Origin: Caulobacteraceae bacterium
GTDB lineage: Bacteria; Pseudomonadota; Alphaproteobacteria; Caulobacterales; Aquidulcibacteraceae
Direction: 5' to 3'
Assembly (NCBI GenBank): GCA_009773335.1
Contig: WRPF01000006.1
Location: forward strand, 29,804 to 93,803
Length of the DNA stretch: 64,000 bases
In this document: in pieces, positions 1-64,000 of the stretch
Numbering within the stretch: the first letter of the stretch is position 1
Layout: every line of letters starts with the position of its first letter
Position numbers and translations under genes: made by a program
The notes under the pieces: generated by a model
Told to the model about the DNA's origin: nothing
The model's database searches: none
What the model saw: only the letters and a program-made list of their open reading frames with translations

Positions 1-54
1 CCGATCCCGCACGCGCAGGTGGCCGACGAAGCGGGCGCTCTGCTGGCGGCTTGA
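1..54 (+). CDS. 3' end of an unidentified gene (partial)
   Basis: An open frame runs in from the left edge and stops at TGA 52-54, giving an Ala-rich C-terminal tail ending in EAGALLAA. Only 17 codons are visible, so no family can be named. The composition and third-position GC fit coding sequence, and it converges on the flavodoxin-fold gene 22 bp away. It could be a chance frame. Confidence 0.4.
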   Translation, partial: PIPHAQVADEAGALLAA

Positions 55-76
55 TCCCGCGGGGACCTTTGGCCGC

Positions 77-652
77 TCAGTCGCCCCGGACGCCCTGATC
101 GCGGACCTTGCGTAGCCATTCGGCGCGGTGTTTCTCATCATCGACGCCGCCGATCAGTGTTTCATGGATCGGGCCGATGCCAGCCATGCCGAGAATGCCG
201 GTCTCAAATCCCTTTACGCCATGGGCGCCGAACATCAGCCGGTAGGCCGCCGCCGGCATGCCCATCGTCACGATCACGCGGGCAGAGCGCCCCTTGAGCA
301 TCTGCCGCGGCCAGCCTTTGGCGTTTGCCTCTATGGCGAAGTTCGCGCGGGCGAAGTGCTCGAAGAATGCTTTCACCAGCGCAGGCATGGTTCCCAGCCA
401 AAGCGGATAGACAATCACGAGATGGTCGGCCTGCAAAACGGCCTGCTGCACCTGCCGGACGGCCTCCGGCGCGGGCGTGGCGAAGTCCTTCGGGTCGCGT
501 AGGAACGGAAGGTCCATGGCGCCGATGTCGAAGTACGAGACCGTGTGCCCGCCCTCGTCGGCGCCCTCTGCATAAGCGCCTGCGAGCGCGTGACAGAAGT
601 GCGCCGGATCGCTGTGGGGATGCCCCTGAAGGATGCAGATCGTATGAGTCAT
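77..652 (-). CDS. NAD(P)H oxidoreductase, flavodoxin-like fold (NQO/MdaB type)
   Basis: A 191-residue protein of the flavodoxin-like NAD(P)H:quinone oxidoreductase family. These are soluble FMN or FAD enzymes that reduce quinones or electrophiles by two electrons. Family marks visible are the N-terminal strand ICILQGHPHS with the phosphate-binding turn, the LVIVYPLWLG segment (about residues 77-86) before the MPALVKAFFEHF helix, and VIVTMGMPA (about 126-134). Length matches the family. It lies 115 bp downstream of the carboxyltransferase gene on the same strand, so it could be a separate unit or the tail of that transcript. The exact substrate cannot be read from the sequence. Confidence 0.85.
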   Translation of the reverse strand: MTHTICILQGHPHSDPAHFCHALAGAYAEGADEGGHTVSYFDIGAMDLPFLRDPKDFATPAPEAVRQVQQAVLQADHLVIVYPLWLGTMPALVKAFFEHFARANFAIEANAKGWPRQMLKGRSARVIVTMGMPAAAYRLMFGAHGVKGFETGILGMAGIGPIHETLIGGVDDEKHRAEWLRKVRDQGVRGD

Positions 653-767
653 CGCGCACCTCGGATGCAGTCAGCCCCGTGGGGCCAACGATTGCATTGA
701 CGCTGGTCAATGGGACGGCGAGGTTGGCGCGCGGCGCCAAGCACCTTCCGCGTCCGGGCGCGGGAAC

Positions 768-2372
768 TTACATCCTGAAAACCCCGAACCGCGTCGGCTC
801 GATCGGCGCGTTCAGGCTCGCCGCCAGGCTCAGCGCCACCACGCGGCGCGTCTGCGCGGGGTCGATCACGCCGTCGTCCCACAGGCGAGCTGTGGCGAAG
901 TAGGGCGAGCCTTCCTCTTCGTACTTCTGGCGGATCGGCGCCTTGAAGGCTTCCTCGTCTTCCGCGCTCCACGACTGGCCGCGCAGTTCCATGCCGTCGC
1001 GCTTCACGGTGGCGAGCACGCTCGCGGCCTGTTCGCCGCCCATGACGGAAATGCGCGCATTCGGCCACATCCAGAGGAAGCGCGGCCCGTAGGCGCGTCC
1101 GCACATGCCGTAGTTGCCCGCGCCGTAGCTGCCGCCGATGACGACGGTGATCTTCGGCACCTTCGCACAAGATACTGCCGTCACGAGTTTCGCGCCGTCC
1201 TTGGCGATGCCCCCGGTTTCGTACTTCGACCCCACCATGAAGCCGGTGATGTTCTGCAGGAACAGCAGCGGAATGTTGCGCTGGCAGCAGAGCTGGACGA
1301 AGTGCGCGCCCTTGAGCGCGCTTTCGGAAAACAGCACGCCGTTGTTGGCGATGATCCCGACGGGAAAACCCTCGATCTTCGCAAAGCCCGTCACCAGCGT
1401 CTCGCCGTAGAGCTTCTTGAATTCGTCGAACTGCGAGCCGTCGACGATCCGCGCGATCACCTTGCGCACATCGTAGGGCTGGCGGATGTCATCGGGCACG
1501 ATGCCGTAGATGTCTTCGGCGTCGAACAGCGGCGCGCGGGCGGGATCGGGCTCGATCGCCAGCGTCTGCTTCGGCAAATGGCTGACGATCTGGCGCGCCA
1601 GATGCAGGGCGTGCTGGTCGTTCATGGCGTAGTGGTCGGCCACGCCCGAACGGCGCGCGTGCACATCGGCGCCGCCGAGGTCCTCCGCCGAAATCACTTC
1701 GCCGGTCGCGGCCTTTACCAGCGGCGGCCCGCCGAGGAATATCGTGCCTTGCTTCCGAACAATAATCGTCTCGTCGCTCATCGCCGGCACATAGGCGCCG
1801 CCGGCGGTACATGAGCCCATCACCACCGCGATCTGCGGAATGCCTTCCGCGCTCATGTTGGCCTGGTTGAAGAAAATGCGTCCGAAATGTTCGCGGTCCG
1901 GGAAGACGTCCGCCTGGAACGGCAGGTTCGCGCCGCCCGAGTCGACGAGATAGAGGCAGGGCAGGCGGTTCTCGCGCGCGATCTCATGGGCGCGCAGGTG
2001 CTTCTTCACGGTGATCGGGTAATAGGTGCCGCCCTTCACCGTGGCGTCGTTGCAGACGATCATCACGGTACGGCCTTCCACGCGGCCAATGCCGGTGATG
2101 AGCGAGGCCGCATGCACGTCGCCCTCGTACATGCCGTTGGCCGCGAGGCCGCTCAGTTCGAGAAACGGGGACGCCGGATCGATCAGCTGTTCGACGCGCT
2201 CGCGGGGCAGGAGCTTGCCGCGCGCCACGTGTTTCCCGCGGGCGTCCTGCGACCCGCCGAGGGCCGCCGTCGAGGTCCGCGTACGGAGGTCTTCCACCAG
2301 CGCCCGCATCCGCGTCGCATTGCGTACGAAGGCGGGCGAGGCTGGATCGATCTGGGTTTCGATGATGGACAT
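768..2372 (-). CDS. mccB: Acyl-CoA carboxylase carboxyltransferase beta subunit (methylcrotonyl-CoA carboxylase type)
   Basis: Carboxyltransferase subunit of a biotin-dependent acyl-CoA carboxylase, best matching methylcrotonyl-CoA carboxylase beta (leucine breakdown). Visible marks are the [19 protein letters not shown] and [18 protein letters not shown] stretches and the C-terminal acyl-CoA lobe with [16 protein letters not shown] and [15 protein letters not shown]. The track ORF starts at 2408, but [10 protein letters not shown] at 2372 matches the usual family N-terminus, giving 534 aa; the upstream in-frame ATG adds an atypical MTPRPARA tail. No biotin carboxylase/BCCP subunit, isovaleryl-CoA dehydrogenase or HMG-CoA lyase is visible nearby, so the partner subunit must be encoded elsewhere or before the left edge. 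A propionyl-CoA carboxylase beta role is less likely from the sequence. Confidence 0.9.
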
Positions 2373-2461
2373 GGCAGCCTTGATGGCGCGCGCCGGACGC
2401 GGCGTCAAAGCCCGACACGGTCCCGCTTGGCAAGTCGCCCGAAAGGCGTCACCTAGGCGCC

Positions 2462-4237
2462 ATGACGGGCCATCTTGAGGACATTCCGATCCTGCGCGGC
2501 GCGAGCGCTGCGACGCTGGCCGCTGCGGAGGCCGAGGCGGAGTGGTTTTCGCTGCCCGGCGGCTGGCCGCTTTTTCACGCTGGCGAGGCCTCGGAAGCGC
2601 TGTACTTCGTCGTCTCGGGATCGTTGGCGGCGTTTCGCGGCGAAGGGATGGACCAGCATCTCGTCGGCTACATCCGGGCGGGCGAACCCGTCGGCGAAAT
2701 GTCGCTCATCGTCGGCGATGGCCATTCTGGGTCGGTCTATGCCATCCGCGACACCGAGATGGTGCGCTTCTCGCGCGCGGCGTTCGAGCGGCTCGTGGAC
2801 ATGCACCCCCAGATGATGCGCGCGCTCGCCCGTCTCATGCTGATCCGCGCCAGGCAGGGCCCCAGCCGGAATGCGCGCGCCGAGCCGAAGGTCTACGCGC
2901 TGATCGCCACCTCGCCGACAATCGATCTGCGCCTGCGGGCGCAGACACTCGTGGAGGCGCTCGCGAGGCTGGGCAAGAATGCCTGCGTCGTCGGCGAGGA
3001 AGGCGACGACAAGCAGAGCGCCTGGTTCGACGCGCTTGAGCAGGAACATGACGCCGTCTTTCTCATCAGCCCGATCGCCGATACGTCGTGGTTCCGCACC
3101 TGCCTGCGCCAGGCCGATCGCATCTGGGTGCTGGCGCGCGCCGATGCTGCGCCCTCCACTCCATTGCTTCCGGAGGAAGACCCATCACCCGCACGGCGGT
3201 TCCGGCTTGTTGACGTGGTGCTTCTGCACCATGGCTCCGACCGGCAGTTCGCGTCGGCGGAACAGTGGCGACGCGCCTGTGACGCCTCGCGCATCATGCA
3301 CTGGCGCGGGCTGGCTGACGAAGACGCCGGCCGTCTCGCGCGGGTGATCGCGGGATGCGCGACCGGGCTTGTCTTGTCTGGCGGCGGTGCGCGTGCGTAT
3401 GCGCACATCGGCGTCATCCGCGCCCTGCGCGAGTTCGGAACGCCCATCGACGTGATCGGCGGCACCAGCATGGGCGCGATCGTCGCGGCCTGCTACGCCA
3501 TGGGCTGGGACGATGGTCAGATCGAGACGCGCATCCGCAAGGCGTTCGTGGAGTCAAATCCGCTCGGCGACTATGTCGTGCCGGTGGTTTCGCTGTCGCG
3601 CGGCAAGCGTGTGGAGACGCGCCTGCACGAACACTTCGGCGATTCGCTCATCGAAGACCTGCATGTGCCGTTCTATTGCGTGTCCACGAACCTTGTGAGC
3701 GCGAACGCCCACGTGCACCGGTCGGGCCTGCTGCGCGATGCGCTGCGCGCTTCCATTTCCCTGCCCGGAATCCTGCCGCCGGTGTCCAACGGCGGCGACA
3801 TGCTGCTGGTCGATGGCGCTGTGGTGAAGAACTTCCCCGTCGACGTGATGAAGGAAACGCACCGTGGGCCGATCATCGGCGTCGACGTGGCGCGCCGGAG
3901 CACGATCGACCCGATGGACTTCGTCGACGTGCCAGACTTCATCGGCTGGGTCACGCGCAAGGGTTTCCAGTCGGCGCCGCCCATCGCGTCGCTGCTGATG
4001 CATACGGCCACGCTCACGGTCGATCCGTGGATGGGGCGCGACGGGGCTGACCTGCTCATTATCCCTGAGATGCCGGATGTCGATCTTCGCGACTGGAAGG
4101 AGTTCGACTCCGCAGTCGCCGCCGGATACGAGGCGACGGTCGCGGCGCTCAAGCGGCGCGCCGAACACGAGTTCCTGCAGTGCGACGCTTCGGCGCCGGA
4201 GGTGGCCAGGGTGCTCGGCGCGGCGCGCGCGGGCTAG
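2462..4237 (+). CDS. Patatin-like phospholipase with N-terminal cyclic-nucleotide-binding domain
   Basis: A 591-aa protein of the neuropathy-target-esterase/RssA class. Residues about 10-125 form a cNMP-binding (CAP-like) domain, with the [21 protein letters not shown] phosphate-binding cassette. A linker of about 150 residues follows. From about 300 comes the patatin domain, with oxyanion loop [13 protein letters not shown], nucleophile elbow GGTSMGAI (GxSxG Ser) and the catalytic Asp in [11 protein letters not shown]. Known members hydrolyse (lyso)phospholipid or fatty-acyl esters; regulation by a bound nucleotide is inferred from the domain. It is divergent from mccB across 89 bp. Its stop codon TAG lies inside the palindromic repeat that follows, so the repeat may have reset the C-terminus. 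Confidence 0.9.
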
Positions 4238-4339
4238 AGCATTTTCCGACGAAGTGGACGCCGGTTCGTCGTTAGAAAATGCGTTCAAACAACAAGCTAG
4301 AGCCCCGATCCGATTCAATCGGATCGGAAAAGGCTCTAG
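4235..4339. repeat. Compound palindromic intergenic element
   Basis: Two adjacent hairpins. The first is GCATTTTC-CGACGAA (4239-4253) pairing with TTCGTCG (4265-4271) and GAAAATGC (4275-4282). The second has outer arms CTAGAGCC/GGCTCTAG (4297-4304, 4332-4339) around the near-perfect palindrome CCGATCCGATT-C-AATCGGATCGG (4305-4327). The layout resembles dispersed mosaic palindromes of alphaproteobacteria. It ends 20 bp before the next gene's start codon and supplies the stop codon of the previous gene. Confidence 0.8.
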
Positions 4340-4359
4340 TGACATTCCAGGAAGTTCAG

Positions 4360-4905
4360 ATGCGTCTTCTCATTCTTGCCGTCGCCCTTCTTCTGGCCGC
4401 CTGCGAGCCCGGCGCGAACGGGCCACTTGCGGGCTCGAACGGATGCGCTCTGGTTGCGGAACGCACGGTCGCCTTCACCGGACCTGAGGCGCGCGACACG
4501 GTTGAAGCGCGCGCCATCGGTCGCGATTGCGCCGGCGCCGTGGTGGTCTGGACGGTGCGCAATGCCGCCGGCAAGCCGCTATTCGCGCACGCCGCGCCGT
4601 ACGAGTGGATCCACAAGCCCGTCGATCCCACGAGCGCTGCTCAGTTGCAGGCGTTTCTTGACAGCTGGGCCAGTGCGCCCGTGGACGACACGTCGGCCTC
4701 GCCGGAATGGAAAGCCGATGGCGTCACGGCTCCGGAAGCCTGGGGACCGGGCGGCGCCAGCATGTTCGTCCGCGAAACCTACGAGTCCATTCGCGCCGCG
4801 AAACTTCCGCGCATCTGCCTGCCCATCTCCAGCGACGCCTACCAGTGCATCTTCTATGACGCGGAGGCCGAAGCGGTGGATGTGCACTTCTCCGGCGGCG
4901 CCTGA
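4360..4905 (+). CDS. Predicted lipoprotein, function unknown
   Basis: A 181-aa protein beginning MRLLILAVALLLAACEPG, a lipoprotein signal peptide with lipobox LAAC, so it is expected to be lipidated and membrane-anchored. The mature part has a conserved-looking core (EARAIGRDCAGAVVVWTVRN, then a W- and P-rich region) and cysteines that could pair in the periplasm. I do not recognise a domain. The track ORF begins at 4279 inside the palindromic element, but the ATG at 4360 puts the signal peptide at the N-terminus and is clearly better. Confidence 0.8.
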   Translation: MRLLILAVALLLAACEPGANGPLAGSNGCALVAERTVAFTGPEARDTVEARAIGRDCAGAVVVWTVRNAAGKPLFAHAAPYEWIHKPVDPTSAAQLQAFLDSWASAPVDDTSASPEWKADGVTAPEAWGPGGASMFVRETYESIRAAKLPRICLPISSDAYQCIFYDAEAEAVDVHFSGGA

Positions 4906-4925
4906 CGCACGCGGGCGTCAGGCGC
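4898..4925. terminator. Strong GC hairpin between convergent genes
   Basis: GCGCCTGACGC (4898-4908), a 6-nt loop, then GCGTCAGGCGC (4915-4925): a perfect 11-bp stem overlapping the lipoprotein stop codon and facing the convergent TPR gene. There is no T-run on either side, so it is terminator-like or a transcript-end stabiliser rather than a textbook intrinsic terminator. Confidence 0.55.
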
Positions 4926-4967
4926 GATGACAAGGTTTGGTCCGCAGACGTTTTCCGGGACAGGCGG

Positions 4968-6719
4968 TCAAAGCGTCGCCACGTTCAGCGCGCGGCGATC
5001 GCCGGCGTAGGCATCGTTGAAGAACCGTCGCGCGGCTGCGGCGCCGCCGGAGTCCCCCTGCGCGCGGCGGGCTTCGGAGAGGCCCCAGAACGCATAGGCG
5101 TTGTTGGGGTGTTCCATGAGCGTGTGCAGGAACTCCCGTTCCGCGCGTGCGGGCTGGCCGGCCGCGAGAAGCGCCGCGCCGAGCGACTGCCGGACCGGAT
5201 AGTAGATGTAGGGCGGCTCCATGTAGGGGATTTTCGCCTGCAGGTCCGTTGCGGCCTCGAACTGCGTGATCGCGGCCTCGAACTTCCGTTCGCGCATGAG
5301 TGCGCGGCCTTCGACCACGTGTCCCATGATGGCGAGCAGGTCCTTTGTCGGGATGCCGCCCGCGTTCATCGCCGAAAAATCGCCGGTGCTGGCCAGTGCG
5401 GCGATCCTTGATGCTTCCGCGCGCGCCTCCGCGGGGCGGTCCGCACGCACAAGGGCGATGGCGCGCGCAAAGAGCCAGGCGGCCTTTACATAGTCCACGC
5501 CGTCGGCCGGCGCGGGCTCGGCAAGGATCGACGCAGGCGTGGCGAACTGCGCCTTCGCGAACCACGGTGCGGCCTTCACGGGCTGTGCGATCGGCACCGC
5601 GCGCGCCATCTCTATCGGCAGCGCCTGGTCGAGCCGCGGCGCGACGGCAAGCGCCGTGCGCGCGTCGCCCGACATCTGGGCGCTCGTCATGATGAAGTGC
5701 AGATTGTGGGTGTAATAACCATACTGGTACATCGCGCTTGGGTTCGCGGCGCTGAAGTAGGCCTCGTCGGCGCGCGCCGCGCGCTGGTTGGCGCGGATGG
5801 AATCCCGGAAGCGTCCGACGCGATAATAGATGTGCGCCGGCATGTGTACGAGGTGCCCAGCACTCGGCGTAAGAGACTGAAGCGCGTCAGCATACCGTTC
5901 CGCGCGCCACGGATCGGAAGAGGCTTCCACCACGTGGATGTAAAGGTGGATCGCGCCGACATGTCTGGGGTCGCGCGCAAGCACTTTCTCAAGGCGTTGC
6001 ACCATGTCGCCGGTGTAGCCGGACGGCTCACGCCCGCCAGCCTGCCAGTAGTTCCACGGCTGGGTGTCCATCATCGCCTCGACGGCGAAGGTCTGGATGT
6101 TGTCGTCGTCCGGGTACTGGTTGGCCACGCCGCGCATGGCTTCGGCGAAGGCGCGGTCGAGATGGCTGCGATCGGCGGGCGCGCGGCGACCATAGCGATG
6201 CAGCAGCGCATCGATGAGCGCTTGCTCTTTCTCGTTTGCGGCATCGGCCTTCGCCAGCGCCGCGCGTGTGGCGGCGTAGGCTGCGGCGTTGTCGGCAGCC
6301 GCCATCGGTGCGTTGATGTTGGGACCGAGGGCAAAGGCCTCGCCCCAGAAGCACATCGCGCAGTCCGGATCGAGGCGCTGCGCTTCCCGGAACGCGCGCG
6401 CGGCCTCGGCGTGGTTGAACCCGTGCAGCAGGCGCAGACCCTGATCGAAATACGCCTGGGCGCGAGGGTTTGCGGTGGTGATTGTCATGTGTGTGGCGCC
6501 AAGCCCTTCCATCAGCGGTGGAACGGCGGGGAGCGCGGGTTGTGCGGCGGCGTAGGCATTCGCCGCAGCGAGGAAGGATCGCAGCGACAGCGCCGGCGGC
6601 GCGCAGCGCGCCTGTCCGACGGCTGCTGCGAGCAAGGGGTCGACAGGTGGCGCGACGGGGGCGAATGCGGCGGCGGTGAGGGCGATTGTGGCGGCGGCGA
6701 CGAGATACGCACGGTTCAT
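4968..6719 (-). CDS. Exported tetratricopeptide-repeat protein
   Basis: A 583-aa protein. A signal peptide (MNRAYLVAAATIALTAAAFA) is followed by TPR-like helix pairs: RAQAYFDQGLRLLHGFNHAEAARAFREAQRLDPDCA near residue 85, and a C-terminal TPR (about 500-570) with PARAEREFLHTLMEHPNNAYAFWGLSEA. The motif CAMCFWGEAFALGPNIN is typical of a widespread family of periplasmic TPR proteins with no assigned role. The start at 6719 is chosen because the upstream 41 codons of the track ORF are Arg/Cys-rich and would bury the signal peptide. TPRs normally bind partner proteins; no partner is evident next door. Confidence 0.85.
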   Translation of the reverse strand: MNRAYLVAAATIALTAAAFAPVAPPVDPLLAAAVGQARCAPPALSLRSFLAAANAYAAAQPALPAVPPLMEGLGATHMTITTANPRAQAYFDQGLRLLHGFNHAEAARAFREAQRLDPDCAMCFWGEAFALGPNINAPMAAADNAAAYAATRAALAKADAANEKEQALIDALLHRYGRRAPADRSHLDRAFAEAMRGVANQYPDDDNIQTFAVEAMMDTQPWNYWQAGGREPSGYTGDMVQRLEKVLARDPRHVGAIHLYIHVVEASSDPWRAERYADALQSLTPSAGHLVHMPAHIYYRVGRFRDSIRANQRAARADEAYFSAANPSAMYQYGYYTHNLHFIMTSAQMSGDARTALAVAPRLDQALPIEMARAVPIAQPVKAAPWFAKAQFATPASILAEPAPADGVDYVKAAWLFARAIALVRADRPAEARAEASRIAALASTGDFSAMNAGGIPTKDLLAIMGHVVEGRALMRERKFEAAITQFEAATDLQAKIPYMEPPYIYYPVRQSLGAALLAAGQPARAEREFLHTLMEHPNNAYAFWGLSEARRAQGDSGGAAAARRFFNDAYAGDRRALNVATL

Positions 6720-6834
6720 GGGTGTCCTCCCTCCAAGAGTCGCCGCGGTCTTGCTCCGGGCCGGATATCTCGCGGGCAGGCAGCAGCGGCGCGAGCGGGC
6801 GCGGAGAGCGGCGTGACAGAAAAGCATGGCACAA

Positions 6835-6848
6835 ACCCGCATGCGGGT
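6835..6848. promoter_or_regulatory. Perfect 14-bp palindrome in an intergenic gap (possible operator)
   Basis: ACCCGCATGCGGGT is a perfect 14-bp palindrome in the 276-bp gap between the TPR gene and the next minus-strand gene, 116 bp upstream of the TPR start. It could be an operator for a dimeric regulator or a hairpin after the 6996-7415 gene. I see no other strong feature in this gap. Confidence 0.3.
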
Positions 6849-6995
6849 CTCTGAAAAACGTGATTGCGCATCTTACGGCGCTGGGGAGGCGGTGGCTCTC
6901 GATGCCGCCGCCCCATCCGGCGACCGATCGTCATCGTGAGGAGGGGCGCGGCGGTAGCGCGCCCGACGATGCGTATCGACGAGATTTTCCAGGGG

Positions 6996-7415
6996 CTATT
7001 TCTTCCTCGACGTTGCAATGGCGCGCGCGGGCGCCAGCGGCTTGCAGATCTGGTTCACCGTCGCGCGGTTGGCCCGGATGGTGTCGTAAGCCGACTGCAA
7101 CTGTTGCACTGAAAGCCCGCTGCGGCTGGCTAGTGTGAGAAGACCCGTCAGCTGTTTGCCCTGATCTGGCTCGTCGATCAGCGGGTCAATCTGTGGGATG
7201 AGCGCGAAGGCGCGCGGCTCGAGCTTGGAATAGGCGATGCCGACGCCGCATGCGCACACGCGCGCGTCTTCGCCCCGACGCACGCAGCCGTCCTGCACCG
7301 CGCGCGCGGTCTGCGCCGGCGGGGTAGTGCCCGCGCCCTGAGCCAGAAGCGGCGAAGCGGCGAGCGCCGTGGCGGCGACTGCGCCAGCGGAAAGAGCGAG
7401 GAGGCGGCGCATCAT
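6996..7415 (-). CDS. Small predicted periplasmic protein, function unknown
   Basis: A 139-aa protein starting MMRRLLALSAGAVAATALAA, a clear signal peptide with probable cleavage after LLAQG or nearby. The mature part has three cysteines (DGCVRRG, VCACGVG) and a helical C-terminal half ending in a basic SRKK tail. The start at 7415 is supported by an AAGGAA Shine-Dalgarno 5 nt upstream; the track ORF start at 7487 would bury the signal peptide. The Cys pattern hints at a disulfide or metal site, but no family is recognised. Confidence 0.75.
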   Translation of the reverse strand: MMRRLLALSAGAVAATALAASPLLAQGAGTTPPAQTARAVQDGCVRRGEDARVCACGVGIAYSKLEPRAFALIPQIDPLIDEPDQGKQLTGLLTLASRSGLSVQQLQSAYDTIRANRATVNQICKPLAPARAIATSRKK

Positions 7416-7556
7416 GTCGGTTCCTTCATCTGGGTGCGCGGCACGGCGCGCCTGCGCGCCTGAACCGCACCCGAACGCCGTCGTCAAGCATATGGCCCCG
7501 GCGCCCGCGAGGCCCTATGTTGATCAGGAGCGAGCAAGCGCGGCAGGAGTATGCTC

Positions 7557-8087
7557 ATGATACGGATTTTCGTGGCCCTTTCGGCGCTGGCTCTCGCGGC
7601 CTGCGCCACGGTCACCCCATACCAGCCCGCGGCCCAGCCCGGCGCTTACGGGTATGCGGAGCGGCGGGTGGAGGACAATCGCTACACCCTCACCTTCAAT
7701 GGCAATTCGCTGACCGAGCGGGAGATTGTGGAGAGCTATGTTCTCTACCGCGCGGCGGAGCTGACCCTGCAGCAGGGGTTTGATTACTTCGTCGTCACCC
7801 AGCGCGCGACGGACGGGCGTTCCAGCCTTGTCCCCCTCGGCGGCCCCTACGCCGGTTTCCGGCCGGACTACGACTGGTATTCCCCGCGTTACGGTTGGCG
7901 TTCCTTCCACGATCCCTTCTGGGACGACACGACCTACCGGGAAGTGACACGCTACCGGGCGAACGCCGAGATCGTGCTGTTCAAGGGCGCGAAGCCTGCG
8001 AACGATCCGCAGGCCTTCGACGCCCGGCAGGTGAAGCAGAATCTCGAGGGCCAGATTCAGCGACCCTCCGTGGCGCCGGCAGGCTGA
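7557..8087 (+). CDS. CC0125/CC1285-family lipoprotein
   Basis: A 176-aa lipoprotein: signal MIRIFVALSALALAACAT with lipobox LAAC, then a domain containing RRVEDNRYTLTFNGNSLT and YVLYRAAELTLQQGFDYF. That pattern is shared by a Caulobacterales-typical lipoprotein family. The family's cellular role is not known to me; it is expected to sit in the envelope. The first in-frame ATG (7551) is only 1 nt from the AGGAG Shine-Dalgarno, whereas the ATG at 7557 is 7 nt from it, so 7557 is chosen. An Asp/Tyr/Trp-rich loop (YDWYSPRYGWRSF) follows the core. Confidence 0.75.
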   Translation: MIRIFVALSALALAACATVTPYQPAAQPGAYGYAERRVEDNRYTLTFNGNSLTEREIVESYVLYRAAELTLQQGFDYFVVTQRATDGRSSLVPLGGPYAGFRPDYDWYSPRYGWRSFHDPFWDDTTYREVTRYRANAEIVLFKGAKPANDPQAFDARQVKQNLEGQIQRPSVAPAG

Positions 8088-8148
8088 AGTCCGATTTCGC
8101 CGCGCGGGCGTCTTGCGCGCGCGGCGAAGGCGGGCCACGTCTTCGCCC

Positions 8149-9000
8149 ATGTCATACCGCCGCCGCGTCCGCGACGACCTTGTCGATGTCGTCTTCGATG
8201 TGATCCGCAGCGCCTCCGCGACGGGCGCCGCACCCGTGGGCGACGAGGCCTCCCTCAAGGCGCAGGCCGAGCGTGAGGCCGCCCGTCAGGCCGCGCGGCT
8301 GGAGAAGCAGAAATTGCGCGAGCAACACGCGGTCCGCCAGTACGCAGCCGCCGGCGCCGGCCTGCTGGCGGGCGGTCTCGCCTCGATCATGCTGCCGACA
8401 GTGGCGGCGGTCGGCATCGGCCTCCTCACGGGCGGCGCGATCAGCATGATCGTGAAGGCGATCCAGACCGGCGCGCTGGCGCCGCGCGATCTGCCCTTCC
8501 GCCTGCCGCAGAAGCCGCGCGCGATCGATCCTCCGGAAGTGGATGGCCGCGACATTCCGAAATCCCAGCGCGACGTGGTGCAGGGCGTGCTCGACGAGAC
8601 TGCGGTTTCGCTGCGCAAGCTCGATGCGTCGGGCCGCGCGCTGTCCGGCAAGGACGAGGAGGCCGCCGCGCTTTGCCGGCGTCTGGTCGCTGCAGGCGAG
8701 AGGCTCTCCGACGCCGTCGCCGACGAGCCGATGAAGTTCCCGGTCGCGCAGCGTGTGCTGACCTACCACCTGCCGAAAGCGGTGTTCGTCGCAGATACAT
8801 TCCAGGGCCTTGAGGCCGAGCACTACGAGAAGCGCGCTGCTGAAGCGCGCCATCTGCTCACACGCATGGAGATGGTGTTCGAGAAGGCCATCCTCGACAT
8901 GAGCAGCGTGGACGCCGCCGAGATGGATCTTGAGATGCGTCTCATCAATCAGGCGCTCGACGAGGATCTCAACGCCGAACCGTCGAAGAGGGCGCCGTGA
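8149..9000 (+). CDS. Membrane protein resembling XpaC (halogeno-indolyl phosphate hydrolysis family)
   Basis: A 283-aa protein: a charged N-terminal helix (AEREAARQAARLEKQKLREQ, probable coiled coil), a hydrophobic glycine-rich hairpin (AAGAGLLAGGLASIMLPTVAAVGIGLLTGG, about residues 63-100), and a helical C-terminal domain with VLTYHLPKAVFVADTFQ. This order resembles the XpaC/PF10112 family, named for a colony phenotype and without a settled biochemical role. The match is by recollection of layout, not a search. Its stop overlaps the GTG start of the PhzF-like gene (GTGA), implying translational coupling. The ORF-track start 12 codons upstream is Arg-only and less likely. Confidence 0.65.
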   Translation: MSYRRRVRDDLVDVVFDVIRSASATGAAPVGDEASLKAQAEREAARQAARLEKQKLREQHAVRQYAAAGAGLLAGGLASIMLPTVAAVGIGLLTGGAISMIVKAIQTGALAPRDLPFRLPQKPRAIDPPEVDGRDIPKSQRDVVQGVLDETAVSLRKLDASGRALSGKDEEAAALCRRLVAAGERLSDAVADEPMKFPVAQRVLTYHLPKAVFVADTFQGLEAEHYEKRAAEARHLLTRMEMVFEKAILDMSSVDAAEMDLEMRLINQALDEDLNAEPSKRAP

Positions 9001-9878
9001 GCCGCCGTTACACGGTCCTCGATGTGTTTACGCAGACGCCGCTGGCCGGAAATCCGCTGGCGGTGGTGAGCGACGCCGAAGGCCTCGACAACGCGCGCAT
9101 GCAAGCGATCGCCAAGGAGTTCAATCTCTCCGAGACGGTGTTCATCCTGCCGCCGGACGACCCGCACCGGCGCGCGAAGCTGCGCATCTTCACGCCCGGC
9201 TCCGAACTGCCGTTCGCGGGCCATCCAACGGTCGGGACGGCGGTGCTGCTCTCGCTCATGCATGGCGACGAGGGCGCTGCGGCGTTCGGCCTTGAGGAAC
9301 AGGTCGGCGTCGTCTCCTGTGTCACGGAGCGGCGCGGCGAACGGTCGGGCTATGCGCGTTTCCGCGTGCCGAAACTGCCGGCGATCGTGGGGCGGGGGCT
9401 TAGCGCCGCGGCCGCCGCCGACGCCCTCGGGCTCGGGGTCGCCGACATCGGCTTCGGTCATCACACGCCTTCAAAGCGCGCGGTCGGCGGGCAGTTCGAT
9501 CTGGTGCCGCTCGCCTCGCTCGATGCGCTGAAACGGGCGTGGCCGACAGCATCCTTCGCAAGCCACGTCACGGGCGATCACCCGGCGGTGTTTCTCTATG
9601 CGCCCTCGCCCGGGGGCCTGCGCGCGCGCATGTACGGCCCCGGCCTCGGCATCGTGGAGGATCCGGCGACGGGATCGGCGGTCGCCTGCCTCGCAGGCGC
9701 CTTGGCCGACCACGAGGGCCTCGCCGACGGAACGCATGATTTCGTCATCGACCAGGGCGTCGAGATGGGCCGCGCGAGCCGCATCGAACTCCAGATCGTC
9801 ATGGAAGGTGGGACGCTTGTCGCTGCGGAAATCGGCGGCGCGGCGGTAGTCGTCGCCGAGGGCGTCCTGCACGACTGA
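8997..9878 (+). CDS. PhzF-family isomerase/epimerase
   Basis: A 293-aa protein of the PhzF/DAP-epimerase-like fold. The first lobe carries YTVLDVFTQTPLAGNPLAVV and the family-typical FNLSETVFILPP with its acidic residue. It continues with ELPFAGHPTVGTA, and the second lobe has GIVEDPATGSAVACLAG. These are hallmark motifs. Known members isomerise or epimerise small substrates by a proton shift (PhzF in phenazine synthesis), but most genomic copies have unknown substrates, and no phenazine gene is present here. It begins with GTG overlapping the preceding TGA. Confidence 0.9.
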   Translation: MSRRYTVLDVFTQTPLAGNPLAVVSDAEGLDNARMQAIAKEFNLSETVFILPPDDPHRRAKLRIFTPGSELPFAGHPTVGTAVLLSLMHGDEGAAAFGLEEQVGVVSCVTERRGERSGYARFRVPKLPAIVGRGLSAAAAADALGLGVADIGFGHHTPSKRAVGGQFDLVPLASLDALKRAWPTASFASHVTGDHPAVFLYAPSPGGLRARMYGPGLGIVEDPATGSAVACLAGALADHEGLADGTHDFVIDQGVEMGRASRIELQIVMEGGTLVAAEIGGAAVVVAEGVLHD

Positions 9879-9958
9879 GGGTGCAGGGTCTTTCCCTGCC
9901 GCGCGCGCCATGCTGAAAACGCTTCAGCGGCCCGATCACGAGGCCGGGAGGAAATCGC

Positions 9959-11701
9959 ATGACGTCCGACGGGCATCTCCCGCCGAATTTTCCCGCCATG
10001 TCCGTGGCGCAGGCTCACGCCCTGATCACCCAGCCGGGCACGATGTTCGAGGTCGGCGAGATCGACATCTGCGGCGTGCGCACAAAGATCTGGAAGAACG
10101 CGCCGCCGACGCTCGCGGACGTCTTCGCGCTCGGCGCGCCCCACGCGGCGAAAACCTACATCGTCCACGAAGGCGAGCGCGTGACGTTCGATGCGCACCG
10201 GCGTGCTGTGGCCGCGTTCGCGGAGCGCCTGCGCGCCGAAGGCGTCGTGAAGGGCGATCGCGTGGCGATCATCATGCGCAACCTGCCGGAATGGTCGGTG
10301 GCGTTCTGGGCGGCCGCGCTCACGGGCGCCATAGTCACGCCGCTCAACGCATGGTGGACAGGGCCTGAACTCGAATACGGGCTGACGGACTCCGGCGCCA
10401 AGATCGCGATCCTTGATCACGAACGCTGGGAGCGCATGCGCGAACATGTCGACGCGTGCCCGGCGCTCAAGCGCTGCTTCGTGTCGCGCGCGGGCGAGGA
10501 GATCGCCGATCCGCGCGTAACGAGCCTCGAAGGCGTGATCGGCGCCCCCGACGCATGGGCGAACCTGCCGGACGCGCAGCCCGAGATCGCGCCGCTCGCG
10601 CCCGATGACGACGCCACGATCTTCTACACCTCGGGCACCACGGGCAAACCCAAGGGCGCGATCATCACCCACCGCAACATCATCTCCAACTTCTTCAATG
10701 GCGCGAGCGCAGGCGCGCGCGCCTTCCTGCGTCGCGGCGAACAACCGCCGGCGCCCGATCCGGACGCGCCGCAGCGCTGCGTGCTGCTGAGCGTGCCGTT
10801 CTTCCACGCCACGGGTTGCTTTGCGGTGATGATCCCGGCGATGTACGCCGGTCTGAAAATCGTGCTGCAACGCAAGTGGGACGCCGAAGCCGCACTCGGC
10901 CTCATCGAACGCGAGAAGGTCAACCAGATCGGCGGCGTGCCGACGATCGCCTGGCAGGTCATCGAGCATCCGCGCGCGGGCGAATTCGATCTTTCTTCGA
11001 TCGAAAGCGTCTCCTATGGCGGCGCACCGTCGGCGCCGGAACTCGTCAAGCGCATCAAGGAGCGCTTTCCGAATGCGCAGCCGGGACAGGGCTGGGGCAT
11101 GACGGAAACGTCGGCGACCGCGACGACCAATTCCGCGGAAGACTACATCCTGCGCCCGTCGAGCTGCGGCGTGCCGAGCGCGACCGGCGAGGTCCGCATC
11201 GTCGGCGACGGCGGCAAGGATCTGCCGGTCGGCGAGGTCGGAGAGCTCTGGTACAAGGGGCCGATTGTCGTGCGCGGCTATTGGCAGAAGCCCGAGGCCA
11301 CCGCCGAGACCTTCGTCGACGGCTGGGTGAAGACCGGCGATCTTGCGCGCGTGGATGAGGAAGGCTTCGTCTTCATCGTCGACCGCGCCAAGGACATGCT
11401 CATCCGTGGCGGCGAGAACATCTACTGCGTGGAAGTGGAGAATGCGCTCTACGATCACCCGGCGGTGATGGACGCGGCCGTTGTCGGCATCGAACACATG
11501 ACGCTCGGCGAGGAGCCGGGCGCGGTCGTCCACCTGAAGCCGGGCGCGGAAGCGAGCGAGGCGGAACTGCGCCACCACGTTGCGCAGAAGATCGCCGCCT
11601 TCAAGGTGCCGGTGAAGATCGTGTTCTGGCCGGAAACGCTGCCGCGCAACGCCAACGGCAAGATCATCAAGCGCGACCTCAAGGGCGTGTTCGCAAAGTG
11701 A
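9959..11701 (+). CDS. Acyl-CoA ligase, AMP-binding (ANL superfamily)
   Basis: A 580-aa ANL-superfamily ligase that adenylates a carboxylic acid and transfers it to CoA. Motifs: P-loop-like YTSGTTGKPKGA (about residues 222-233), GWGMTETSA, the adenylate-binding region ending in WVKTGDLARVDEEGF, hinge IVDRAKDMLIRGGENI, and the C-terminal catalytic Lys in PRNANGKIIKRDL. It has a good GGGAGGAA Shine-Dalgarno 6 nt before ATG. It starts a tight unit with an MliC-like lipoprotein and an enoyl-CoA hydratase, suggesting degradation of a fatty or aromatic acid. Chain-length preference is not readable. Confidence 0.92.
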   Translation: MTSDGHLPPNFPAMSVAQAHALITQPGTMFEVGEIDICGVRTKIWKNAPPTLADVFALGAPHAAKTYIVHEGERVTFDAHRRAVAAFAERLRAEGVVKGDRVAIIMRNLPEWSVAFWAAALTGAIVTPLNAWWTGPELEYGLTDSGAKIAILDHERWERMREHVDACPALKRCFVSRAGEEIADPRVTSLEGVIGAPDAWANLPDAQPEIAPLAPDDDATIFYTSGTTGKPKGAIITHRNIISNFFNGASAGARAFLRRGEQPPAPDPDAPQRCVLLSVPFFHATGCFAVMIPAMYAGLKIVLQRKWDAEAALGLIEREKVNQIGGVPTIAWQVIEHPRAGEFDLSSIESVSYGGAPSAPELVKRIKERFPNAQPGQGWGMTETSATATTNSAEDYILRPSSCGVPSATGEVRIVGDGGKDLPVGEVGELWYKGPIVVRGYWQKPEATAETFVDGWVKTGDLARVDEEGFVFIVDRAKDMLIRGGENIYCVEVENALYDHPAVMDAAVVGIEHMTLGEEPGAVVHLKPGAEASEAELRHHVAQKIAAFKVPVKIVFWPETLPRNANGKIIKRDLKGVFAK

Positions 11702-11712
11702 AAGGCGCTTCC

Positions 11713-12060
11713 ATGATTCGCACCATTCTCGCCGTCGGTCTGATCGCGCTTGCCGCCTCGTGCTCGCCCAAGCCCGCTGAGAAGGCGGAAGCGACCGCGC
11801 CGGCGCCCGGTGAGGCCGGCGATGTCTCCAACTGGACCTGCGAGAACGGCGACAGCTTCCGCATGACGCTGATCGATGACCGCGCCGACTTCCTGTTCAA
11901 GGACGGCATCACGGCGACGATGGCGCCGGCGATGGCGGCCTCTGGCAATCTCTTCAAGGCTGCGAACGGGACCGACATCTTCCACACCAAGGGCAATGAA
12001 GGCTTCCTGCAGTTCGGCGGCAAGGAAACCAACTGCACCACGCCGGATATCGGGGAATGA
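11713..12060 (+). CDS. Lipoprotein with MliC-like (C-type lysozyme inhibitor) domain
   Basis: A 115-aa lipoprotein: MIRTILAVGLIALAASCSPKP with lipobox AASC, then a single small beta domain of the MliC/PliC type. It has WTCENGDSFRM at the start, the AASGNLFK signature segment, and HTKGNEGFLQFGGKETNC closing a Cys pair. MliC proteins inhibit host lysozymes from the envelope; inhibition here is inferred from pattern only. It sits between an acyl-CoA ligase (stop 11701) and an enoyl-CoA hydratase whose ATG overlaps its TGA, an unexpected place for such a protein. The GTG at 11698 would add five residues before the signal peptide and is not favoured. Confidence 0.7.
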   Translation: MIRTILAVGLIALAASCSPKPAEKAEATAPAPGEAGDVSNWTCENGDSFRMTLIDDRADFLFKDGITATMAPAMAASGNLFKAANGTDIFHTKGNEGFLQFGGKETNCTTPDIGE

Positions 12061-12845
12061 ACATGCTGGTCGCTGTCGACAAACGCGCCAACGGCGTCGC
12101 CCTCGTCACGCTCAATCGCCCCGAGGCGATGAATGCGCTCTCCAAGGCCATGCGTCAGGAAATCGCCGCGACGTTCGCGGCGCTCAACAACGACCCTGAC
12201 GTGCGCGCCATCGTGCTCACCGGCGCCGGCAAGGCCTTCACCGCCGGGCTCGATCTCAAGGAACTCGGCGCGGATGCTTCCGCAATGGGCGCCGCGAACG
12301 CCTCGGACGCCGAACGCAATCCCGTCGTCGCCATCGAGAAGTGCGCCAAGCCCGTCATCGGCGCGATCAATGGCGCGGCGATTACCGGCGGCTTCGAGGT
12401 GGCGCTCGCGTGCGACATCCTCATCGCCTCGACGAACGCGAAGTTCGCCGACACGCACGCGCGCGTCGGCATCATGCCGGGCTGGGGTCTGTCGCAGAAG
12501 CTCTCACGCATGCTCGGCATTTCGCGGGCGAAGGAGCTGTCGCTCAGCGGCAACTTCCTCGACGCCGAGACCGCCGAGGCGTGGGGGCTCGTGAACCGCG
12601 TGGTGGCGCCGGAACTTCTCGTCGAAGTCGCGCTCAAGCTCGCCGGCGACATCGCCACCGCCGCGCCGGAAAAGGTGCAGTTCTACAAGCGCCTCATCGA
12701 CGACGGCTTCGCGATCCCGTTCGGCGACGCGCTTCAGCTTGAGCGCGCCCGCTCCAGCGCCGAGAATGCGAAGGTCACGCCCGACGTCGTAGCGAAGAAC
12801 CGCGAAGGCGTGATGGCGCGCGGACGCGAGCAGAAAAAAGAATGA
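12057..12845 (+). CDS. Enoyl-CoA hydratase/isomerase family protein
   Basis: A 262-aa crotonase-fold protein. It shows VALVTLNRPEAMNALSKAM at the N-terminus, the oxyanion-hole segments AFTAGLDLKEL (about 62-72) and INGAAITGGFEVALACDI (about 103-120), and the ADTHARVGIMPGWG region (about residues 130-143) where the catalytic acid of hydratases sits. Here the equivalent of the usual Glu is not obvious, so it may be an isomerase or another crotonase rather than a true hydratase. The ATGA overlap with the lipoprotein gene shows co-translation with the acyl-CoA ligase unit; joint acyl-CoA breakdown is inferred. Confidence 0.88.
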   Translation: MNMLVAVDKRANGVALVTLNRPEAMNALSKAMRQEIAATFAALNNDPDVRAIVLTGAGKAFTAGLDLKELGADASAMGAANASDAERNPVVAIEKCAKPVIGAINGAAITGGFEVALACDILIASTNAKFADTHARVGIMPGWGLSQKLSRMLGISRAKELSLSGNFLDAETAEAWGLVNRVVAPELLVEVALKLAGDIATAAPEKVQFYKRLIDDGFAIPFGDALQLERARSSAENAKVTPDVVAKNREGVMARGREQKKE

Positions 12846-12854
12846 AGTGTCGTC

Positions 12855-12990
12855 ACCGTGCTTCCCCGTGAGGGGAAGCTGTCGCGCCGGAGGCGTGACT
12901 GAAGGGGCGGTAAGCTCGCTTTCGACAGGCCGCCGCCGCCCCATCCGTCTCGCTTCGCGAGCCACCTTCCCCTCGCGGGGAAGGACGGAA
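12855..12990. repeat. Long-hairpin intergenic repeat
   Basis: A block whose two ends are mutually complementary: it begins with GTGCTTCCCCGTGAGGGGAAG and ends with CCTTCCCCTCGCGGGGAAGG, each end also forming its own short hairpin, with GGGGCGG and CCGCCCC further in. It resembles dispersed non-coding repeats common between alphaproteobacterial genes, and shares its layout with 31503-31697. It lies between convergent genes and may help end transcription. Confidence 0.65.
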
Positions 12991-13004
12991 ATTGGCTGCA
13001 TCGT

Positions 13005-13859
13005 TCAGGCCGCTCGGTAGAACGGCCTGTCGCCGGCGATCGTCACGCGCTCCATGATGCGCACCGCCGGGAAGTAGTCCGACGCCGCGTAGTGCTGGCA
13101 GGCGCGGTTGTCCCAGAAGGCCAGCGACCCCGGCGCCCAGCGGAAGCGGCACTGGTATTCGGGGATCGCCGCCTGCGCGTAGAGATGGGCGAGCAGATCG
13201 TCGCTTTCCTTCCGCGACAGGCCCTTGATGTGACTCGTGAAGCCGGTGTTGACGAAGATCAGCGGCCGGCCGGTCTCGGGGTGCGTGCGCACCACGGGAT
13301 GTTCCATCGGCGGAAACTTCGCGTGCAGGTCTTCCGCGCTCTTCTTCAGTCGCCCAGCGAACACGCGTGCGATGTCGTGGACGGCGGTGAGGCCGGTCAC
13401 GAAGCGCTTCATCTCCGGGCTCAGGTTCTCGAACGCCGCGTACATGTCGCTGAACAGCGTGTCGCCGCCTACGTCCGGGAGCTCGATAGCGCGCAGGATG
13501 GACCCGAGTGAAGGCGTCTCGCGCCACGTGACATCGGAGTGCCAGTTGTTCTCCACGCCGCGACTGTTTGGTCCGTGCGCAATGCGCAGGACTTCGCGGT
13601 CCTCCTGATCGGCGGGCGTGGCGGGGTGGATTTCCAGTTCACCGAAGCGACGCGCGAAATCGATGTGCTGGCGGCGCGTGATGGTCTGGTCGCGGAAGAA
13701 CACGACCTTGAACTCGAGCAGCGCGCGTCGCACCTCGCCGATCTGCGCCTCGCTCAGCGGCCCGCCGAGATCGACGCCGACGAGTTCGGCGCCGATCGTC
13801 GGCGAGAGCGGGTGTGGCTCGAACGCGGTGTAGCCTCCGGTCTTTACAGCGATGTTCAC
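13005..13859 (-). CDS. TauD/TfdA-family alpha-ketoglutarate-dependent dioxygenase
   Basis: A 284-aa Fe(II)/2-oxoglutarate dioxygenase of the TauD/TfdA family, cytoplasmic. The facial triad is visible: NWHSDVTW (HxD) and the distal His in WDNRACQHYAASDY, with the 2OG-binding Arg in AVRIMERVTIAG. The substrate could be taurine, another sulfonate, or an aryloxyalkanoate; the sequence alone does not decide. The GTG start at 13859 is chosen because CCGGAGAACGTC-GTG gives GGAG 6 nt away and leaves a 14-bp gap from the amidase stop; the track start at 13907 would overlap the amidase. It probably forms a two-gene operon with that amidase. Confidence 0.88.
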   Translation of the reverse strand: MNIAVKTGGYTAFEPHPLSPTIGAELVGVDLGGPLSEAQIGEVRRALLEFKVVFFRDQTITRRQHIDFARRFGELEIHPATPADQEDREVLRIAHGPNSRGVENNWHSDVTWRETPSLGSILRAIELPDVGGDTLFSDMYAAFENLSPEMKRFVTGLTAVHDIARVFAGRLKKSAEDLHAKFPPMEHPVVRTHPETGRPLIFVNTGFTSHIKGLSRKESDDLLAHLYAQAAIPEYQCRFRWAPGSLAFWDNRACQHYAASDYFPAVRIMERVTIAGDRPFYRAA

Positions 13860-13873
13860 GACGTTCTCCGGGC

Positions 13874-15370
13874 CTACGCGTGCACGCCCGGCTTGCGGCC
13901 GCTCCACGGCAGGGCCTGTTCGAGCTGGTAGGCGAGTTCGATGAGCGTCTGCTCGTCGCCGCCTTTGGCCGCGAAGTGCGCGCCGAGGGGCAGGCCCGTC
14001 GACGACATGCCGAGCGGGAGGGAGATGGCCGGCGCGCCGACCGCGTTGATGAGCGGCGTGTAGGCCACATAGTCCTGGATGGTCAGGAACTTCTCGAACG
14101 GCAGCGTCGGCGCGTATTCGCCGATGAGCGCCGGGGGCTTGGCCAGCACAGGCGTCAGCAGCACGTCGATGCCGGGGAACATGCCTTCGTACTTGCGCTG
14201 CGTGCGTTGCAGCGTCGCGACAGCGCGCGCCATGCCGGCGGGGCCCGCCTTTTCCGCGAGATCGGCAAGACCCAGCGACAACGGCTCAAGCAACTCTTCG
14301 AGGGCGACACCTGGCGCTTTGGCCTTCACCTGCTCGCGGATGTCCAGCGCCATGCCCGCCCAGTAGAGCGTGAACGCATCGGAGAACGCAGCGCCGTCGA
14401 TCGGCGCCTTGAATTCGCGCACGTCGTGCCCGAGCTGCTTCAGGGTCGCGGCGACTTTTGCGATCTCGCCGGCTACTTCCGTGTCCGGATCCTTGCCGAG
14501 GAAGGTCTTGATCTGCACGCCGATCCTGAGTTTGCGCGCCGACGCGCCGGCGATCATCCCGACCGGCTCGAACACCTTGTCGTCGCCGGTGCGTTGCGTG
14601 CTGTAGAGCCACGCGACGGTATCGCGCACGGAGTGGGAGACGCAGCCGTTCACCGAAATCGGCACCGGGCCCTGATCGCGCTCGTCGGTGATGTGGCGAC
14701 CACGGGAGGGTTTCAGTCCCACAAGGCCGCAGCAGGACGCGGGAATGCGGATCGATCCGCCGCCGTCGCTCGCGTGCGCGATCGGCACAACGCCCGCCGC
14801 GACCGCCGCCGCCGAACCGCCGGACGAGCCGCCGGAGGAGTGCTTGGTGTTCCACGGGTTGAGCGTCGCGCCGGTGAGCAGCGGCTCGGTCGTCGCGGTG
14901 AAGCCGAACTCCGGCGTGGTCGACTTGCCGATAGGCACGACGCCGGAGGCCATGATGGAATTGGTGTAGGGCGTCTGCGCCGTGGCGGGCGGCGCGCCCG
15001 CGAAGGCGCGTGAGCCGAACTTCGTCGGGAAGCCGGTGACGTCGTTCAGGTCCTTGATGAGCGTCGGCACGCCCGCGAACATACCGGTCTGCGGTTTGGC
15101 GGCCGCCTCGCGCGCGTGCGCGAACATGTCGGTGACCATGAAGTTGAGCTGCGGCTGGATCTTCTCCGCGCGCGCGATGGCGGATTCGACCGCCTCCAGC
15201 GGGGTGAACTCCTTGTTGCGGATCTTCTCGGCGACGCCGACCGCATCGAGATTGCCGAGCACGTCCCCGCGCGGCGCGGGCTTCTCCGGCGCGCAGGCGG
15301 CAAGCGCAGCGGTCATGCCGACGGCTGCGGCGCCTTCCATCAGGCGGCGCCGGGAAATGTCCATGCTCAT
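13874..15370 (-). CDS. Exported amidase-signature hydrolase (Tat/lipoprotein-type signal)
   Basis: A 498-aa amidase-signature enzyme. The N-terminus [18 protein letters not shown] has an SRRRLM twin-arginine-like motif followed by AALAACAPE, a lipobox, so it is probably exported and possibly lipid-anchored. The Ser-cisSer-Lys triad is visible: Lys in TLIKDLND, the Gly/Ser-rich signature [17 protein letters not shown], and Ser in [19 protein letters not shown]. It hydrolyses an amide bond in an unknown substrate. The start at 15370 is favoured by AGGA 7 nt upstream. The dioxygenase gene follows 14 bp downstream. Confidence 0.9.
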
Positions 15371-15452
15371 CTCTTCATCCTCCCCGGCCCATATGCTTGG
15401 GCTCAGGCGCACAGCCTTGCGCTCCTGCCGCCGCCGCGCAAGAGGAATGCGG

Positions 15453-16178
15453 ATGGGCCGGATGCGAGCGGATCAATTGCTGGTGGCCAGGGGCCTCGCC
15501 GAGAGCCGCGCGCGGGCGCAGGCCGCCATCGAGGCGGGTGGGGTGACCGCGAACGGGTCTCCGGTCCTGAAAGCCTCCCAGGCGATCGAGGAGGATGCCG
15601 TCCTCACCTGCGAGGCGCCGCACCCCTGGGTCTCGCGCGCAGGGGTGAAGCTCGATGCGGCGCTGACGGTGTTCGGCGTCTCGGTCGAGGGCTGCGACTG
15701 CCTCGATGTGGGCGCCTCGACGGGCGGGTTCACGCAGGTGCTGCTGGTGCGCGGCGCGGCGCGGGTGGCGGCTGTGGACGTGGGGCGCGAGCAGCTGCAC
15801 CGCACGCTGCGCGACGACGCGCGGGTGCGCGTCATGGAAGGCGTCGATGCACGCACGCTGACCGCCGAAACGCTAGGTTTCGCGCCGTCGCGTATCGTCT
15901 GCGACGCGAGTTTCATCGGGCTGGGCAAGGTGTTGCCCGCGCCGCTGTCTCTCGCAGCGCCTGAAGCGGTACTCATCGCGCTGGTGAAGCCGCAGTACGA
16001 GATCGGTCCCGGTCGCGGCGGCGCGCTGCTGAAGCACGAAGCCGCGCGGCTGGTGGCGGAGGAGACGGTCCGCGCGCTCGACGGCGTTGCGGGATTCAAG
16101 GTGCGCAGCCTGATCGACAGCGACATCCGCGGTGGCGACGGCGCGCCGGAGTTTGTGCTGTACGCCGTGCGCTCATGA
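15453..16178 (+). CDS. tlyA: TlyA-family rRNA 2'-O-methyltransferase
   Basis: A 241-aa protein: an N-terminal S4-type RNA-binding domain (ADQLLVARGLAESRARAQAAIEAGGV, about residues 5-65), then an FtsJ/RrmJ-like SAM methyltransferase with motif I DVGASTGGFTQVLL and KPQYEIGPGRGG near the C-terminus. Characterised TlyA proteins methylate ribose of cytidines in 16S and/or 23S rRNA; the older hemolysin name reflects a separate observation. The ORF track extends far upstream to 14982 across the antisense amidase gene, which is rejected. ATG 15453 has AGAGGA 6 nt upstream; ATG 15462 is an alternative. Confidence 0.9.
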   Translation: MGRMRADQLLVARGLAESRARAQAAIEAGGVTANGSPVLKASQAIEEDAVLTCEAPHPWVSRAGVKLDAALTVFGVSVEGCDCLDVGASTGGFTQVLLVRGAARVAAVDVGREQLHRTLRDDARVRVMEGVDARTLTAETLGFAPSRIVCDASFIGLGKVLPAPLSLAAPEAVLIALVKPQYEIGPGRGGALLKHEAARLVAEETVRALDGVAGFKVRSLIDSDIRGGDGAPEFVLYAVRS

Positions 16179-16181
16179 AAA

Positions 16182-16207
16182 CGGGCCCCAGCTTTCGCCG
16201 GGGCCCG
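16182..16207. terminator. Hairpin between convergent tlyA and the glycine-zipper gene
   Basis: CGGGCCCC (16182-16189), a 10-nt loop, then GGGGCCCG (16200-16207): a perfect 8-bp GC stem 4 nt after the tlyA stop, with AAAA just before it (a T-run for the opposite strand). This suits a bidirectional terminator. Confidence 0.7.
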
Positions 16208-16241
16208 ATAAGTCATTCCGGGGAGGGGTAGGTCATCGCAG

Positions 16242-16841
16242 TTATTGCGGGCGCCAGACGCCGTCGCGGCCACGGCACATGTAGACGCTCTCGCGGATCT
16301 CACGGCCTTCCGGGTCGCGCGTCGTCACCGAGCCCCAGCGGCACGAGTCGGCGGACTGGTAGCCGCCGCCCGAGGTCTGGTAGCCGCGTCCGCTGTCCGG
16401 GCCGCCGGCCAGCGGGTAGTCGCCGCGGCGGGGCTCGTAAGCGGGTTCGTAGGCGGGGGCTGCGCCGTAGGATTGCGGGTAGGGCTGGCCGTAGGCCTGC
16501 TGCTGCTGGCGCTGGGCGGCCGGAGAGCACCGGCCGGTGCTGCGGCCGATCATGGCGCCGGTGGCCGCACCGGCGACGCCGCCAAGGGCCGAACCCTCGG
16601 TCTGGGCGTTCCGGGCCGCCAGGTTGTTGCCCAGCACCGCACCGACCGCAGCCCCGATGGCGCCGCCGATCATCATGCGGTTCTGGCGCACCTGTGCGCA
16701 GTAGGCGTCCGGGTGTACGTTGTTCTGCCCGCCATTATAGACCGGGCCGGAATTGGGGTAGGACTGCGCAGAAGCGGGGACGGCCGTCGCGGCCAGAGCC
16801 GCCGACATCGCCGAAAGAGCGACAAGAGCTCGAACGCGCAT
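16242..16841 (-). CDS. Exported glycine-zipper (2TM) protein
   Basis: A 199-aa protein: signal peptide MRVRALVALSAMSAALAATAVPASA, then a glycine-zipper segment MMIGGAIGAAVGAVLGNN...GSALGGVAGAATGAMIG (about residues 55-102) capable of inserting in a membrane as paired helices. A long Gln/Tyr/Pro/Gly-rich low-complexity linker follows, and the C-terminal motif SCRWGSVTTRDPEGREIRESVYMCRG contains a likely disulfide. Related 2TM-glycine-zipper proteins sit in the outer membrane or envelope; the exact role is unknown. It is divergent from the RNA methyltransferase operon. Confidence 0.85.
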   Translation of the reverse strand: MRVRALVALSAMSAALAATAVPASAQSYPNSGPVYNGGQNNVHPDAYCAQVRQNRMMIGGAIGAAVGAVLGNNLAARNAQTEGSALGGVAGAATGAMIGRSTGRCSPAAQRQQQQAYGQPYPQSYGAAPAYEPAYEPRRGDYPLAGGPDSGRGYQTSGGGYQSADSCRWGSVTTRDPEGREIRESVYMCRGRDGVWRPQ

Positions 16842-16923
16842 GGTGAAATCTCCTCAGGGGCCCGCCGGAACCGTCTCCGCCAGCCTTCGAGCGACAAGAA
16901 AGCAAAGTCTGCCTGAACGCCGC

Positions 16924-18234
16924 ATGAAGCGCATCGACCGATCCGTCCGCACCCGCCCGGCCAGCCGGGGGGCAGTCCAGACCGTCGCCGCCGGCGGCGT
17001 CGAAGCCGTGCTCGACATCGTGGAGATGGGCGCGCGCGGCGATGCGCTGGCCGCCGGCGAGGACGGCCCCATCTACGTGCCCTACGCCCTGCCGGGCGAG
17101 CGCGTGCGCGCGAAGGTGACCGGCGGGCGCGGCCTGCCGCTGGTGATCGAGACGCCGAGCGCAGATCGCGTCGCCCCACCGTGCGCGCACTTCACCCGCT
17201 GCGGCGGTTGCCAGCTCCAGCACTGGGCGGACGAGCCGTACCTCGCCTGGAAGCGCGACGAGGTCGTGCGCGCGCTCGCGCGGCGCGGCCTCGATACCGA
17301 CGTTGATCCGATTGTCGTCGCGTGGGGCGAGGGACGTCGTCGCGCGGCGTTCCATGCGCAGCGCGTCGGACGCACCGTACGCTTCGGCTTCATCGAACGC
17401 GGCGGCGCGCGCATCGAACCGATCAATGCATGCCCTGTGCTTGCGCCTGCGCTGGCGGATGCGTTGCCGCGCCTGCGTGAACTGTCGGAAGCCTTCGCGC
17501 CGGCGCGCGGGGAAATCACCGTGCAGTGCCTCGCGACCGAAACCGGCCTCGACGTGGCGATCAAGGGCGCGGGTCGCCCCTCGGGTTTCGATCGCGGACG
17601 TCTGGAATCCGCAGCGCGCATCGCCGAACAGCTCGATCTCGCGCGGCTTGCATTCGATGGCGAGACGCTGGTGGCGCGGCGTGCGCCGATGGTGACGATC
17701 GGGCCCGCGCGGGTGTTTCCGCCACCGGGTGCGTTCCTGCAGGCGACGCTCGAAGGCGAGCGGGTGCTGGGCGATCTGGTGCGCGCGGCGCTGATCGGCT
17801 CGGAGCGCGTCGCCGATCTCTTCTCGGGGGTTGGCACGTTTGCGCTGCGCGTGTGCGACTTCGCGGAGACCCACGCGGTGGAAGGCGACGCTGAAATGCT
17901 TGCGGCGCTGAAGAAGGCCGCGGATGCGGTTGGCGGCCTGCGCGGCGTGTCCATCGAGAAGCGCGATCTGCTCCGCACGCCGCTCGCGGCGCTGGAGCTG
18001 AAGCGGTATGAGTCCGTCGTGTTCGATCCGCCCCGGTCCGGCGCGAAGCTGCAGGCTGAGCAGATCGGCGCATCGAGGGCGCGGCGCGTGGCGGCGGTGT
18101 CGTGCGACCCCGCCACCTTCGCGCGCGACGTGAAGGTGCTCGTGGACGCGGGGTTTGTGTTGAAGCGCGTGACGCCGGTGGACCAGTTCCGCTGGACGCC
18201 GCATGTGGAGGTCGTCGGGGTGCTGGAGCGATGA
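16924..18234 (+). CDS. 23S rRNA (uracil-5)-methyltransferase, RlmD/TrmA family
   Basis: A 436-aa RNA m5U methyltransferase. It has an N-terminal TRAM-like region ([27 protein letters not shown]), a 4Fe-4S cluster motif [13 protein letters not shown] (C-x5-C-x2-C) with the fourth Cys in NACPVL, a SAM-binding core [14 protein letters not shown], an [11 protein letters not shown] loop, and the catalytic Cys in [11 protein letters not shown]. The family transfers a methyl group to C5 of uridine; RlmD (23S U1939) or a related site is the best guess. The ORF-track start at 16840 overlaps the divergent gene's promoter, so ATG 16924 is used. Its TGA overlaps the next ATG. Confidence 0.88.
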
Positions 18235-18791
18235 CGGCTGCGAAAGGCGGGGCGGCGAAACGCGCGAAGGCCGAGCCTGAGCTTCCATTCTGGAAAACCA
18301 AGACGCTTGCGGAGATGAACCCGCAGGAGTGGGAATCGCTTTGCGACGGTTGCGGCAAGTGCTGCCTCATCGGCCTTGAGGACGCCGACACCGGCGAGAT
18401 CTATCTCACCGACGTCGCCTGCAAGCAGCTCGATAGCGCCAGCTGCCAGTGCAAGGACTACGCGAACCGCAAGCAGATCGTGCCCGACTGCGTGCGCCTC
18501 ACGCCCAAGAACGTGCCGCGTTACAAGTGGATCCCGAAGACCTGCGCCTATCGCCTCGTGTCGGAAGGCAAGGAGCTCTTCTGGTGGCACCCGCTAGTGA
18601 GCGGCGACCGCAGCACCGTGCATCAGGCCAACGTCTCCGTGCGCGGCAAGACGCGGCCGGAAGGGCGCCTCAAGGTGCAGGGCCTGATGAAGCGCATCAC
18701 GAAATGGCCCCAACCTCTTGAAAAACAGCCGGCTGAGAAGCCTCCGGCCAAGGTTAAGCGCAAGGTCACGACGAGGAAGGTCGCCAAATGA
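18231..18791 (+). CDS. YcgN-family cysteine-cluster protein (UPF0260)
   Basis: A 186-aa protein with the family's cysteine pattern: [11 protein letters not shown] near residue 39, [17 protein letters not shown] and KTCAYRLV. This may bind metal or an iron-sulfur cluster. YcgN/UPF0260 function is not established to my knowledge. The C-terminus carries an extra Lys/Pro/Thr-rich tail ([20 protein letters not shown]) that looks like a nucleic-acid or membrane-contact extension. The start at 18231 uses the ATGA overlap with the preceding rRNA methyltransferase, and its own stop overlaps the next ATG, so all three are probably co-translated. Confidence 0.88.
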
Positions 18792-19852
18792 GTCTTGTGG
18801 GGGACGTCGGACGCATCGCCGGTCGCGCAGGCTACACGTTCACGCAAAGCGCGCGGGTGGCGTGGTACGCCTCGCACTATCTGGCGGCGCGACGCATGTC
18901 GAAGCCGTTCGACCGCCCCGGCGAACCGAAGTTCCGGCCCGTCGCGCCGGAAGGCGACAAGAGGCGCATCCGGCAGGCCTTCATCGATCTCTTCGCCACC
19001 GACCGCGCCAACATCGATGCGGGCCTCTACCCCGCGCCAGGTGATCTGAGCGTCGCCAAGATACTGCGCGCCTTCGAGGACAGCCTGCGCTTCTTCCGCG
19101 ACGTGCCGCGCGTGGACGAACGGCGCGTCGAGCGGCGCGGCGCCGAAGTGCGCTCGAACGCGGATCGTTCGCGCTATCCGGCATATTACCTGCAGAATTT
19201 CCACTACCAGACCGGCGGCTGGCTAACAGAAGAAAGCGCCGAACTCTACGACACGCAGGTCGAGGTGCTGTTCGCGGGCGCTGCGGACGCCATGCGCCGG
19301 ATCGCGCTCGGATCGCTCGCGCGGGGGCTGAAGGGCAAAGACCAGCGCGGCGTGAAGCTGCTCGATCTCGCCTGCGGCAACGGGCGGTTTCTCACCCAGA
19401 TCCTCGACGCGTTTCCGCGCATGCCCGTCACCGGGCTCGATCTTTCGCCTGCCTATGCCGATGCGGCGCGTGCGCGGGTGAAGTCGTGGCGTCAGGCGGA
19501 AGTCGTGGTCGGGCAGGCCGAGGCGCTGCCGTTCGCGGACGCGAGTCTCGACGCGCTGACGTGTGTCTATCTTTTCCACGAGCTGCCGCCGCGCGTGCGC
19601 CGCGACACGGCGAAGGAGATCGCACGGGTGCTGAAGCCGGGCGGCGTGTTCGTCTTCGCGGATTCACTGCAGACGGGCGATGCGCCCGATCTCGACCGGA
19701 TGATCGAGTATTTCCCTGTCGGCTTCCACGAGCCGTTCTATGGCTCATACCAGCAGGAAGATTTCGTCGCGCTCTTCGGCGAGGCGGGGTTCAGGGTTGA
19801 GGAAGCGGAGCTGGCGTTTCTGACGAAGATCGTGCGGTTCAGGCGCGCCTGA
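18788..19852 (+). CDS. Class I SAM-dependent methyltransferase
   Basis: A 354-aa protein with a 190-residue N-terminal region of unknown fold, then a Rossmann methyltransferase: motif [13 protein letters not shown] (about residues 191-202), [41 protein letters not shown], and motif [16 protein letters not shown]. The later part resembles UbiE/methyltransferase-11 enzymes acting on small molecules. The N-terminal region ([21 protein letters not shown]) suggests a specific substrate-binding extension. It is the last of three genes in an overlapping operon. Confidence 0.85.
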
Positions 19853-19916
19853 AGTCCGCCGCCATTGCCAAGCCGCGTCGGCGCTTCCAGCATGACGCGT
19901 CATCGGGGAGATATTC

Positions 19917-21326
19917 ATGTTCGTCCGCAGACTTGCGCGCATCGTCGGCGCGTTCGCAGTTCTCGCCCTCGCAACCGACGCGCTTGCGCAGGGGCCGGGC
20001 GTGGCCGAACGCGCCCAGGCGCGCGAGATCTACAGCCGCATCGTCGGCATGGACACGTCCGTCGAAGGCAAGCGCACGCCGGAGATGGCGGCGTATCTCG
20101 CCGGGCGCTTCCGTGTGGCGGGCTTTCCCGAGAGCGACATACACGTGCTGCCGCATGGCGACACTGCCTCGCTTGTCGTGCGCTATCGCGGTGACGGCTC
20201 GGGCGGGCGTCCGATCCTGCTGATGGCGCACATGGATGTGGTCACCGCGCACCGCAGCGACTGGCAGCGCGACCCGTTCACGCTCGTGGAGGAGAACGGT
20301 TATTTCTTCGGGCGCGGCGCGTCCGACAACAAGTCCGGCGTGGCGATGCTGACGTCGACCTTCCTCACGCTGCGCGGCGAGGGCTTCGCGCCCACGCGCG
20401 ACCTCATCATCGCGTTCACGGGCGACGAGGAGACAGTGGGCCTCACGGCGACGTCCCTCGTGCGTGAGCACCGCGATCTCGTCGACGCGGAATTTGCGCT
20501 GAACACCGACGCCGGCGGCGGTGGGCTCGATGAAGCGACCGGCGCGCCGGTGGGCTATTTCCTGCAGACGTCCGAGAAGACGTTCGCGAGCTTTTCGCTC
20601 ACGGCGCGCAATCCGGGCGGTCATTCCTCGCAGCCGCGCCCCGACAACGCGATCTACGACGTGATGGATGCGCTCTCGCGCGTGCGCGCCTACCGGTTTC
20701 CGGTGATGTGGAACGACACCACGATTGCCAGCTTCCGTGCGACCGGCCCGTCCATCGAGGGCGCCATCGGCGCGGCGATGGTGCGGTTCGCGGCGCATCC
20801 GGGGGATCGCCGCGCGGCGGCGACCCTGACGGCGAGCCCGTTTCATGTGGGCCAGCTGCGCACGACGTGCATCCCGACGCTGCTCGCGGGCGGCCACGCC
20901 GACAACGCGCTGCCACAGAGCGCCGTGGCGACGGTGAACTGCCGCATCTTTCCGGGCGTGGCGATTTCCACGGTGCAGGCGAAGCTGCAGGAACTCGCCG
21001 GCGCGAAAATCGAGCTGGAGCCGCTGGAGAGCAACTACATCTCCAGCGACGCCTCGCCCTTGCGGCCGGACGTGCTTGCGGCGGCGACGGCGGCGGTGCA
21101 CGCAACCTATCCGGGCGTGATGGTGACGCCAGCCATGTCGGCGGGCGCGACGGACGGCGTCTTCTACCGCGCCGCAGGCATTCCCACGTACGGCGTCGGT
21201 GAGATCTTCAGCAAGGACAGCGACGATCTCGCACACGGTCTCGACGAACGTGTGTCGGTGGAGAGTTTCTACAACGGCCTTACGCACTGGCGCGTGTTGC
21301 TGACGACGCTGGCGGGGAGGGAATAG
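19917..21326 (+). CDS. Exported M20-family metallopeptidase
   Basis: A 469-aa zinc peptidase/deacylase: signal peptide MFVRRLARIVGAFAVLALATDALA, then an M20 catalytic domain with LLMAHMDVV (metal His, Asp), RGASDNKSG (bridging Asp), TGDEET (catalytic Glu and metal Glu), and a C-terminal metal His in DLAHGLDERV. The dimerisation lobe is marked by ARNPGGHSSQPRPDNAI. Secreted M20 enzymes cleave dipeptides or acyl-amino acids in the periplasm. It stands alone between the methyltransferase operon and the P-type ATPase. Confidence 0.9.
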   Translation: MFVRRLARIVGAFAVLALATDALAQGPGVAERAQAREIYSRIVGMDTSVEGKRTPEMAAYLAGRFRVAGFPESDIHVLPHGDTASLVVRYRGDGSGGRPILLMAHMDVVTAHRSDWQRDPFTLVEENGYFFGRGASDNKSGVAMLTSTFLTLRGEGFAPTRDLIIAFTGDEETVGLTATSLVREHRDLVDAEFALNTDAGGGGLDEATGAPVGYFLQTSEKTFASFSLTARNPGGHSSQPRPDNAIYDVMDALSRVRAYRFPVMWNDTTIASFRATGPSIEGAIGAAMVRFAAHPGDRRAAATLTASPFHVGQLRTTCIPTLLAGGHADNALPQSAVATVNCRIFPGVAISTVQAKLQELAGAKIELEPLESNYISSDASPLRPDVLAAATAAVHATYPGVMVTPAMSAGATDGVFYRAAGIPTYGVGEIFSKDSDDLAHGLDERVSVESFYNGLTHWRVLLTTLAGRE

Positions 21327-21379
21327 GCGCCCCCTGTTCGTCGAGGAATGTCAACCGCCGCCTTTGCGTGAGGACGTCC

Positions 21380-23989
<2,610 letters not shown>

Positions 23990-24078
23990 CGAGAAACAAA
24001 ATCTTCCGATCCCCGATCGTCGCCGATGCACTCACGCGGCTGCGTGCTGCTCGGGACGCTGGCGGGGAGAGGTGGTCG

Positions 24079-24098
24079 CTGAGCGCGCCGGCGCTCAG
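24079..24098. terminator. Hairpin at the convergent ATPase/AraC junction
   Basis: CTGAGCGC (24079-24086), loop GCCG, GCGCTCAG (24091-24098): a perfect 8-bp stem overlapping the AraC-gene stop codon between convergent genes. There is no T-run. Confidence 0.45.
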
Positions 24099-25111
24099 AT
24101 GCCGGCGGATCGCGCCTCGGACGGCGTCTTGCCGGTCCAGCGTTTGAAGGCGCGCGAAAATGCGGCAGGGTCGGAGAAACCGACGAGGTAGGCCGTGTCG
24201 TTGACCGAGGCCTTTCTGCCGCCGAGGTAGTGCACCGCCATGCGATGACGCAGCCTGTCCAGTACGTCCTCGAAGGTCGTGTTTTCCGTCTTGAGCCTGC
24301 GGAAGAGCGTCTGGCGGCTGAATCCCAGCGCGTGCGCGACTGCATCGGCGCCCACATCGCCTGTGTGCAGCAAGGGCAGCAGCACGCCTTCCACTCGCCC
24401 GCGCGTTGTCTTTGATGCCTCCAGGTCCCGGGTCAACGCGTCGGCGCGCCCGGTAAGCACCCCGAAAACATAGCGCGGTTGCAGCGCAACGCGCCATGTA
24501 GCGGTGCGCGGATCCACCCGCATGGCGTTCCACGCGCTGTCGAAGGTCACCGGGCACTGGAAAATGCGGTCGTACTCCGCGCGATAGGCCGGCGCTGCGT
24601 GTGTCACATGGACTTCCAGCACGTGCGGTTGCGACAGGAATCGGCGCGGGCCGCACACGAGGCGCGCGAAGGCGCCTTCCGTGAGTTCGGGAAACTCATC
24701 CGGATTTGCGCGCGTGTCGACCATCCAGAGATGGCCATCGCGCTGGGCAAGCTCGAAGCGCGGGTTCGCGCCCACACCTTCCACTTCGAGCGCAAGGCGA
24801 CCGTAGCGCTGCATCTGGAGGAAGGCGTCAGCCATGGTCTCGGATGCATTCATGATGAGGCCGACGATCGAAACCTCGGACATGTCCACCGATTCGCCGT
24901 AGTGCAGCGCGAGCGCGGGATCCGCACACATCGCCTGCGCCGCACGCAGGAGTGCGATGTAACGCGCGAACGGAATACGGTTGTCGGGGTTTTCGAGCAT
25001 CACGGGCTCGATGCCCGCGTGCGCGAACAGGGCCGGCTGGTCGGCGCCTTTCGACGCGGCGAATGCTGCAAGGCCGCTCGTGACGCCGGCTGAGACGGTG
25101 AGTTCGTGCAT
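24095..25111 (-). CDS. AraC-family transcriptional regulator with arabinose_bd-like domain
   Basis: A 338-aa regulator. The N-terminal ligand-sensing domain (about 20-200) resembles the Arabinose_bd/OruR type, and the C-terminal double helix-turn-helix (about 235-335) has VGADAVAHALGFSRQTLFRRLKTE and the second-helix signature DTAYLVGFSDPAAFSRAFKRWTGKTPSEAR. It is divergent from the 25226 membrane gene across 114 bp, so it probably regulates itself and/or that pair. The ligand is not identifiable. Confidence 0.9.
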   Translation of the reverse strand: MHELTVSAGVTSGLAAFAASKGADQPALFAHAGIEPVMLENPDNRIPFARYIALLRAAQAMCADPALALHYGESVDMSEVSIVGLIMNASETMADAFLQMQRYGRLALEVEGVGANPRFELAQRDGHLWMVDTRANPDEFPELTEGAFARLVCGPRRFLSQPHVLEVHVTHAAPAYRAEYDRIFQCPVTFDSAWNAMRVDPRTATWRVALQPRYVFGVLTGRADALTRDLEASKTTRGRVEGVLLPLLHTGDVGADAVAHALGFSRQTLFRRLKTENTTFEDVLDRLRHRMAVHYLGGRKASVNDTAYLVGFSDPAAFSRAFKRWTGKTPSEARSAGI

Positions 25112-25225
25112 CGACCTGAAGTTCCTTGTTACCGACGATCATGCAGATGCAACGCACCGTCATGGCGTCTTTATCGATTATCGACGATGCTGGGCCATCG
25201 AGCAACACGGTCTTGAGGAGATCAA

Positions 25226-25684
25226 ATGCTGCGCCTCCTGTTTCCGGGCGTCATCGACAACACGTTTCGCGGCCAGTGGCCGGGCTTCTGGCTGCTCGCG
25301 CCGGTCCTGTTGGCGAAGCTCGCGATCGCCATCGTGTCGATCGCCGCGCCGCGACAGGCAAACGCCGCCGATGCGATCGACCTGTCCACCTATTCGGAAG
25401 CCGCGCTTCGCGAGGCGTCCACGTCAAGCGCGCTGCTGGGTCTGCTTCACCTGTGCATCGGCCTGGTAGGCGTGCTGGCGATGATCCGCTACCGCGCGAT
25501 GGTCCCCTTCATCTACTTCTGGTTGCTGGCCGAGTTCCTGGGGCGGCGCGTCGTCCTCACGCTCTATCCGATTGATCGCGTCGACGGCGCCGCGAGCGGC
25601 TCGGTCATCAACCTCGTTCTGATTTCCCTGATGGTGTCGGGCTTTGTGCTCTCGATGTGGCCGCGTCGCGCGGCGCCACACTGA
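25226..25684 (+). CDS. Predicted integral membrane protein, unknown function
   Basis: A 152-aa protein with about four hydrophobic segments: FWLLAPVLLAKLAIAIVSIAA, LLGLLHLCIGLVGVLAMI, MVPFIYFWLLAEFLGRRVVL and VINLVLISLMVSGFVLSMW. No domain recognised. It is the first gene divergent from the AraC regulator and is followed 37 bp later by a second membrane gene in the same direction, so the two are probably one transcript under that regulator. Confidence 0.75.
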   Translation: MLRLLFPGVIDNTFRGQWPGFWLLAPVLLAKLAIAIVSIAAPRQANAADAIDLSTYSEAALREASTSSALLGLLHLCIGLVGVLAMIRYRAMVPFIYFWLLAEFLGRRVVLTLYPIDRVDGAASGSVINLVLISLMVSGFVLSMWPRRAAPH

Positions 25685-25721
25685 TCCGACCCCCTCGACC
25701 CGACATCACGGAGCCCTTCTC

Positions 25722-26525
25722 ATGAATCGCCACGTCTTCTCGTGGGCGTTGATCGCCGCCGCGATCGTGTTCGGCGCCGACGCCGCGCGCGCAGTGAATC
25801 TGGAGGCTGCACCCGACGCGCCGCTGTGGGCGCACTTCGGCGCCGACGCCCTCCTGTTTCTGCACATTGGCGGGGGCGCGGTCGGCATGCTTTCCGGCGT
25901 TGCTTCCCTGTCGACGCGGAAGGGCGGGCGCCTGCACCGGATCGCCGGAACGGTGTTCTTCGCGTCGATGCTCATCGCCTATGCCATAGGCGCCGGCGTC
26001 GCGCCGTTTCTGACGGAGGGGCAGAGACCCAACTTCGTCGCCGGCATGATGGCGCTCTACCTGCTCCTCAGCGGATGGATGACCGTGCGCCGGCCGGCGA
26101 AGACGGCGGGCGTGTTCGAGATGGCCGGCCTCGTGATCGCAGTGGCGGTCGCCGGCGCCGGAGTGCTCTTCATGTACATGGGCGCACAGAGCCCGACCGG
26201 AACCATCGATGGTTCGCCGCCGCAGGCGTTCATTCTCTTTGCGTTCGCCGGAACGGTCGCGGCCCTCGGCGAGATCAACCTGCTCGTGCGCGGCGGAATA
26301 GACGGCGCCGCACGCGTGGCGCGCCACCTCTGGCGCATGTGTTTCTCGCTGTTCATCGCCTCGGGTTCGTTCTTCCTCGGGCAGATGCAGGTGCAGCCGA
26401 AGTGGATGCGTGAATCGGCGTTGCCGTTCGTGCTCGCGCTGGCGCCGCTGGCGGCGCTCGTCTTCTGGCTCGTGTGGGTCCGGCTCGCCGGCGGGCGACG
26501 GATCGCGGCGCGGCCTGCGCAGTAG
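25722..26525 (+). CDS. DUF2306-like membrane protein
   Basis: A 267-aa protein: N-terminal MNRHVFSWALIAAAIVFGADAARA (signal peptide or first TM helix), then about six more hydrophobic segments. The stretch LHIGGGAVGMLSGVASLSTRKGGRLHRIAGTVFF, with paired His near a membrane surface, recalls DUF2306-type multi-pass proteins, of unknown function. The ATG at 25722 is used; the track ORF start at 25644 lies inside the upstream gene. Likely co-transcribed with it. Confidence 0.75.
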   Translation: MNRHVFSWALIAAAIVFGADAARAVNLEAAPDAPLWAHFGADALLFLHIGGGAVGMLSGVASLSTRKGGRLHRIAGTVFFASMLIAYAIGAGVAPFLTEGQRPNFVAGMMALYLLLSGWMTVRRPAKTAGVFEMAGLVIAVAVAGAGVLFMYMGAQSPTGTIDGSPPQAFILFAFAGTVAALGEINLLVRGGIDGAARVARHLWRMCFSLFIASGSFFLGQMQVQPKWMRESALPFVLALAPLAALVFWLVWVRLAGGRRIAARPAQ

Positions 26526-26531
26526 GGACGG

Positions 26532-27647
26532 TCAGCCCACCTGTCCCCGATGGCGCAAGGCGTGATCGGCCAGCACGCACGCCAGCATCGCTTCCGCCAC
26601 GGGCGCCGCGCGGATGCCCACGCACGGATCGTGGCGGCCTTTGGTGGACACTTCCGTGTCGCGGCCGTCGCTGGTGATGGTCTTGCGCGGTTTGAGGATC
26701 GAGGAGGTGGGCTTCACGGCGAAGCGCGCGATGATATCCTGTCCCGTCGAGATGCCGCCGAGGATGCCGCCCGCGTTGTTGGAGTGGAAGACGGGCTTGC
26801 CGTCGGCGCCTGCGGTCATTTCATCGGCGTTGAGTTCGCCCGAGAGCATGGCCGCTGAAAAGCCCGCGCCTATCTCCACGCCCTTCACGGCGTTGATGCT
26901 CATCAGCGCGGCCGCAATGTCGGCGTCGAGCTTGCCGTAGACCGGGGCGCCGAGGCCTGCGGGCAGGCCGCTCGCGATCACTTCCACCACCGCGCCGCGC
27001 GAGGAGCCCGCCTTGCGCGCGGCGTCGAGGTCGATCTCCCAGCGTGCGGCCGCGTCCGCGTCGGGGCACCAGAAGTCGTTGCGCTCGGTCTCGTCCCAGT
27101 CCCAGGCGCTGCGATCGATGGCGTCGGGCCCGATCTGGATGAGCGCGGCGCGGATCGTGACTGCCTCGCCGTAGAGGTGCGCGAGCACCTTGCGCGCGAC
27201 GCCGCCCGCCGCCACCCGCGCCGCCGTCTCACGCGCCGAAGAGCGTCCGCCGCCGCGATAGTCGCGCACGCCGTACTTGGCGTCGTAGGTGAAGTCGGCG
27301 TGGCCGGGACGATAGGCGTCACGGATCTCGGAATAGTCCTTCGAGCGCTGGTCGACGTTCTCGATCAGCAGTGAGATCGGCGTGCCGGTGGTGACCGGGC
27401 CCCCAAATTTCTCGGCGGTCTGTTCGTCCTCGAACACGCCGGAGAGGATTTTCACCGCGTCCGGTTCCTGGCGCTGGGTGACGAAGCGGCTCGTGCCCGG
27501 CCGGCGGCGGTCGAGCCAGTGCTGGAGGTCTTCGGCCGTCAGGCGCACGCCGGGCGGACACCCGTCGACGACGCAACCGAGGGCCGGCCCGTGGCTTTCA
27601 CCCCAGGTGGTGACGCGGAAAAGGTGACCAAAGGTATTGTGGGACAT
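26532..27647 (-). CDS. aroC: Chorismate synthase
   Basis: A 371-aa chorismate synthase: converts 5-enolpyruvylshikimate-3-phosphate to chorismate with reduced FMN, the last step of the shikimate pathway. Signatures: [27 protein letters not shown] at the N-terminus, [36 protein letters not shown] (about residues 110-145), and [14 protein letters not shown]. Length and N-terminus fit the family. It is divergent from pdxH across 50 bp. Confidence 0.97.
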
Positions 27648-27697
27648 GGCGCCGCCATAGCTGGCCTATATGAAGAGAGAGTGCAAACGAGCGATCC

Positions 27698-28369
27698 ATG
27701 ACACGCAACGACCTGATCCCGCCGTCGCCGTCCTCCGAGGAGTACGCGAAGTCAGGGCCCCCGCCAGATGACGCCCAGCTTTTCGCCACCGACGAGCCGC
27801 TGGCGCTCTTCACCGCCTGGTACAGGGAGGCCCGCGAGAAGGAGCCCAACGATTCCAACGCCATGGCGCTGGCCACGGCGGACGCCGACGGCTTTCCCGA
27901 CGTGCGCATGGTGCTCCTGAAGGATTTCGACGCCCGCGGCTTCACCTTTTACTCCAACGCCGAGAGCGCGAAGGGCAGGCAGCTCGCCGCCAATCCTCAG
28001 GCCGCGCTCTGCTTCCACTGGAAGTCCCTGCGCCGGTCGGTGCGGATCCGGGGGGCCGTCTCCACCGTCGAGCCCGAGACCGCCGACGCTTATTTCGCCT
28101 CCCGCGACCGGGGCGCGCGGATCGGGGCGTGGGCGTCCGAGCAGTCGCGGCCGCTGGAAAGCCGTTTCGCGCTGGAAAAGCGCATCGCCGAGAACGCCGC
28201 GCGCTTCGGCCTCGGCGAGGTGCCGCGCCCGCCGCAGTGGATCGGCTGGCGCCTCGCGCCGCTGCGCATCGAGTTCTGGCGCGATCGCCCGTTCCGGCTG
28301 CATGACAGGCTGGCGTTCACGCGCCCCGCCGCCGACGCGCCGTGGGCGAAAGAACGCCTCTATCCCTGA
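27698..28369 (+). CDS. pdxH: Pyridoxamine 5'-phosphate oxidase
   Basis: A 223-aa FMN flavoprotein that oxidises pyridoxamine/pyridoxine 5'-phosphate to PLP. The core shows [33 protein letters not shown] (FMN phosphate site), [27 protein letters not shown], and the C-terminal [24 protein letters not shown] characteristic of PdxH. It starts 50 bp from divergent aroC. Confidence 0.95.
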
Positions 28370-28452
28370 GTCGTGACCCAAAATTGGCGATTTGTTAACC
28401 GCGTCGCTGGAAGGCTCGATCACGGAATGATCCGCGAGGAGCTTCGAGTCGA

Positions 28453-28956
28453 ATGGGTGTGCGCAGGACGGTTCTGTCGGGTTTCGGACTTGTCGCGGTG
28501 ATCGTCATGTCGACGCTGTTCACCCGCAATCCCACCCGCCACGGCGACCCCGCGCCCACGCTCACGCCGCGTGCGGCCCGCGCCGAGGATCTCGCCCGCG
28601 ACGCCGTCGCGCCGGTCCGCCTTGCGCGCGTGTCCTCGCTCTGGGGCGATTACGCCGTTTCTTCGTGTCTGGTCGCGACGGTCTGGGCCGGCAACACCAC
28701 CGGCGCGTCCTTCTCGCCGACGCTGCGCCTGTCGATGAAATCGCCGCTGCGCGCGCCCGCCGCCGCCGCCCGCGCGACGACGTGGATCGCCCGCGACAGG
28801 CTCGACCTCATCGCCGCCAACGATGCTGACGCCGGCGCGCGCGAGGTCAGCGTCGAACCCGGCGCGGAGCCCGTCGTGCGCATCTTCCGGGCCCGGAAGT
28901 TCAAGGCGAACCGCGTCCCGTTCCGGCTGGGCTCTGGCCTGCGCCTCGCGGCGTAG
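28453..28956 (+). CDS. Hypothetical protein with one N-terminal membrane segment
   Basis: A 167-aa ORF: hydrophobic anchor TVLSGFGLVAVIVMSTLF (about residues 6-23), then an Ala/Arg-rich soluble part with no recognised domain. A GAGGAG sits about 11 nt upstream of the ATG, longer than usual. Opposite-strand ORFs cover the same stretch, but they lack a good start context and look like GC-rich shadows. Gene reality is uncertain. Confidence 0.5.
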   Translation: MGVRRTVLSGFGLVAVIVMSTLFTRNPTRHGDPAPTLTPRAARAEDLARDAVAPVRLARVSSLWGDYAVSSCLVATVWAGNTTGASFSPTLRLSMKSPLRAPAAAARATTWIARDRLDLIAANDADAGAREVSVEPGAEPVVRIFRARKFKANRVPFRLGSGLRLAA

Positions 28957-29065
28957 GCGCCCGCCTGCCGTTTCCCCATTGGGGGAAATTGCCGCCTCCG
29001 TTCCTTGCATCTAAGGTCCCGTCCAACGCGTACGCGCGATTGAACAAGACGACGGGAGAAGACGC

Positions 29066-30712
29066 ATGCAGGGGTTGATGCAGGACTGGCCGATGACGCT
29101 CGACCGCGTGCTGACGCATGCGAGGGCGACGTCACCCGCCCGCGAGATCGTCACCCGCTCCGTCGAGGGGCCGGTGGTGCGCACCACCTACGACCAGATG
29201 TGGACCCGCGCGCGCCAGGTCAGCCGCGCGCTGCTGGAAGGGGGCGTCGAACTCGGCGACCGGATCGCCACGCTCGCGTGGAACTCCGCGCGGCACATGG
29301 AGGTCTGGTACGGCGCGATGGGCATCGGCGCAGTGCTGCACACGGTCAATCCGCGGCTTCTCCCGGAGCAGATCGCCTGGATCATCAATCACGCCGGCGA
29401 CCGGATGCTCGCCTTCGACATCACCTTCCTGCCGATCGTGGAGAAGATCGCGCCGCTGCTGGAGACGGTGACGTTCTACGTCATCCTCACCGACGACGCG
29501 CACATGCCGCAGACGGCGCTGAAGAACGTGATGAGCTACGAGACGTGGATCGCCGGCCGCTCGACGGACGTGACGTGGGGCGGCTTTGACGAGAACACGG
29601 CGGCCGGGCTCTGCTACACGTCGGGCACGACCGGGAATCCAAAAGGCGTGCTCTACTCGCACCGCTCCAACATGCTGCACGCGTTCGCGGCCAGCATGGG
29701 CGATGCGTTCGGCCTGCGCGCGAAGGACGTGGTGCTGCCGGTGGTGCCGATGTTCCACGCCAACGCGTGGGCGATCACGTTCATGGCGCCGATGGCGGGT
29801 TGCAAGCTGGTGATGCCGGGCGCGAAGCTCGACGGGCAGTCGATCTACGAACTGCTGGAAACGGAAAAGGTGACGTTCACCGCCGCCGTGCCGACCGTGT
29901 GGCTGATGCTCCTGCAGCACATGCGCGACAACAACCTGAAACTCTCCACGCTGAAGCGCGTGGTCATCGGCGGCTCGGCGGTGCCGGAAGCCATCCTGCG
30001 CGCGTTCGAGGAAGACTACGGCGTGGAGGTCATCCACGCGTGGGGCATGACGGAAATGAGCCCGATGGGCACGCTGTGCACGATGGGGCCGACGGAAGAG
30101 GCGCTCCCGCATGAAGATCGCATCAAGCTGAAGCTGAAGCAGGGCAAGACGCCGTATACGGTGGAAATGAAGATCGTCGACGACGCCGGCAAGGACATGC
30201 CGCGTGATGGCAAGGCGTTCGGGCGTCTGCTGGTGCGCGGGCCGTCGGTGGCGAAGGCGTACTACAAGAACGACGGCGCGAAAAATCCCGACGGCACGGT
30301 GACCGACGCCGACGGCTGGTTCGACACCGGCGACGTCGCCACCATCGATCCGCTGGGCTTCATGACCATCACCGACCGCGCGAAGGACGTGATCAAGTCC
30401 GGCGGCGAATGGATCAGCTCCATCGACATCGAGAACATCGCCGTGGGCGCGCCGGGCGTGGCGAACGCCGCTGTCATCGGCGTCTACCACCCGAAATGGG
30501 ATGAGCGCCCGCTGCTGATCATCCAGAAGAAGCCGGGCGAGGAGCCGACGAAGGACGCGGTGCTGAAATTCCTCGAAGGCAAGATCGCCAAGTGGTGGAC
30601 GCCCGATGATGTGGCCTTCGTCGATGCGATCCCGCTCGGCGCGACGGGCAAGATCAACAAGATGGCGCTGCGCGAGACGTTCAAGGATTACACGCTGCCC
30701 ACGGCGGGGTGA
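29066..30712 (+). CDS. Acyl-CoA synthetase, DmdB/medium-chain type
   Basis: A 548-aa ANL ligase beginning [16 protein letters not shown], the N-terminus typical of the medium/long-chain and 3-methylmercaptopropionyl-CoA ligase-like group. Motifs: [19 protein letters not shown] (about residues 186-204), [52 protein letters not shown], and the catalytic Lys near [13 protein letters not shown]. It has a GGAG Shine-Dalgarno 8 nt upstream. It makes acyl-CoA for beta-oxidation or a related path; a role with methylmercaptopropionate cannot be asserted because no other dmd gene is present. Confidence 0.92.
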
Positions 30713-30743
30713 GGGGGGGGCTCTGGCCCGTTCTTGCCGTACC

Positions 30744-31352
30744 TCACCTACCAGAATAGTCGCTGACAAGTTCGGCCAATGGCTGAGTTCCGTTCCACAA
30801 CAGTGCATGCCAACCTGCGGCTCTGGCACCATCTACATTGCGTTGAGCGTCATCGACCAACATTAACTCGCCTGGCCTGTAACCCGTTCGCGCGCAAACT
30901 GCTTGGAAGAAGTCTACTTCTGGCTTCGTGCTGCCATAATCTGCGGAATAGTGAATGGCGTCGAATAGTTCTTTTAACGCCATTGTCTCCCACAAATAGG
31001 ATGCACGCCGATGCTCCTGCACAGTGCAGAGATGCAGAGGAATTCCGTTTGCTCGCAAATCGGACAGTTCGGAAATCAGCGTCTGATCGAGCGTGCTGTC
31101 GCGTTCAAACCAATAGCGCAGGAGCGTCTCGACGCCGAGCTGCGGCAAGACATCCGTCAGGATCGGTGTGAGTGCATCGACGATTTCTAATCTGCCGCGG
31201 AAGATGTCGTCCCAATGAGGCTTGAAGAACCGCTCTTGAAGGCTCTCTTTGCTGAGCCCGAGGTCTGTCTCCATCGAACTCGCCCAGCCTCCAGGTAAAG
31301 GGCGCACGATGACACCGTCCACGTCCACCATTAGGCATTTGTAGCTCAGCAC
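30744..31352 (-). CDS. HAD-superfamily hydrolase
   Basis: A 202-aa HAD phosphatase-like protein. It shows motif I MVDVDGVIVRP (nucleophile Asp), motif II CTVQEHR replacing the usual Thr/Ser region, and motif III/IV KPEVDFFQAV then LMLVDDAQRNVDGARAAG. The cap is of the small helical type. Base composition looks clearly more AT-rich than the flanking genes (for example runs such as CTTTTAACGCC), suggesting horizontal origin. It sits beside the repeat-rich stretch and is convergent with the acyl-CoA ligase. Confidence 0.85.
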   Translation of the reverse strand: MLSYKCLMVDVDGVIVRPLPGGWASSMETDLGLSKESLQERFFKPHWDDIFRGRLEIVDALTPILTDVLPQLGVETLLRYWFERDSTLDQTLISELSDLRANGIPLHLCTVQEHRRASYLWETMALKELFDAIHYSADYGSTKPEVDFFQAVCARTGYRPGELMLVDDAQRNVDGARAAGWHALLWNGTQPLAELVSDYSGR

Positions 31353-31502
31353 TTGCGACCTCGCGCCTCAAAGCAAGCCGAACGTCTGTAGTGCCAGCCT
31401 CGACCCGGACATTCCAGCATTCGTTGGCGCTTGTGAACGGCAATCTTCGGCGAAATGCTGACTCTCACTCCATCTGCCAAATGATGTCGGATAGCTAAGC
31501 GC

Positions 31503-31697
31503 AGACGCTCTCCCTCCCCTCCATGGGGAGGGTGGCCGGAGCGGAGCGAAGGACGGGTGGGGCGCGCGCGGGATGATGGGGGGATGCGCGCGGACGGCGC
31601 CGGGCGGTCATCGCCTCATGAATCTTGCTTTCAGGATCGAGCCCGCGCCCCACCCGTCGCGCTGCGCGCGACACCCTCCCCATTGAGGGGAGGGAGA
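31503..31697. repeat. Long-hairpin intergenic repeat
   Basis: The left part carries CTCCCTCCCCTCCATGGGGAGG, CGGAGCGGAGCGAAGGACGG and GTGGGGCGCGC. The right part carries the complement in reverse order: GCGCCCCACCCGTCGCGC, then CACCCTCCCCATTGAGGGG. The arms can therefore fold into one large hairpin around a middle of roughly 80 bp. Same architecture as 12855-12990. Non-coding. Confidence 0.7.
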
Positions 31698-31720
31698 GAC
31701 GAACTCTTCTGAAAATGCGG

Positions 31721-31795
31721 GGATAGATTCATCCCATCACCGCACCTTTCGCCGCTCCAGCCCATGCGCGCCAACAAACGCATGTGAATCTATCC
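31721..31795. repeat. 11-bp inverted repeat pair
   Basis: GGATAGATTCA (31721-31731) and its exact reverse complement TGAATCTATCC (31785-31795) flank a 53-bp spacer just upstream of the 31861 ORF. These arms are much more AT-rich than their surroundings. They could be the ends of a small palindromic element or a regulatory hairpin. Confidence 0.55.
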
Positions 31796-31860
31796 GACCG
31801 GAAGAGCGCCCGTGGGACAATCGATCCGTTTTCCACAGACGGAGCCAACGGACAGACCCC

Positions 31861-32361
31861 ATGCAGATCCTCAACCCCCTCCACCATCACAGAGCGAGCA
31901 TCGAAGCCTTCGCCCAGAGTCTGAAGCTCTGGCTGCTCGAACTCGCCCTTTGGCTGGTGGCGTTGACGGAGAGCAGGACGGGACGAATTCAGCTTCAACA
32001 TCTGATCATCGAGGCGCGGCAGGACATACGTGTTCTGATCGCGCTGAAAATGGGATTGCGGTTGCGTATCCATACCGGGCGTCGTCTTGCGAGCGGGCAT
32101 GGATACAGGTCTGCGCCGCCGGGTTTTGCGGTGCAGACGCGCACTGGCAGACGTTTGCGCCTGTTCACGCGCAGTATCGCCTTGAAAAATCTCCGCGACA
32201 TGCAACGTGCGCTGACCGATCTCGATGGCGTGGTGACGCGCGCTCTGGCGCGGTTGCCGGTTCGCATCACGCGGACGTCGATCGTGATGGTTGTGGCGGT
32301 GACTGATCAGCTCGGCGTCACCGCACTCGCACCTGCTACTGAAGGCGCGGACACATCATGA
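31861..32361 (+). CDS. Hypothetical protein, unknown
   Basis: A 166-aa ORF beginning MQILNPLHHHRASIEAFAQS, with an amphipathic/hydrophobic helix LKLWLLELALWLVALTE (about residues 21-37) followed by an Arg/Leu-rich, all-helical-looking sequence (IEARQDIRVLIALKMGLRLRI). No Shine-Dalgarno is obvious. A competing minus-strand ORF (31729-32205) is Arg/Gln-rich and less protein-like. It lies between two inverted repeats upstream of rtcB. Function not recognised. Confidence 0.5.
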   Translation: MQILNPLHHHRASIEAFAQSLKLWLLELALWLVALTESRTGRIQLQHLIIEARQDIRVLIALKMGLRLRIHTGRRLASGHGYRSAPPGFAVQTRTGRRLRLFTRSIALKNLRDMQRALTDLDGVVTRALARLPVRITRTSIVMVVAVTDQLGVTALAPATEGADTS

Positions 32362-32372
32362 CTGCGGAAACA

Positions 32373-32472
32373 GGACCGCGCACCTCCCGGTGCGCATCTC
32401 AGTATTCAAACCACGCGAGATTCCCCGGAGTCTGGCTTCGCGGGCGTATGCGCACCGGGAGGTGCGCGGTCC
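32373..32472. repeat. REP-like doublet: perfect 25-bp inverted repeat with nested hairpins
   Basis: The left arm GGACCGCGCACCTCCCGGTG(CGCAT) at 32373-32397 and the right arm at 32448-32472 are exact reverse complements over 25 bp, separated by 50 bp. Each arm also folds by itself (GCGCACC-TCCC-GGTGCGC, a 7-bp stem with a 4-nt loop), the layout of paired REP units in inverted orientation. It begins 12 bp after the 31861 ORF's stop. Confidence 0.8.
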
Positions 32473-32643
32473 TACTCGCCGACATCGCGCGAACAAAACC
32501 TGTCGACGCCACAACACGCTTCTGCTACGCACCCGTCGTCGTCGCGCTTCTGTGGCGGCGAAACGAGGCAATAAATGTCGACCAAAATGTATCAACGCAC
32601 CGCTTGCGGTCTGCCATCACGGCAGGTCGGCGCGCGCGCGCGT

Positions 32644-32705
32644 GGAGGAACGGTCGGCTAGACGCTTCGCATTTCGAAGGTCGGCCGGATTGGCCGTCAC
32701 CCTCC
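32644..32705 (+). ncRNA. Cloverleaf-like (tRNA-like) leader RNA upstream of rtcB
   Basis: Within 62 nt: a closing stem GGAGG (32644-32648)/CCTCC (32701-32705) encloses three hairpins in a row, namely GTC-GGCTA-GAC (32653-32663), CTTCG-CATTT-CGAAG (32665-32679) and CGGCC-GGATT-GGCCG (32682-32696). The topology is that of a small tRNA cloverleaf, but the T-loop TTC, U33 and CCA are missing, so it is not a functional tRNA. The CCTCC of the closing stem is also the 5' arm of the terminator that follows, so the two folds exclude each other. All pairings were read by eye. Confidence 0.45.
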
Positions 32706-32732
32706 CGGGCAAATGCTCGCGGAGGGTTTTTT
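32699..32732 (+). terminator. Intrinsic terminator inside the rtcB 5' leader
   Basis: ACCCTCC (32699-32705) pairs with GGAGGGT (32721-32727). Inside it, CGGGC pairs with GCTCG (one G-U) around an AAAT tetraloop, giving about 12 bp with one bulge, followed directly by TTTTTT. This is the strongest intrinsic terminator in the window, and it ends only 23 nt before the rtcB ATG, too close for a conventional promoter between them. That points to attenuation of rtcB. Confidence 0.8.
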
Positions 32733-32755
32733 AATTTGGGGTTCAGAGTGATGTT

Positions 32756-33976
32756 ATGAGTTACGAAGTGATCCGCGCGCACGGACGCGAGGTGAAGGCC
32801 TGGATTTCCGGCGTGCCGATCGAGCACGCAGCGATCGAGCAGCTGCGCAACACCGCAGCCCTCGACATCGTCTGGCCGCACGTGGCCGTGATGCCTGATG
32901 TGCATTTCGGTCGTGGCGCCACCGTGGGCTCCGTCATTCCGACCAAGGGCGCGATCATTCCCGCCGCCGTCGGCGTCGACATCGGCTGCGGGATGATGGC
33001 GCAGGAAACCTCGCTCACCGCCAAGGATTTGCCCGATACGCTTGCGCCGCTGCGCTCGGAACTCGAACGGAAAATTCCGGTCGGCAACGGGCCGGGCGGG
33101 GACTGGAAGAGCGAACGGCGTCCGGGCCGTGCGGAGCAACGTCTGCGCGCGGCCGGCAAGAGCGGCGCGCTCGCCGACCGTCTCGACCGCATCCTCGCGA
33201 AGCACCCGAAGATCCGCGGCGACAAGCTCGCGAACCAGATGGGCACGCTCGGCGGCGGCAACCACTTCGTCGAGATCTGTCTCGACGAACGCGATGTCGT
33301 GTGGGTGATGCTGCACTCAGGCTCACGCGGCACCGGCAACATGATGGGCAACTACTTCATCGAGCGGGCGCGTGAGTCCGTCCTGAAGAAGGGGGTCAGC
33401 CTGCCGGATCGCGATCTCGCCTACTTCGTGGAAGGCGAGGACGGCGACTTCGCCGATTACGTCGAAGCGGTGATGTGGGCGCAGGACTACGCGCGCGCCA
33501 ACCGCGAGACGATGATGGCGTCGGCGCTCGAGGCGATGCACGGCGTCCTGCCGGCGTTCAAGCTCGGCAAGACGGCGGTGAACTGTCACCACAACTACGT
33601 CGAGCCGGAGGAGCACTTCGGCGAGCGTGTGTGGGTGACGCGCAAGGGCGCGGTGCGGGCCCGCGTCGGCGATCTCGGGATCATTCCGGGGTCGATGGGC
33701 GCGAAGTCGTTCATCGTTCGGGGCCTCGGCAATGTGGATGCGCTCTGCTCGTGCTCGCACGGCGCGGGGCGGGCCATGTCGCGCAGCGAGGCCAAGCGCC
33801 GCTTCACCGTCGAGGATCACCTCGCGGCGACGCAAGGCGTGGAGTGCCGCAAGGACGTGGGCGTGCTCGACGAGACGCCGATGGCCTACAAGGACATCGA
33901 CGCCGTCATGGCCGCGCAGGCGGACCTTGTGTCCATCGTGCACACGCTGAAGCAGGTGGTGTGCGTGAAGGGGTGA
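32756..33976 (+). CDS. rtcB: RNA-splicing ligase RtcB
   Basis: A 406-aa RtcB: GTP- and Mn2+-dependent ligase joining 2',3'-cyclic-phosphate (or 3'-phosphate) and 5'-OH RNA ends, used in RNA repair. Visible sites: the metal Cys in GVDIGCGM, His in GGGNHFVE and MLHSGSRGTG, NCHHNYVEPE, and the guanylylated His in CSCSHGAGRAMSR. Length fits the shorter bacterial RtcB branch. No rtcA, rtcR, archease or prfH is in the window, so its usual regulator is absent; the structured leader with terminator may take that role. Nested palindromes follow the stop. Confidence 0.95.
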   Translation: MSYEVIRAHGREVKAWISGVPIEHAAIEQLRNTAALDIVWPHVAVMPDVHFGRGATVGSVIPTKGAIIPAAVGVDIGCGMMAQETSLTAKDLPDTLAPLRSELERKIPVGNGPGGDWKSERRPGRAEQRLRAAGKSGALADRLDRILAKHPKIRGDKLANQMGTLGGGNHFVEICLDERDVVWVMLHSGSRGTGNMMGNYFIERARESVLKKGVSLPDRDLAYFVEGEDGDFADYVEAVMWAQDYARANRETMMASALEAMHGVLPAFKLGKTAVNCHHNYVEPEEHFGERVWVTRKGAVRARVGDLGIIPGSMGAKSFIVRGLGNVDALCSCSHGAGRAMSRSEAKRRFTVEDHLAATQGVECRKDVGVLDETPMAYKDIDAVMAAQADLVSIVHTLKQVVCVKG

Positions 33977-33981
33977 GGCGT

Positions 33982-34104
33982 GTTCGGCACAGCCGACGCA
34001 ACGGTCCAGTGGACCGTTGCGAACGCCGAACGCCCTGAGCGCAAGCGAAGGGCCGGAAAGGCGGCGAACGATGACCCGGCTCGCCTCAACGGGTGAGCCG
34101 GGTC
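33982..34104. repeat. Nested palindromes downstream of rtcB
   Basis: GTTCGGC (33982-33988) and GCCGAAC (34025-34031) enclose a perfect hairpin GCAACGGTCC-AGT-GGACCGTTGC (33998-34020). A second hairpin GACCCGGCTC (34073-34082)/GAGCCGGGTC (34095-34104) follows. The first resembles a dispersed alphaproteobacterial repeat; either may end the rtcB transcript. Confidence 0.7.
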
Positions 34105-34165
34105 GCATCGTATCTGTCCGCGTGGTAACGACGCTGCGGGCAGTTTTGAGCAAGAGGGGGCCGCC

Positions 34166-34984
34166 ATGGCCGGAGTTCGTGGTTTCTGGGTGCGCGCGGC
34201 GCTCGTCCTGTCGCTCCTCGTGCCGGTGTGGTTCGCGGCGGCGGCGCTCGGGACGAAGTACGGCGTGATCGACTGGCGCTTCGGTCTGGGCGTGATGACC
34301 TTGAAGTTCGGCCCGCTGCTGTTGGTGGGCGCGCTGGGCTTTGCGGTGATCGGCCTGCTGCTGGCGCTGGTCGTGGCGCCGCGGCGGGGACGCCTGATCG
34401 CGATGATGGCCGTGCTCATTCCTGCGGCGGGCCTCGGCTATGCGCTCTACTTGAAGAAATCCGTCGCCGACATTCCTCCGATCCACGACGTGTCGACCGA
34501 TCTCGTCGATCCGCCGGGATTTTCGCAAGCGGTGGTCGATGCGCGCGGCAAGGTCTCTGGCGGCAACGCGCTCGACCTGCTCACTGCGACGATCCCGCCA
34601 TCGCCGAATTTCCCCGCCTACGGCGGCAAGGCGGTGCGTGAAGTGCATGCGGAGGCCTACAGCGACCTGAAGTCGACGGTGTCGGACGTCTCGCCGAACG
34701 ACATCTTCCAGATCGTGCTCGACGCCGCGAAAGCGCAAGGGTGGGCGATCACGAAGAGCGACGCCGCGGCCGGTGTCATCGAGGCGCAGTCGCAGAGCTT
34801 CTGGTTCGGCTTCATCGACGACATCGCCATCCGCATCCGCCCGCTCTCGGACGGCACGGGCTCGGTGATCGACGTGCGATCGGTCTCACGCGTGGGCCTG
34901 AGCGATCTCGGGATGAACGCCAGGCGTGTGCGGGCGTTCCAGACCGATCTCAACACGCGCCTCAACGAGGCCGCGACCGGATGA
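34166..34984 (+). CDS. DUF1499-domain membrane protein
   Basis: A 272-aa protein with three N-terminal membrane helices (AALVLSLLVPVWFAAAAL; FGPLLLVGALGFAVIGLLLALVV; LIAMMAVLIPAAGLGYALYL) and a C-terminal DUF1499 domain (about residues 140-268). The domain shows YSDLKSTVSDVSPNDIFQIVLDAAKAQGW and the terminal SRVGLSDLGMNARRVRAFQTDL. Function unknown; likely an inner-membrane protein. Confidence 0.85.
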   Translation: MAGVRGFWVRAALVLSLLVPVWFAAAALGTKYGVIDWRFGLGVMTLKFGPLLLVGALGFAVIGLLLALVVAPRRGRLIAMMAVLIPAAGLGYALYLKKSVADIPPIHDVSTDLVDPPGFSQAVVDARGKVSGGNALDLLTATIPPSPNFPAYGGKAVREVHAEAYSDLKSTVSDVSPNDIFQIVLDAAKAQGWAITKSDAAAGVIEAQSQSFWFGFIDDIAIRIRPLSDGTGSVIDVRSVSRVGLSDLGMNARRVRAFQTDLNTRLNEAATG

Positions 34985-35035
34985 TTTTCTTGCACGCTTC
35001 CTAAGGAAAACCGCACACCCTTTTCCGGGAAGCGC

Positions 35036-35947
35036 TTACCGCTCCTTCGGGTCCAGCGCGTCGCGCAGGCCGTCGCCGACGAAGTTGAAGCAGATCAGCG
35101 TCGCAAACATCATCACCGCCGGCCACACGATCATCCACGGCGCGGTGTCCATGTTGTTCGAACCGTCCGCGATCAGCTTTCCCAGCGACGTGAGCGGCTC
35201 CTGCACGCCGAGGCCGAGGAAGGACAGAAAGCTCTCCAGCAGGATCACCCGCGCCACGTTGAGCGTGGCGAACACCACCACCGGCCCCATCAGGTTCGGC
35301 ACGATGTGGCGGAAGATGATCGCCGCACCCGATGCGCCGCCGGCTTTCGCCGCCTCGACGAACTCCTTCTGCCGCAGCGAGATCGTCTGGCCCCGCACGA
35401 TGCGCGACATCGTCAGCCACTCGACCGCGCCAATGGCGATGAAGATGAGCCAGATGTTCGAGCCGAACACGACCATCAGAAGGATGACGAAAAATATGAA
35501 CGGGATCGAGTAGAGGACATCGACGATCCGCATCATGAAGCTGTCGACGCCGCCGCCCACATAGCCCGCCGTCGCGCCCCAGACGACGCCGATCACGAGC
35601 GAAACGGTTGTGGCGACAAAGCCGACCGCCATCGAGATGCCGAGGCCGAACAGGATGCGTGCGAGCAGATCGCGGCCTTCGGTGTCGGTGCCGAGAAGAT
35701 GGCCGGCCGCGAGCGACGGCGCGAGGTTGACCTTGTCGCGAAAGAGCATGTCGACCGGGTGCAATCCGAACAGTCCCGGGTACGCGTAATTCAACAGGCC
35801 GACGATCCCCAGCACCGTGAAGAGCGCAAGCGCCGCCATGCCGACGACGGCCGCCGGGTTGCGCATGAGACGTCGGCGTGCATCGTCCCAGAGCGAACGG
35901 CCCCTGGCGGGCGTTGACGCAAAAGCGTTGGCGGCGAGGTCCGTCAT
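35036..35947 (-). CDS. Oligopeptide/dipeptide ABC transporter permease, DppC/OppC type
   Basis: A 303-aa inner-membrane permease: N-terminal OppC_N region (SLWDDARRRLMRNPAAVVGMAALALFTVLGIVGLL), GTDTEGRDLLARILFG (the typical periplasmic GTDxxGRDxxSR signature), and the EAA loop FVEAAKAGGASGAAIIFRHIVPN, which contacts the ATPase. It lies 3 bp downstream of the DppB-type gene, whose product should form the heterodimer. No ATP-binding partner is nearby. Confidence 0.93.
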   Translation of the reverse strand: MTDLAANAFASTPARGRSLWDDARRRLMRNPAAVVGMAALALFTVLGIVGLLNYAYPGLFGLHPVDMLFRDKVNLAPSLAAGHLLGTDTEGRDLLARILFGLGISMAVGFVATTVSLVIGVVWGATAGYVGGGVDSFMMRIVDVLYSIPFIFFVILLMVVFGSNIWLIFIAIGAVEWLTMSRIVRGQTISLRQKEFVEAAKAGGASGAAIIFRHIVPNLMGPVVVFATLNVARVILLESFLSFLGLGVQEPLTSLGKLIADGSNNMDTAPWMIVWPAVMMFATLICFNFVGDGLRDALDPKER

Positions 35948-35950
35948 GGC

Positions 35951-36880
35951 TCAGCTCCGCCGCGCGCGTGGATCGAGGACGCTGTAGAGAACATCCGACA
36001 TCATGTTGAAGAACATGATCATGCCCGCGTAGAGAATGACCACGCCCATCACGAGCGTATAGTCGCGCTGCAGGGCCCCGTCCGTGAACAGCTTGCCGAT
36101 GCCGGGCAGCTGGAAGACCTTCTCGATGACGAAGCTGCCGAGAAGCACCGCCGAGATCGCGGGACCCAGATAGCTCACCACCGGCAGCATCGCGACCGGC
36201 AGGGCGTGACGCCAGACCACTTGCGACTCCGGCAATCCCTTCGCCCGCGCGGTGCGTATGGCGTTCGATCGCATCGCCTCGATCATGCTCGCACGGATCA
36301 GCCGCGAGATGATTGCGACCTGCGGCAGCGCCAGCGCGATGACCGGGAGAACGAGGTGGCTGACGGTGTAATGGTCGCGGTAGAGCCCGGACGTCGGCAG
36401 CCACTCAAGCTGCACGCCGAAGACGAGCGAAAACAGCGGCGCAAGCACAAGCGGCGGCAGGCACACCCCTGCAACCGCAAAGCTCATCGCGACGTAGTCC
36501 TCAGGCCGGTTCTGTCGAAGCGCCGCCCAGACGCCGAGACCGGATCCAACGGCGAGCGCGAGCAGCATGGCCGCGCCGCCAATGATGAGACTGGTAGGGA
36601 GCCCCTCCGCGATGATGTCAGCGACGTCCTTGTCCTTGTACTTCATCGACGGCCCGAGGTCGCTTTGAAGCAGGCGCACGACGTAGAGCCGGAACTGTTC
36701 GCCCACCGGCTTGTCGAGGTCGTAGGCCGCCAGCATGCGCTGTTCGATTTCAGCGGAGACCTGGCGTTCCGAACTGAAGGGCGATCCGGGCGCGGCCCGC
36801 ATCAGGAAGAACGCGGCCGCGATGATCACGAACATAGTCGGGATCGCGATCAGCAGCCGTCGGACGATCTGAACGAACAT
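35951..36880 (-). CDS. Oligopeptide/dipeptide ABC transporter permease, DppB/OppB type
   Basis: A 309-aa permease: TM1 RRLLIAIPTMFVIIAAAFFLMRAAPGSPF, conserved periplasmic region, EAA loop NAIRTARAKGLPESQVVWRHALPVAMLPVVSYLGP, and the terminal YTLVMGVVILYAGMIMFFNMMSDVLYSVLDPR. The start at 36880 is set by AAGGA 5 nt upstream (the track start at 36964 adds a Pro-rich tail). It and the DppC gene form a two-gene operon. The oligopeptide-binding lipoprotein at 40145 is the natural partner but lies 3.2 kb away on the other strand. Confidence 0.93.
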   Translation of the reverse strand: MFVQIVRRLLIAIPTMFVIIAAAFFLMRAAPGSPFSSERQVSAEIEQRMLAAYDLDKPVGEQFRLYVVRLLQSDLGPSMKYKDKDVADIIAEGLPTSLIIGGAAMLLALAVGSGLGVWAALRQNRPEDYVAMSFAVAGVCLPPLVLAPLFSLVFGVQLEWLPTSGLYRDHYTVSHLVLPVIALALPQVAIISRLIRASMIEAMRSNAIRTARAKGLPESQVVWRHALPVAMLPVVSYLGPAISAVLLGSFVIEKVFQLPGIGKLFTDGALQRDYTLVMGVVILYAGMIMFFNMMSDVLYSVLDPRARRS

Positions 36881-36989
36881 GCGGTCCTTCCGGTCGTGGA
36901 CGGAGCCGGTCAAGATCGGTCCGGCCGGCCGTTCGACCTTTTCCGGCGGAGCGATCCGTGTCAACGACGCCGGCTCATTGGAGGAACCG

Positions 36990-37421
36990 ATGCCCGACTT
37001 TCGGCGCGTGACGGACGATTTCTATGTCGCCCCCCAGATCGAGGAGGCGGATGTGCGCGCCGCGGCGGCGGCCGGCTTCCGGACCCTCGTGAACAACCGG
37101 CCCGACGGCGAACAGCCGGGACAGTTGCCGAGCATCGCTTCGGAGCGCGCATCGGTGGAGGCCGGTCTCGACTTCCGCGCCATCCCGGTTTCGGGCGATT
37201 CCACGCCTCAGGCGGTGGCGGCCATGCAAGCCGTGCTGCAGGATGCGCCCAGGCCCGTTCTCGCCTATTGCCGGTCCGGCACACGGTCGGTGAAGCTGTG
37301 GGCGATGGCGAGCGTCAAGTCGGGCGCGGTGTCGCCGGAGGCCGCGATCGAGGCCGCGCGCGGTGCGGGATACGACCTGGGGCCGATGGCGGCGACGCTA
37401 CGCGCGCTTCGGAACGCCTGA
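36990..37421 (+). CDS. TIGR01244-type phosphatase/sulfur-transferase domain protein
   Basis: A 143-aa protein of the dual-specificity-phosphatase-like group annotated as TIGR01244 sulfur transferase. It shows DFRRVTDDFYVAPQIEEADV (N-terminal family motif), LVNNRPDGEQPGQ, and the active-site loop YCRSGTRSVKLW (C-x5-R). The family is often found fused to or near beta-lactamase-fold hydrolases; here an MBL-fold gene lies 1.2 kb downstream. The start at 36990 is set by GAGGAA. The biochemical role is not settled. Confidence 0.85.
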   Translation: MPDFRRVTDDFYVAPQIEEADVRAAAAAGFRTLVNNRPDGEQPGQLPSIASERASVEAGLDFRAIPVSGDSTPQAVAAMQAVLQDAPRPVLAYCRSGTRSVKLWAMASVKSGAVSPEAAIEAARGAGYDLGPMAATLRALRNA

Positions 37422-37424
37422 GGG

Positions 37425-37547
37425 TCAGACGCGTACGCCGACGAGCGCCAGCCCAAGGCGGCCAACGGCGATCGCGACCACGGCCAGCACCGCAGTGCGG
37501 CACCGGTCGGTCACGAAAAGCAGCAGGTCAAGGGCCAATGCGATCAT
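37425..37547 (-). CDS. Possible 40-aa hydrophobic protein
   Basis: In the 217-bp gap between two plus-strand genes, a minus-strand frame starting ATG at 37547 encodes MIALALDLLLFVTDRCRTAV and then a second hydrophobic stretch. It ends in VGVRV just before the phosphatase stop. GGAAG is only 1-2 nt from the ATG, which weakens it. Could be a small membrane protein or chance. Confidence 0.25.
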   Translation of the reverse strand: MIALALDLLLFVTDRCRTAVLAVVAIAVGRLGLALVGVRV

Positions 37548-37638
37548 TCTTCCAGGGGATGCAATCCTCACGCCGCTGCGGTGGACGAAGCGGGCCGGCC
37601 CGCGTATGCCGCGCACGTCGTTAATGGCGCGGAACTTC

Positions 37639-38583
37639 ATGGCAGGCATCAACTGGATCAGCGATTTCGATTGGGAGTGGGGGCGCCTCCGGGTCAAGAA
37701 GACCGGAGCGGTTGTGCCGTTCTCGAAAGCCATCCGCAGCGAAGTGCTGACGTGGTTTGAGTTTTACTTCGCGGTCAGACGCGCGCCGCGGGAGCCGGGC
37801 GCACGCTTCACCATCGCCTTTGCGCCGGATCGGCCGCGGCCCTGGTACCTGATCTGGCCCGTCCTCCGGCTCGCCGGCGCACGGTTCACCGATGACGCTG
37901 CGCGCGCGGACGTCGTGATGCAGTTCGAGGATGTGACGCGGCCGGGGCCGGTCGCGCCGCCGGCGCATGCGCGCGGAAGGCTGCTCAACTTCGCGTGCAA
38001 CGACGTGTCCAAGAGCCGGGTGACCGCCGCATTCGAGAAAGCGTTCGGCTATTCGCTCGCCGTCGATCCGGCGACCCACATCGGCGAAGCTGTCGAGAAG
38101 TCGGAGGAGAACGGCGCCCATGATGGTCGCATTGTCATGTGTCCGACATCCGCCAGGGCCGGCTGCGTGTATCAGCGGGTGGTCGACAATCGGGTGGCCG
38201 GGCGTCCCGAACTCGTCGAGGACATCCGCACGCCCACCGTCGGCGGGCGTCCTCCGGTGGTGTTCCTGAAGCGCCGTCGCGTTTCGGAACGCTTCGCCAA
38301 CGCGAACGTCGAGGTTGTGGCGGCCCGGCCGGAAGACGTCTATTCACAGCCTGAACTGGATTCCATCGCTGAGTTCACGCGGCTCCTCGGTCTTGACTGG
38401 GGCGGTCTCGACGTGCTCCGGGACGCCAAAGAGGGGCGACTGTACATCGTCGACGCCAACAAAACGGACATGGGACCGCCGATCGCGTTGCCCCTGGCCG
38501 ACAAGCTTGACGCCACCCGGATCATGGCGCGCGCTTTCCGCGCGTTTGTGACCGGTGCGGCGCAAACCGACCGAGGACACTGA
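37639..38583 (+). CDS. ATP-grasp-like protein of unknown substrate
   Basis: A 314-aa protein. The C-terminal third has LGLDWGGLDVLRDAKEGRLYIVDANKTDMGPP, which matches the metal-binding acidic/Asn motif and Gly-rich tail of ATP-grasp ligases. The middle has VYQRVVDN, as in the ATP-binding lobe. The N-terminal part (FYFAVRRAPREPG) is not recognised. It would be an ATP-dependent carboxylate ligase or kinase; no pathway is inferable. The start is uncertain: ATG 37639 has a weak GGAA, ATG 37624 is five codons earlier. The MBL-fold gene starts at its stop. Confidence 0.7.
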   Translation: MAGINWISDFDWEWGRLRVKKTGAVVPFSKAIRSEVLTWFEFYFAVRRAPREPGARFTIAFAPDRPRPWYLIWPVLRLAGARFTDDAARADVVMQFEDVTRPGPVAPPAHARGRLLNFACNDVSKSRVTAAFEKAFGYSLAVDPATHIGEAVEKSEENGAHDGRIVMCPTSARAGCVYQRVVDNRVAGRPELVEDIRTPTVGGRPPVVFLKRRRVSERFANANVEVVAARPEDVYSQPELDSIAEFTRLLGLDWGGLDVLRDAKEGRLYIVDANKTDMGPPIALPLADKLDATRIMARAFRAFVTGAAQTDRGH

Positions 38584-39495
38584 ATGGCCGTGAAGATCCC
38601 CTTCGTACGCGAAATGGCGTTCGAGTATGGCGTGCCCCAGCAGGTCAGCCCGCTCATTCGCCGCATCGTCGCGAACAATCCCGGCTCGTTCACCTACATG
38701 GGCACCGGCGTCTACATCGTCGGCCACGGCGAGGTCGCTGTTATCGATCCAGGCCCCAACGACAAGGCGCACGTGGACGGCCTCATTGCGGCGCTCGCGG
38801 GCGAAACCGTCACGCACATTTTCGTCACGCACGGCCACATGGACCATTCTCCGGCGGCGCGCCCGCTGGCGGCGGCGACAGGCGCAAAGATATACGCCTG
38901 CGGCGAACCGGTGATCCCGACGGACTCCGAGGTCCGCATGGAAGCGGGAGACGATCTCTCGTTCCGCCCGGATGTCGAGATCGAGGACGGACAGGCATTC
39001 AAGGGCGAGGGCTGGACCATTGAAGCGGTCTCCACGCCTGGCCACACGTCGCATCACACGGCCTACGCTCTGAAGGAAGAAAACGCGCTCTTCCCGGGCG
39101 ACCACATCATGGGCTGGTCGACAACGGTCATCAGTCCGCCGGACGGCGACATGAACGATTATTTCGACAGTCTCGTGAAAGTTCGCGACCGCGACTACGA
39201 CGCGCTCTGGCCGACGCACGGCCCGCCGATCAAGGACAATGTGCGTGAATTCGTGCAGGCTTACATTGATCATCGCATCGCGCGCGAAGAGCAGATTCTT
39301 GAGCAGTTGCGCCAGGGCCGCAAGACGATCCGCGACATGGTTCCGGTAATGTATGCCGACGTCGACAAGAAGCTGCATCCCGCAGCTTGCCACTCCGTGC
39401 TCGCGCACATGATGCGGCTGGTGAAGATCGATCGCGTCGACTGCATCGGCGCGCCATGCATCGACTCGATCTACGCACTGGCGAAGAGCGCGTAG
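38584..39495 (+). CDS. MBL-fold metallo-hydrolase (LACTB2-like)
   Basis: A 303-aa metallo-beta-lactamase-fold hydrolase: metal motif VTHGHMDHSPAA (HxHxDH), Asp in PGDHIMGWSTT, His in PTHGPPI, plus a C-terminal helical/winged-helix-like region with RIAREEQILEQLRQGRKTIRDMV and YADVDKKLHPAACHSVLAHMMRLV, as in LACTB2-type hydrolases and nucleases. The substrate could be a lactone, a CoA thioester or RNA. It immediately follows the ATP-grasp-like gene, so the two are probably translated together. Confidence 0.9.
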   Translation: MAVKIPFVREMAFEYGVPQQVSPLIRRIVANNPGSFTYMGTGVYIVGHGEVAVIDPGPNDKAHVDGLIAALAGETVTHIFVTHGHMDHSPAARPLAAATGAKIYACGEPVIPTDSEVRMEAGDDLSFRPDVEIEDGQAFKGEGWTIEAVSTPGHTSHHTAYALKEENALFPGDHIMGWSTTVISPPDGDMNDYFDSLVKVRDRDYDALWPTHGPPIKDNVREFVQAYIDHRIAREEQILEQLRQGRKTIRDMVPVMYADVDKKLHPAACHSVLAHMMRLVKIDRVDCIGAPCIDSIYALAKSA

Positions 39496-39502
39496 CGCGT
39501 GG

Positions 39503-40057
39503 CTATTGCGCCCGTCTGACGCGCAGGGCGCGGCCGCCGGCCTCCACCGACATCAGGAAGCTGCCGAGCGCCGCCTTGCGGATCGTGACGTCCACGCCGG
39601 GTCTGGCCAGGCGGTTGTCGCTGGTGTCGACAAGAACCCAGACCTGCCCGTTTTCCATCACGAAGGATGAGCGTCCGTCGAAGCGGCCGAGTCTGGCGAT
39701 CTTCATCGACTGGGAGTCGAAGCCGTCATCCGATCCCGGCTCTTCGGACGAGCGCCGGAATGTCGGTAGACCCAGTTGCGGCAAGCTCGGCAGGGAAAAG
39801 CCGAAAGATTCCCGCTGGATCTGGCGAGCGCGGGTGGCGTCGACGGCGGCGAACTGCCCCTCGGATTCCGCCGATTTCAGGCTGGCCACTTCGGCGTCGA
39901 AGCAGGCAAGGCGCGCCTGCGGCTCGGTCAGGGCGGTGCAGGCGTAGACCTTGGCCAGCACCTCAGGCGATGACCTGGGGGCCGGCGCCGCCTGCTGGGC
40001 GGCGGCCGTTCCGGCGCAGGCCAGAACCGCGACAAGCGACATGAATAGCGAACGCAT
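39503..40057 (-). CDS. Exported protein of unknown function
   Basis: A 184-aa protein: signal peptide MRSLFMSLVAVLACAGTAAA, then YACTALTEPQARLACFDAEVASLK, a Cys-pair helical motif frequently seen in small alphaproteobacterial periplasmic proteins, a Ser/Gln-rich middle, and a C-terminal beta-rich region (VMENGQVWVLVDTSDNR, SVEAGGRALRVRR). The convergent gene ends only 7 bp away. No enzymatic motif is visible. Confidence 0.8.
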   Translation of the reverse strand: MRSLFMSLVAVLACAGTAAAQQAAPAPRSSPEVLAKVYACTALTEPQARLACFDAEVASLKSAESEGQFAAVDATRARQIQRESFGFSLPSLPQLGLPTFRRSSEEPGSDDGFDSQSMKIARLGRFDGRSSFVMENGQVWVLVDTSDNRLARPGVDVTIRKAALGSFLMSVEAGGRALRVRRAQ

Positions 40058-40144
40058 GAGCCTCTCCCCGAAATCGACGGCGCACTCTAGTGTCTTCCAG
40101 CTGGATGTCAGCCTACGCTTTCAGCGGCCGGTGGAGTGCATGCG

Positions 40145-41758
40145 ATGACCTGGACGACGAACCGGCGAACCCTGATCGGCGCGGGGGGCGCGGCGGCGCT
40201 GACCGCGGGCTGTGGCGGATCGGTGATCGGCCTGGATGTCGAGCGGCGCATCCTCGACATCGGCAACCAGGCCGAGCCGCTGTCCCTCGACCCCCACAAG
40301 GCCTCGGGCCAGTGGGAGAACCGCATCATTGGCGAGATGTTCACGGGGCTGACCACCGAGGACGCCGACGCGAAGCCGGTCCCCGGCATGGCCGAGCGAT
40401 GGGAGGTGAGCGAGGACGGGCTGACCTGGACGTTCTACTTGCGCCGCGCGCAGTGGTCGGACGGCATGCCGTGCACGGCCTACGACTTCGAGTACGCCTT
40501 CCGCCGGATTCTCAGTCCCAGGACCATCGCCGAGTACGCCCAGGTCACTTATGCGATCAGGAACGCCCAGAAGGCCAAGGAGGGCGCGGTCCCCGTGGAG
40601 GAGATCGGCGTGCGCGCGCTCGACGAACGGACGCTGGAGATGACGCTTGAGCATCCAGCGCCATATTTGCCCGGCCTCCTCAAGCACTACACACACTTTC
40701 CCGTGCCCAAGCACGTGGTGGAGAAATACGGCGACGACTGGATCAAGCCCGCGAACATCCAGGTCAACGGGCCGTTCAGGCTGGAGAAGTGGTGGTCGAA
40801 CTACGTCGTTCACCTGGTCAAGAATCCGCGCTTCTTCGACGCCCGCAACGTCGCCTTCAACGAACTCTACTTCTATCCGACGTACAACGACGACGCCGCC
40901 GTCCGGCGCGTCATGCGCCGGGAACTCGGCTGGAGCAGCAATTTCTCAGGCAAGAAGCAGGCGCTCTACGAGAAGGAGCTGCCCGGCTTCGTCCGCGTCG
41001 CCCCGTTCATGTTGCTGCAGTATTTCTCGCTCAACAACACCAAGCCGCCCTTCAACGACCCCCGCGTGCGCAAGGCCATGTCGATGGCCATCGACCGCAG
41101 GTTCATGGCCGAGCAGATATGGCAGGCGGGGCACCAGCCGGCCTGGTCCTTCGTGCCGCCGGGCATCTTCGGCTACCCGCAGGGCGGGCGCATCCAGTTC
41201 GCGGACATGGATATGGACCTGCGCCGCGCGGCGGCGAAGGCGCTCCTGGAGGACGCTGGCTATGGTCCGAACAACCCGCTGCGCTTCACCTTCGAGCACC
41301 GCAACACGGCCGACAACCCGCGGATCGCGGTCGTCGCCCAGGCCGATTGGCGCTCCATCGCCCCATGGGTGGAGGTGAAGCTGTTGGGCGTGGAGGGGCA
41401 GATCCACTACGCCAACCTGCGCTCGAAGAACTACGAGGCGGGAGACGGCGGCTGGATCGCCGACTACAACGACGCCTACACCTACCTCTTCCTGTTCGAG
41501 ACCCGGACCGGGCCGCAGAACTACACCGGCTATTCGAACCCGTCCTATGACCGCCTCATGGAGGCCTCGGTCCAGGAGCGCGACATCGACGCCAGGGCGG
41601 GCCTCATGCGGCAGGCCGAGCAGCTCATGCTGGACGAATCGGCCTGCATCCCGGTGGCCTTCGGCACCTCCAAGAACCTCGTCGACCCCCGGATTCGCGG
41701 TTTTGTGAACAATCTGGAGGACATCCACCGCACCCGCTGGATGTCGATCGAGGCCTGA
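40145..41758 (+). CDS. Oligopeptide ABC transporter substrate-binding lipoprotein (family 5)
   Basis: A 537-aa solute-binding protein of the OppA/MppA class. The N-terminus carries NRRTLIGAGGAAALTAGCGGS, with a twin-Arg-like pair and a lipobox LTAGC. The body shows RILDIGNQAEPLSLDPHKA, ERWEVSEDGLTWTFYLR (family hallmark), NLRSKNYEAGDGGWIADYND and the C-terminal helix region. It captures oligopeptides (or cell-wall peptides) in the periplasm for ABC import. ATG 40145 lies 8 nt from GGAG; the GTG at 40136 is too close to it. It lies directly upstream of the TonB receptor, separated by a 315-bp gap. Confidence 0.92.
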   Translation: MTWTTNRRTLIGAGGAAALTAGCGGSVIGLDVERRILDIGNQAEPLSLDPHKASGQWENRIIGEMFTGLTTEDADAKPVPGMAERWEVSEDGLTWTFYLRRAQWSDGMPCTAYDFEYAFRRILSPRTIAEYAQVTYAIRNAQKAKEGAVPVEEIGVRALDERTLEMTLEHPAPYLPGLLKHYTHFPVPKHVVEKYGDDWIKPANIQVNGPFRLEKWWSNYVVHLVKNPRFFDARNVAFNELYFYPTYNDDAAVRRVMRRELGWSSNFSGKKQALYEKELPGFVRVAPFMLLQYFSLNNTKPPFNDPRVRKAMSMAIDRRFMAEQIWQAGHQPAWSFVPPGIFGYPQGGRIQFADMDMDLRRAAAKALLEDAGYGPNNPLRFTFEHRNTADNPRIAVVAQADWRSIAPWVEVKLLGVEGQIHYANLRSKNYEAGDGGWIADYNDAYTYLFLFETRTGPQNYTGYSNPSYDRLMEASVQERDIDARAGLMRQAEQLMLDESACIPVAFGTSKNLVDPRIRGFVNNLEDIHRTRWMSIEA

Positions 41759-42073
41759 AGGCCAGGACACAGCGAAGCTGGGGGCGAATTTCGCCCGCGC
41801 AGGGCCCCGAAGAGGGCAGATTGGGGCGTCTGCGGGAAGCGATGTTCCTTTTTCGCCACAGTTGGCCCTATTCGGGTAAGTTTCTGTCCACCTTTGTTGA
41901 CTGCGATGTGACGGGTTTGCGATTAATGGATCAAGAACGGGAATGGTAAATTCCTGGTTCGCTCGTGTCTTGTCCTTTCGGGGGGGCAGGATGGGGCCGG
42001 GTTTCGGGGGCGAAATATGTCTCCAATCTGGCGTCCAAGCGAGCGAGGACTGATTCGGATTTGGAGGTTCACA
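41759..42073. other. 315-bp leader region of the TonB receptor gene
   Basis: No ORF. Its first part is GC-rich; the second half is AT-richer and holds the promoter-like site and the 5' leader before GGAGG at 42063-42067. I see no riboswitch or Fur-box of convincing quality. Confidence 0.5.
41897..41925 (+). promoter_or_regulatory. Possible sigma-70 promoter for the TonB receptor gene
   Basis: TTGACT, a 17-bp spacer, then CGATTA, in an AT-richer stretch about 150 bp upstream of the receptor's GTG. The -35 box is good, the -10 box poor. Confidence 0.35.
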
Positions 42074-45070
42074 GTGAAGCAAGACACAAAACGCGATCGT
42101 CTGTTCGCGACGACGTTCTTCGCGGGCTTGGCGCTTGCCATGCCGGCGGTGGCTCAGCAGGCCACGACCCCGGCGGCGCCGGAGGAAGAGACCGACGCGA
42201 TCATCGTTACGGGCTCGCGCATTCCGCAACGCAACCTTGAGACAACCAACCCGATCACCCAGTTGACCGCCGAGGATCTTTCGATCCAGGGCGCGACTCG
42301 CGTCGAGGATCTGACGAACCAGCTGCCGCAGGTGTTCGCCACGCAAGGCTCGGCGGTCGCCAACGGCGCGTCCGGCACGGCGGAAGTCTCGCTGCGCGGC
42401 CTCGGCGCCGGTCGTACGCTGGTCCTGATCGACGGCGTCCGCATGCCGTACGGCTCCGACACCAGCTCGGCGGCTGACTTGAACACGATCCCGGGCGCGA
42501 TGATCGAACGGGTCGAAGTGCTGACCGGCGGCGCGTCTGCGGTCTACGGTTCGGACGCCGTGTCCGGCGTCGTGAACTTCATCATGCGCGACAACTACGA
42601 AGGTCTGCGCGTTGACGCCCAGTATGGCTTCTATCAGCACGAGAACGACACGGACCAGGGCGATCTGCGCAACACGATCCAGCGGCGCGGGACCACCAAC
42701 GCGGCCCAGTTCCGCCTCCCCGACGACAGCGTCGTGGACGGCTACGGCAAGGAAGTCTCGCTGATCTTCGGCGCGTCCTCGCCGGACGGTCGCGGCAACG
42801 TGACGGCCTACGCGACCTACCGGACCAACGATGCGGTTCTGCAGAAAGACCGCGATTATTCGGCGTGCTCGCTCGGCGCGGGCCTGAACGGCGTCAACCG
42901 CGACGGCACGAACATCGCCAACAGCCGTCCCGGACAACCGGCCAACACGCTCTACACTTGCGGCGGTTCAGGCACGAGCTATCCGGGTCTGTTCCTGACG
43001 CAAACGGGCAACTTCACGATCGACACGACGACCGGCAACACGTTCCGGCCGTTCGCCAACGCGACCGATCAATATAACTTCGGCCCGCTCAACTACTACC
43101 AGCGCCCGGATGAGCGCTATGCGTTGGGCGCCTTCGCGCACTACGAAATCAGCGACAACATCGAAGCCTACGCCCAGTTGATGTTCTCGAACTACAAGTC
43201 GACCGCGCAGATCGCGCCGTCGGGGAACTTCTTCAGCACGGCGACGCTCAATTGCGGAAACCCGCTGTTCGGACCGGGCATGGCCACGGCGTTCGGCTGC
43301 TCCGCCGCAGACATCGCGGCTGACACCCCGGTCTCGGCCTACATCGCGCGCCGGAACGTCGAAGGCGGCGGTCGTCAGGACACGTTCGACAACACCTCGT
43401 ATCGTATGGTCACCGGTCTTCGTGGCGATCTCGGCGAGTCTGGTTGGAGCTACGATGTCACGGCGATGTACGCCAAGACCGACAGCTCGCGGGCGTATCT
43501 CAACGAGTTTTCGGTCACCCGCCTGACGCGTGCCCTCGATGTGGTCGACACGGACCCGGGCGCGGGCGTGACGGCTGCATGCCGTTCGGCCGTGAACGGA
43601 ACGGATACCGCTTGCGTGCCGTGGAACGTCTTCCAGATCGGCGGCGTGACACAGGCGGCGCTGGACTATCTGCAAGTGCCGCTCCTGCGCACTGGCGAGA
43701 CGGAGCAGCAGATCCTCACGGCGTCGGTCGCTGGCGCCCTCCCGATCACCTCGCCGTTCGCCGAAACGCCGATCTCGTTGGCGTTGGGCATCGAGTATCG
43801 TCGCGACTACATGGAACGGATCACTGACGTGTCCTTCCAGACCGGAGACGGCGCTGGTCAGGGCGGTCCGACGCTCGGGTTCAAGGGCGCGGCGAACGAC
43901 GTGACCGACCTGTTCGCGGAAACCCAGATCATGGTCGCCGAGAACCAGCCGTTCGCACATCAGATCTCGATCGATGCGTCGTACCGGCACTCGTCCTATG
44001 GAACGGGCACCAAGACAGAGACCTACGGCTTCGGCGCCGACTGGGCGCCGGTCGAGGACATCCGGTTCCGCGGAAGTTATGCGCAAGCGGTGCGGGCGCC
44101 GAACATCATCGAACTGTTCTCGGCGCAAGGTCCGGGTCTGTTCGACATGGCCGACGACCCGTGCGACCAGAACGACCCTGCCAGCGACGGCATTGCGCCG
44201 GCCGCCGCGTGCATCGGCGCCAATCCCTGGCAAACGACGCTCGCGAACGCCTCGTCGGCGACGTTCAGCAGCCCTGCCGGCCAGTACAACGGCCTGTTCG
44301 GCGGCAACCCGAATGTCGGCGCCGAAGAAGGCAAGACGAAAACCTATGGCTTCGTCTTCCAGCCGAGCATGATCGAGGGGCTGAGCCTTTCGGTGGACTA
44401 CTTCGACATCGAAGTGACCAACCTGATCAGCAACGTCGGCGCCGCGACGACGGTTTCACGTTGCTTCTCGGCGACGCCGAACCTCGCATCCTGCGCCCTG
44501 ATCACTCGTAACCCGAACAACGGCACGCTGTGGCTCGGGGCGGGCATCGTGTCCGACCTGCAGCAAAACACGACCGGCGCGCTGACCACGTCAGGCTATG
44601 ACTTCAACGCCGCCTACAACTTCGATATCGGCAGCCTCGGCGGGATGAGCGTCTCGCTGCTGGCGACCAAGCTCGAAGAATACAACGGCGGATGCGAAGG
44701 CCTCTATGGCGCGGGTCTCTGCGGCACGCCGAACCCGGAATGGCGCGGTCGTTTCCGCGCCACCTGGACGACGCCGTGGGATCTCGAGCTGAACGGCACG
44801 ATCCGGTACTTTGGTTCAGTCGACTACGCGGGCACGACGGCGACTACTGCGCCGGACTACTCGCTCGACTCTCAGACGTACCTGGATATCGCCGGCAACT
44901 ACCAGATGTTCGACAACACGCGGTTCCGGGCAGGCATCAACAACGTCCTCGACCGGGAGCCGCCGCTGTCGCGCTTCACGGGCGCGGGCTTCGGCAACGG
45001 CAACACCTACCCGCAAGTCTACGACGCGCTGGGTCGTTGGGTGTTCATGGGCATCACGGTCGACTTCTAG
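42074..45070 (+). CDS. TonB-dependent outer-membrane receptor
   Basis: A 998-aa receptor. The signal peptide TTFFAGLALAMPAVAQQ is followed by a TonB-box-like DAIIVTGSRI near the mature N-terminus. Next is the plug domain (SLRGLGAGRTLVLIDGVRMP and GGASAVYGSDAVSGVVNFIMR, about residues 95-180), then a 22-strand-type barrel ending in VFMGITVDF with a terminal Phe. It imports an unidentified substrate using TonB energy. The GTG start at 42074 has GGAGG 6 nt upstream; the track ORF start at 42017 adds an atypical Arg-rich tail. It is followed by an intrinsic terminator and by dioxygenase, AspH and sulfotransferase genes. Confidence 0.95.
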   Translation: MKQDTKRDRLFATTFFAGLALAMPAVAQQATTPAAPEEETDAIIVTGSRIPQRNLETTNPITQLTAEDLSIQGATRVEDLTNQLPQVFATQGSAVANGASGTAEVSLRGLGAGRTLVLIDGVRMPYGSDTSSAADLNTIPGAMIERVEVLTGGASAVYGSDAVSGVVNFIMRDNYEGLRVDAQYGFYQHENDTDQGDLRNTIQRRGTTNAAQFRLPDDSVVDGYGKEVSLIFGASSPDGRGNVTAYATYRTNDAVLQKDRDYSACSLGAGLNGVNRDGTNIANSRPGQPANTLYTCGGSGTSYPGLFLTQTGNFTIDTTTGNTFRPFANATDQYNFGPLNYYQRPDERYALGAFAHYEISDNIEAYAQLMFSNYKSTAQIAPSGNFFSTATLNCGNPLFGPGMATAFGCSAADIAADTPVSAYIARRNVEGGGRQDTFDNTSYRMVTGLRGDLGESGWSYDVTAMYAKTDSSRAYLNEFSVTRLTRALDVVDTDPGAGVTAACRSAVNGTDTACVPWNVFQIGGVTQAALDYLQVPLLRTGETEQQILTASVAGALPITSPFAETPISLALGIEYRRDYMERITDVSFQTGDGAGQGGPTLGFKGAANDVTDLFAETQIMVAENQPFAHQISIDASYRHSSYGTGTKTETYGFGADWAPVEDIRFRGSYAQAVRAPNIIELFSAQGPGLFDMADDPCDQNDPASDGIAPAAACIGANPWQTTLANASSATFSSPAGQYNGLFGGNPNVGAEEGKTKTYGFVFQPSMIEGLSLSVDYFDIEVTNLISNVGAATTVSRCFSATPNLASCALITRNPNNGTLWLGAGIVSDLQQNTTGALTTSGYDFNAAYNFDIGSLGGMSVSLLATKLEEYNGGCEGLYGAGLCGTPNPEWRGRFRATWTTPWDLELNGTIRYFGSVDYAGTTATTAPDYSLDSQTYLDIAGNYQMFDNTRFRAGINNVLDREPPLSRFTGAGFGNGNTYPQVYDALGRWVFMGITVDF

Positions 45071-45096
45071 TCGAACGGATCACCAGAAACTGGAGA

Positions 45097-45127
45097 GCGG
45101 CGGGCCACTGGTCCGCCGCTTTTCTTT
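45097..45127 (+). terminator. Intrinsic terminator after the TonB receptor gene
   Basis: GCGGCGGGCC (45097-45106), loop ACT, GGTCCGCCGC (45110-45119), one G-T mismatch-type pair, followed by TTTTCTTTT. Clear intrinsic terminator 26 nt after the stop. Confidence 0.85.
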
Positions 45128-45156
45128 TGTCGCGGTCGTCGGCAGCGGCCTTCGAT

Positions 45157-45240
45157 GGCAAGACGTCCGCCCGTGGCGTTTGGCCCGTGGCGTTCCGCCC
45201 GCGACGTTCGGCCCGTGGCGTTCGGCCACGTTGGCGGAAC
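45157..45240. repeat. 14-bp tandem repeat array
   Basis: Four aligned 14-bp units with consensus CCGTGGCGTTCGGC (45171-45184, 45185-45198, 45199-45212, 45213-45226), a degenerate copy before them and a partial one after. The period of 14 is not a multiple of three, so it is not protein-coding. It lies between the receptor terminator and the PKHD-type hydroxylase gene. Confidence 0.75.
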
Positions 45241-45345
45241 CGGCGCAGACCGGTTTGCTGTGCACCGCCATGGCGATCGCAGCGGAAGCGGCTCAGATGG
45301 TTTCACGCGGGCCGCACTTGAGCCGACAAGGCGGGAGAGGAAACG

Positions 45346-46014
45346 ATGATTCTCGAAATCAAGGACCTTTTGACACCCGAAGAGTTGATCCGGTTGCAGG
45401 GGCTCGCCAAATCCGTGCGGTTTGTCGACGGGCGGGCGACCAACCCAGGGTTCGGCCAGAAGGTGAATCTGCAAGCGGACCCGAACGATGCCGCGACCGC
45501 GGAGGTTTCAAAGCTGGTCAACGCCGCGCTGGCCCGCTCGCGGGAATTCGTGGATTTCGCGTTGCCGAAGAAGATCGCTCCGCCATTGCTCGCGCGCTAC
45601 ACCCCGGGAATGCAGTACGGGCCGCACGCCGATGCCGCGCTGTTGCCGATGCCGAAGGGCCCGCTGCGTTCCGACGTCTCCGCCACCGTGTTCCTGAACG
45701 ACCCTGCGACGTACGAGGGCGGTGAACTGGTCCTGCATTTCGGCGCACGCTCTATCGCGATGAAGGCGCCGGCCGGCGGCGCGATCGTCTACCCTTCAAC
45801 AACCCTCCATGAAGTGGCGCCTGTGCGCTCCGGCGAACGGCTCGTTGTGATCACATTCATCGAGAGCTTCGTTGTCGATGAGCATCATCGCTCCATCTTG
45901 TTCGAGCTTGGCGAAGTGAGCGCGCTTGAGGGCGAAAAAATGCACTGGGCAAGCCGCATGCGGCTTGAGGTTGTACGTCAGAACCTCACGCGGCGGTGGT
46001 CGTCAGGCCAGTAG
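45346..46014 (+). CDS. PKHD-type 2OG-Fe(II) dioxygenase (YbiX/PiuC-like)
   Basis: A 222-aa Fe(II)/2-oxoglutarate hydroxylase. The triad is visible: H94 and D96 in QYGPHADAA, H155 in TLHEVAPV, with the 2OG-binding Arg in SGERLVVITF. The C-terminal helix region (FELGEVSALEGEKMHWASRMRL) is typical of the PKHD/YbiX group. In E. coli (fiu-ybiX) and Pseudomonas (piuA-piuC) such enzymes pair with TonB receptors, as here. Its substrate is unknown. It lies in a stretch with the tandem repeat upstream and overlaps the convergent sulfotransferase gene by 12 bp. Confidence 0.92.
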   Translation: MILEIKDLLTPEELIRLQGLAKSVRFVDGRATNPGFGQKVNLQADPNDAATAEVSKLVNAALARSREFVDFALPKKIAPPLLARYTPGMQYGPHADAALLPMPKGPLRSDVSATVFLNDPATYEGGELVLHFGARSIAMKAPAGGAIVYPSTTLHEVAPVRSGERLVVITFIESFVVDEHHRSILFELGEVSALEGEKMHWASRMRLEVVRQNLTRRWSSGQ

Positions 46015-47133
46015 CAATCTCCCGACGACTGGCGATCTTTGCGCAACCGCGTCGATCCACCGAAGCCCTCGTTGGATTTCCTCGGCATTCCGCCTTCTGG
46101 AATCTTCCAGTATCTGTGAGCGAATTTGTGGCGAATATGGCTCTGCGGTCGCTTTGGCATAGCGGGTGAAGACCTCATGTTGCGTGATGCGCTCCACATG
46201 ACCCGGCGGCGCCACAACATCGAAATGTTCAAGAACTGCGCGGAGGCATTCCGCCGGGCTCATCAGCAGCTTTTCAAAATCGATAGCCAGTACGCGCCCC
46301 GCCAAAGTCTGGACGCTCTCATGCTGGGAGAGAGTCTCTACTGTCCAGGTGAGTGCGGCGAGCTCGCCAAGGGTCAAGGTGTGAAGAGGTGCAATCGGGA
46401 CTCCAGCCAGAGTTTGCAGTCTGCCGATGCGCTCGGGGCCGTGTCCGCGCAAGTCCGTGGGAGAATTGGCTCCGGCCAGCAGTGTCGAGAGAAATGGCTC
46501 TGCAGCTAGGTTGAGATAGACTGCTTTCGCCGTCGGTCGCAGCTGCATCAGCCAAGGCGCCAACCGCCCAGTTGCACTGGTGGCTTTGACGATTACCGCG
46601 CGGGTGTCTTCGTACCCTCTGCTCCAGAGCACCATCTGGTCCAGCGCCAGCTGGTCGAGAGTGGAAGGCGCAATGAGGGCTTGCGCCCGATCCCGAACAT
46701 CGTGGGCCTCCGCCAGCGTTCGCAACGGCATCGGCTCCCGAACGGCGACCGTCGCCCCGGCGCTTTCGATCATGCGGCTGAGCAGTGTCGATCCGACATG
46801 ACCGGTGTGGAAGATGAAGTGCAGGGGCAGGGCCGGGCTGGCCGGCGCCAAAATGCGACGCAGAGATGACAATTGAACCCATTTGCCGCGTGTCCCGGTC
46901 GCCAGGACCCTGTCGTCCAGAAAGCTCGCCTCGCGAATGAGGGCGCGGCTTAGCTCGACAATCAACACCCGCTCAATGTTGAGGTCGAGTTTGTGGGCGA
47001 ACAAGTCCGGCCGGAGCAACAGATTCTCGAGGGGATTGAACGCGATGTCGGGATCGGTCATGTCCGCTGAAGTCCCCAATAGCGACTGGGTCTGCCGGAG
47101 GTCGCGGTGGTCAAGTGCTCCGGCGCGGACCAT
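46003..47133 (-). CDS. Sulfotransferase-fold protein, unknown substrate
   Basis: A 376-aa protein with a P-loop-like segment FIFHTGHVGSTLLSRMIESAGA, which matches the PAPS 5'-phosphosulfate-binding loop of sulfotransferases (GxxGSTLL), and a downstream acidic-to-Arg core. Weak overall similarity otherwise; it could be a sulfotransferase or an inactive relative. The start is uncertain: ATG 47133 has AAGGAA 4 nt upstream and is chosen; 47061 (MTDPDIAFNP) and 47160 are alternatives. It lies 54 bp downstream of the TPR-AspH gene on the same strand, so it probably forms an operon with it. Noticeably more AT-rich than the flanking genome. Confidence 0.75.
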   Translation of the reverse strand: MVRAGALDHRDLRQTQSLLGTSADMTDPDIAFNPLENLLLRPDLFAHKLDLNIERVLIVELSRALIREASFLDDRVLATGTRGKWVQLSSLRRILAPASPALPLHFIFHTGHVGSTLLSRMIESAGATVAVREPMPLRTLAEAHDVRDRAQALIAPSTLDQLALDQMVLWSRGYEDTRAVIVKATSATGRLAPWLMQLRPTAKAVYLNLAAEPFLSTLLAGANSPTDLRGHGPERIGRLQTLAGVPIAPLHTLTLGELAALTWTVETLSQHESVQTLAGRVLAIDFEKLLMSPAECLRAVLEHFDVVAPPGHVERITQHEVFTRYAKATAEPYSPQIRSQILEDSRRRNAEEIQRGLRWIDAVAQRSPVVGRLLLA

Positions 47134-47187
47134 GAATTCCTTGGTGCATCCCGGTGGCATCCTCGAATATGGCGGGCTCGCAGCCTG

Positions 47188-48306
47188 TCAATCATTCCAG
47201 GCTTGCCGACCATTGAATTCGTCAATTGCTTCACACAAGGCGATGAACCCGAGTCTTTCGTCCTCCGGGATGTCTGGGCGCCAGATATCGAATATGAGGA
47301 TAGTTCGGTCTTCGTCAGACTTGTTCCATGCCTCGTGGTCGATCGTGTCGTCGAAAACCCACGCCTTTCCCTGTTCCCACACGCGTGTCTCGTTTCCAAC
47401 CCTGAAGGCGCAATGCTGGTTGGTTTTGACAGCCAGATGACAGATGAGGCGGGTGTTGATCATTCCCGTGTGTGCTGGAATGTGTGCGCCGGGCGTCAAA
47501 CGCGAGAAGAGGACCGCCGGAGTTCGGTTCGGAATCGCGGCCAACGGAGCGTTGCTCAGGGCGGCCATGGTGTTGGGGCACCGATCCGCGCCAACTGTTC
47601 GGGCGCCTTCCTTCATGAGAAAGAAGGCGGTCCAGGCGCTATTGTCGACAAGCCCGCGCTGGGATGACGGGGGACGTTTCTGATCGTGCACAACGTACGG
47701 CGCGAAGTCAGCACCTTCAGCGATCAAGGCATCCAGTTCTGCACGAATGTCCGGATACGCAGCTTCGACAGCGTCAAGGAATGGAAAGTCCTTGCGGTCA
47801 AAGAACTGGATCGGAGCCAGTTCAGGGTAGTAGAAGTAGCGAGGTTCTTGTGCGTAGGCTCGGGCCTTGCCCACGAGCACCTCGATTGCGCGCGAAAAGC
47901 GAGGCGGCGCTTGCTTCGGGCCGAACCCGCGCAGTTCCATCGCCGTGCGAACGTATTCCTCGAATGCCTGTGAATACCTGCGCACCATTTCCCGCGCCCG
48001 AACGACTTCGCTGTTCCACTCAGGCCTGACGGATGCGGCCGGCAACCGTGCGACGGCAGCGTAGAACGCAGTAGCGGCGCGTGGGTCCCCTTGTTTGAGC
48101 AAATGATCGGCCTTCATCATGAGGGCGGTCACGTTTCGCGGTTCCAGCGACAAGGCGTGGTCAATTGCGGCAAGGGCGCCCAAAATGTCTCCGTTGTCGG
48201 CTCGTGCACGCGCCTGGCTCAAGGATTCCTGAACATAAACCGGTGCTAAGTTCGCCACGCTGCCGTGTGTTCCGGCTGAATCATTTTGGGAAGGGTCGGA
48301 CATCAT
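47188..48306 (-). CDS. Aspartyl/asparaginyl beta-hydroxylase with N-terminal TPRs
   Basis: A 372-aa protein: TPR helices in the first half (QARARADNGDILGALAAIDHALSLEPRNVTALMMKADHLL, about residues 31-70) and a C-terminal AspH domain. The Fe-binding His pair is visible: H279 in AHTGMINTRLICHLAV and H324 in VFDDTIDHEAWN, with the 2OG-site Arg in DEDRTILIFDIW. The match to mammalian AspH, including FRVGNETRVWEQGK, is unmistakable. AspH hydroxylates Asp/Asn in EGF-like or other substrates. TPRs probably bind the substrate. Divergent from the TPR-sulfotransferase gene. Confidence 0.93.
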   Translation of the reverse strand: MMSDPSQNDSAGTHGSVANLAPVYVQESLSQARARADNGDILGALAAIDHALSLEPRNVTALMMKADHLLKQGDPRAATAFYAAVARLPAASVRPEWNSEVVRAREMVRRYSQAFEEYVRTAMELRGFGPKQAPPRFSRAIEVLVGKARAYAQEPRYFYYPELAPIQFFDRKDFPFLDAVEAAYPDIRAELDALIAEGADFAPYVVHDQKRPPSSQRGLVDNSAWTAFFLMKEGARTVGADRCPNTMAALSNAPLAAIPNRTPAVLFSRLTPGAHIPAHTGMINTRLICHLAVKTNQHCAFRVGNETRVWEQGKAWVFDDTIDHEAWNKSDEDRTILIFDIWRPDIPEDERLGFIALCEAIDEFNGRQAWND

Positions 48307-48471
48307 GGTGGCCTTCTGAAGCAGTCAGTCTGTGGCCTTGAAGACTATATAGAAACGCGGGCTAGTCTTGGAACAGCGAACGGTTGGCCTTTCGTCGCTG
48401 TGACAGTATTCTAGCGTTCGCCAGGGGCACAATGCAGCTAGGGGCTGCAGGGACGGATATTGGGATTCGCA

Positions 48472-49953
48472 GTGGTTTCTGACCAGGAACTTGGCGCGAT
48501 GCTCCGCGCCGCAGGCGCCCTTCGGCAAGCCGGGCGTTTGGCCGAAGCGGAGAGCCTCTATCGGCGGATACTCTCGTTCCGTCCCGATCTCCCCGATTGC
48601 TGGTACAATTTGGCTTGGACGCTCCGCCGACTGGGTCGGTTCGAGGAGGCGCTCGCGGCCTATCAGCAGGCGCTGGACCACAGCGTCGCCAGCCCGGAAG
48701 AGGTGTTCCTCAACCGGAGCGTCATCCTCATGGACGAACTCCACCGTTACGACGATGCGGAGCGCGATCTGCGTGCAGCGCTTGCCCTCAATCCGCGCTA
48801 TTCGCCGGCATTGCTCAACTTGGCCAACCTTCACGAGGATCGGGGCGCGCGTGGCAAGGCGCTTCAAGTCTATGAGAAGTTGCTTGAGGTCGATCCACTG
48901 TGTTGGGATGGGCTGGCGCGATACGCGACACTGAAGGGAGCCGAGGCGCCAGACGCGCCGCTACTCATCGACAGACTCAATGATGCGCTTTCGCGAACCG
49001 ACATCGCCACGGCTGATAGAGCGAGCATCGCCTTTGCGCTTGGCGGCGTGCTCGACAAGTGCGGCGCTCATGAAGCGGCGTTTGACGCGTTCGCGCAGGC
49101 AAATCGGTTTAGCCGGCGTAGCGCGTCGTCTGCCGTGGCTCTGTATGATCGCAAAGCGCACGAGGCGCGCACAGAAGCCTTGATGTCGGCCTTTCAGGAT
49201 CGTTTCTCATCGGCCACGCCGGAACCTGCCGTATCCGCACCAATCTTCATTTGTGGCATGTTTCGGTCTGGATCGACGCTTGTCGAACAGGTGCTGGCGA
49301 GCCACCCGCGCGTTACCGCCGGCGGCGAAATCAACGTCTTGCCTGCATTGGTTGGAGCGCACCTTTCGCCTTTCCCGGCGAGAATGACCAGCCTTGACGA
49401 TGGCCAGCGTCACGATCTTGCGAGAAACTATCTGGAAGCCGTTAAGGCCAAATATCCCGAAGCCGACATCCTCACTGACAAACGGCCGGACAACTTTCTC
49501 TACGTGGGCCTCATCAAGACCTTGTTCCCTGACGCAAAGATCATCCACACGGCAAGAAACCCACTCGACAATTGCTTGTCCGTGTTCTTTCTCCACCTCG
49601 ATCCAGGCATGAGCTATGCGCTGGATATCTTGGATACCGCGCACTATCTGCGCGAGTGCCGTCGTCTCATGACGCACTGGAAAAGCCTCTACGGCGACGA
49701 CATCATCGATTTCGACTATGATGAATTCGTGCGGGAGCCGCGGCCCGCACTTGAGCGGTTGCTCGCGTTTTGCGGTTTGGACTGGGACGAGCGATGCATG
49801 TCGTTTCACGATCGTCCCGCGATCGTGAAGACGGCGAGCGTCTGGCAGGTGCGCGAGCCGCTGTATCAGCGTTCCTCAGGCCGGTGGCGAAGATATTCCA
49901 GTCGTCTGGGGCCGCTTCGCGAATATTTTTCTGACATCGCGCCAGAGGATTAG
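48472..49953 (+). CDS. TPR-containing sulfotransferase
   Basis: A 493-aa protein: 4-5 TPRs in residues about 5-150 (ALRQAGRLAEAESLYRRILSFRPDLPDCWYNLAWTLRRLGR is typical), then a sulfotransferase domain with 5'-phosphosulfate loop FICGMFRSGSTLVEQVLASHP (about 259-279), the 3'-phosphate-binding KIIHTARNPLDNCLSVFF, and a C-terminal Asp-rich motif. It transfers sulfate from PAPS to an acceptor, probably a peptide or protein given the TPRs. The start could be GTG 48472 (GGGA 6 nt upstream) or TTG 48460; GTG is preferred. It lies between two TPR-AspH genes on the opposite strand. Confidence 0.9.
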   Translation: MVSDQELGAMLRAAGALRQAGRLAEAESLYRRILSFRPDLPDCWYNLAWTLRRLGRFEEALAAYQQALDHSVASPEEVFLNRSVILMDELHRYDDAERDLRAALALNPRYSPALLNLANLHEDRGARGKALQVYEKLLEVDPLCWDGLARYATLKGAEAPDAPLLIDRLNDALSRTDIATADRASIAFALGGVLDKCGAHEAAFDAFAQANRFSRRSASSAVALYDRKAHEARTEALMSAFQDRFSSATPEPAVSAPIFICGMFRSGSTLVEQVLASHPRVTAGGEINVLPALVGAHLSPFPARMTSLDDGQRHDLARNYLEAVKAKYPEADILTDKRPDNFLYVGLIKTLFPDAKIIHTARNPLDNCLSVFFLHLDPGMSYALDILDTAHYLRECRRLMTHWKSLYGDDIIDFDYDEFVREPRPALERLLAFCGLDWDERCMSFHDRPAIVKTASVWQVREPLYQRSSGRWRRYSSRLGPLREYFSDIAPED

Positions 49954-49965
49954 TCGATCGGGCTG

Positions 49966-51132
49966 TCACGCGCCCATGTTGTACTCGTTCAGCGCGAGCG
50001 TCATCTCCGCCACCATGGCGCGCTCGGCTTCGGTGATCAACGGATTCCACACATCGAAGATCAGCACGGCGCGCAACTGGTCGCTGTCGTTCCAAGCCTC
50101 GTGTTCGACAGTGTCGTCGAACACAAAGCTCTCGCCCATGATCCACGGCCGCGTGTCGTTGCCGACGCGGAATCCGCAGTTGTCGGGGATGATGAGCGGC
50201 AGATGTGCGATCAGGCGTGTATTCGACGAGCCCGTGTGCGGCGGAATGCGCGTGTGCGGCTGCAGCACCGATATCATGGCTGTCGGCGCGAAACCCGGCT
50301 GGTCCGCCATCGGGATGGTGTCGAGGATCGCGGTCGTTCTCGGGAACGCCACGCAGTTTTCCAGATTCTTCCTGCCGTCGCGCCACAGGTGCAGCGTCGA
50401 CCAGTCGGGTGAGTGGTTCAGCGCCTTCCACTGGGCCAGGGGCGCACCCGCAGGATGCTGCACATAGGGATGGAACTTGTCCCAGTACGCCTTCAGCTTT
50501 GCGACCACCTCATCGCGGATCACGTCGGTCTGTGCCTCGATCGCGGCCATCCACGGGAAGTGACAGCGATCGTAGAACGTCAGCGGCGGCAGCTTCGGGA
50601 ACGTCAGGAAGAGCGGTTCCTGCACGTAGGCCTTCTTCGCGCCGGACAAGATGTCGAGACATTCGTCAAAGCGCGACAGGTCCGTTCCGGCGAACGTGGC
50701 GCGGGCGGATGCAGTGCGTGCGCGCAGGAACGCGTTCAGGGCGAGCGTGTTCTTCTCGACCACATCACGCGCGTGGGCGACGACCGCACGCAATTGCGCG
50801 GGCAGCGCTTCGTCGGGCGGCGCGATTTTCAACACGTTGCGATAGATTTTCGCGGCCTCGCGCGGCAGGTCGGTCTGCTCCAGGAGCGCGCCCTTCGAGA
50901 GAAGGCCGAGCAGCGAATACGGGTCCAGCGTCAGGGCCGCATCGAGCGCCTTCATCGCGCCGACAAGGTCGCCGCCCATGCGCAGGGCGAGCGCCCGGTT
51001 CAGGGGGATTTCGATATAAACCGGGTCGAGCGCAGCCGCCTCGTCGAGGAGCTGCAGCGCGCGCGCGGCATCGCCAGCGCGCAATGCAACCATGGCGTCG
51101 CCCAGAAGCGCCTTGGATCGCGGATCTGACAT
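49966..51132 (-). CDS. Aspartyl/asparaginyl beta-hydroxylase with N-terminal TPRs (second copy)
   Basis: A 388-aa paralogue of the 47188 gene: TPRs (LLGDAMVALRAGDAARALQLLDEAAALDPVYIEIPLNRALAL, about residues 9-50, and more to about 105), then an AspH domain with H299 in PPHTGSSNTRLIAHLPL and H344 in VFDDTVEHEAWN, FRVGNDTRPW and LIFDVWNP. Two divergent AspH copies flanking a TPR-sulfotransferase suggest they act on different residues or substrates. It is downstream of rpmG across 72 bp, and 12 bp from the convergent sulfotransferase stop. Confidence 0.93.
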   Translation of the reverse strand: MSDPRSKALLGDAMVALRAGDAARALQLLDEAAALDPVYIEIPLNRALALRMGGDLVGAMKALDAALTLDPYSLLGLLSKGALLEQTDLPREAAKIYRNVLKIAPPDEALPAQLRAVVAHARDVVEKNTLALNAFLRARTASARATFAGTDLSRFDECLDILSGAKKAYVQEPLFLTFPKLPPLTFYDRCHFPWMAAIEAQTDVIRDEVVAKLKAYWDKFHPYVQHPAGAPLAQWKALNHSPDWSTLHLWRDGRKNLENCVAFPRTTAILDTIPMADQPGFAPTAMISVLQPHTRIPPHTGSSNTRLIAHLPLIIPDNCGFRVGNDTRPWIMGESFVFDDTVEHEAWNDSDQLRAVLIFDVWNPLITEAERAMVAEMTLALNEYNMGA

Positions 51133-51204
51133 GATGGAATGGTTAGACGAAGCGGCCCGAAAGAAAAGGGACGCGCATGTCGCAGGGGATCGGGACGGCC
51201 AGTC

Positions 51205-51390
51205 CTACTTGATCTTGCCTTCGACGAATTCGACGTGCTTGCGCACCACCGGGTCGTACTTGTTGAACTTCAGCTTCTCGGTCTTTGTGCGCGGGTTCTT
51301 CTTGGCCACGTAGAAGAAGCCGGTCGGTTCGCCGTTTTCCTTCTTCGCCGTCGAGTTCAGGCGGATCTTGATGGTTGCCGGCTTGGCCAT
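51205..51390 (-). CDS. rpmG: 50S ribosomal protein L33
   Basis: A 61-aa L33: [34 protein letters not shown] and [18 protein letters not shown] are diagnostic. It has an insertion of about 6-7 residues (KKENGEP) between the first strand and the usual TGFFY; typical bacterial L33 is about 55 aa. It lacks the zinc-binding cysteines (a C-minus type). The gene lies between the AspH copy and a NUDIX gene, both on the same strand. Confidence 0.95.
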
Positions 51391-51505
51391 GACGAGTGTC
51401 CCGAACGCATAGGGGCCCGCGCCGATCTGGTCGGAGGCGAGCGGAAAAGGAAGGGCCGGAAAATAGCCGGGGACGTCCCCGTGTCAAGCGAAGAGAGGAG
51501 TTACC

Positions 51506-52237
51506 TCAGAGACGGTCCATCCGGTGGCCGGAGCGGGTCCAGCGCAGGAACGGGGGGCCGCCGTCCGCATTGCCCGCCAGCCGCGCTTCGACCTCGCCGA
51601 GCACGAACCGGGTCACGTTGGGCAGGTCGAGCTCGAGGGCATCCGGCATGGTGAACCACTTGGTGTGCAGGAGTTCGTCGCCCGAAAGGTGGGGGCGATC
51701 GTCCAGCAACACGGCGTCGGCTTCGGCGAAGAAGAAGCGGGCGTCGAAGCGGCGCGGGCGGTAGGGCGGCGTGATGGCGCGGCAAATGAAGTCGAGCTTG
51801 TCGAGTTCGGGGGCGGCGTCGCAGGCGGCGAAATCTTCCCAACCGGGCGCGGGCTTCCCGCCCAGCGCGCCGGCCCGGCCGACCACCAGCCCTGTCTCCT
51901 CGAAGGTTTCCCGGACGGCCGCCAGCGCAAAGGCGCGGGGCGTCCGGCGGGTCTTCTCAAGGATGAGTTTGGCCTCCACGTCCGGCCGCAGTTCGGAGGC
52001 GGCCGCCGCCACGGCATCCGATCGTTCGACCCGCCCGCCCGGAAACACCCACTTGTCGGGCATGAAGACATGCCCTTTCGCCCTCTGGCCCATGAGCACG
52101 GTCCATTCCCCGCGCACCTTGCGGACGAGAATGAGGGTAGCGGCGTCCTTGGGCTTCGGCGCCTTCGGGGGGCGCGTGGGGTCGGCCGCATCGAACGGCG
52201 CGTCGTCGAGGTCCCTGGTTCTGATTGGGGCTGTCAT
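51506..52237 (-). CDS. NUDIX hydrolase
   Basis: A 243-aa NUDIX protein. The Nudix box is split: the WVFPGGRVERSDAVAAAA strand and, after a 30-residue insert, AAVRETFEETGLVVG, the catalytic RExxEETGL core. C-terminal helices follow. Hydrolyses a nucleoside-diphosphate-linked substrate, unspecified. It lies between rpmG and rsmB and shares their direction, so it may be co-transcribed with rsmB across 21 bp. Confidence 0.9.
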   Translation of the reverse strand: MTAPIRTRDLDDAPFDAADPTRPPKAPKPKDAATLILVRKVRGEWTVLMGQRAKGHVFMPDKWVFPGGRVERSDAVAAAASELRPDVEAKLILEKTRRTPRAFALAAVRETFEETGLVVGRAGALGGKPAPGWEDFAACDAAPELDKLDFICRAITPPYRPRRFDARFFFAEADAVLLDDRPHLSGDELLHTKWFTMPDALELDLPNVTRFVLGEVEARLAGNADGGPPFLRWTRSGHRMDRL

Positions 52238-52258
52238 CGTGGCATTGTATGCGGCTGT

Positions 52259-53518
52259 TCAGAGCCTGTGCAGCACCCGGGTGTAGAAGCCGTCCATGCC
52301 GCCTTCCGCCGCACGGGTCGCGGGCGTGGTGCGCAGGATGCGGTCGGTCCCCTCGATTTCGTAGGGACGCCGGCCGAGCGCGGCGTCGACGACGGCGGGG
52401 CCTTCCTCCGGTTCGAGCGAGCACACTGCGTAAAGCACCTTGCCGCCGGGGCGCGTCATCTCGATGGCGCAGTCGAGCAGTTCGCCCTGCAATTCCGAAA
52501 GGCTTGGGATGTCGGTCGGGCGCCGTAGCCAAGCGACGTCGGGATGGCGACGCAGCGTGCCCGTGGCGGAACACGGCGCGTCGAGCACGACGACATCGTA
52601 CATATGCTTCGGTCGCCACGTGCGTGCGTCGGCGCAGACGATGTCCGCTTCCAGATGCGTGCGCGCGAGGTTTTCGCGCACCCGCACGAGGCGGTCCTCC
52701 GAGAGATCGAGCGCTGTCACGCGCGCGCCGGCGGCGGCGAGTTGCATCGTCTTGCCGCCCGGCGCCGCGCAGAGGTCGAGCACGTCGAGACCGCGTACAT
52801 CGCCGAGGAGCCGCACCGGCATCGCGGCGGCGGCGTCCTGCACCCACCATGCGCCGTCATCAAAGCCGGGCATCGCTGTGATGTCGCCGTGTTCGGCGAG
52901 CCTCACGGTGTTGGCTTCAAACACCACGCCCCCGAGACGTTCGGCCCACGTTTCGGGATTGTCCTTCACCGTGATGTCGAGCGGCGCTTCGTTGCGCAAC
53001 GCGGCGGCGATGGCGCGCGCGGAGTCCCCGCCATAGCTCGCGCGCCAGCGGGTGAAGAGCCAGTCAGGAAGATCGGCGCCGGGGGGCAGCGCGGCGAAGG
53101 CGGCCATGCCGTCCGTCGCGACCTTTCGCAGTACAGCATTCATCAGGCGCGCGAAGGGCTGCGCGCTCTGGGCCGACCGCGCCAGGCCGACGGTTTCGGA
53201 TACGACTGCATGTGGAGGCAGGCCGAGGACGAGGAGTTGCGCGGCGCCCGTGCGCAGGATGGCGCGAGCGAGTGCGGCCCCTTTCGGCAACGGTTGCTGC
53301 ATGTAGCGGCTGAGCACCACGTCAATTCCGCCCAGTCGGCGCAGCGTCGCGCTGGCGATGGCGCGGGCGAAGGCGCGGTCGCGGCCCTCCAGCGCGTTGA
53401 AGCTCTTGGTGTCGATGAGGGCCTCGTCGAGCGTGCGCCCGTGCTCGGTGACTTCAGCGACGAGGACGGCGGCGGCCTGACGGGGTGAGCCCTTGGCCGT
53501 TGGCAATGTGCGTGACAT
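52259..53518 (-). CDS. rsmB: 16S rRNA (cytosine-5-)-methyltransferase, RsmB-like
   Basis: A 419-aa protein: N-terminal NusB-type RNA-binding domain (about 10-135, RQAAAVLVAEVTEHGRTLDEAL), then an NOP/RsmB methyltransferase with SAM site LDLCAAPGGKTMQLA, the two catalytic cysteines in DAPCSATGTLRRHPDVAW and YAVCSLEPEEG, and a C-terminal tail. RsmB methylates 16S C967. Start ATG at 53518. Downstream NUDIX gene may be translationally linked. Confidence 0.92.
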   Translation of the reverse strand: MSRTLPTAKGSPRQAAAVLVAEVTEHGRTLDEALIDTKSFNALEGRDRAFARAIASATLRRLGGIDVVLSRYMQQPLPKGAALARAILRTGAAQLLVLGLPPHAVVSETVGLARSAQSAQPFARLMNAVLRKVATDGMAAFAALPPGADLPDWLFTRWRASYGGDSARAIAAALRNEAPLDITVKDNPETWAERLGGVVFEANTVRLAEHGDITAMPGFDDGAWWVQDAAAAMPVRLLGDVRGLDVLDLCAAPGGKTMQLAAAGARVTALDLSEDRLVRVRENLARTHLEADIVCADARTWRPKHMYDVVVLDAPCSATGTLRRHPDVAWLRRPTDIPSLSELQGELLDCAIEMTRPGGKVLYAVCSLEPEEGPAVVDAALGRRPYEIEGTDRILRTTPATRAAEGGMDGFYTRVLHRL

Positions 53519-53571
53519 GGCGCGTCATGGGCGCAACGGTCGCCAAGCGCAACGAGGAACTTCTCTCGCGC

Positions 53572-54519
53572 TCAGCCCCACGGCCCCCGCTGGCGTTCGC
53601 CCCAGGGGCCGGTCGTGCCGGGTGCGCCTTCGGTCGCGACGATCGGCGCGCGGGTTTCTGCGTCGGGAATCCCGCCGGCCATCGCGTAGAGCTTGGCGAT
53701 GCGGTTGCGGGTGCTGGGGTGGGTGGAGAAGAGATTGTCCGCGCCCTTCCCCGCGAGGGGGTTGATGATGAACATGTGCGCGGTGGCGGGATTGCGCTCG
53801 GCCGCGATGTTCAGTTCGCCGCGCGCGAAGCGCTCCATCTTCTCCAGCGCCCGCGCGAGCGCGCGGGGATCGCCGCTGATGGCGGCGCCCATGCGATCAG
53901 CCTCGTACTCGCGTGACCGGCTGATCGCCATCTGGACCACCGAGGCCGCGATCGGTGCGAGCAGCATGATCAGCAGGCCGGCGATCGGGTTGGAGTTCCC
54001 GTTCTCGTCGCGCGGCCCGAGGAAGAAGGCGAAGTTCGCGAGCATGGCCACTGCGCCGGCGATGGTGGCCGTGACCGTCATCGTCAGCGTGTCGCGGTGC
54101 TGCACGTGTGCGAGCTCGTGAGCCATAACCCCGCGGATTTCATCGCGATCGAGCATGCGCAGCAGGCCAGTGGTGGCGGCGACCGCCGCATGATGGGGAT
54201 CGCGTCCCGTCGCGAAGGCGTTCGGCTGCGCGGAGTCGATGATATGGACGCGCGGCGCCGGCAGGCCCGCGCGCGCGGCGAGCGCGAGCGTGTCGGTCAC
54301 GAACGCATGGACCTGCGGGTTGGGGTGATCGGCGTCAACCGGTTGCGCGCCGTAGTGCGTGAGCACCAGCTTGTCGGCGTTCCAGTAGGCGAAGGCGTTC
54401 ATCGCCACGGCCACCCCCAGGGCGATCGCCGTCCCCACCGGGCCGCCGACGAGATAGCCCACCCCGCCGAACAGGGCCGTGAGCGCTGCGAGGAGTACGA
54501 ATGTCTTCAGGTGGTTCAT
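53572..54519 (-). CDS. htpX: Membrane zinc metalloprotease HtpX
   Basis: A 315-aa M48 protease: two N-terminal membrane helices, zinc site [13 protein letters not shown] (HExxH), further helices, [13 protein letters not shown] (the third zinc ligand Glu), and [17 protein letters not shown]. The C-terminal tail is Gly/Pro/Trp-rich ([14 protein letters not shown]) and longer than in E. coli HtpX. It degrades misfolded membrane proteins. The ORF track extends to 55029 across the divergent SDHAF4 gene; ATG 54519 gives the family N-terminus [19 protein letters not shown]. Confidence 0.95.
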
Positions 54520-54572
54520 CGGGTTCCCGTCGGGTGAGGCCGAGATATATGGATGCTTGAACGAGGCGCCAG

Positions 54573-54797
54573 ATGACCGATGAGAAGACCAACGCGGGGT
54601 CGCGGGAAAGTGATCCCGCGGCGCCGGCCGCTGCAAAGCCGCTGACGCCAGCCGCCCAACGGGCTCTGGCGGAAGCCGCCGAGCGCCGCAAGGTGGCTGC
54701 GGACGCAGCGCTTGCCGAGGAAAAGGGCGGCCCCGCCGGCGCCGAACCGACCCGTTTCGGGGACTGGGAACGCAGGGGCCTCGCGGTCGATTTCTGA
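54573..54797 (+). CDS. DUF1674 / succinate dehydrogenase assembly factor 4
   Basis: A 74-aa protein: disordered Ala/Pro-rich N-terminus ([20 protein letters not shown]) and the conserved C-terminal [24 protein letters not shown], which defines DUF1674/SDHAF4. The eukaryotic homologue protects the flavinylated SDH catalytic subunit during assembly. Divergent from htpX across 53 bp. Confidence 0.92.
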
Positions 54798-54956
54798 AAC
54801 GACGCCTTGCCGGCGCGGAGGATGAACGAGGTTCGCTCGACTGGCGAAACCGGCCGCGCGCCCCCTGTCTCCCGCATTGCAGCATGGCGCAAATGGGAGT
54901 AATCGCGCGCTCCACGAAGACGGTCGACGTGCGACCGCGCACCAGGATGACACAGC

Positions 54957-56999
54957 ATGGCGCAGGGGGAATCCGAGGCGCCGCCCCACGATCCGTCCAA
55001 TCAGAGCCAGCCGCACGCCGCCTCCTCACAGGGGCCTGGCGCGCGCGACAACAATGGCTCCGGCATCGCGCATGGCGGCTTCTGGACTTTGGTCGTCGGC
55101 TGTATCGGCGTCGTCTACGGCGACATCGGGACGAGCCCGCTCTACGCGTTCCGTGAATCCATCGCTCACATCGCCAAGGACGGCGCGGACCGCGGCGAGG
55201 TGTACGGCATCGTCTCGCTGGTCTTCTGGGCGCTGATGATCGTGGTGGCGCTCAAATACGTCATCATCATCATGCAGATGGACAACAAGGGTGAAGGCGG
55301 GACGCTTTCTCTGATGGCGCTGGCGCAGCGCGCGCTGGGACGACGAACGCCGTGGCTGTTCGTGATCGGCGTTGTCGGCGCTTCGCTCTTCTACGGCGAT
55401 GCGATCATCACGCCGGCGATGTCGGTGCTGTCGGCGGTGGAGGGCTTGAAGCAGGTGCCGTCGCTTGAAGGCGCGGGTATCGACAGGTTCGTCCTGCCCA
55501 TCGGGATCGGCGTTCTGGTCGGTCTTTTCCTGATCCAGAGCCGCGGCACCGGCCATATCGGGCGCTTCTTTGGCCCGATCACTATCGTGTGGTTCCTGGT
55601 ACTCGGCGCGCTCGGCGCGTGGCACATCAAGGACGACCCCACGATCGTCGCGTCGCTCAATCCCTGGTACGCACTGTCGTTCGCGATCGAGCACCGTTTC
55701 CTCACCTTCGTCGTGCTCGGCTCGATCTTCCTCGCCGTCACCGGCGCCGAGGCGCTCTACGCGGACATGGGCCATTTCGGTCGCCGCCCGATTCGCGCCG
55801 CCTGGTGGGGGTTGATCCTGCCGGCGCTCACGCTGAACTATCTTGGGCAGGGCGCCTACACTCTCGCGCACCTCGACGAGGTCAATCTGCTCTTCGCGGC
55901 GGACATGGCCGATGCGCGCGCCAACGGTCTTGAGAACCCCACCGAGTGGACCTTCAGCCCGTTCTTCGCATTGGCGCCGGACGCCTTGCGGCTGCCTCTC
56001 GTCGTGCTGGCGACCATAGCGGCGATCATCGCCAGCCAGGCAGTCATTTCGGGCGCCTATTCGCTGACGCAGCAGGCGATCCAGCTCGGCCTCCTGCCGC
56101 GCATGGAGATCCGGCGGACGAGCGAGACCCAGTACGGCCAGATCTACATGCCGCAGGTGAACTGGATCCTGCTCGCGGGCGTGCTGATCCTCGCGGTGAG
56201 CTTCGGCAGCTCCACGGCGCTCGCCTCGGCCTACGGCATCTCCATCACCGGTGAGATGATGATGAGCACGCTGATGATGCTGATCGTCGTCTGGAAGATG
56301 TGGAAGCGACCGCTGTGGATGGCGGTGGCGCTCGCGGTGCCGTTCCTCGTGATCGAGGCGATCTTCTTCTCGTCCAACATGCTGAAGCTGCTGCACGGCG
56401 GCTATGTCCCGCTGCTGCTGGCGTTCGCGCTCGTCACCGTGATCTGGACATGGGTGCGCGGCACCCGGTTGCTCGCCGAGCAGACCCGTCGCGACGAGCC
56501 CCTCGGCACGTTGTTTGAAACCCTGTCCCATCACCCGCCGCACCGGGTGCGCGGCACGGCGATCTTCCTCACCGGCGATCCGGACGTCGCGCCCGCTGCG
56601 CTCATGCACAACCTGAAACACAATCAGGTGCTGCACGAGCAGATCATCATCCTCACCGTGAAAACGCTGCAGACGCCACGCGCGCCGGATAGCGAACGCC
56701 TCCGGATCGAGGAGTTCATGCCCGACGTGAAACGCGTCACTCTTACTTTCGGCTTCATGGAGACGCCGAACGTCGTGAAGGCGCTGACGGCGTCGCGCAA
56801 GCAGGGCCTGAAGTTCGACATCATGAAGACGTCCTTCTTCCTGTCGCGCCGCACCGTGATCCCCTCTGAAAAGAGTGGCATGCCGCTCTGGCAGGATCAC
56901 CTGTTCATCTTCCTCGCCCGCAACGCCACGAACGCCACGGACTTCTTCCACATCCCGAGCGGGCGCGCGGTGGAGCTGGGCAACCAGGTGATGGTGTGA
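54957..56999 (+). CDS. kup: Potassium transporter Kup
   Basis: A 680-aa KUP-family K+ uptake permease: TM1 [77 protein letters not shown] and about 12 membrane segments, followed by a C-terminal soluble domain (from about residue 530). The N-terminus has an extra disordered tail. ATG 54957 has AGGA about 9 nt upstream. Its TGA overlaps the GTG of the next gene. Confidence 0.95.
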
Positions 57000-57433
57000 T
57001 CTGGCGATCGGTCTTCGCGCTTGCGGCCGCCATACTTATTGCAGTCGGGGTAAGCGAACTTTGGGACGCGGTAGCTAGCGGGCAAGAAGAGGCGCTTTCG
57101 GATCGTGCGTTTCGTGCTGCTTGGCAGACGCTACTGATTGCACCGCTCGCGACACCGCCCAGCGCGTGGGCCATTCTGCGTTGGAGGCATTTAAGACTAC
57201 ACAGGCCGCTTGGCGATGTGGTGATAGGTTTGGCTGTGGCCGTTGCGCTCGACGGAGTGTTTCACCTGGTCGAGGGCTCATCTGCCCTCTGGGTCGTCGA
57301 TGGCCAATTCGTTGACTCGCCCTTGTATGCGTCTTCTGCTCTAGCGCTGGCTACCTTGGGCGCTGCTGCCGGAGCATGTTACTGGCTTTTGGTCGGCCGG
57401 CCGGGAGTGGTTTCCCGGACGACGACCCCATGA
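56996..57433 (+). CDS. Small membrane protein, unknown
   Basis: A 145-aa protein with about four hydrophobic segments: VFALAAAILIAVGVSELWDAV, TLLIAPLATPPSAWAIL, LGDVVIGLAVAVALDGVFHL and ALALATLGAAAGACYWLLVGRPG. It begins with GTG overlapping kup's stop and its TGA overlaps the next ATG. The C-terminal YWLLVGRPG recurs in the 34-aa ORF at 57801. AT-richer than kup. No domain is recognised. Confidence 0.75.
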   Translation: MIWRSVFALAAAILIAVGVSELWDAVASGQEEALSDRAFRAAWQTLLIAPLATPPSAWAILRWRHLRLHRPLGDVVIGLAVAVALDGVFHLVEGSSALWVVDGQFVDSPLYASSALALATLGAAAGACYWLLVGRPGVVSRTTTP

Positions 57434-57801
57434 AGTCGTTTCGGCCCGGTCGATGGCCGCGCGGGGTGCTCGCGTGGATCGCCGCCGCTATCGCTGCCGC
57501 GCTCCTCGGCGCGACACTCACCATAGCCTACTTGATGGCGCGCGAAGCGATCGTGGCGCCGCCGTTCCCGCCGTCCGAGTGGTGGCTCTTCATCAACATG
57601 TGGCGGCCGCTGCTGATCGCGGGCGCGATCCTGGTGCCGCTGTTCGGCGCGCTGCCGGCGCTGGGGGTCGTGCTGGTCATCCGTCGCGCGCGCTGGCCGA
57701 GGCCTGCGGCGGACATGATCGGCGGGGCAGTCTGCGGGCTGCTCTCGCTGGGGCTCGTGGTCACGGTCGCGCGTATCATGAGCACGCTGGGGCAAAGCTG
57801 A
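57430..57801 (+). CDS. Small membrane protein, unknown (N-terminal part of a paralogue?)
   Basis: A 123-aa protein: hydrophobic segment VLAWIAAAIAAALLGATLTIAYLM, then RPLLIAGAILVPLFGALPALGVVLVI and ADMIGGAVCGLLSLGLVVTVA. The order matches the upstream 145-aa gene (RPLLIAG with QTLLIAP, DMIGGAVCGL with DVVIGLAVAV), but the protein stops before the GRPG-ending helix. Its TGA overlaps the next ATG (TGATG). ATG 57430 overlaps the upstream stop. Confidence 0.75.
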   Translation: MKSFRPGRWPRGVLAWIAAAIAAALLGATLTIAYLMAREAIVAPPFPPSEWWLFINMWRPLLIAGAILVPLFGALPALGVVLVIRRARWPRPAADMIGGAVCGLLSLGLVVTVARIMSTLGQS

Positions 57802-57905
57802 TGGATCTCGGCCCGCTCTTCGGACTGTTCCTTATCCCAGCGGCCGTCGGGGCCGTGGCAGGGCTCATCTATTGGCTGGCCGCGGGACGGCCCGGCCGGT
57901 CGTAG
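57801..57905 (+). CDS. 34-aa membrane peptide (C-terminal part of the split paralogue)
   Basis: ATG at 57801 shares its A with the preceding stop codon (TGATG), a classic reinitiation junction. It encodes one hydrophobic helix, FGLFLIPAAVGAVAGLIYWL, then AAGRPGRS. The helix and tail correspond to ATLGAAAGACYWLLVGRPG at the C-terminus of the 145-aa gene, so it looks like the missing last helix of the 123-aa gene. Confidence 0.6.
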   Translation: MDLGPLFGLFLIPAAVGAVAGLIYWLAAGRPGRS

Positions 57906-57959
57906 CGCGCGCGTCCGGGGTGCGCTAGGAACCGCGCCGACGAACGGAGTGACGGCGAC

Positions 57960-59207
57960 ATGGCGAAGGGCGACGTGAAGAAGGTGGTGCTGGCCTATTC
58001 GGGCGGGCTCGACACCTCGATCATCCTGAAGTGGCTGCAGGAGACGTACGGCTGCGAGATCGTAACGTTCACCGCCGATCTCGGCCAGGGCGAGGAACTC
58101 GGGCCGGCGCGCGAAAAGGCGATCCAGTTCGGCGTGAAGCCGGAGAACATCTTCATCGACGACCTGCGCGAAGAATTCGTGAAGGACTTCGTCTTCCCGA
58201 TGTTCCGCGCGAACACGCTCTATGAGGGGCAGTATCTCCTCGGCACCTCCATCGCGCGCCCGCTCATCGCCAAGCGCCAGATCGAGATCGCCAACATGGT
58301 CGGCGCGGACGCGGTGTGTCACGGCGCCACAGGCAAGGGCAACGACCAGGTGCGCTTCGAGGTCTCGTACTACGCGCTGAAGCCCGACGTGCGCGTGATC
58401 GCGCCGTGGCGCGAGTGGGAGTTCCAGGGCCGACCCGATCTCATCGCCTACGCCAAGAAGCACGGCATCCCGATCGCCACCGGCAAGGAGCAGGACGCGC
58501 CGTTCTCCATCGACGCCAACCTGCTGCACACCTCATCCGAAGGCATGGTGCTGGAAGATCCCGACGTCGAGGTGCCTGACATCGTGAAGAAGCGCGCCGA
58601 CCGCCGCACGATCACGCCCGAAGAAGCGCCGGACAAGGCCACCTACATCACCGTCGGCTTCGAGCGCGGCGACGCCATCTCCATCGATGGCAAGAAGCTC
58701 TCGCCTGCGACACTGCTCACGGAGCTGAACCGCATCGGCGGCGCCAACGGCGTCGGCGGTCTCGATCTCGTGGAAAACCGCTATGTCGGCATGAAGTCGC
58801 GCGGCTTCTACGAAACGCCCGGAGGCACGATCCTGTGGCACGCGCACCGCGCCATCGAGTCGATCACGCTCGACCGCGGCGCCATGCATCTGAAGGACGA
58901 GCTGATGCCGCGCTATGCGAGCATCGTCTACAACGGCTTCTGGTGGACACCGGAGCGCAAGATGCTGCAGGCGGCAATCGACGCTTCGCAGGAGAGCGTC
59001 GCGGGCGAGGTGCGCCTGAAGATCTACAAGGGCGGCGTCTACGTGGCGGGGCGTTCCTCGCCCATGTCGCTCTACTCCAAGGCGCTCGTCGGCTTCGACG
59101 AGGCGGGCGGCTACAATCAGGCGGACGCCGAAGGCTTCATCAAGCTCAACGCCCTGCGTCTGCGCATCGCCGCCGAGCGGGATCGCCGGACGGGGAAGAA
59201 CGAGTAG
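57960..59207 (+). CDS. argG: Argininosuccinate synthase
   Basis: A 415-aa ATP-dependent enzyme joining citrulline and aspartate, the penultimate step of arginine synthesis. Motifs: P-loop [61 protein letters not shown], and [13 protein letters not shown] 57960. The CE15-like gene starts 1 nt after the stop, so the two may be co-transcribed. Confidence 0.97.
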
Positions 59208-59208
59208 C

Positions 59209-60537
59209 ATGACGGCGGCGGATCAAAGGCCGAAGCGAACGCTCTGGGCGCGTCTGCGATTTTTCGGCGGCGTTGCGCTGATCTTCTCCGTCGTCGGCGT
59301 GGTTGGGTGCGTGAGCACGTTCCTGCCGGCGGTAGATACGAAGGCGGTCGGTGTTGCGGCGATCCCGCCCATCCTCGGCCCGTATGAAAATCAGCCTGCG
59401 GTGACGACCGCCGAAGCGTGGCGCACTGAGCGCGCGCCGCAGATCCGCGAAGCGCTGCAGAAACACGTCTACGGCCGGATGCCCGCGCCGGTCATGCCGA
59501 CTGTGGAGGCGCGCACGCCGATTGCGTCGACGCTGACGCGGGACGGCGCAGCCATCGAGCAATGGGCGGTGAGTCTCGGCGATCTCGGCCGGTTCAACAT
59601 GATCGTCATCACGGCGGCAGGAGATACGCGCCCGCGTCCCCTGATCATCATGCAGAACTTCTGCGGCGATCGCACGGCGTTCCCGGATGCGCCCGAAAGC
59701 GTTGCGCCGCCGCTCACGCCGGTCATGGACGTGTGCCACAACGCCTATGCGCAGCCGGTCATCGAGGCGATCCTCGGCAGATATATCAACAAGCCGCCGG
59801 TGAAGACCATTCTTGCGCGCGGCTATGCGCTGGCGTTCTTCTATGCCGGCGACGTCGTCGCTGATGAGCCGACGATGGCTCCCGCAACGCTCGCGCGCTT
59901 CGCCGGCGCCGCGCCGGAGGGTGAACAACCCGGCGCCATAGCCGTCTGGGCCTGGCTCTATTCGCGCGCGATCGACGTGCTCGCCGCAGACCCGCGGATC
60001 GACGCCTCGCGCATCGCGATCTGGGGCCACTCGCGCAACGGGAAATCGGCGCTGCTGGCGGCGGCGTTCGATGACCGGATCGCCGCCGTCATATCCCACC
60101 AGTCCGGCAAGGGCGGCGCCACGCTAACGCGCAGCGGCGACGGCGAAACCGTGGCGCAGATGACAGAGGCCTATCCGCACTGGTTCGCGAAGAACTACGC
60201 GAGCTACGCTGGCCGCGAGGCGGAGATTCCCGTCGATCAGCACCAGTTGCTTGCGCTCCTCGCGCCGCGCCCGGTCCTGCTCGGCAATGGCGCGCGGGAC
60301 AAGTGGTCGGATCCGCCGGCGGCGTTCCGTGCGGCGCAAGGCGCGGACGCCGTCTACGAACTGCTCGGCGCGGGCGGTCTCGACCAGCCTTCCATGCAGC
60401 GCCCCAATCTCGATGCGCGCCTCTCCTATTTCATGCGGGGCGGCCTGCATGGCGTCACCACGCAGGACTGGCGCTATTTTCTCGACTTCCTCGACGCGCA
60501 GTTCCGGCCACCGACAGAGGGCGTGGAGACGCGTTAG
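59209..60537 (+). CDS. CE15-like alpha/beta hydrolase (esterase), probable lipoprotein
   Basis: A 442-aa hydrolase of the glucuronoyl-esterase (CE15)-related group: nucleophile in AIWGHSRNGKSALLAAAFDD (GxSRxGK), HQSGKGGATL, LLALLAPRPVLLGNGARDKWSDP, and the His in GLHGVTTQDWRYFLDFLDA. The N-terminus (RFFGGVALIFSVVGVVGC) is a membrane segment ending in a VVGC lipobox, so envelope attachment is plausible. CE15 enzymes cleave lignin-glucuronate esters; activity here is inferred. It starts 1 nt after argG. Confidence 0.8.
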   Translation: MTAADQRPKRTLWARLRFFGGVALIFSVVGVVGCVSTFLPAVDTKAVGVAAIPPILGPYENQPAVTTAEAWRTERAPQIREALQKHVYGRMPAPVMPTVEARTPIASTLTRDGAAIEQWAVSLGDLGRFNMIVITAAGDTRPRPLIIMQNFCGDRTAFPDAPESVAPPLTPVMDVCHNAYAQPVIEAILGRYINKPPVKTILARGYALAFFYAGDVVADEPTMAPATLARFAGAAPEGEQPGAIAVWAWLYSRAIDVLAADPRIDASRIAIWGHSRNGKSALLAAAFDDRIAAVISHQSGKGGATLTRSGDGETVAQMTEAYPHWFAKNYASYAGREAEIPVDQHQLLALLAPRPVLLGNGARDKWSDPPAAFRAAQGADAVYELLGAGGLDQPSMQRPNLDARLSYFMRGGLHGVTTQDWRYFLDFLDAQFRPPTEGVETR

Positions 60538-60600
60538 GGGCGGCCCTGACAGCGGCAAGGGGCGCTGGCCCCGAATCCTTGCCCGGTTTATGACGCGGGC

Positions 60601-62010
60601 ATGAAATTCTATTTCCTGGGCATCGCGGGCGCTGGCGTCTCGGCGCTGGCGTCGATCCTCGTGAGCGAAGGCCACACCGTCACCGGCTCCGACGAGGCGG
60701 TGTTTCCGCCCGTCAGCACCTATCTCGACCGCCTTGGCGTGAAATACGCCACGTCCTTCAGCGCGGCCAACATTCCCGCCGACGTGGATGTCGCCATCAT
60801 CGGCACCAGCGCCAAGCTCCACGGGGCCGAGAATCCGGAGCTCGTGGAAATTCGCCGACGCGGCATCCCGCACTACCCGTTCGCGGAATATCTCGGCCTG
60901 CACACCCGCGCGCGCGAGAACATCGTCGTCGCCGGCAGCTTCGGAAAGTCCACCCTCGCCGCGATGCTCGCGCACATGCTGGTGACGGCGGGGCGCCATC
61001 CGGGCTGGTTCATCGGCGCCATTCCGCTCGATCTCGATCGCACAGGCGAGGCCGGGACCGACCCGCAGATGATCATCGAGGGCGACGAGTACGTTGTCTC
61101 GATGGAGGATCATCGCTCGAAGTTCGTGCTCTACGAGACCAGGCACACGCTGCTGAGCTCCATCGTCCACGACCACGTGAACATGTTCCCGACGTTCGAG
61201 AGCTATGTCGCGCCGTTTCGTCAGCTTGTGGCGAACACGCCGAAAGATGGCCTCCTGGTGTGTGCGCGCCAGTACGAAACCGTGCGCGAGATCACGGCGG
61301 GGCGCGATGTCGTCTGGTACGGGCTCGGCGCGGGCGATGGCTACTGCGCGGAAGACATTGTCATCGGCGAGATCACCACGTTCACGCTTGTCACACCGAA
61401 GGGTGAGCGCATCGCCCTCGAAACGCAACTGCTCGGTCACCACAACATCGAGAACATCGTCGGCGCTTCGGCGTTGCTGCTCGAGCGGGGGCTCGTCACA
61501 GGCGCCGATCTCCAGCGGTCCGTGCCGAATTTCCGCGGCGTCGCGCGTCGTCTCGACAGGAAGACCGTGCGTTCCAGCGTGCCGGCCTACGAAGGCTTCG
61601 GCTCATCCTACGAAAAGGCCCGCTCGGCGATCGAGGCGATCCGCCTGCATTTCCCGACGCGCCCGCTCGTGGTCGTGTTCGAGCCGCACACCTTCAGCTG
61701 GCGCAACGCCGATGCGCTCGCCTGGTACGATGCGGTGTTTGAAGGCGTCACGCGCGTGCTCATGCTGCCGCCGCCGGAGCATGGCGCGGGCGCCCACCGG
61801 CAGCTGAGTTTCGCGGAAATCATCGACCGCGTGCTGGCGGCGGGCGTCGATGCGGCGCCCATGGCGAATGCGGCGGCGGTTCTTTCCGAACTCGAGGCGA
61901 CGCTGAAGGGCGACGAGGTAGTGCTGTTGCTGTCGTCGGGCCCGCTCGACGGCCTTGTCGAACTGCTGCCGCTGCAGCTTGAGGCGCGTTTCGGAAAACT
62001 GACGCGGTAG
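60601..62010 (+). CDS. Mur ligase-family protein, Mpl-related but with altered motifs
   Basis: A 469-aa protein with Mur-ligase layout: Rossmann first domain (FLGIAGAGVSALASIL), P-loop AGSFGKST at about residues 111-118 in place of the usual GTHGKTT, EGDEYVVSMEDHRSKFVLY (matches the EADEYDTAFFDKRSKF of Mpl), DHVNMFPT, HNIENIVGASALL and NFRGVARRLDRK. The DDFAHHP-type motif of Mpl is replaced by EGFGSSYEKARS. Mpl links UDP-MurNAc to recycled tripeptide; the altered residues make the substrate doubtful. It is 63 bp after the CE15-like gene. Confidence 0.8.
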   Translation: MKFYFLGIAGAGVSALASILVSEGHTVTGSDEAVFPPVSTYLDRLGVKYATSFSAANIPADVDVAIIGTSAKLHGAENPELVEIRRRGIPHYPFAEYLGLHTRARENIVVAGSFGKSTLAAMLAHMLVTAGRHPGWFIGAIPLDLDRTGEAGTDPQMIIEGDEYVVSMEDHRSKFVLYETRHTLLSSIVHDHVNMFPTFESYVAPFRQLVANTPKDGLLVCARQYETVREITAGRDVVWYGLGAGDGYCAEDIVIGEITTFTLVTPKGERIALETQLLGHHNIENIVGASALLLERGLVTGADLQRSVPNFRGVARRLDRKTVRSSVPAYEGFGSSYEKARSAIEAIRLHFPTRPLVVVFEPHTFSWRNADALAWYDAVFEGVTRVLMLPPPEHGAGAHRQLSFAEIIDRVLAAGVDAAPMANAAAVLSELEATLKGDEVVLLLSSGPLDGLVELLPLQLEARFGKLTR

Positions 62011-62185
62011 GGTCGCGCTGTCACAGACCGTCACGAATCGCTACTTGCCCGCTTCGGCGCCGCTCTGTAGCAAAAAGCCCATGACCTGCATGTCCCGACA
62101 GAATTCCTGGCGACAATGACCGACGGGCGCTGCCGCGCCGTCGACGACACGTCCCGTTTTTGTCCCGTACGTCCGCAGGCTCCGC

Positions 62186-62815
62186 ATGACCTTTCCCGTC
62201 GATCCGCATCTCTTCGCGCTGTTTCTCGGCGTCATGGCCGTGATGGCGATCACGCCCGGCCCCGCCAACGTCTTCGCCATCGCCACCGGCGTGCAGAAGG
62301 GTCCACGCGCGGCTCTTGAAGGCGTCGCTGGCATGAACACGGCGACGCTCGTGTGGTTCGGCGCGGCTGCACTCGGTCTCGCGGCGCTCGTGCGCGCCTA
62401 TCCGCAGGCGTTCCGCATGCTGGCGGTCGTTGGCGGCCTTTATGTCGCCTGGCTCGGGTTGAAATCGCTGTGGGCGGGGCTGTCGAGCGAGGGCAAGGCG
62501 TTGCACGTGGATGCGCGCATGAGCGCCTCCGCCTTCCGCGATGGTTTCGCTGTGCAGATCGCCAACCCGAAGGCGATCCTCTTCTTCACGGCGGTGCTGC
62601 CGCCGTTCCTCGATCCCGATCGCGCAGCGGGTGTGCAACTCGCGGCATTCGCCGTCGCGACCATCGGCATGGATGTGCTGGCGATGTCGGCCTACGGGCT
62701 CGCGGGCGCGTCGCTGGCGCGCGGATTTGAGCGGGCGTCGTTCCGGCGCGGTTTTGCGATCATCGTCGGCGTGCTGTTGCTGATCGCCGCTGCGCTCATC
62801 CTCACCCGCCATTAA
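62186..62815 (+). CDS. LysE-family exporter (RhtB-like)
   Basis: A 209-aa six-helix membrane protein: MAITPGPANVFAIATGVQKGPRAALEGVAGMNTA is the LysE/RhtB signature (P-G-P), with GGLYVAWLGLKSLW and FAVQIANPKAILFFTAVLPPFLDP. Exports amino acids or derivatives from the cytoplasm. Stop overlaps the stop of the convergent MsrC-like gene. Confidence 0.9.
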   Translation: MTFPVDPHLFALFLGVMAVMAITPGPANVFAIATGVQKGPRAALEGVAGMNTATLVWFGAAALGLAALVRAYPQAFRMLAVVGGLYVAWLGLKSLWAGLSSEGKALHVDARMSASAFRDGFAVQIANPKAILFFTAVLPPFLDPDRAAGVQLAAFAVATIGMDVLAMSAYGLAGASLARGFERASFRRGFAIIVGVLLLIAAALILTRH

Positions 62816-63312
62816 TCGATGGTGAGAAGATCCCTGCAGATCGCCTCAAGGCCTGCCTGATCGGTTTCGTCGAACGCGGCGAGGTCCACGGAGTCCACAT
62901 CGAGCACCGCGGCGATCCGCCCGGCGCGGTCGCGCACAGGCACGACGATCTCGCTCTTCGAGCGGCTGTCGCAGGGGATGTGGCCGGGGAATGCGTCCAC
63001 GTCCGGAACGATGAGCGTCTCGCCTGACGCCGCCACCGCCCCGCACACGCCCTTGCCGAACGGGATGCGCAGGCAGCCCAGCGTTCCCTGATACGGTCCG
63101 ACCACAAGCTCGCGCGGCTTGTCGGCATCGACGACGTAGAATCCGCACCAGAAGAAGCGCGGCGCAAAGGCGTGCGACAGGAGGCTCGCGGCGGTTGCGT
63201 AGCGCGCGGTGACATTGGCTTCGCCCGCAATCACAGCGGCGATCTCGCGGCGCAGCACGCCGTAGCGTGCGTCCTTTTCGGTGGGCAGGTCCGTGAGGGC
63301 GGCTTCGGCCAT
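62812..63312 (-). CDS. msrC: Free methionine-(R)-sulfoxide reductase (GAF-domain, fRMsr)
   Basis: A 166-aa GAF-fold protein: FFWCGFYVVDADKPRELVVGPYQGTLGCLRIPFGKGVCGAVAASGETLIVPDVDAFPGHIPCDSRSKSEIVVPV carries the three conserved cysteines of fRMsr enzymes, which reduce free Met-(R)-sulfoxide using thioredoxin. ATG 63312 is preferred; the track ORF runs further upstream into unrelated sequence. Confidence 0.92.
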   Translation of the reverse strand: MAEAALTDLPTEKDARYGVLRREIAAVIAGEANVTARYATAASLLSHAFAPRFFWCGFYVVDADKPRELVVGPYQGTLGCLRIPFGKGVCGAVAASGETLIVPDVDAFPGHIPCDSRSKSEIVVPVRDRAGRIAAVLDVDSVDLAAFDETDQAGLEAICRDLLTID

Positions 63313-63376
63313 GGTCTTGCTCTTGTACACGCAATCGCCGCGAAGCGCAGCGGGCGAAGCGGAGTAGCTGCGGAAC

Positions 63377-63616
63377 CTAGAGACGTTTCTTCGCGAAGGC
63401 ACGCCCTGATGCGGTCTTGAGGTACCGTTCGAAAGCCAACGCCTGAGCTTGGTCGGAAAAAGCGACGAAGGTCTTGATTCGCCAAGGCCCGAACTTTGAA
63501 GTGTGGGTGACGGAGCCAGCGTTGTGGCGACCCAAGCGCTCGTTGAGGTCATCGGTCTGACCGACGTAGAAGCGATCCTCGTCGGTCAGGCTTTGCAGGA
63601 TGTACACATACTTCAT
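63377..63616 (-). CDS. GIY-YIG-domain small nuclease-like protein
   Basis: A 79-aa protein of the YhbQ/UPF0213-type GIY-YIG group: YVYILQS and FYVGQTDDLNERLGRHNAGSVTHTSKFGPW show the GIY-YIG core and the conserved Arg region, and AFERYLKTASGRAFAKKRL the C-terminal helix. Function in bacteria is not well defined; it could be a nuclease. It lies close to tRNA-Ile2. Confidence 0.88.
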   Translation of the reverse strand: MKYVYILQSLTDEDRFYVGQTDDLNERLGRHNAGSVTHTSKFGPWRIKTFVAFSDQAQALAFERYLKTASGRAFAKKRL

Positions 63617-63669
63617 CGGTCGGTCCGTGGCTTCGTGGAGCAGGTCGGGTGCGGCCCGCCTTCACCCTT

Positions 63670-63741
63670 CGGGCTACGGCGCGGCGGCCTTCGACCGCTG
63701 CGCGGCGATTTTTGCGCCAAGGCCCGCCGGGCCGTAGCCCG
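63670..63741. repeat. Inverted repeat between the GIY-YIG gene and the tRNA
   Basis: CGGGCTACGGC (63670-63680) and GCCGTAGCCCG (63731-63741) are exact reverse complements; adjacent GC-rich pieces extend the pairing. It lies 3' of the tRNA on its strand and may end that transcript. Confidence 0.65.
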
Positions 63742-63760
63742 CGCAGCGGGCGAAGGCCGG

Positions 63761-63833
63761 TGGGCCCGGTCGGATTTGAACCGACGACCAGACCGTTATG
63801 AGCGGCCGGCTCTAACCACTGAGCTACAGGCCC
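63761..63833 (-). tRNA. ileX: tRNA-Ile2 (CAU, lysidine type)
   Basis: On the minus strand: acceptor GGGCCTG/CGGGCCC (one G-U), D-arm GCTCAGTGGTTAGAGC, anticodon arm GGCCG-CTCATAA-CGGTC, T-arm GTCGGTTCAAATCCGAC. Anticodon CAT, and the D-arm and loop match the Ile2 rather than the Met type, so C34 would be modified to lysidine to read AUA. The 3' CCA is not encoded (A then CCG). 73 nt. Confidence 0.9.
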
Positions 63834-63906
63834 CACTGGAGTCCCTTCGGGGCGCTTCTGTTAGCGGCGCCCGCGCGGGCGGTCCAGCCTCGGCGCCTTC
63901 CTAGGC

Positions 63907-64000
63907 TTAGTGCGTCGAAGGCGCGCCCGGGATCAGGCCGCGACGGGCGAGGATGGCTTGCGCCTCCGCGCTGATGGCGGCGGGCGCGACGCCGTTGGCG
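63907..64000 (-). CDS. 3' end of an unidentified gene (partial)
   Basis: A minus-strand frame with TAA at 63907-63909 reads, at its C-terminus, AISAEAQAILARRGLIPGAP then STH, entering from the right edge. The composition fits coding sequence, but only 30 codons are visible. No family can be named. Confidence 0.55.
   Translation of the reverse strand, partial: ANGVAPAAISAEAQAILARRGLIPGAPSTH

Follow-up and report, generated by a model that had tools for sequence, protein, structure and literature searches.

A probable ribosome-dependent transcription attenuator in the leader of the RNA ligase gene rtcB in Caulobacterales

The trp and his leaders are transcription attenuators that depend on an upstream open reading frame (uORF), and T-boxes are leaders that bind tRNA directly. 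The rtcB leader described here resembles T-box leaders in that its RNA appears to choose between a terminator and an antiterminator, and differs from them in that it matches no Rfam family. It is also similar to the leader of vmlR in Bacillus subtilis, in which a short leader ORF is combined with an intrinsic terminator, an exclusive antiterminator and an upstream hairpin that may serve RNA polymerase pausing (PMC9226507). However, in contrast to the trp, his and vmlR attenuators, the rtcB leader would control an RNA-repair ligase and has no conserved regulatory codons; furthermore, the leader under study has no clear pairing between its segments 1 and 2, and about half of its relatives carry a fifth segment 3' of the terminator. 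General translation stress, the putative signal at rtcB as well, is known to be reported by the uORF toiL of Escherichia coli topAI (PMC12121999), although toiL acts via translation repression and Rho whereas the rtcB leader is predicted to switch an intrinsic terminator. In Sinorhizobium meliloti, likewise an alphaproteobacterium, translation of a uORF represses a downstream DUF1127 gene through an attenuator that has been proposed to monitor translation efficiency (PMC12218461); unlike at rtcB, attenuation there depends on C-rich codons and probably a Rho site, there is no GGAGG/CCTCC switch, and the target lies outside RNA repair. Finally, RtcR/sigma-54 control of rtcBA has the same output gene and is induced by damage to the translation apparatus (PMC7790460, PMC5175333), but the activator there is a protein, RtcR, to which tRNA fragments bind in enterobacteria (PMC7790460), and both RtcR and RtcA are absent from the genome studied here. 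No rtcB attenuator or uORF was described in the literature searched, an absence that is not proof because subscription papers were largely outside its coverage. Attenuators with uORFs are thus already known as a class, while the use of one for RNA repair and the fifth segment look new.

The DNA analysed, hereafter the window, is a stretch of 64,000 nucleotides from a Caulobacteraceae bacterium, whose 4.0 Mb genome in 285 contigs is probably a draft or metagenome assembly, like much of the comparison data. All features below lie on the forward strand. The window encodes the RNA ligase RtcB (406 aa, positions 32756-33976; Pfam PF01139, E=1.7e-122), and a genome-wide check showed that this is the only RtcB of the genome; in the control panel of that check, Caulobacter crescentus had no RtcB. 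RtcR (PF06956) was not found anywhere in the genome in a search that detected the E. coli positive control, and RtcA was not found in the genome either. The first-pass annotation had reported that no RtcR-type regulator lies within the window; this is correct and extends to the whole genome, and RtcR/sigma-54 control of rtcB was rejected on this ground. Just 5' of the leader, at 32372-32473, we observed a perfect inverted repeat with 26-nt arms around a 50-nt centre, which is interspersed in the genome (69 matches at dozens of places, some of them single arms) and looks like a MITE- or REP-like element. On the other side of rtcB, two tight inverted repeats at 33997-34021 (CGCAACGGTCCA/TGGACCGTTGCG) and 34073-34104 (GACCCGGCTCGCC/GGTGAGCCGGGTC) are possible 3' hairpins of the rtcB transcript.

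The leader contains a predicted intrinsic terminator hairpin at 32699-32727 (-21.0 kcal/mol for 32699-32740), in which CCTCC at 32701-32705 (segment 3) lies in the 5' arm and GGAGGG at 32721-32726 (segment 4) on the 3' side, followed by a TTTTTT U-tract at 32727-32732. The U-tract ends 23 nt 5' of the rtcB ATG (32756), exactly as first annotated. A simple terminator scan did not list the 32699-32732 site, probably owing to the scan's bulge rule. When the RNA preceding the terminator 3' arm was folded, GGAGG at 32644-32648 (segment 2) paired with CCTCC at 32701-32705 in the optimal structure (-29.5 kcal/mol), and slightly longer RNA gave an optimum of -30.3 kcal/mol. Antiterminator and terminator are thus mutually exclusive in these predictions, which upholds the previous proposal that one CCTCC serves two exclusive folds. 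Furthermore, the full leader RNA was more stable than its shuffles (z -2.78).

The first-pass annotation had further proposed that GGAGG/CCTCC closes a tRNA-like cloverleaf of three hairpins, and one explanation of the locus is accordingly a riboswitch that works independently of translation and whose cloverleaf recognises RtcB, another protein or a tRNA-like ligand. The arms of the switch are real and can, on paper, close three small hairpins. However, the cloverleaf fold (-23.4 kcal/mol) falls short of the optimum by 6.9 kcal/mol, and its hairpin 1 (32653-32663) has only 3 bp and contains the stop codon of a uORF described below. Its interior, a linker at 32662-32697 with predicted hairpins at 32665-32679 and 32682-32696, is not conserved in form: the hairpins vary by clade, the leader interior in Brevundimonas and Caulobacter is shorter and different, and a stable four-helix tRNA-like junction is not conserved among relatives. 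ARAGORN and Rfam detected no tRNA at the leader, their sole report being a tRNA-Met at 63.8 kb of the window, and at gathering thresholds no Rfam 15 family matched the window leader or those of 20 relatives, which led us to reject a T-box or other known structured leader. A translation-independent riboswitch would also leave a conserved uORF unexplained, and we regard it as very improbable. Of the earlier structural claims, then, the terminator and the GGAGG:CCTCC pairing were recovered by folding, and GGAGG, CCTCC and the terminator recur in related rtcB leaders, whereas the cloverleaf is neither the preferred fold nor conserved in its interior.

Codon-by-codon reading of the leader identified a uORF at 32575-32661, overlooked in the first reading, which lies in a frame used by neither of the long ORFs that span the leader. 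It comprises 28 codons from ATG 32575, or 24 from ATG 32587, and encodes MSTKMYQRTACGLPSRQVGARARGGTVG. An SD-like GAGG (32565-32568) lies 6 nt 5' of ATG 32575, and the TAG stop codon (32659-32661) is located 10 nt 3' of the GGAGG at 32644-32648 and 41 nt 5' of the terminator's CCCTCC. A tentative promoter is formed by TCGACG at 32503-32508 and GCTACG at 32524-32529, blocks that are partly common with a genus-mate (L010); a sigma-70 scan gave no consensus match at 32503-32529, and in Hyphomonas leaders the corresponding position is occupied by a clear TTGACG-N16-TCATAC. Our guess is that the transcript of the window leader starts upstream of the uORF.

We compared about 160 rtcB upstream regions, from which near-duplicates had mostly been removed. 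The rtcB loci were taken from named genomes (80), further genomes of the order (80) and the class (14); rtcB was present in 88/249 genomes of the order and 17/288 of the class. A common leader plan emerged, consisting of a uORF, a hairpin within the uORF, GGAGG, the stop codon, clade-specific hairpins and CCTCC-loop-GGAGG-U. This plan was shared by Hyphomonas, Henriciella, Hirschia, Ponticaulis, Maricaulis, Brevundimonas, Caulobacter and the window's own family, and was also present in the genomes L179 and L180, which come from a different family of the class. A strict GGAGG-CCTCC-GGAGG-NTTT pattern had a single occurrence in the 4.0 Mb genome, located at rtcB, and 12 occurrences in 61 genomes including this one, 5 of the matches being rtcB leaders when checked against rtcB coordinates. 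A search beyond the genus by leader sequence alone recovered just two rtcB leaders, that of the genus-mate and one more. Several divergent rtcB copies (L170, L171, L173, L175, L178, L184, L186, L189) have no attenuator; upstream of them lie tRNA genes and/or YrlA (Y RNA-like) arrays, some with several weak YrlA copies in a row; association of RNA-repair operons with Rsr and Y RNA is known. In Burkholderia (L056, L057, L059, L073, L079, L080, L097), rtcB follows directly 3' of the end of another gene (...LKELETLERIAERIDRISVFGGLDQVLNGLV...), and there is no attenuator.

As our first set of uORFs had partly been picked for having an ORF, we repeated the enrichment analysis blind to ORFs, on 93 leaders chosen for terminator and antiterminator alone, with expectations derived from dinucleotide shuffles of the flanks. 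An ATG ORF with a length of 20-36 codons and an end placed at -2 to +18 nt relative to the antiterminator arm was present in 74/93 leaders compared to 9.4 expected, and such an ORF together with an SD-like site in 63/93 compared to 2.0 expected. Related leaders are not independent, and we therefore also counted sequence clusters: the ORF was found in 44/54 clusters, and the cluster-level figures were 83% versus 11% expected for the ORF and 70% versus 2% for the ORF with an SD-like site. Several of the 19 leaders that had no qualifying ORF carry GTG starts or longer ORFs. Among close relatives the stop codon changed between TAG, TGA and TAA (L020/L103, L043/L037, L128/L131 and L159/L169 are examples), and the start codon between ATG and GTG. 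GGAGG was kept across clades even though it is read in different codon frames, as E-G, W-R or G-G, and was imperfect in a few leaders (L076, L163, L167).

The encoded peptides differ widely in sequence, as seen for the window's uORF and those of its genus-mate (MSFQTDHPKAKGLPVRQGGRACMEGNG), Caulobacter (MAHKAPTYLPTFIALDRQVEGTNARASEGITV), Hyphomonas (MTCRYLDQPRKDVAPERANGRFRMEVAG) and L036 (MKRLYENQIASFAQPVLGEPDRMEG), each of which ends at a stop codon. In 98 pairs of related uORFs, substitutions were spread evenly over the three codon positions (439/474/454) with no third-position excess, and synonymous changes, of which few were seen, were not in excess. Thus, the uORF peptide is not conserved. 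What appears to be conserved is the start, the length and the placement of the stop, an architecture suggestive of translation, and the uORF seems to serve to place a ribosome rather than to make a peptide. These data bear on an amino-acid- or tRNA-specific leader-peptide attenuator, in which uORF codons, such as those for Arg near GGAGG, would report one charged or cleaved tRNA. Codons for Arg (11.1%) and Cys (3.1%) abound in the uORFs, many of them just 5' of GGAGG, and E. coli Rtc counteracts colicin D, whose cleavage target is tRNA-Arg (PMC5175333). However, no codon run is common between clades, the Arg and Cys codons stem from a GCGYGYG stretch retained in varying frames, and selection at the peptide level is not seen. 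We consider codon-specific sensing unlikely, and as a general mechanism, sensing of a peptide sequence or a single codon was rejected on the basis of the 98 uORF pairs.

Next to the uORF architecture, RNA structure was analysed across leaders. The hairpin within the uORF, P0 (GUCUGCC/GGCAGGUC), is predicted at 32609-32628 with -8.6 kcal/mol in the window, and a P0 stem of at least 6 was found in 74/90 leaders, mostly 14-23 nt 5' of GGAGG, with a mean z of -1.6 compared to -0.2 for a control region (90 leaders). In 19 leaders of the Hyphomonas group, all six P0 pairs were changed on both sides, and the joint covariation score of P0, H1 and the terminator exceeded those of all 500 shuffles and all slid controls. 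Terminator pairs were 100% kept in the Hyphomonas clade. The GGAGG:CCTCC pairs of the antiterminator core are nearly invariant and thereby offer too little variation for a covariation test, and self-complementarity did not significantly exceed cross-species complementarity. The antiterminator pairing thus draws almost no support from covariation, and GGAGG could instead be kept as an SD-like site. One clear case of compensation in the antiterminator was observed, GGAAGG with CCTTCC in L128 and L131.

With a ribosome placed at the uORF stop in silico, the terminator formed in 90/90 leaders, and in nascent RNA preceding the terminator 3' arm the antiterminator formed in 65/90. The minimum-energy fold of the full-length RNA was the terminator state in 75/90 leaders, and antitermination must therefore be kinetic. 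Pairing of segments 1 and 2, the anti-antiterminator, was strong in Hyphomonas and some Brevundimonas but weak overall (mean z 0.5) and in the window (z 0.9). The 5' ends of Hyphomonas and Brevundimonas leaders carry, about 20-28 nt before the uORF start and close to where the transcript probably begins, a CCTCC stretch able to base-pair with either the uORF SD or the GGAGG of the antiterminator. The window leader has no 5'-terminal CCTCC able to sequester GGAGG.

Taken together, the anatomy, conservation and predicted folds read from sequence make ribosome-dependent transcription attenuation the probable function of the rtcB leader. Transcription would begin 5' of the uORF, and a ribosome reaching the uORF stop would cover GGAGG 32644-32648, leaving CCTCC free to form the terminator, so that transcription stops 23 nt before rtcB and the gene is off. 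A ribosome held further 5' in the uORF would instead allow GGAGG to pair with CCTCC as soon as the latter is made, the terminator would not form, and rtcB would be on. P0 probably paces RNA polymerase and the ribosome. As the uORF peptide is not conserved, the leader most likely monitors whether translation of the ORF can be completed, and the signal would be translation stress, such as tRNA or rRNA damage or ribosome inhibitors, rather than one amino acid. In E. coli, rtcBA responds to damage of the translation apparatus by tRNases and by the ribosome-targeting tetracycline (PMC5175333), and uORFs of comparable type sense ribosome-targeting drugs (PMC12121999; PMC12218461). A uORF that is not translated at all may leave rtcB on or off depending on the clade, given the 5'-terminal CCTCC in Hyphomonas and some Brevundimonas. 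The initial suggestion of an attenuator that switches on an RNA-repair ligase is thus well supported, its terminator and antiterminator being found at rtcB in several families and orders, while sensing of RNA state or of a tRNA-like ligand through a cloverleaf is not; the conserved sensing element would be the uORF with its stop at the antiterminator.

RtcB has been linked to 16S rRNA cut by MazF. A more specific version of ribosome-dependent attenuation is that GGAGG senses whether the 16S 3' end of the ribosome is intact: at termination, a ribosome that still has its anti-SD (CCUCC) could hold GGAGG by pairing, ribosomes deprived of the 16S 3' end by MazF-type or colicin-E3-type cleavage could not, GGAGG would then pair with the leader CCUCC, and the induced ligase could reseal such 16S breaks. 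The retention of GGAGG in all codon frames favours this idea, as does the distance from the end of GGAGG to the uORF stop, which is 8-12 nt in 57/90 leaders; however, spacings of 1-7, 13 or 16 nt in other clades disfavour it, and we hold 16S 3'-end sensing to be doubtful.

It has also been suggested that the leader is a separate small RNA with its own terminator. On this account the terminator would be constitutive, a short leader RNA or its peptide would act in trans, and rtcB would be expressed by basal read-through. Under any reading the locus would produce a terminated leader of about 190-200 nt, and alphaproteobacterial leader peptides can act in trans, as reported for peTrpL (PMC7298713). 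However, this account would still have to explain the antiterminator arm and why its position relative to the stop codon is fixed, and within the source genome the strict pattern occurs at rtcB and nowhere else. Terminated leaders are short RNAs, and a small RNA may therefore exist as a by-product of attenuation, but as the main explanation it is highly unlikely.

A further element was detected downstream of the terminator. In 48/90 leaders (z above 2), the stretch separating the terminator from rtcB contains 10-15 nt with complementarity to the loop and 5' arm of the terminator; these frequently lie 20-40 nt 5' of the rtcB ATG. For 39 cluster representatives, the complementarity of this fifth segment to its own leader (23.9) was higher than in all 5000 shuffled pairings (mean 18.5, sd 0.66). 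Examples are CGCGCGGAGGGC with GCCCTCCGCGCG in Hyphomonas and GCCAGGAGGGG with CCCCTCCTGGC in Caulobacter. The segment was seen in L019-L030, L052, L061-L070 and others, and co-varies with the terminator 5' arm across clades; the window leader does not contain it. The fifth segment would form in read-through RNA only, where it might hold the leader in its open state or make the region of the rtcB start accessible.

The inducer of RtcB and the damage that it repairs in bacteria have been studied almost solely in enterobacteria, through RtcR. If the attenuator proposed here is real, a cis-acting switch that reads translation across an alphaproteobacterial order would represent an independent solution to the control of rtcB, with faltering translation as the signal. 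It would also constitute a conserved leader element that is absent from Rfam and useful for the annotation of many genomes.
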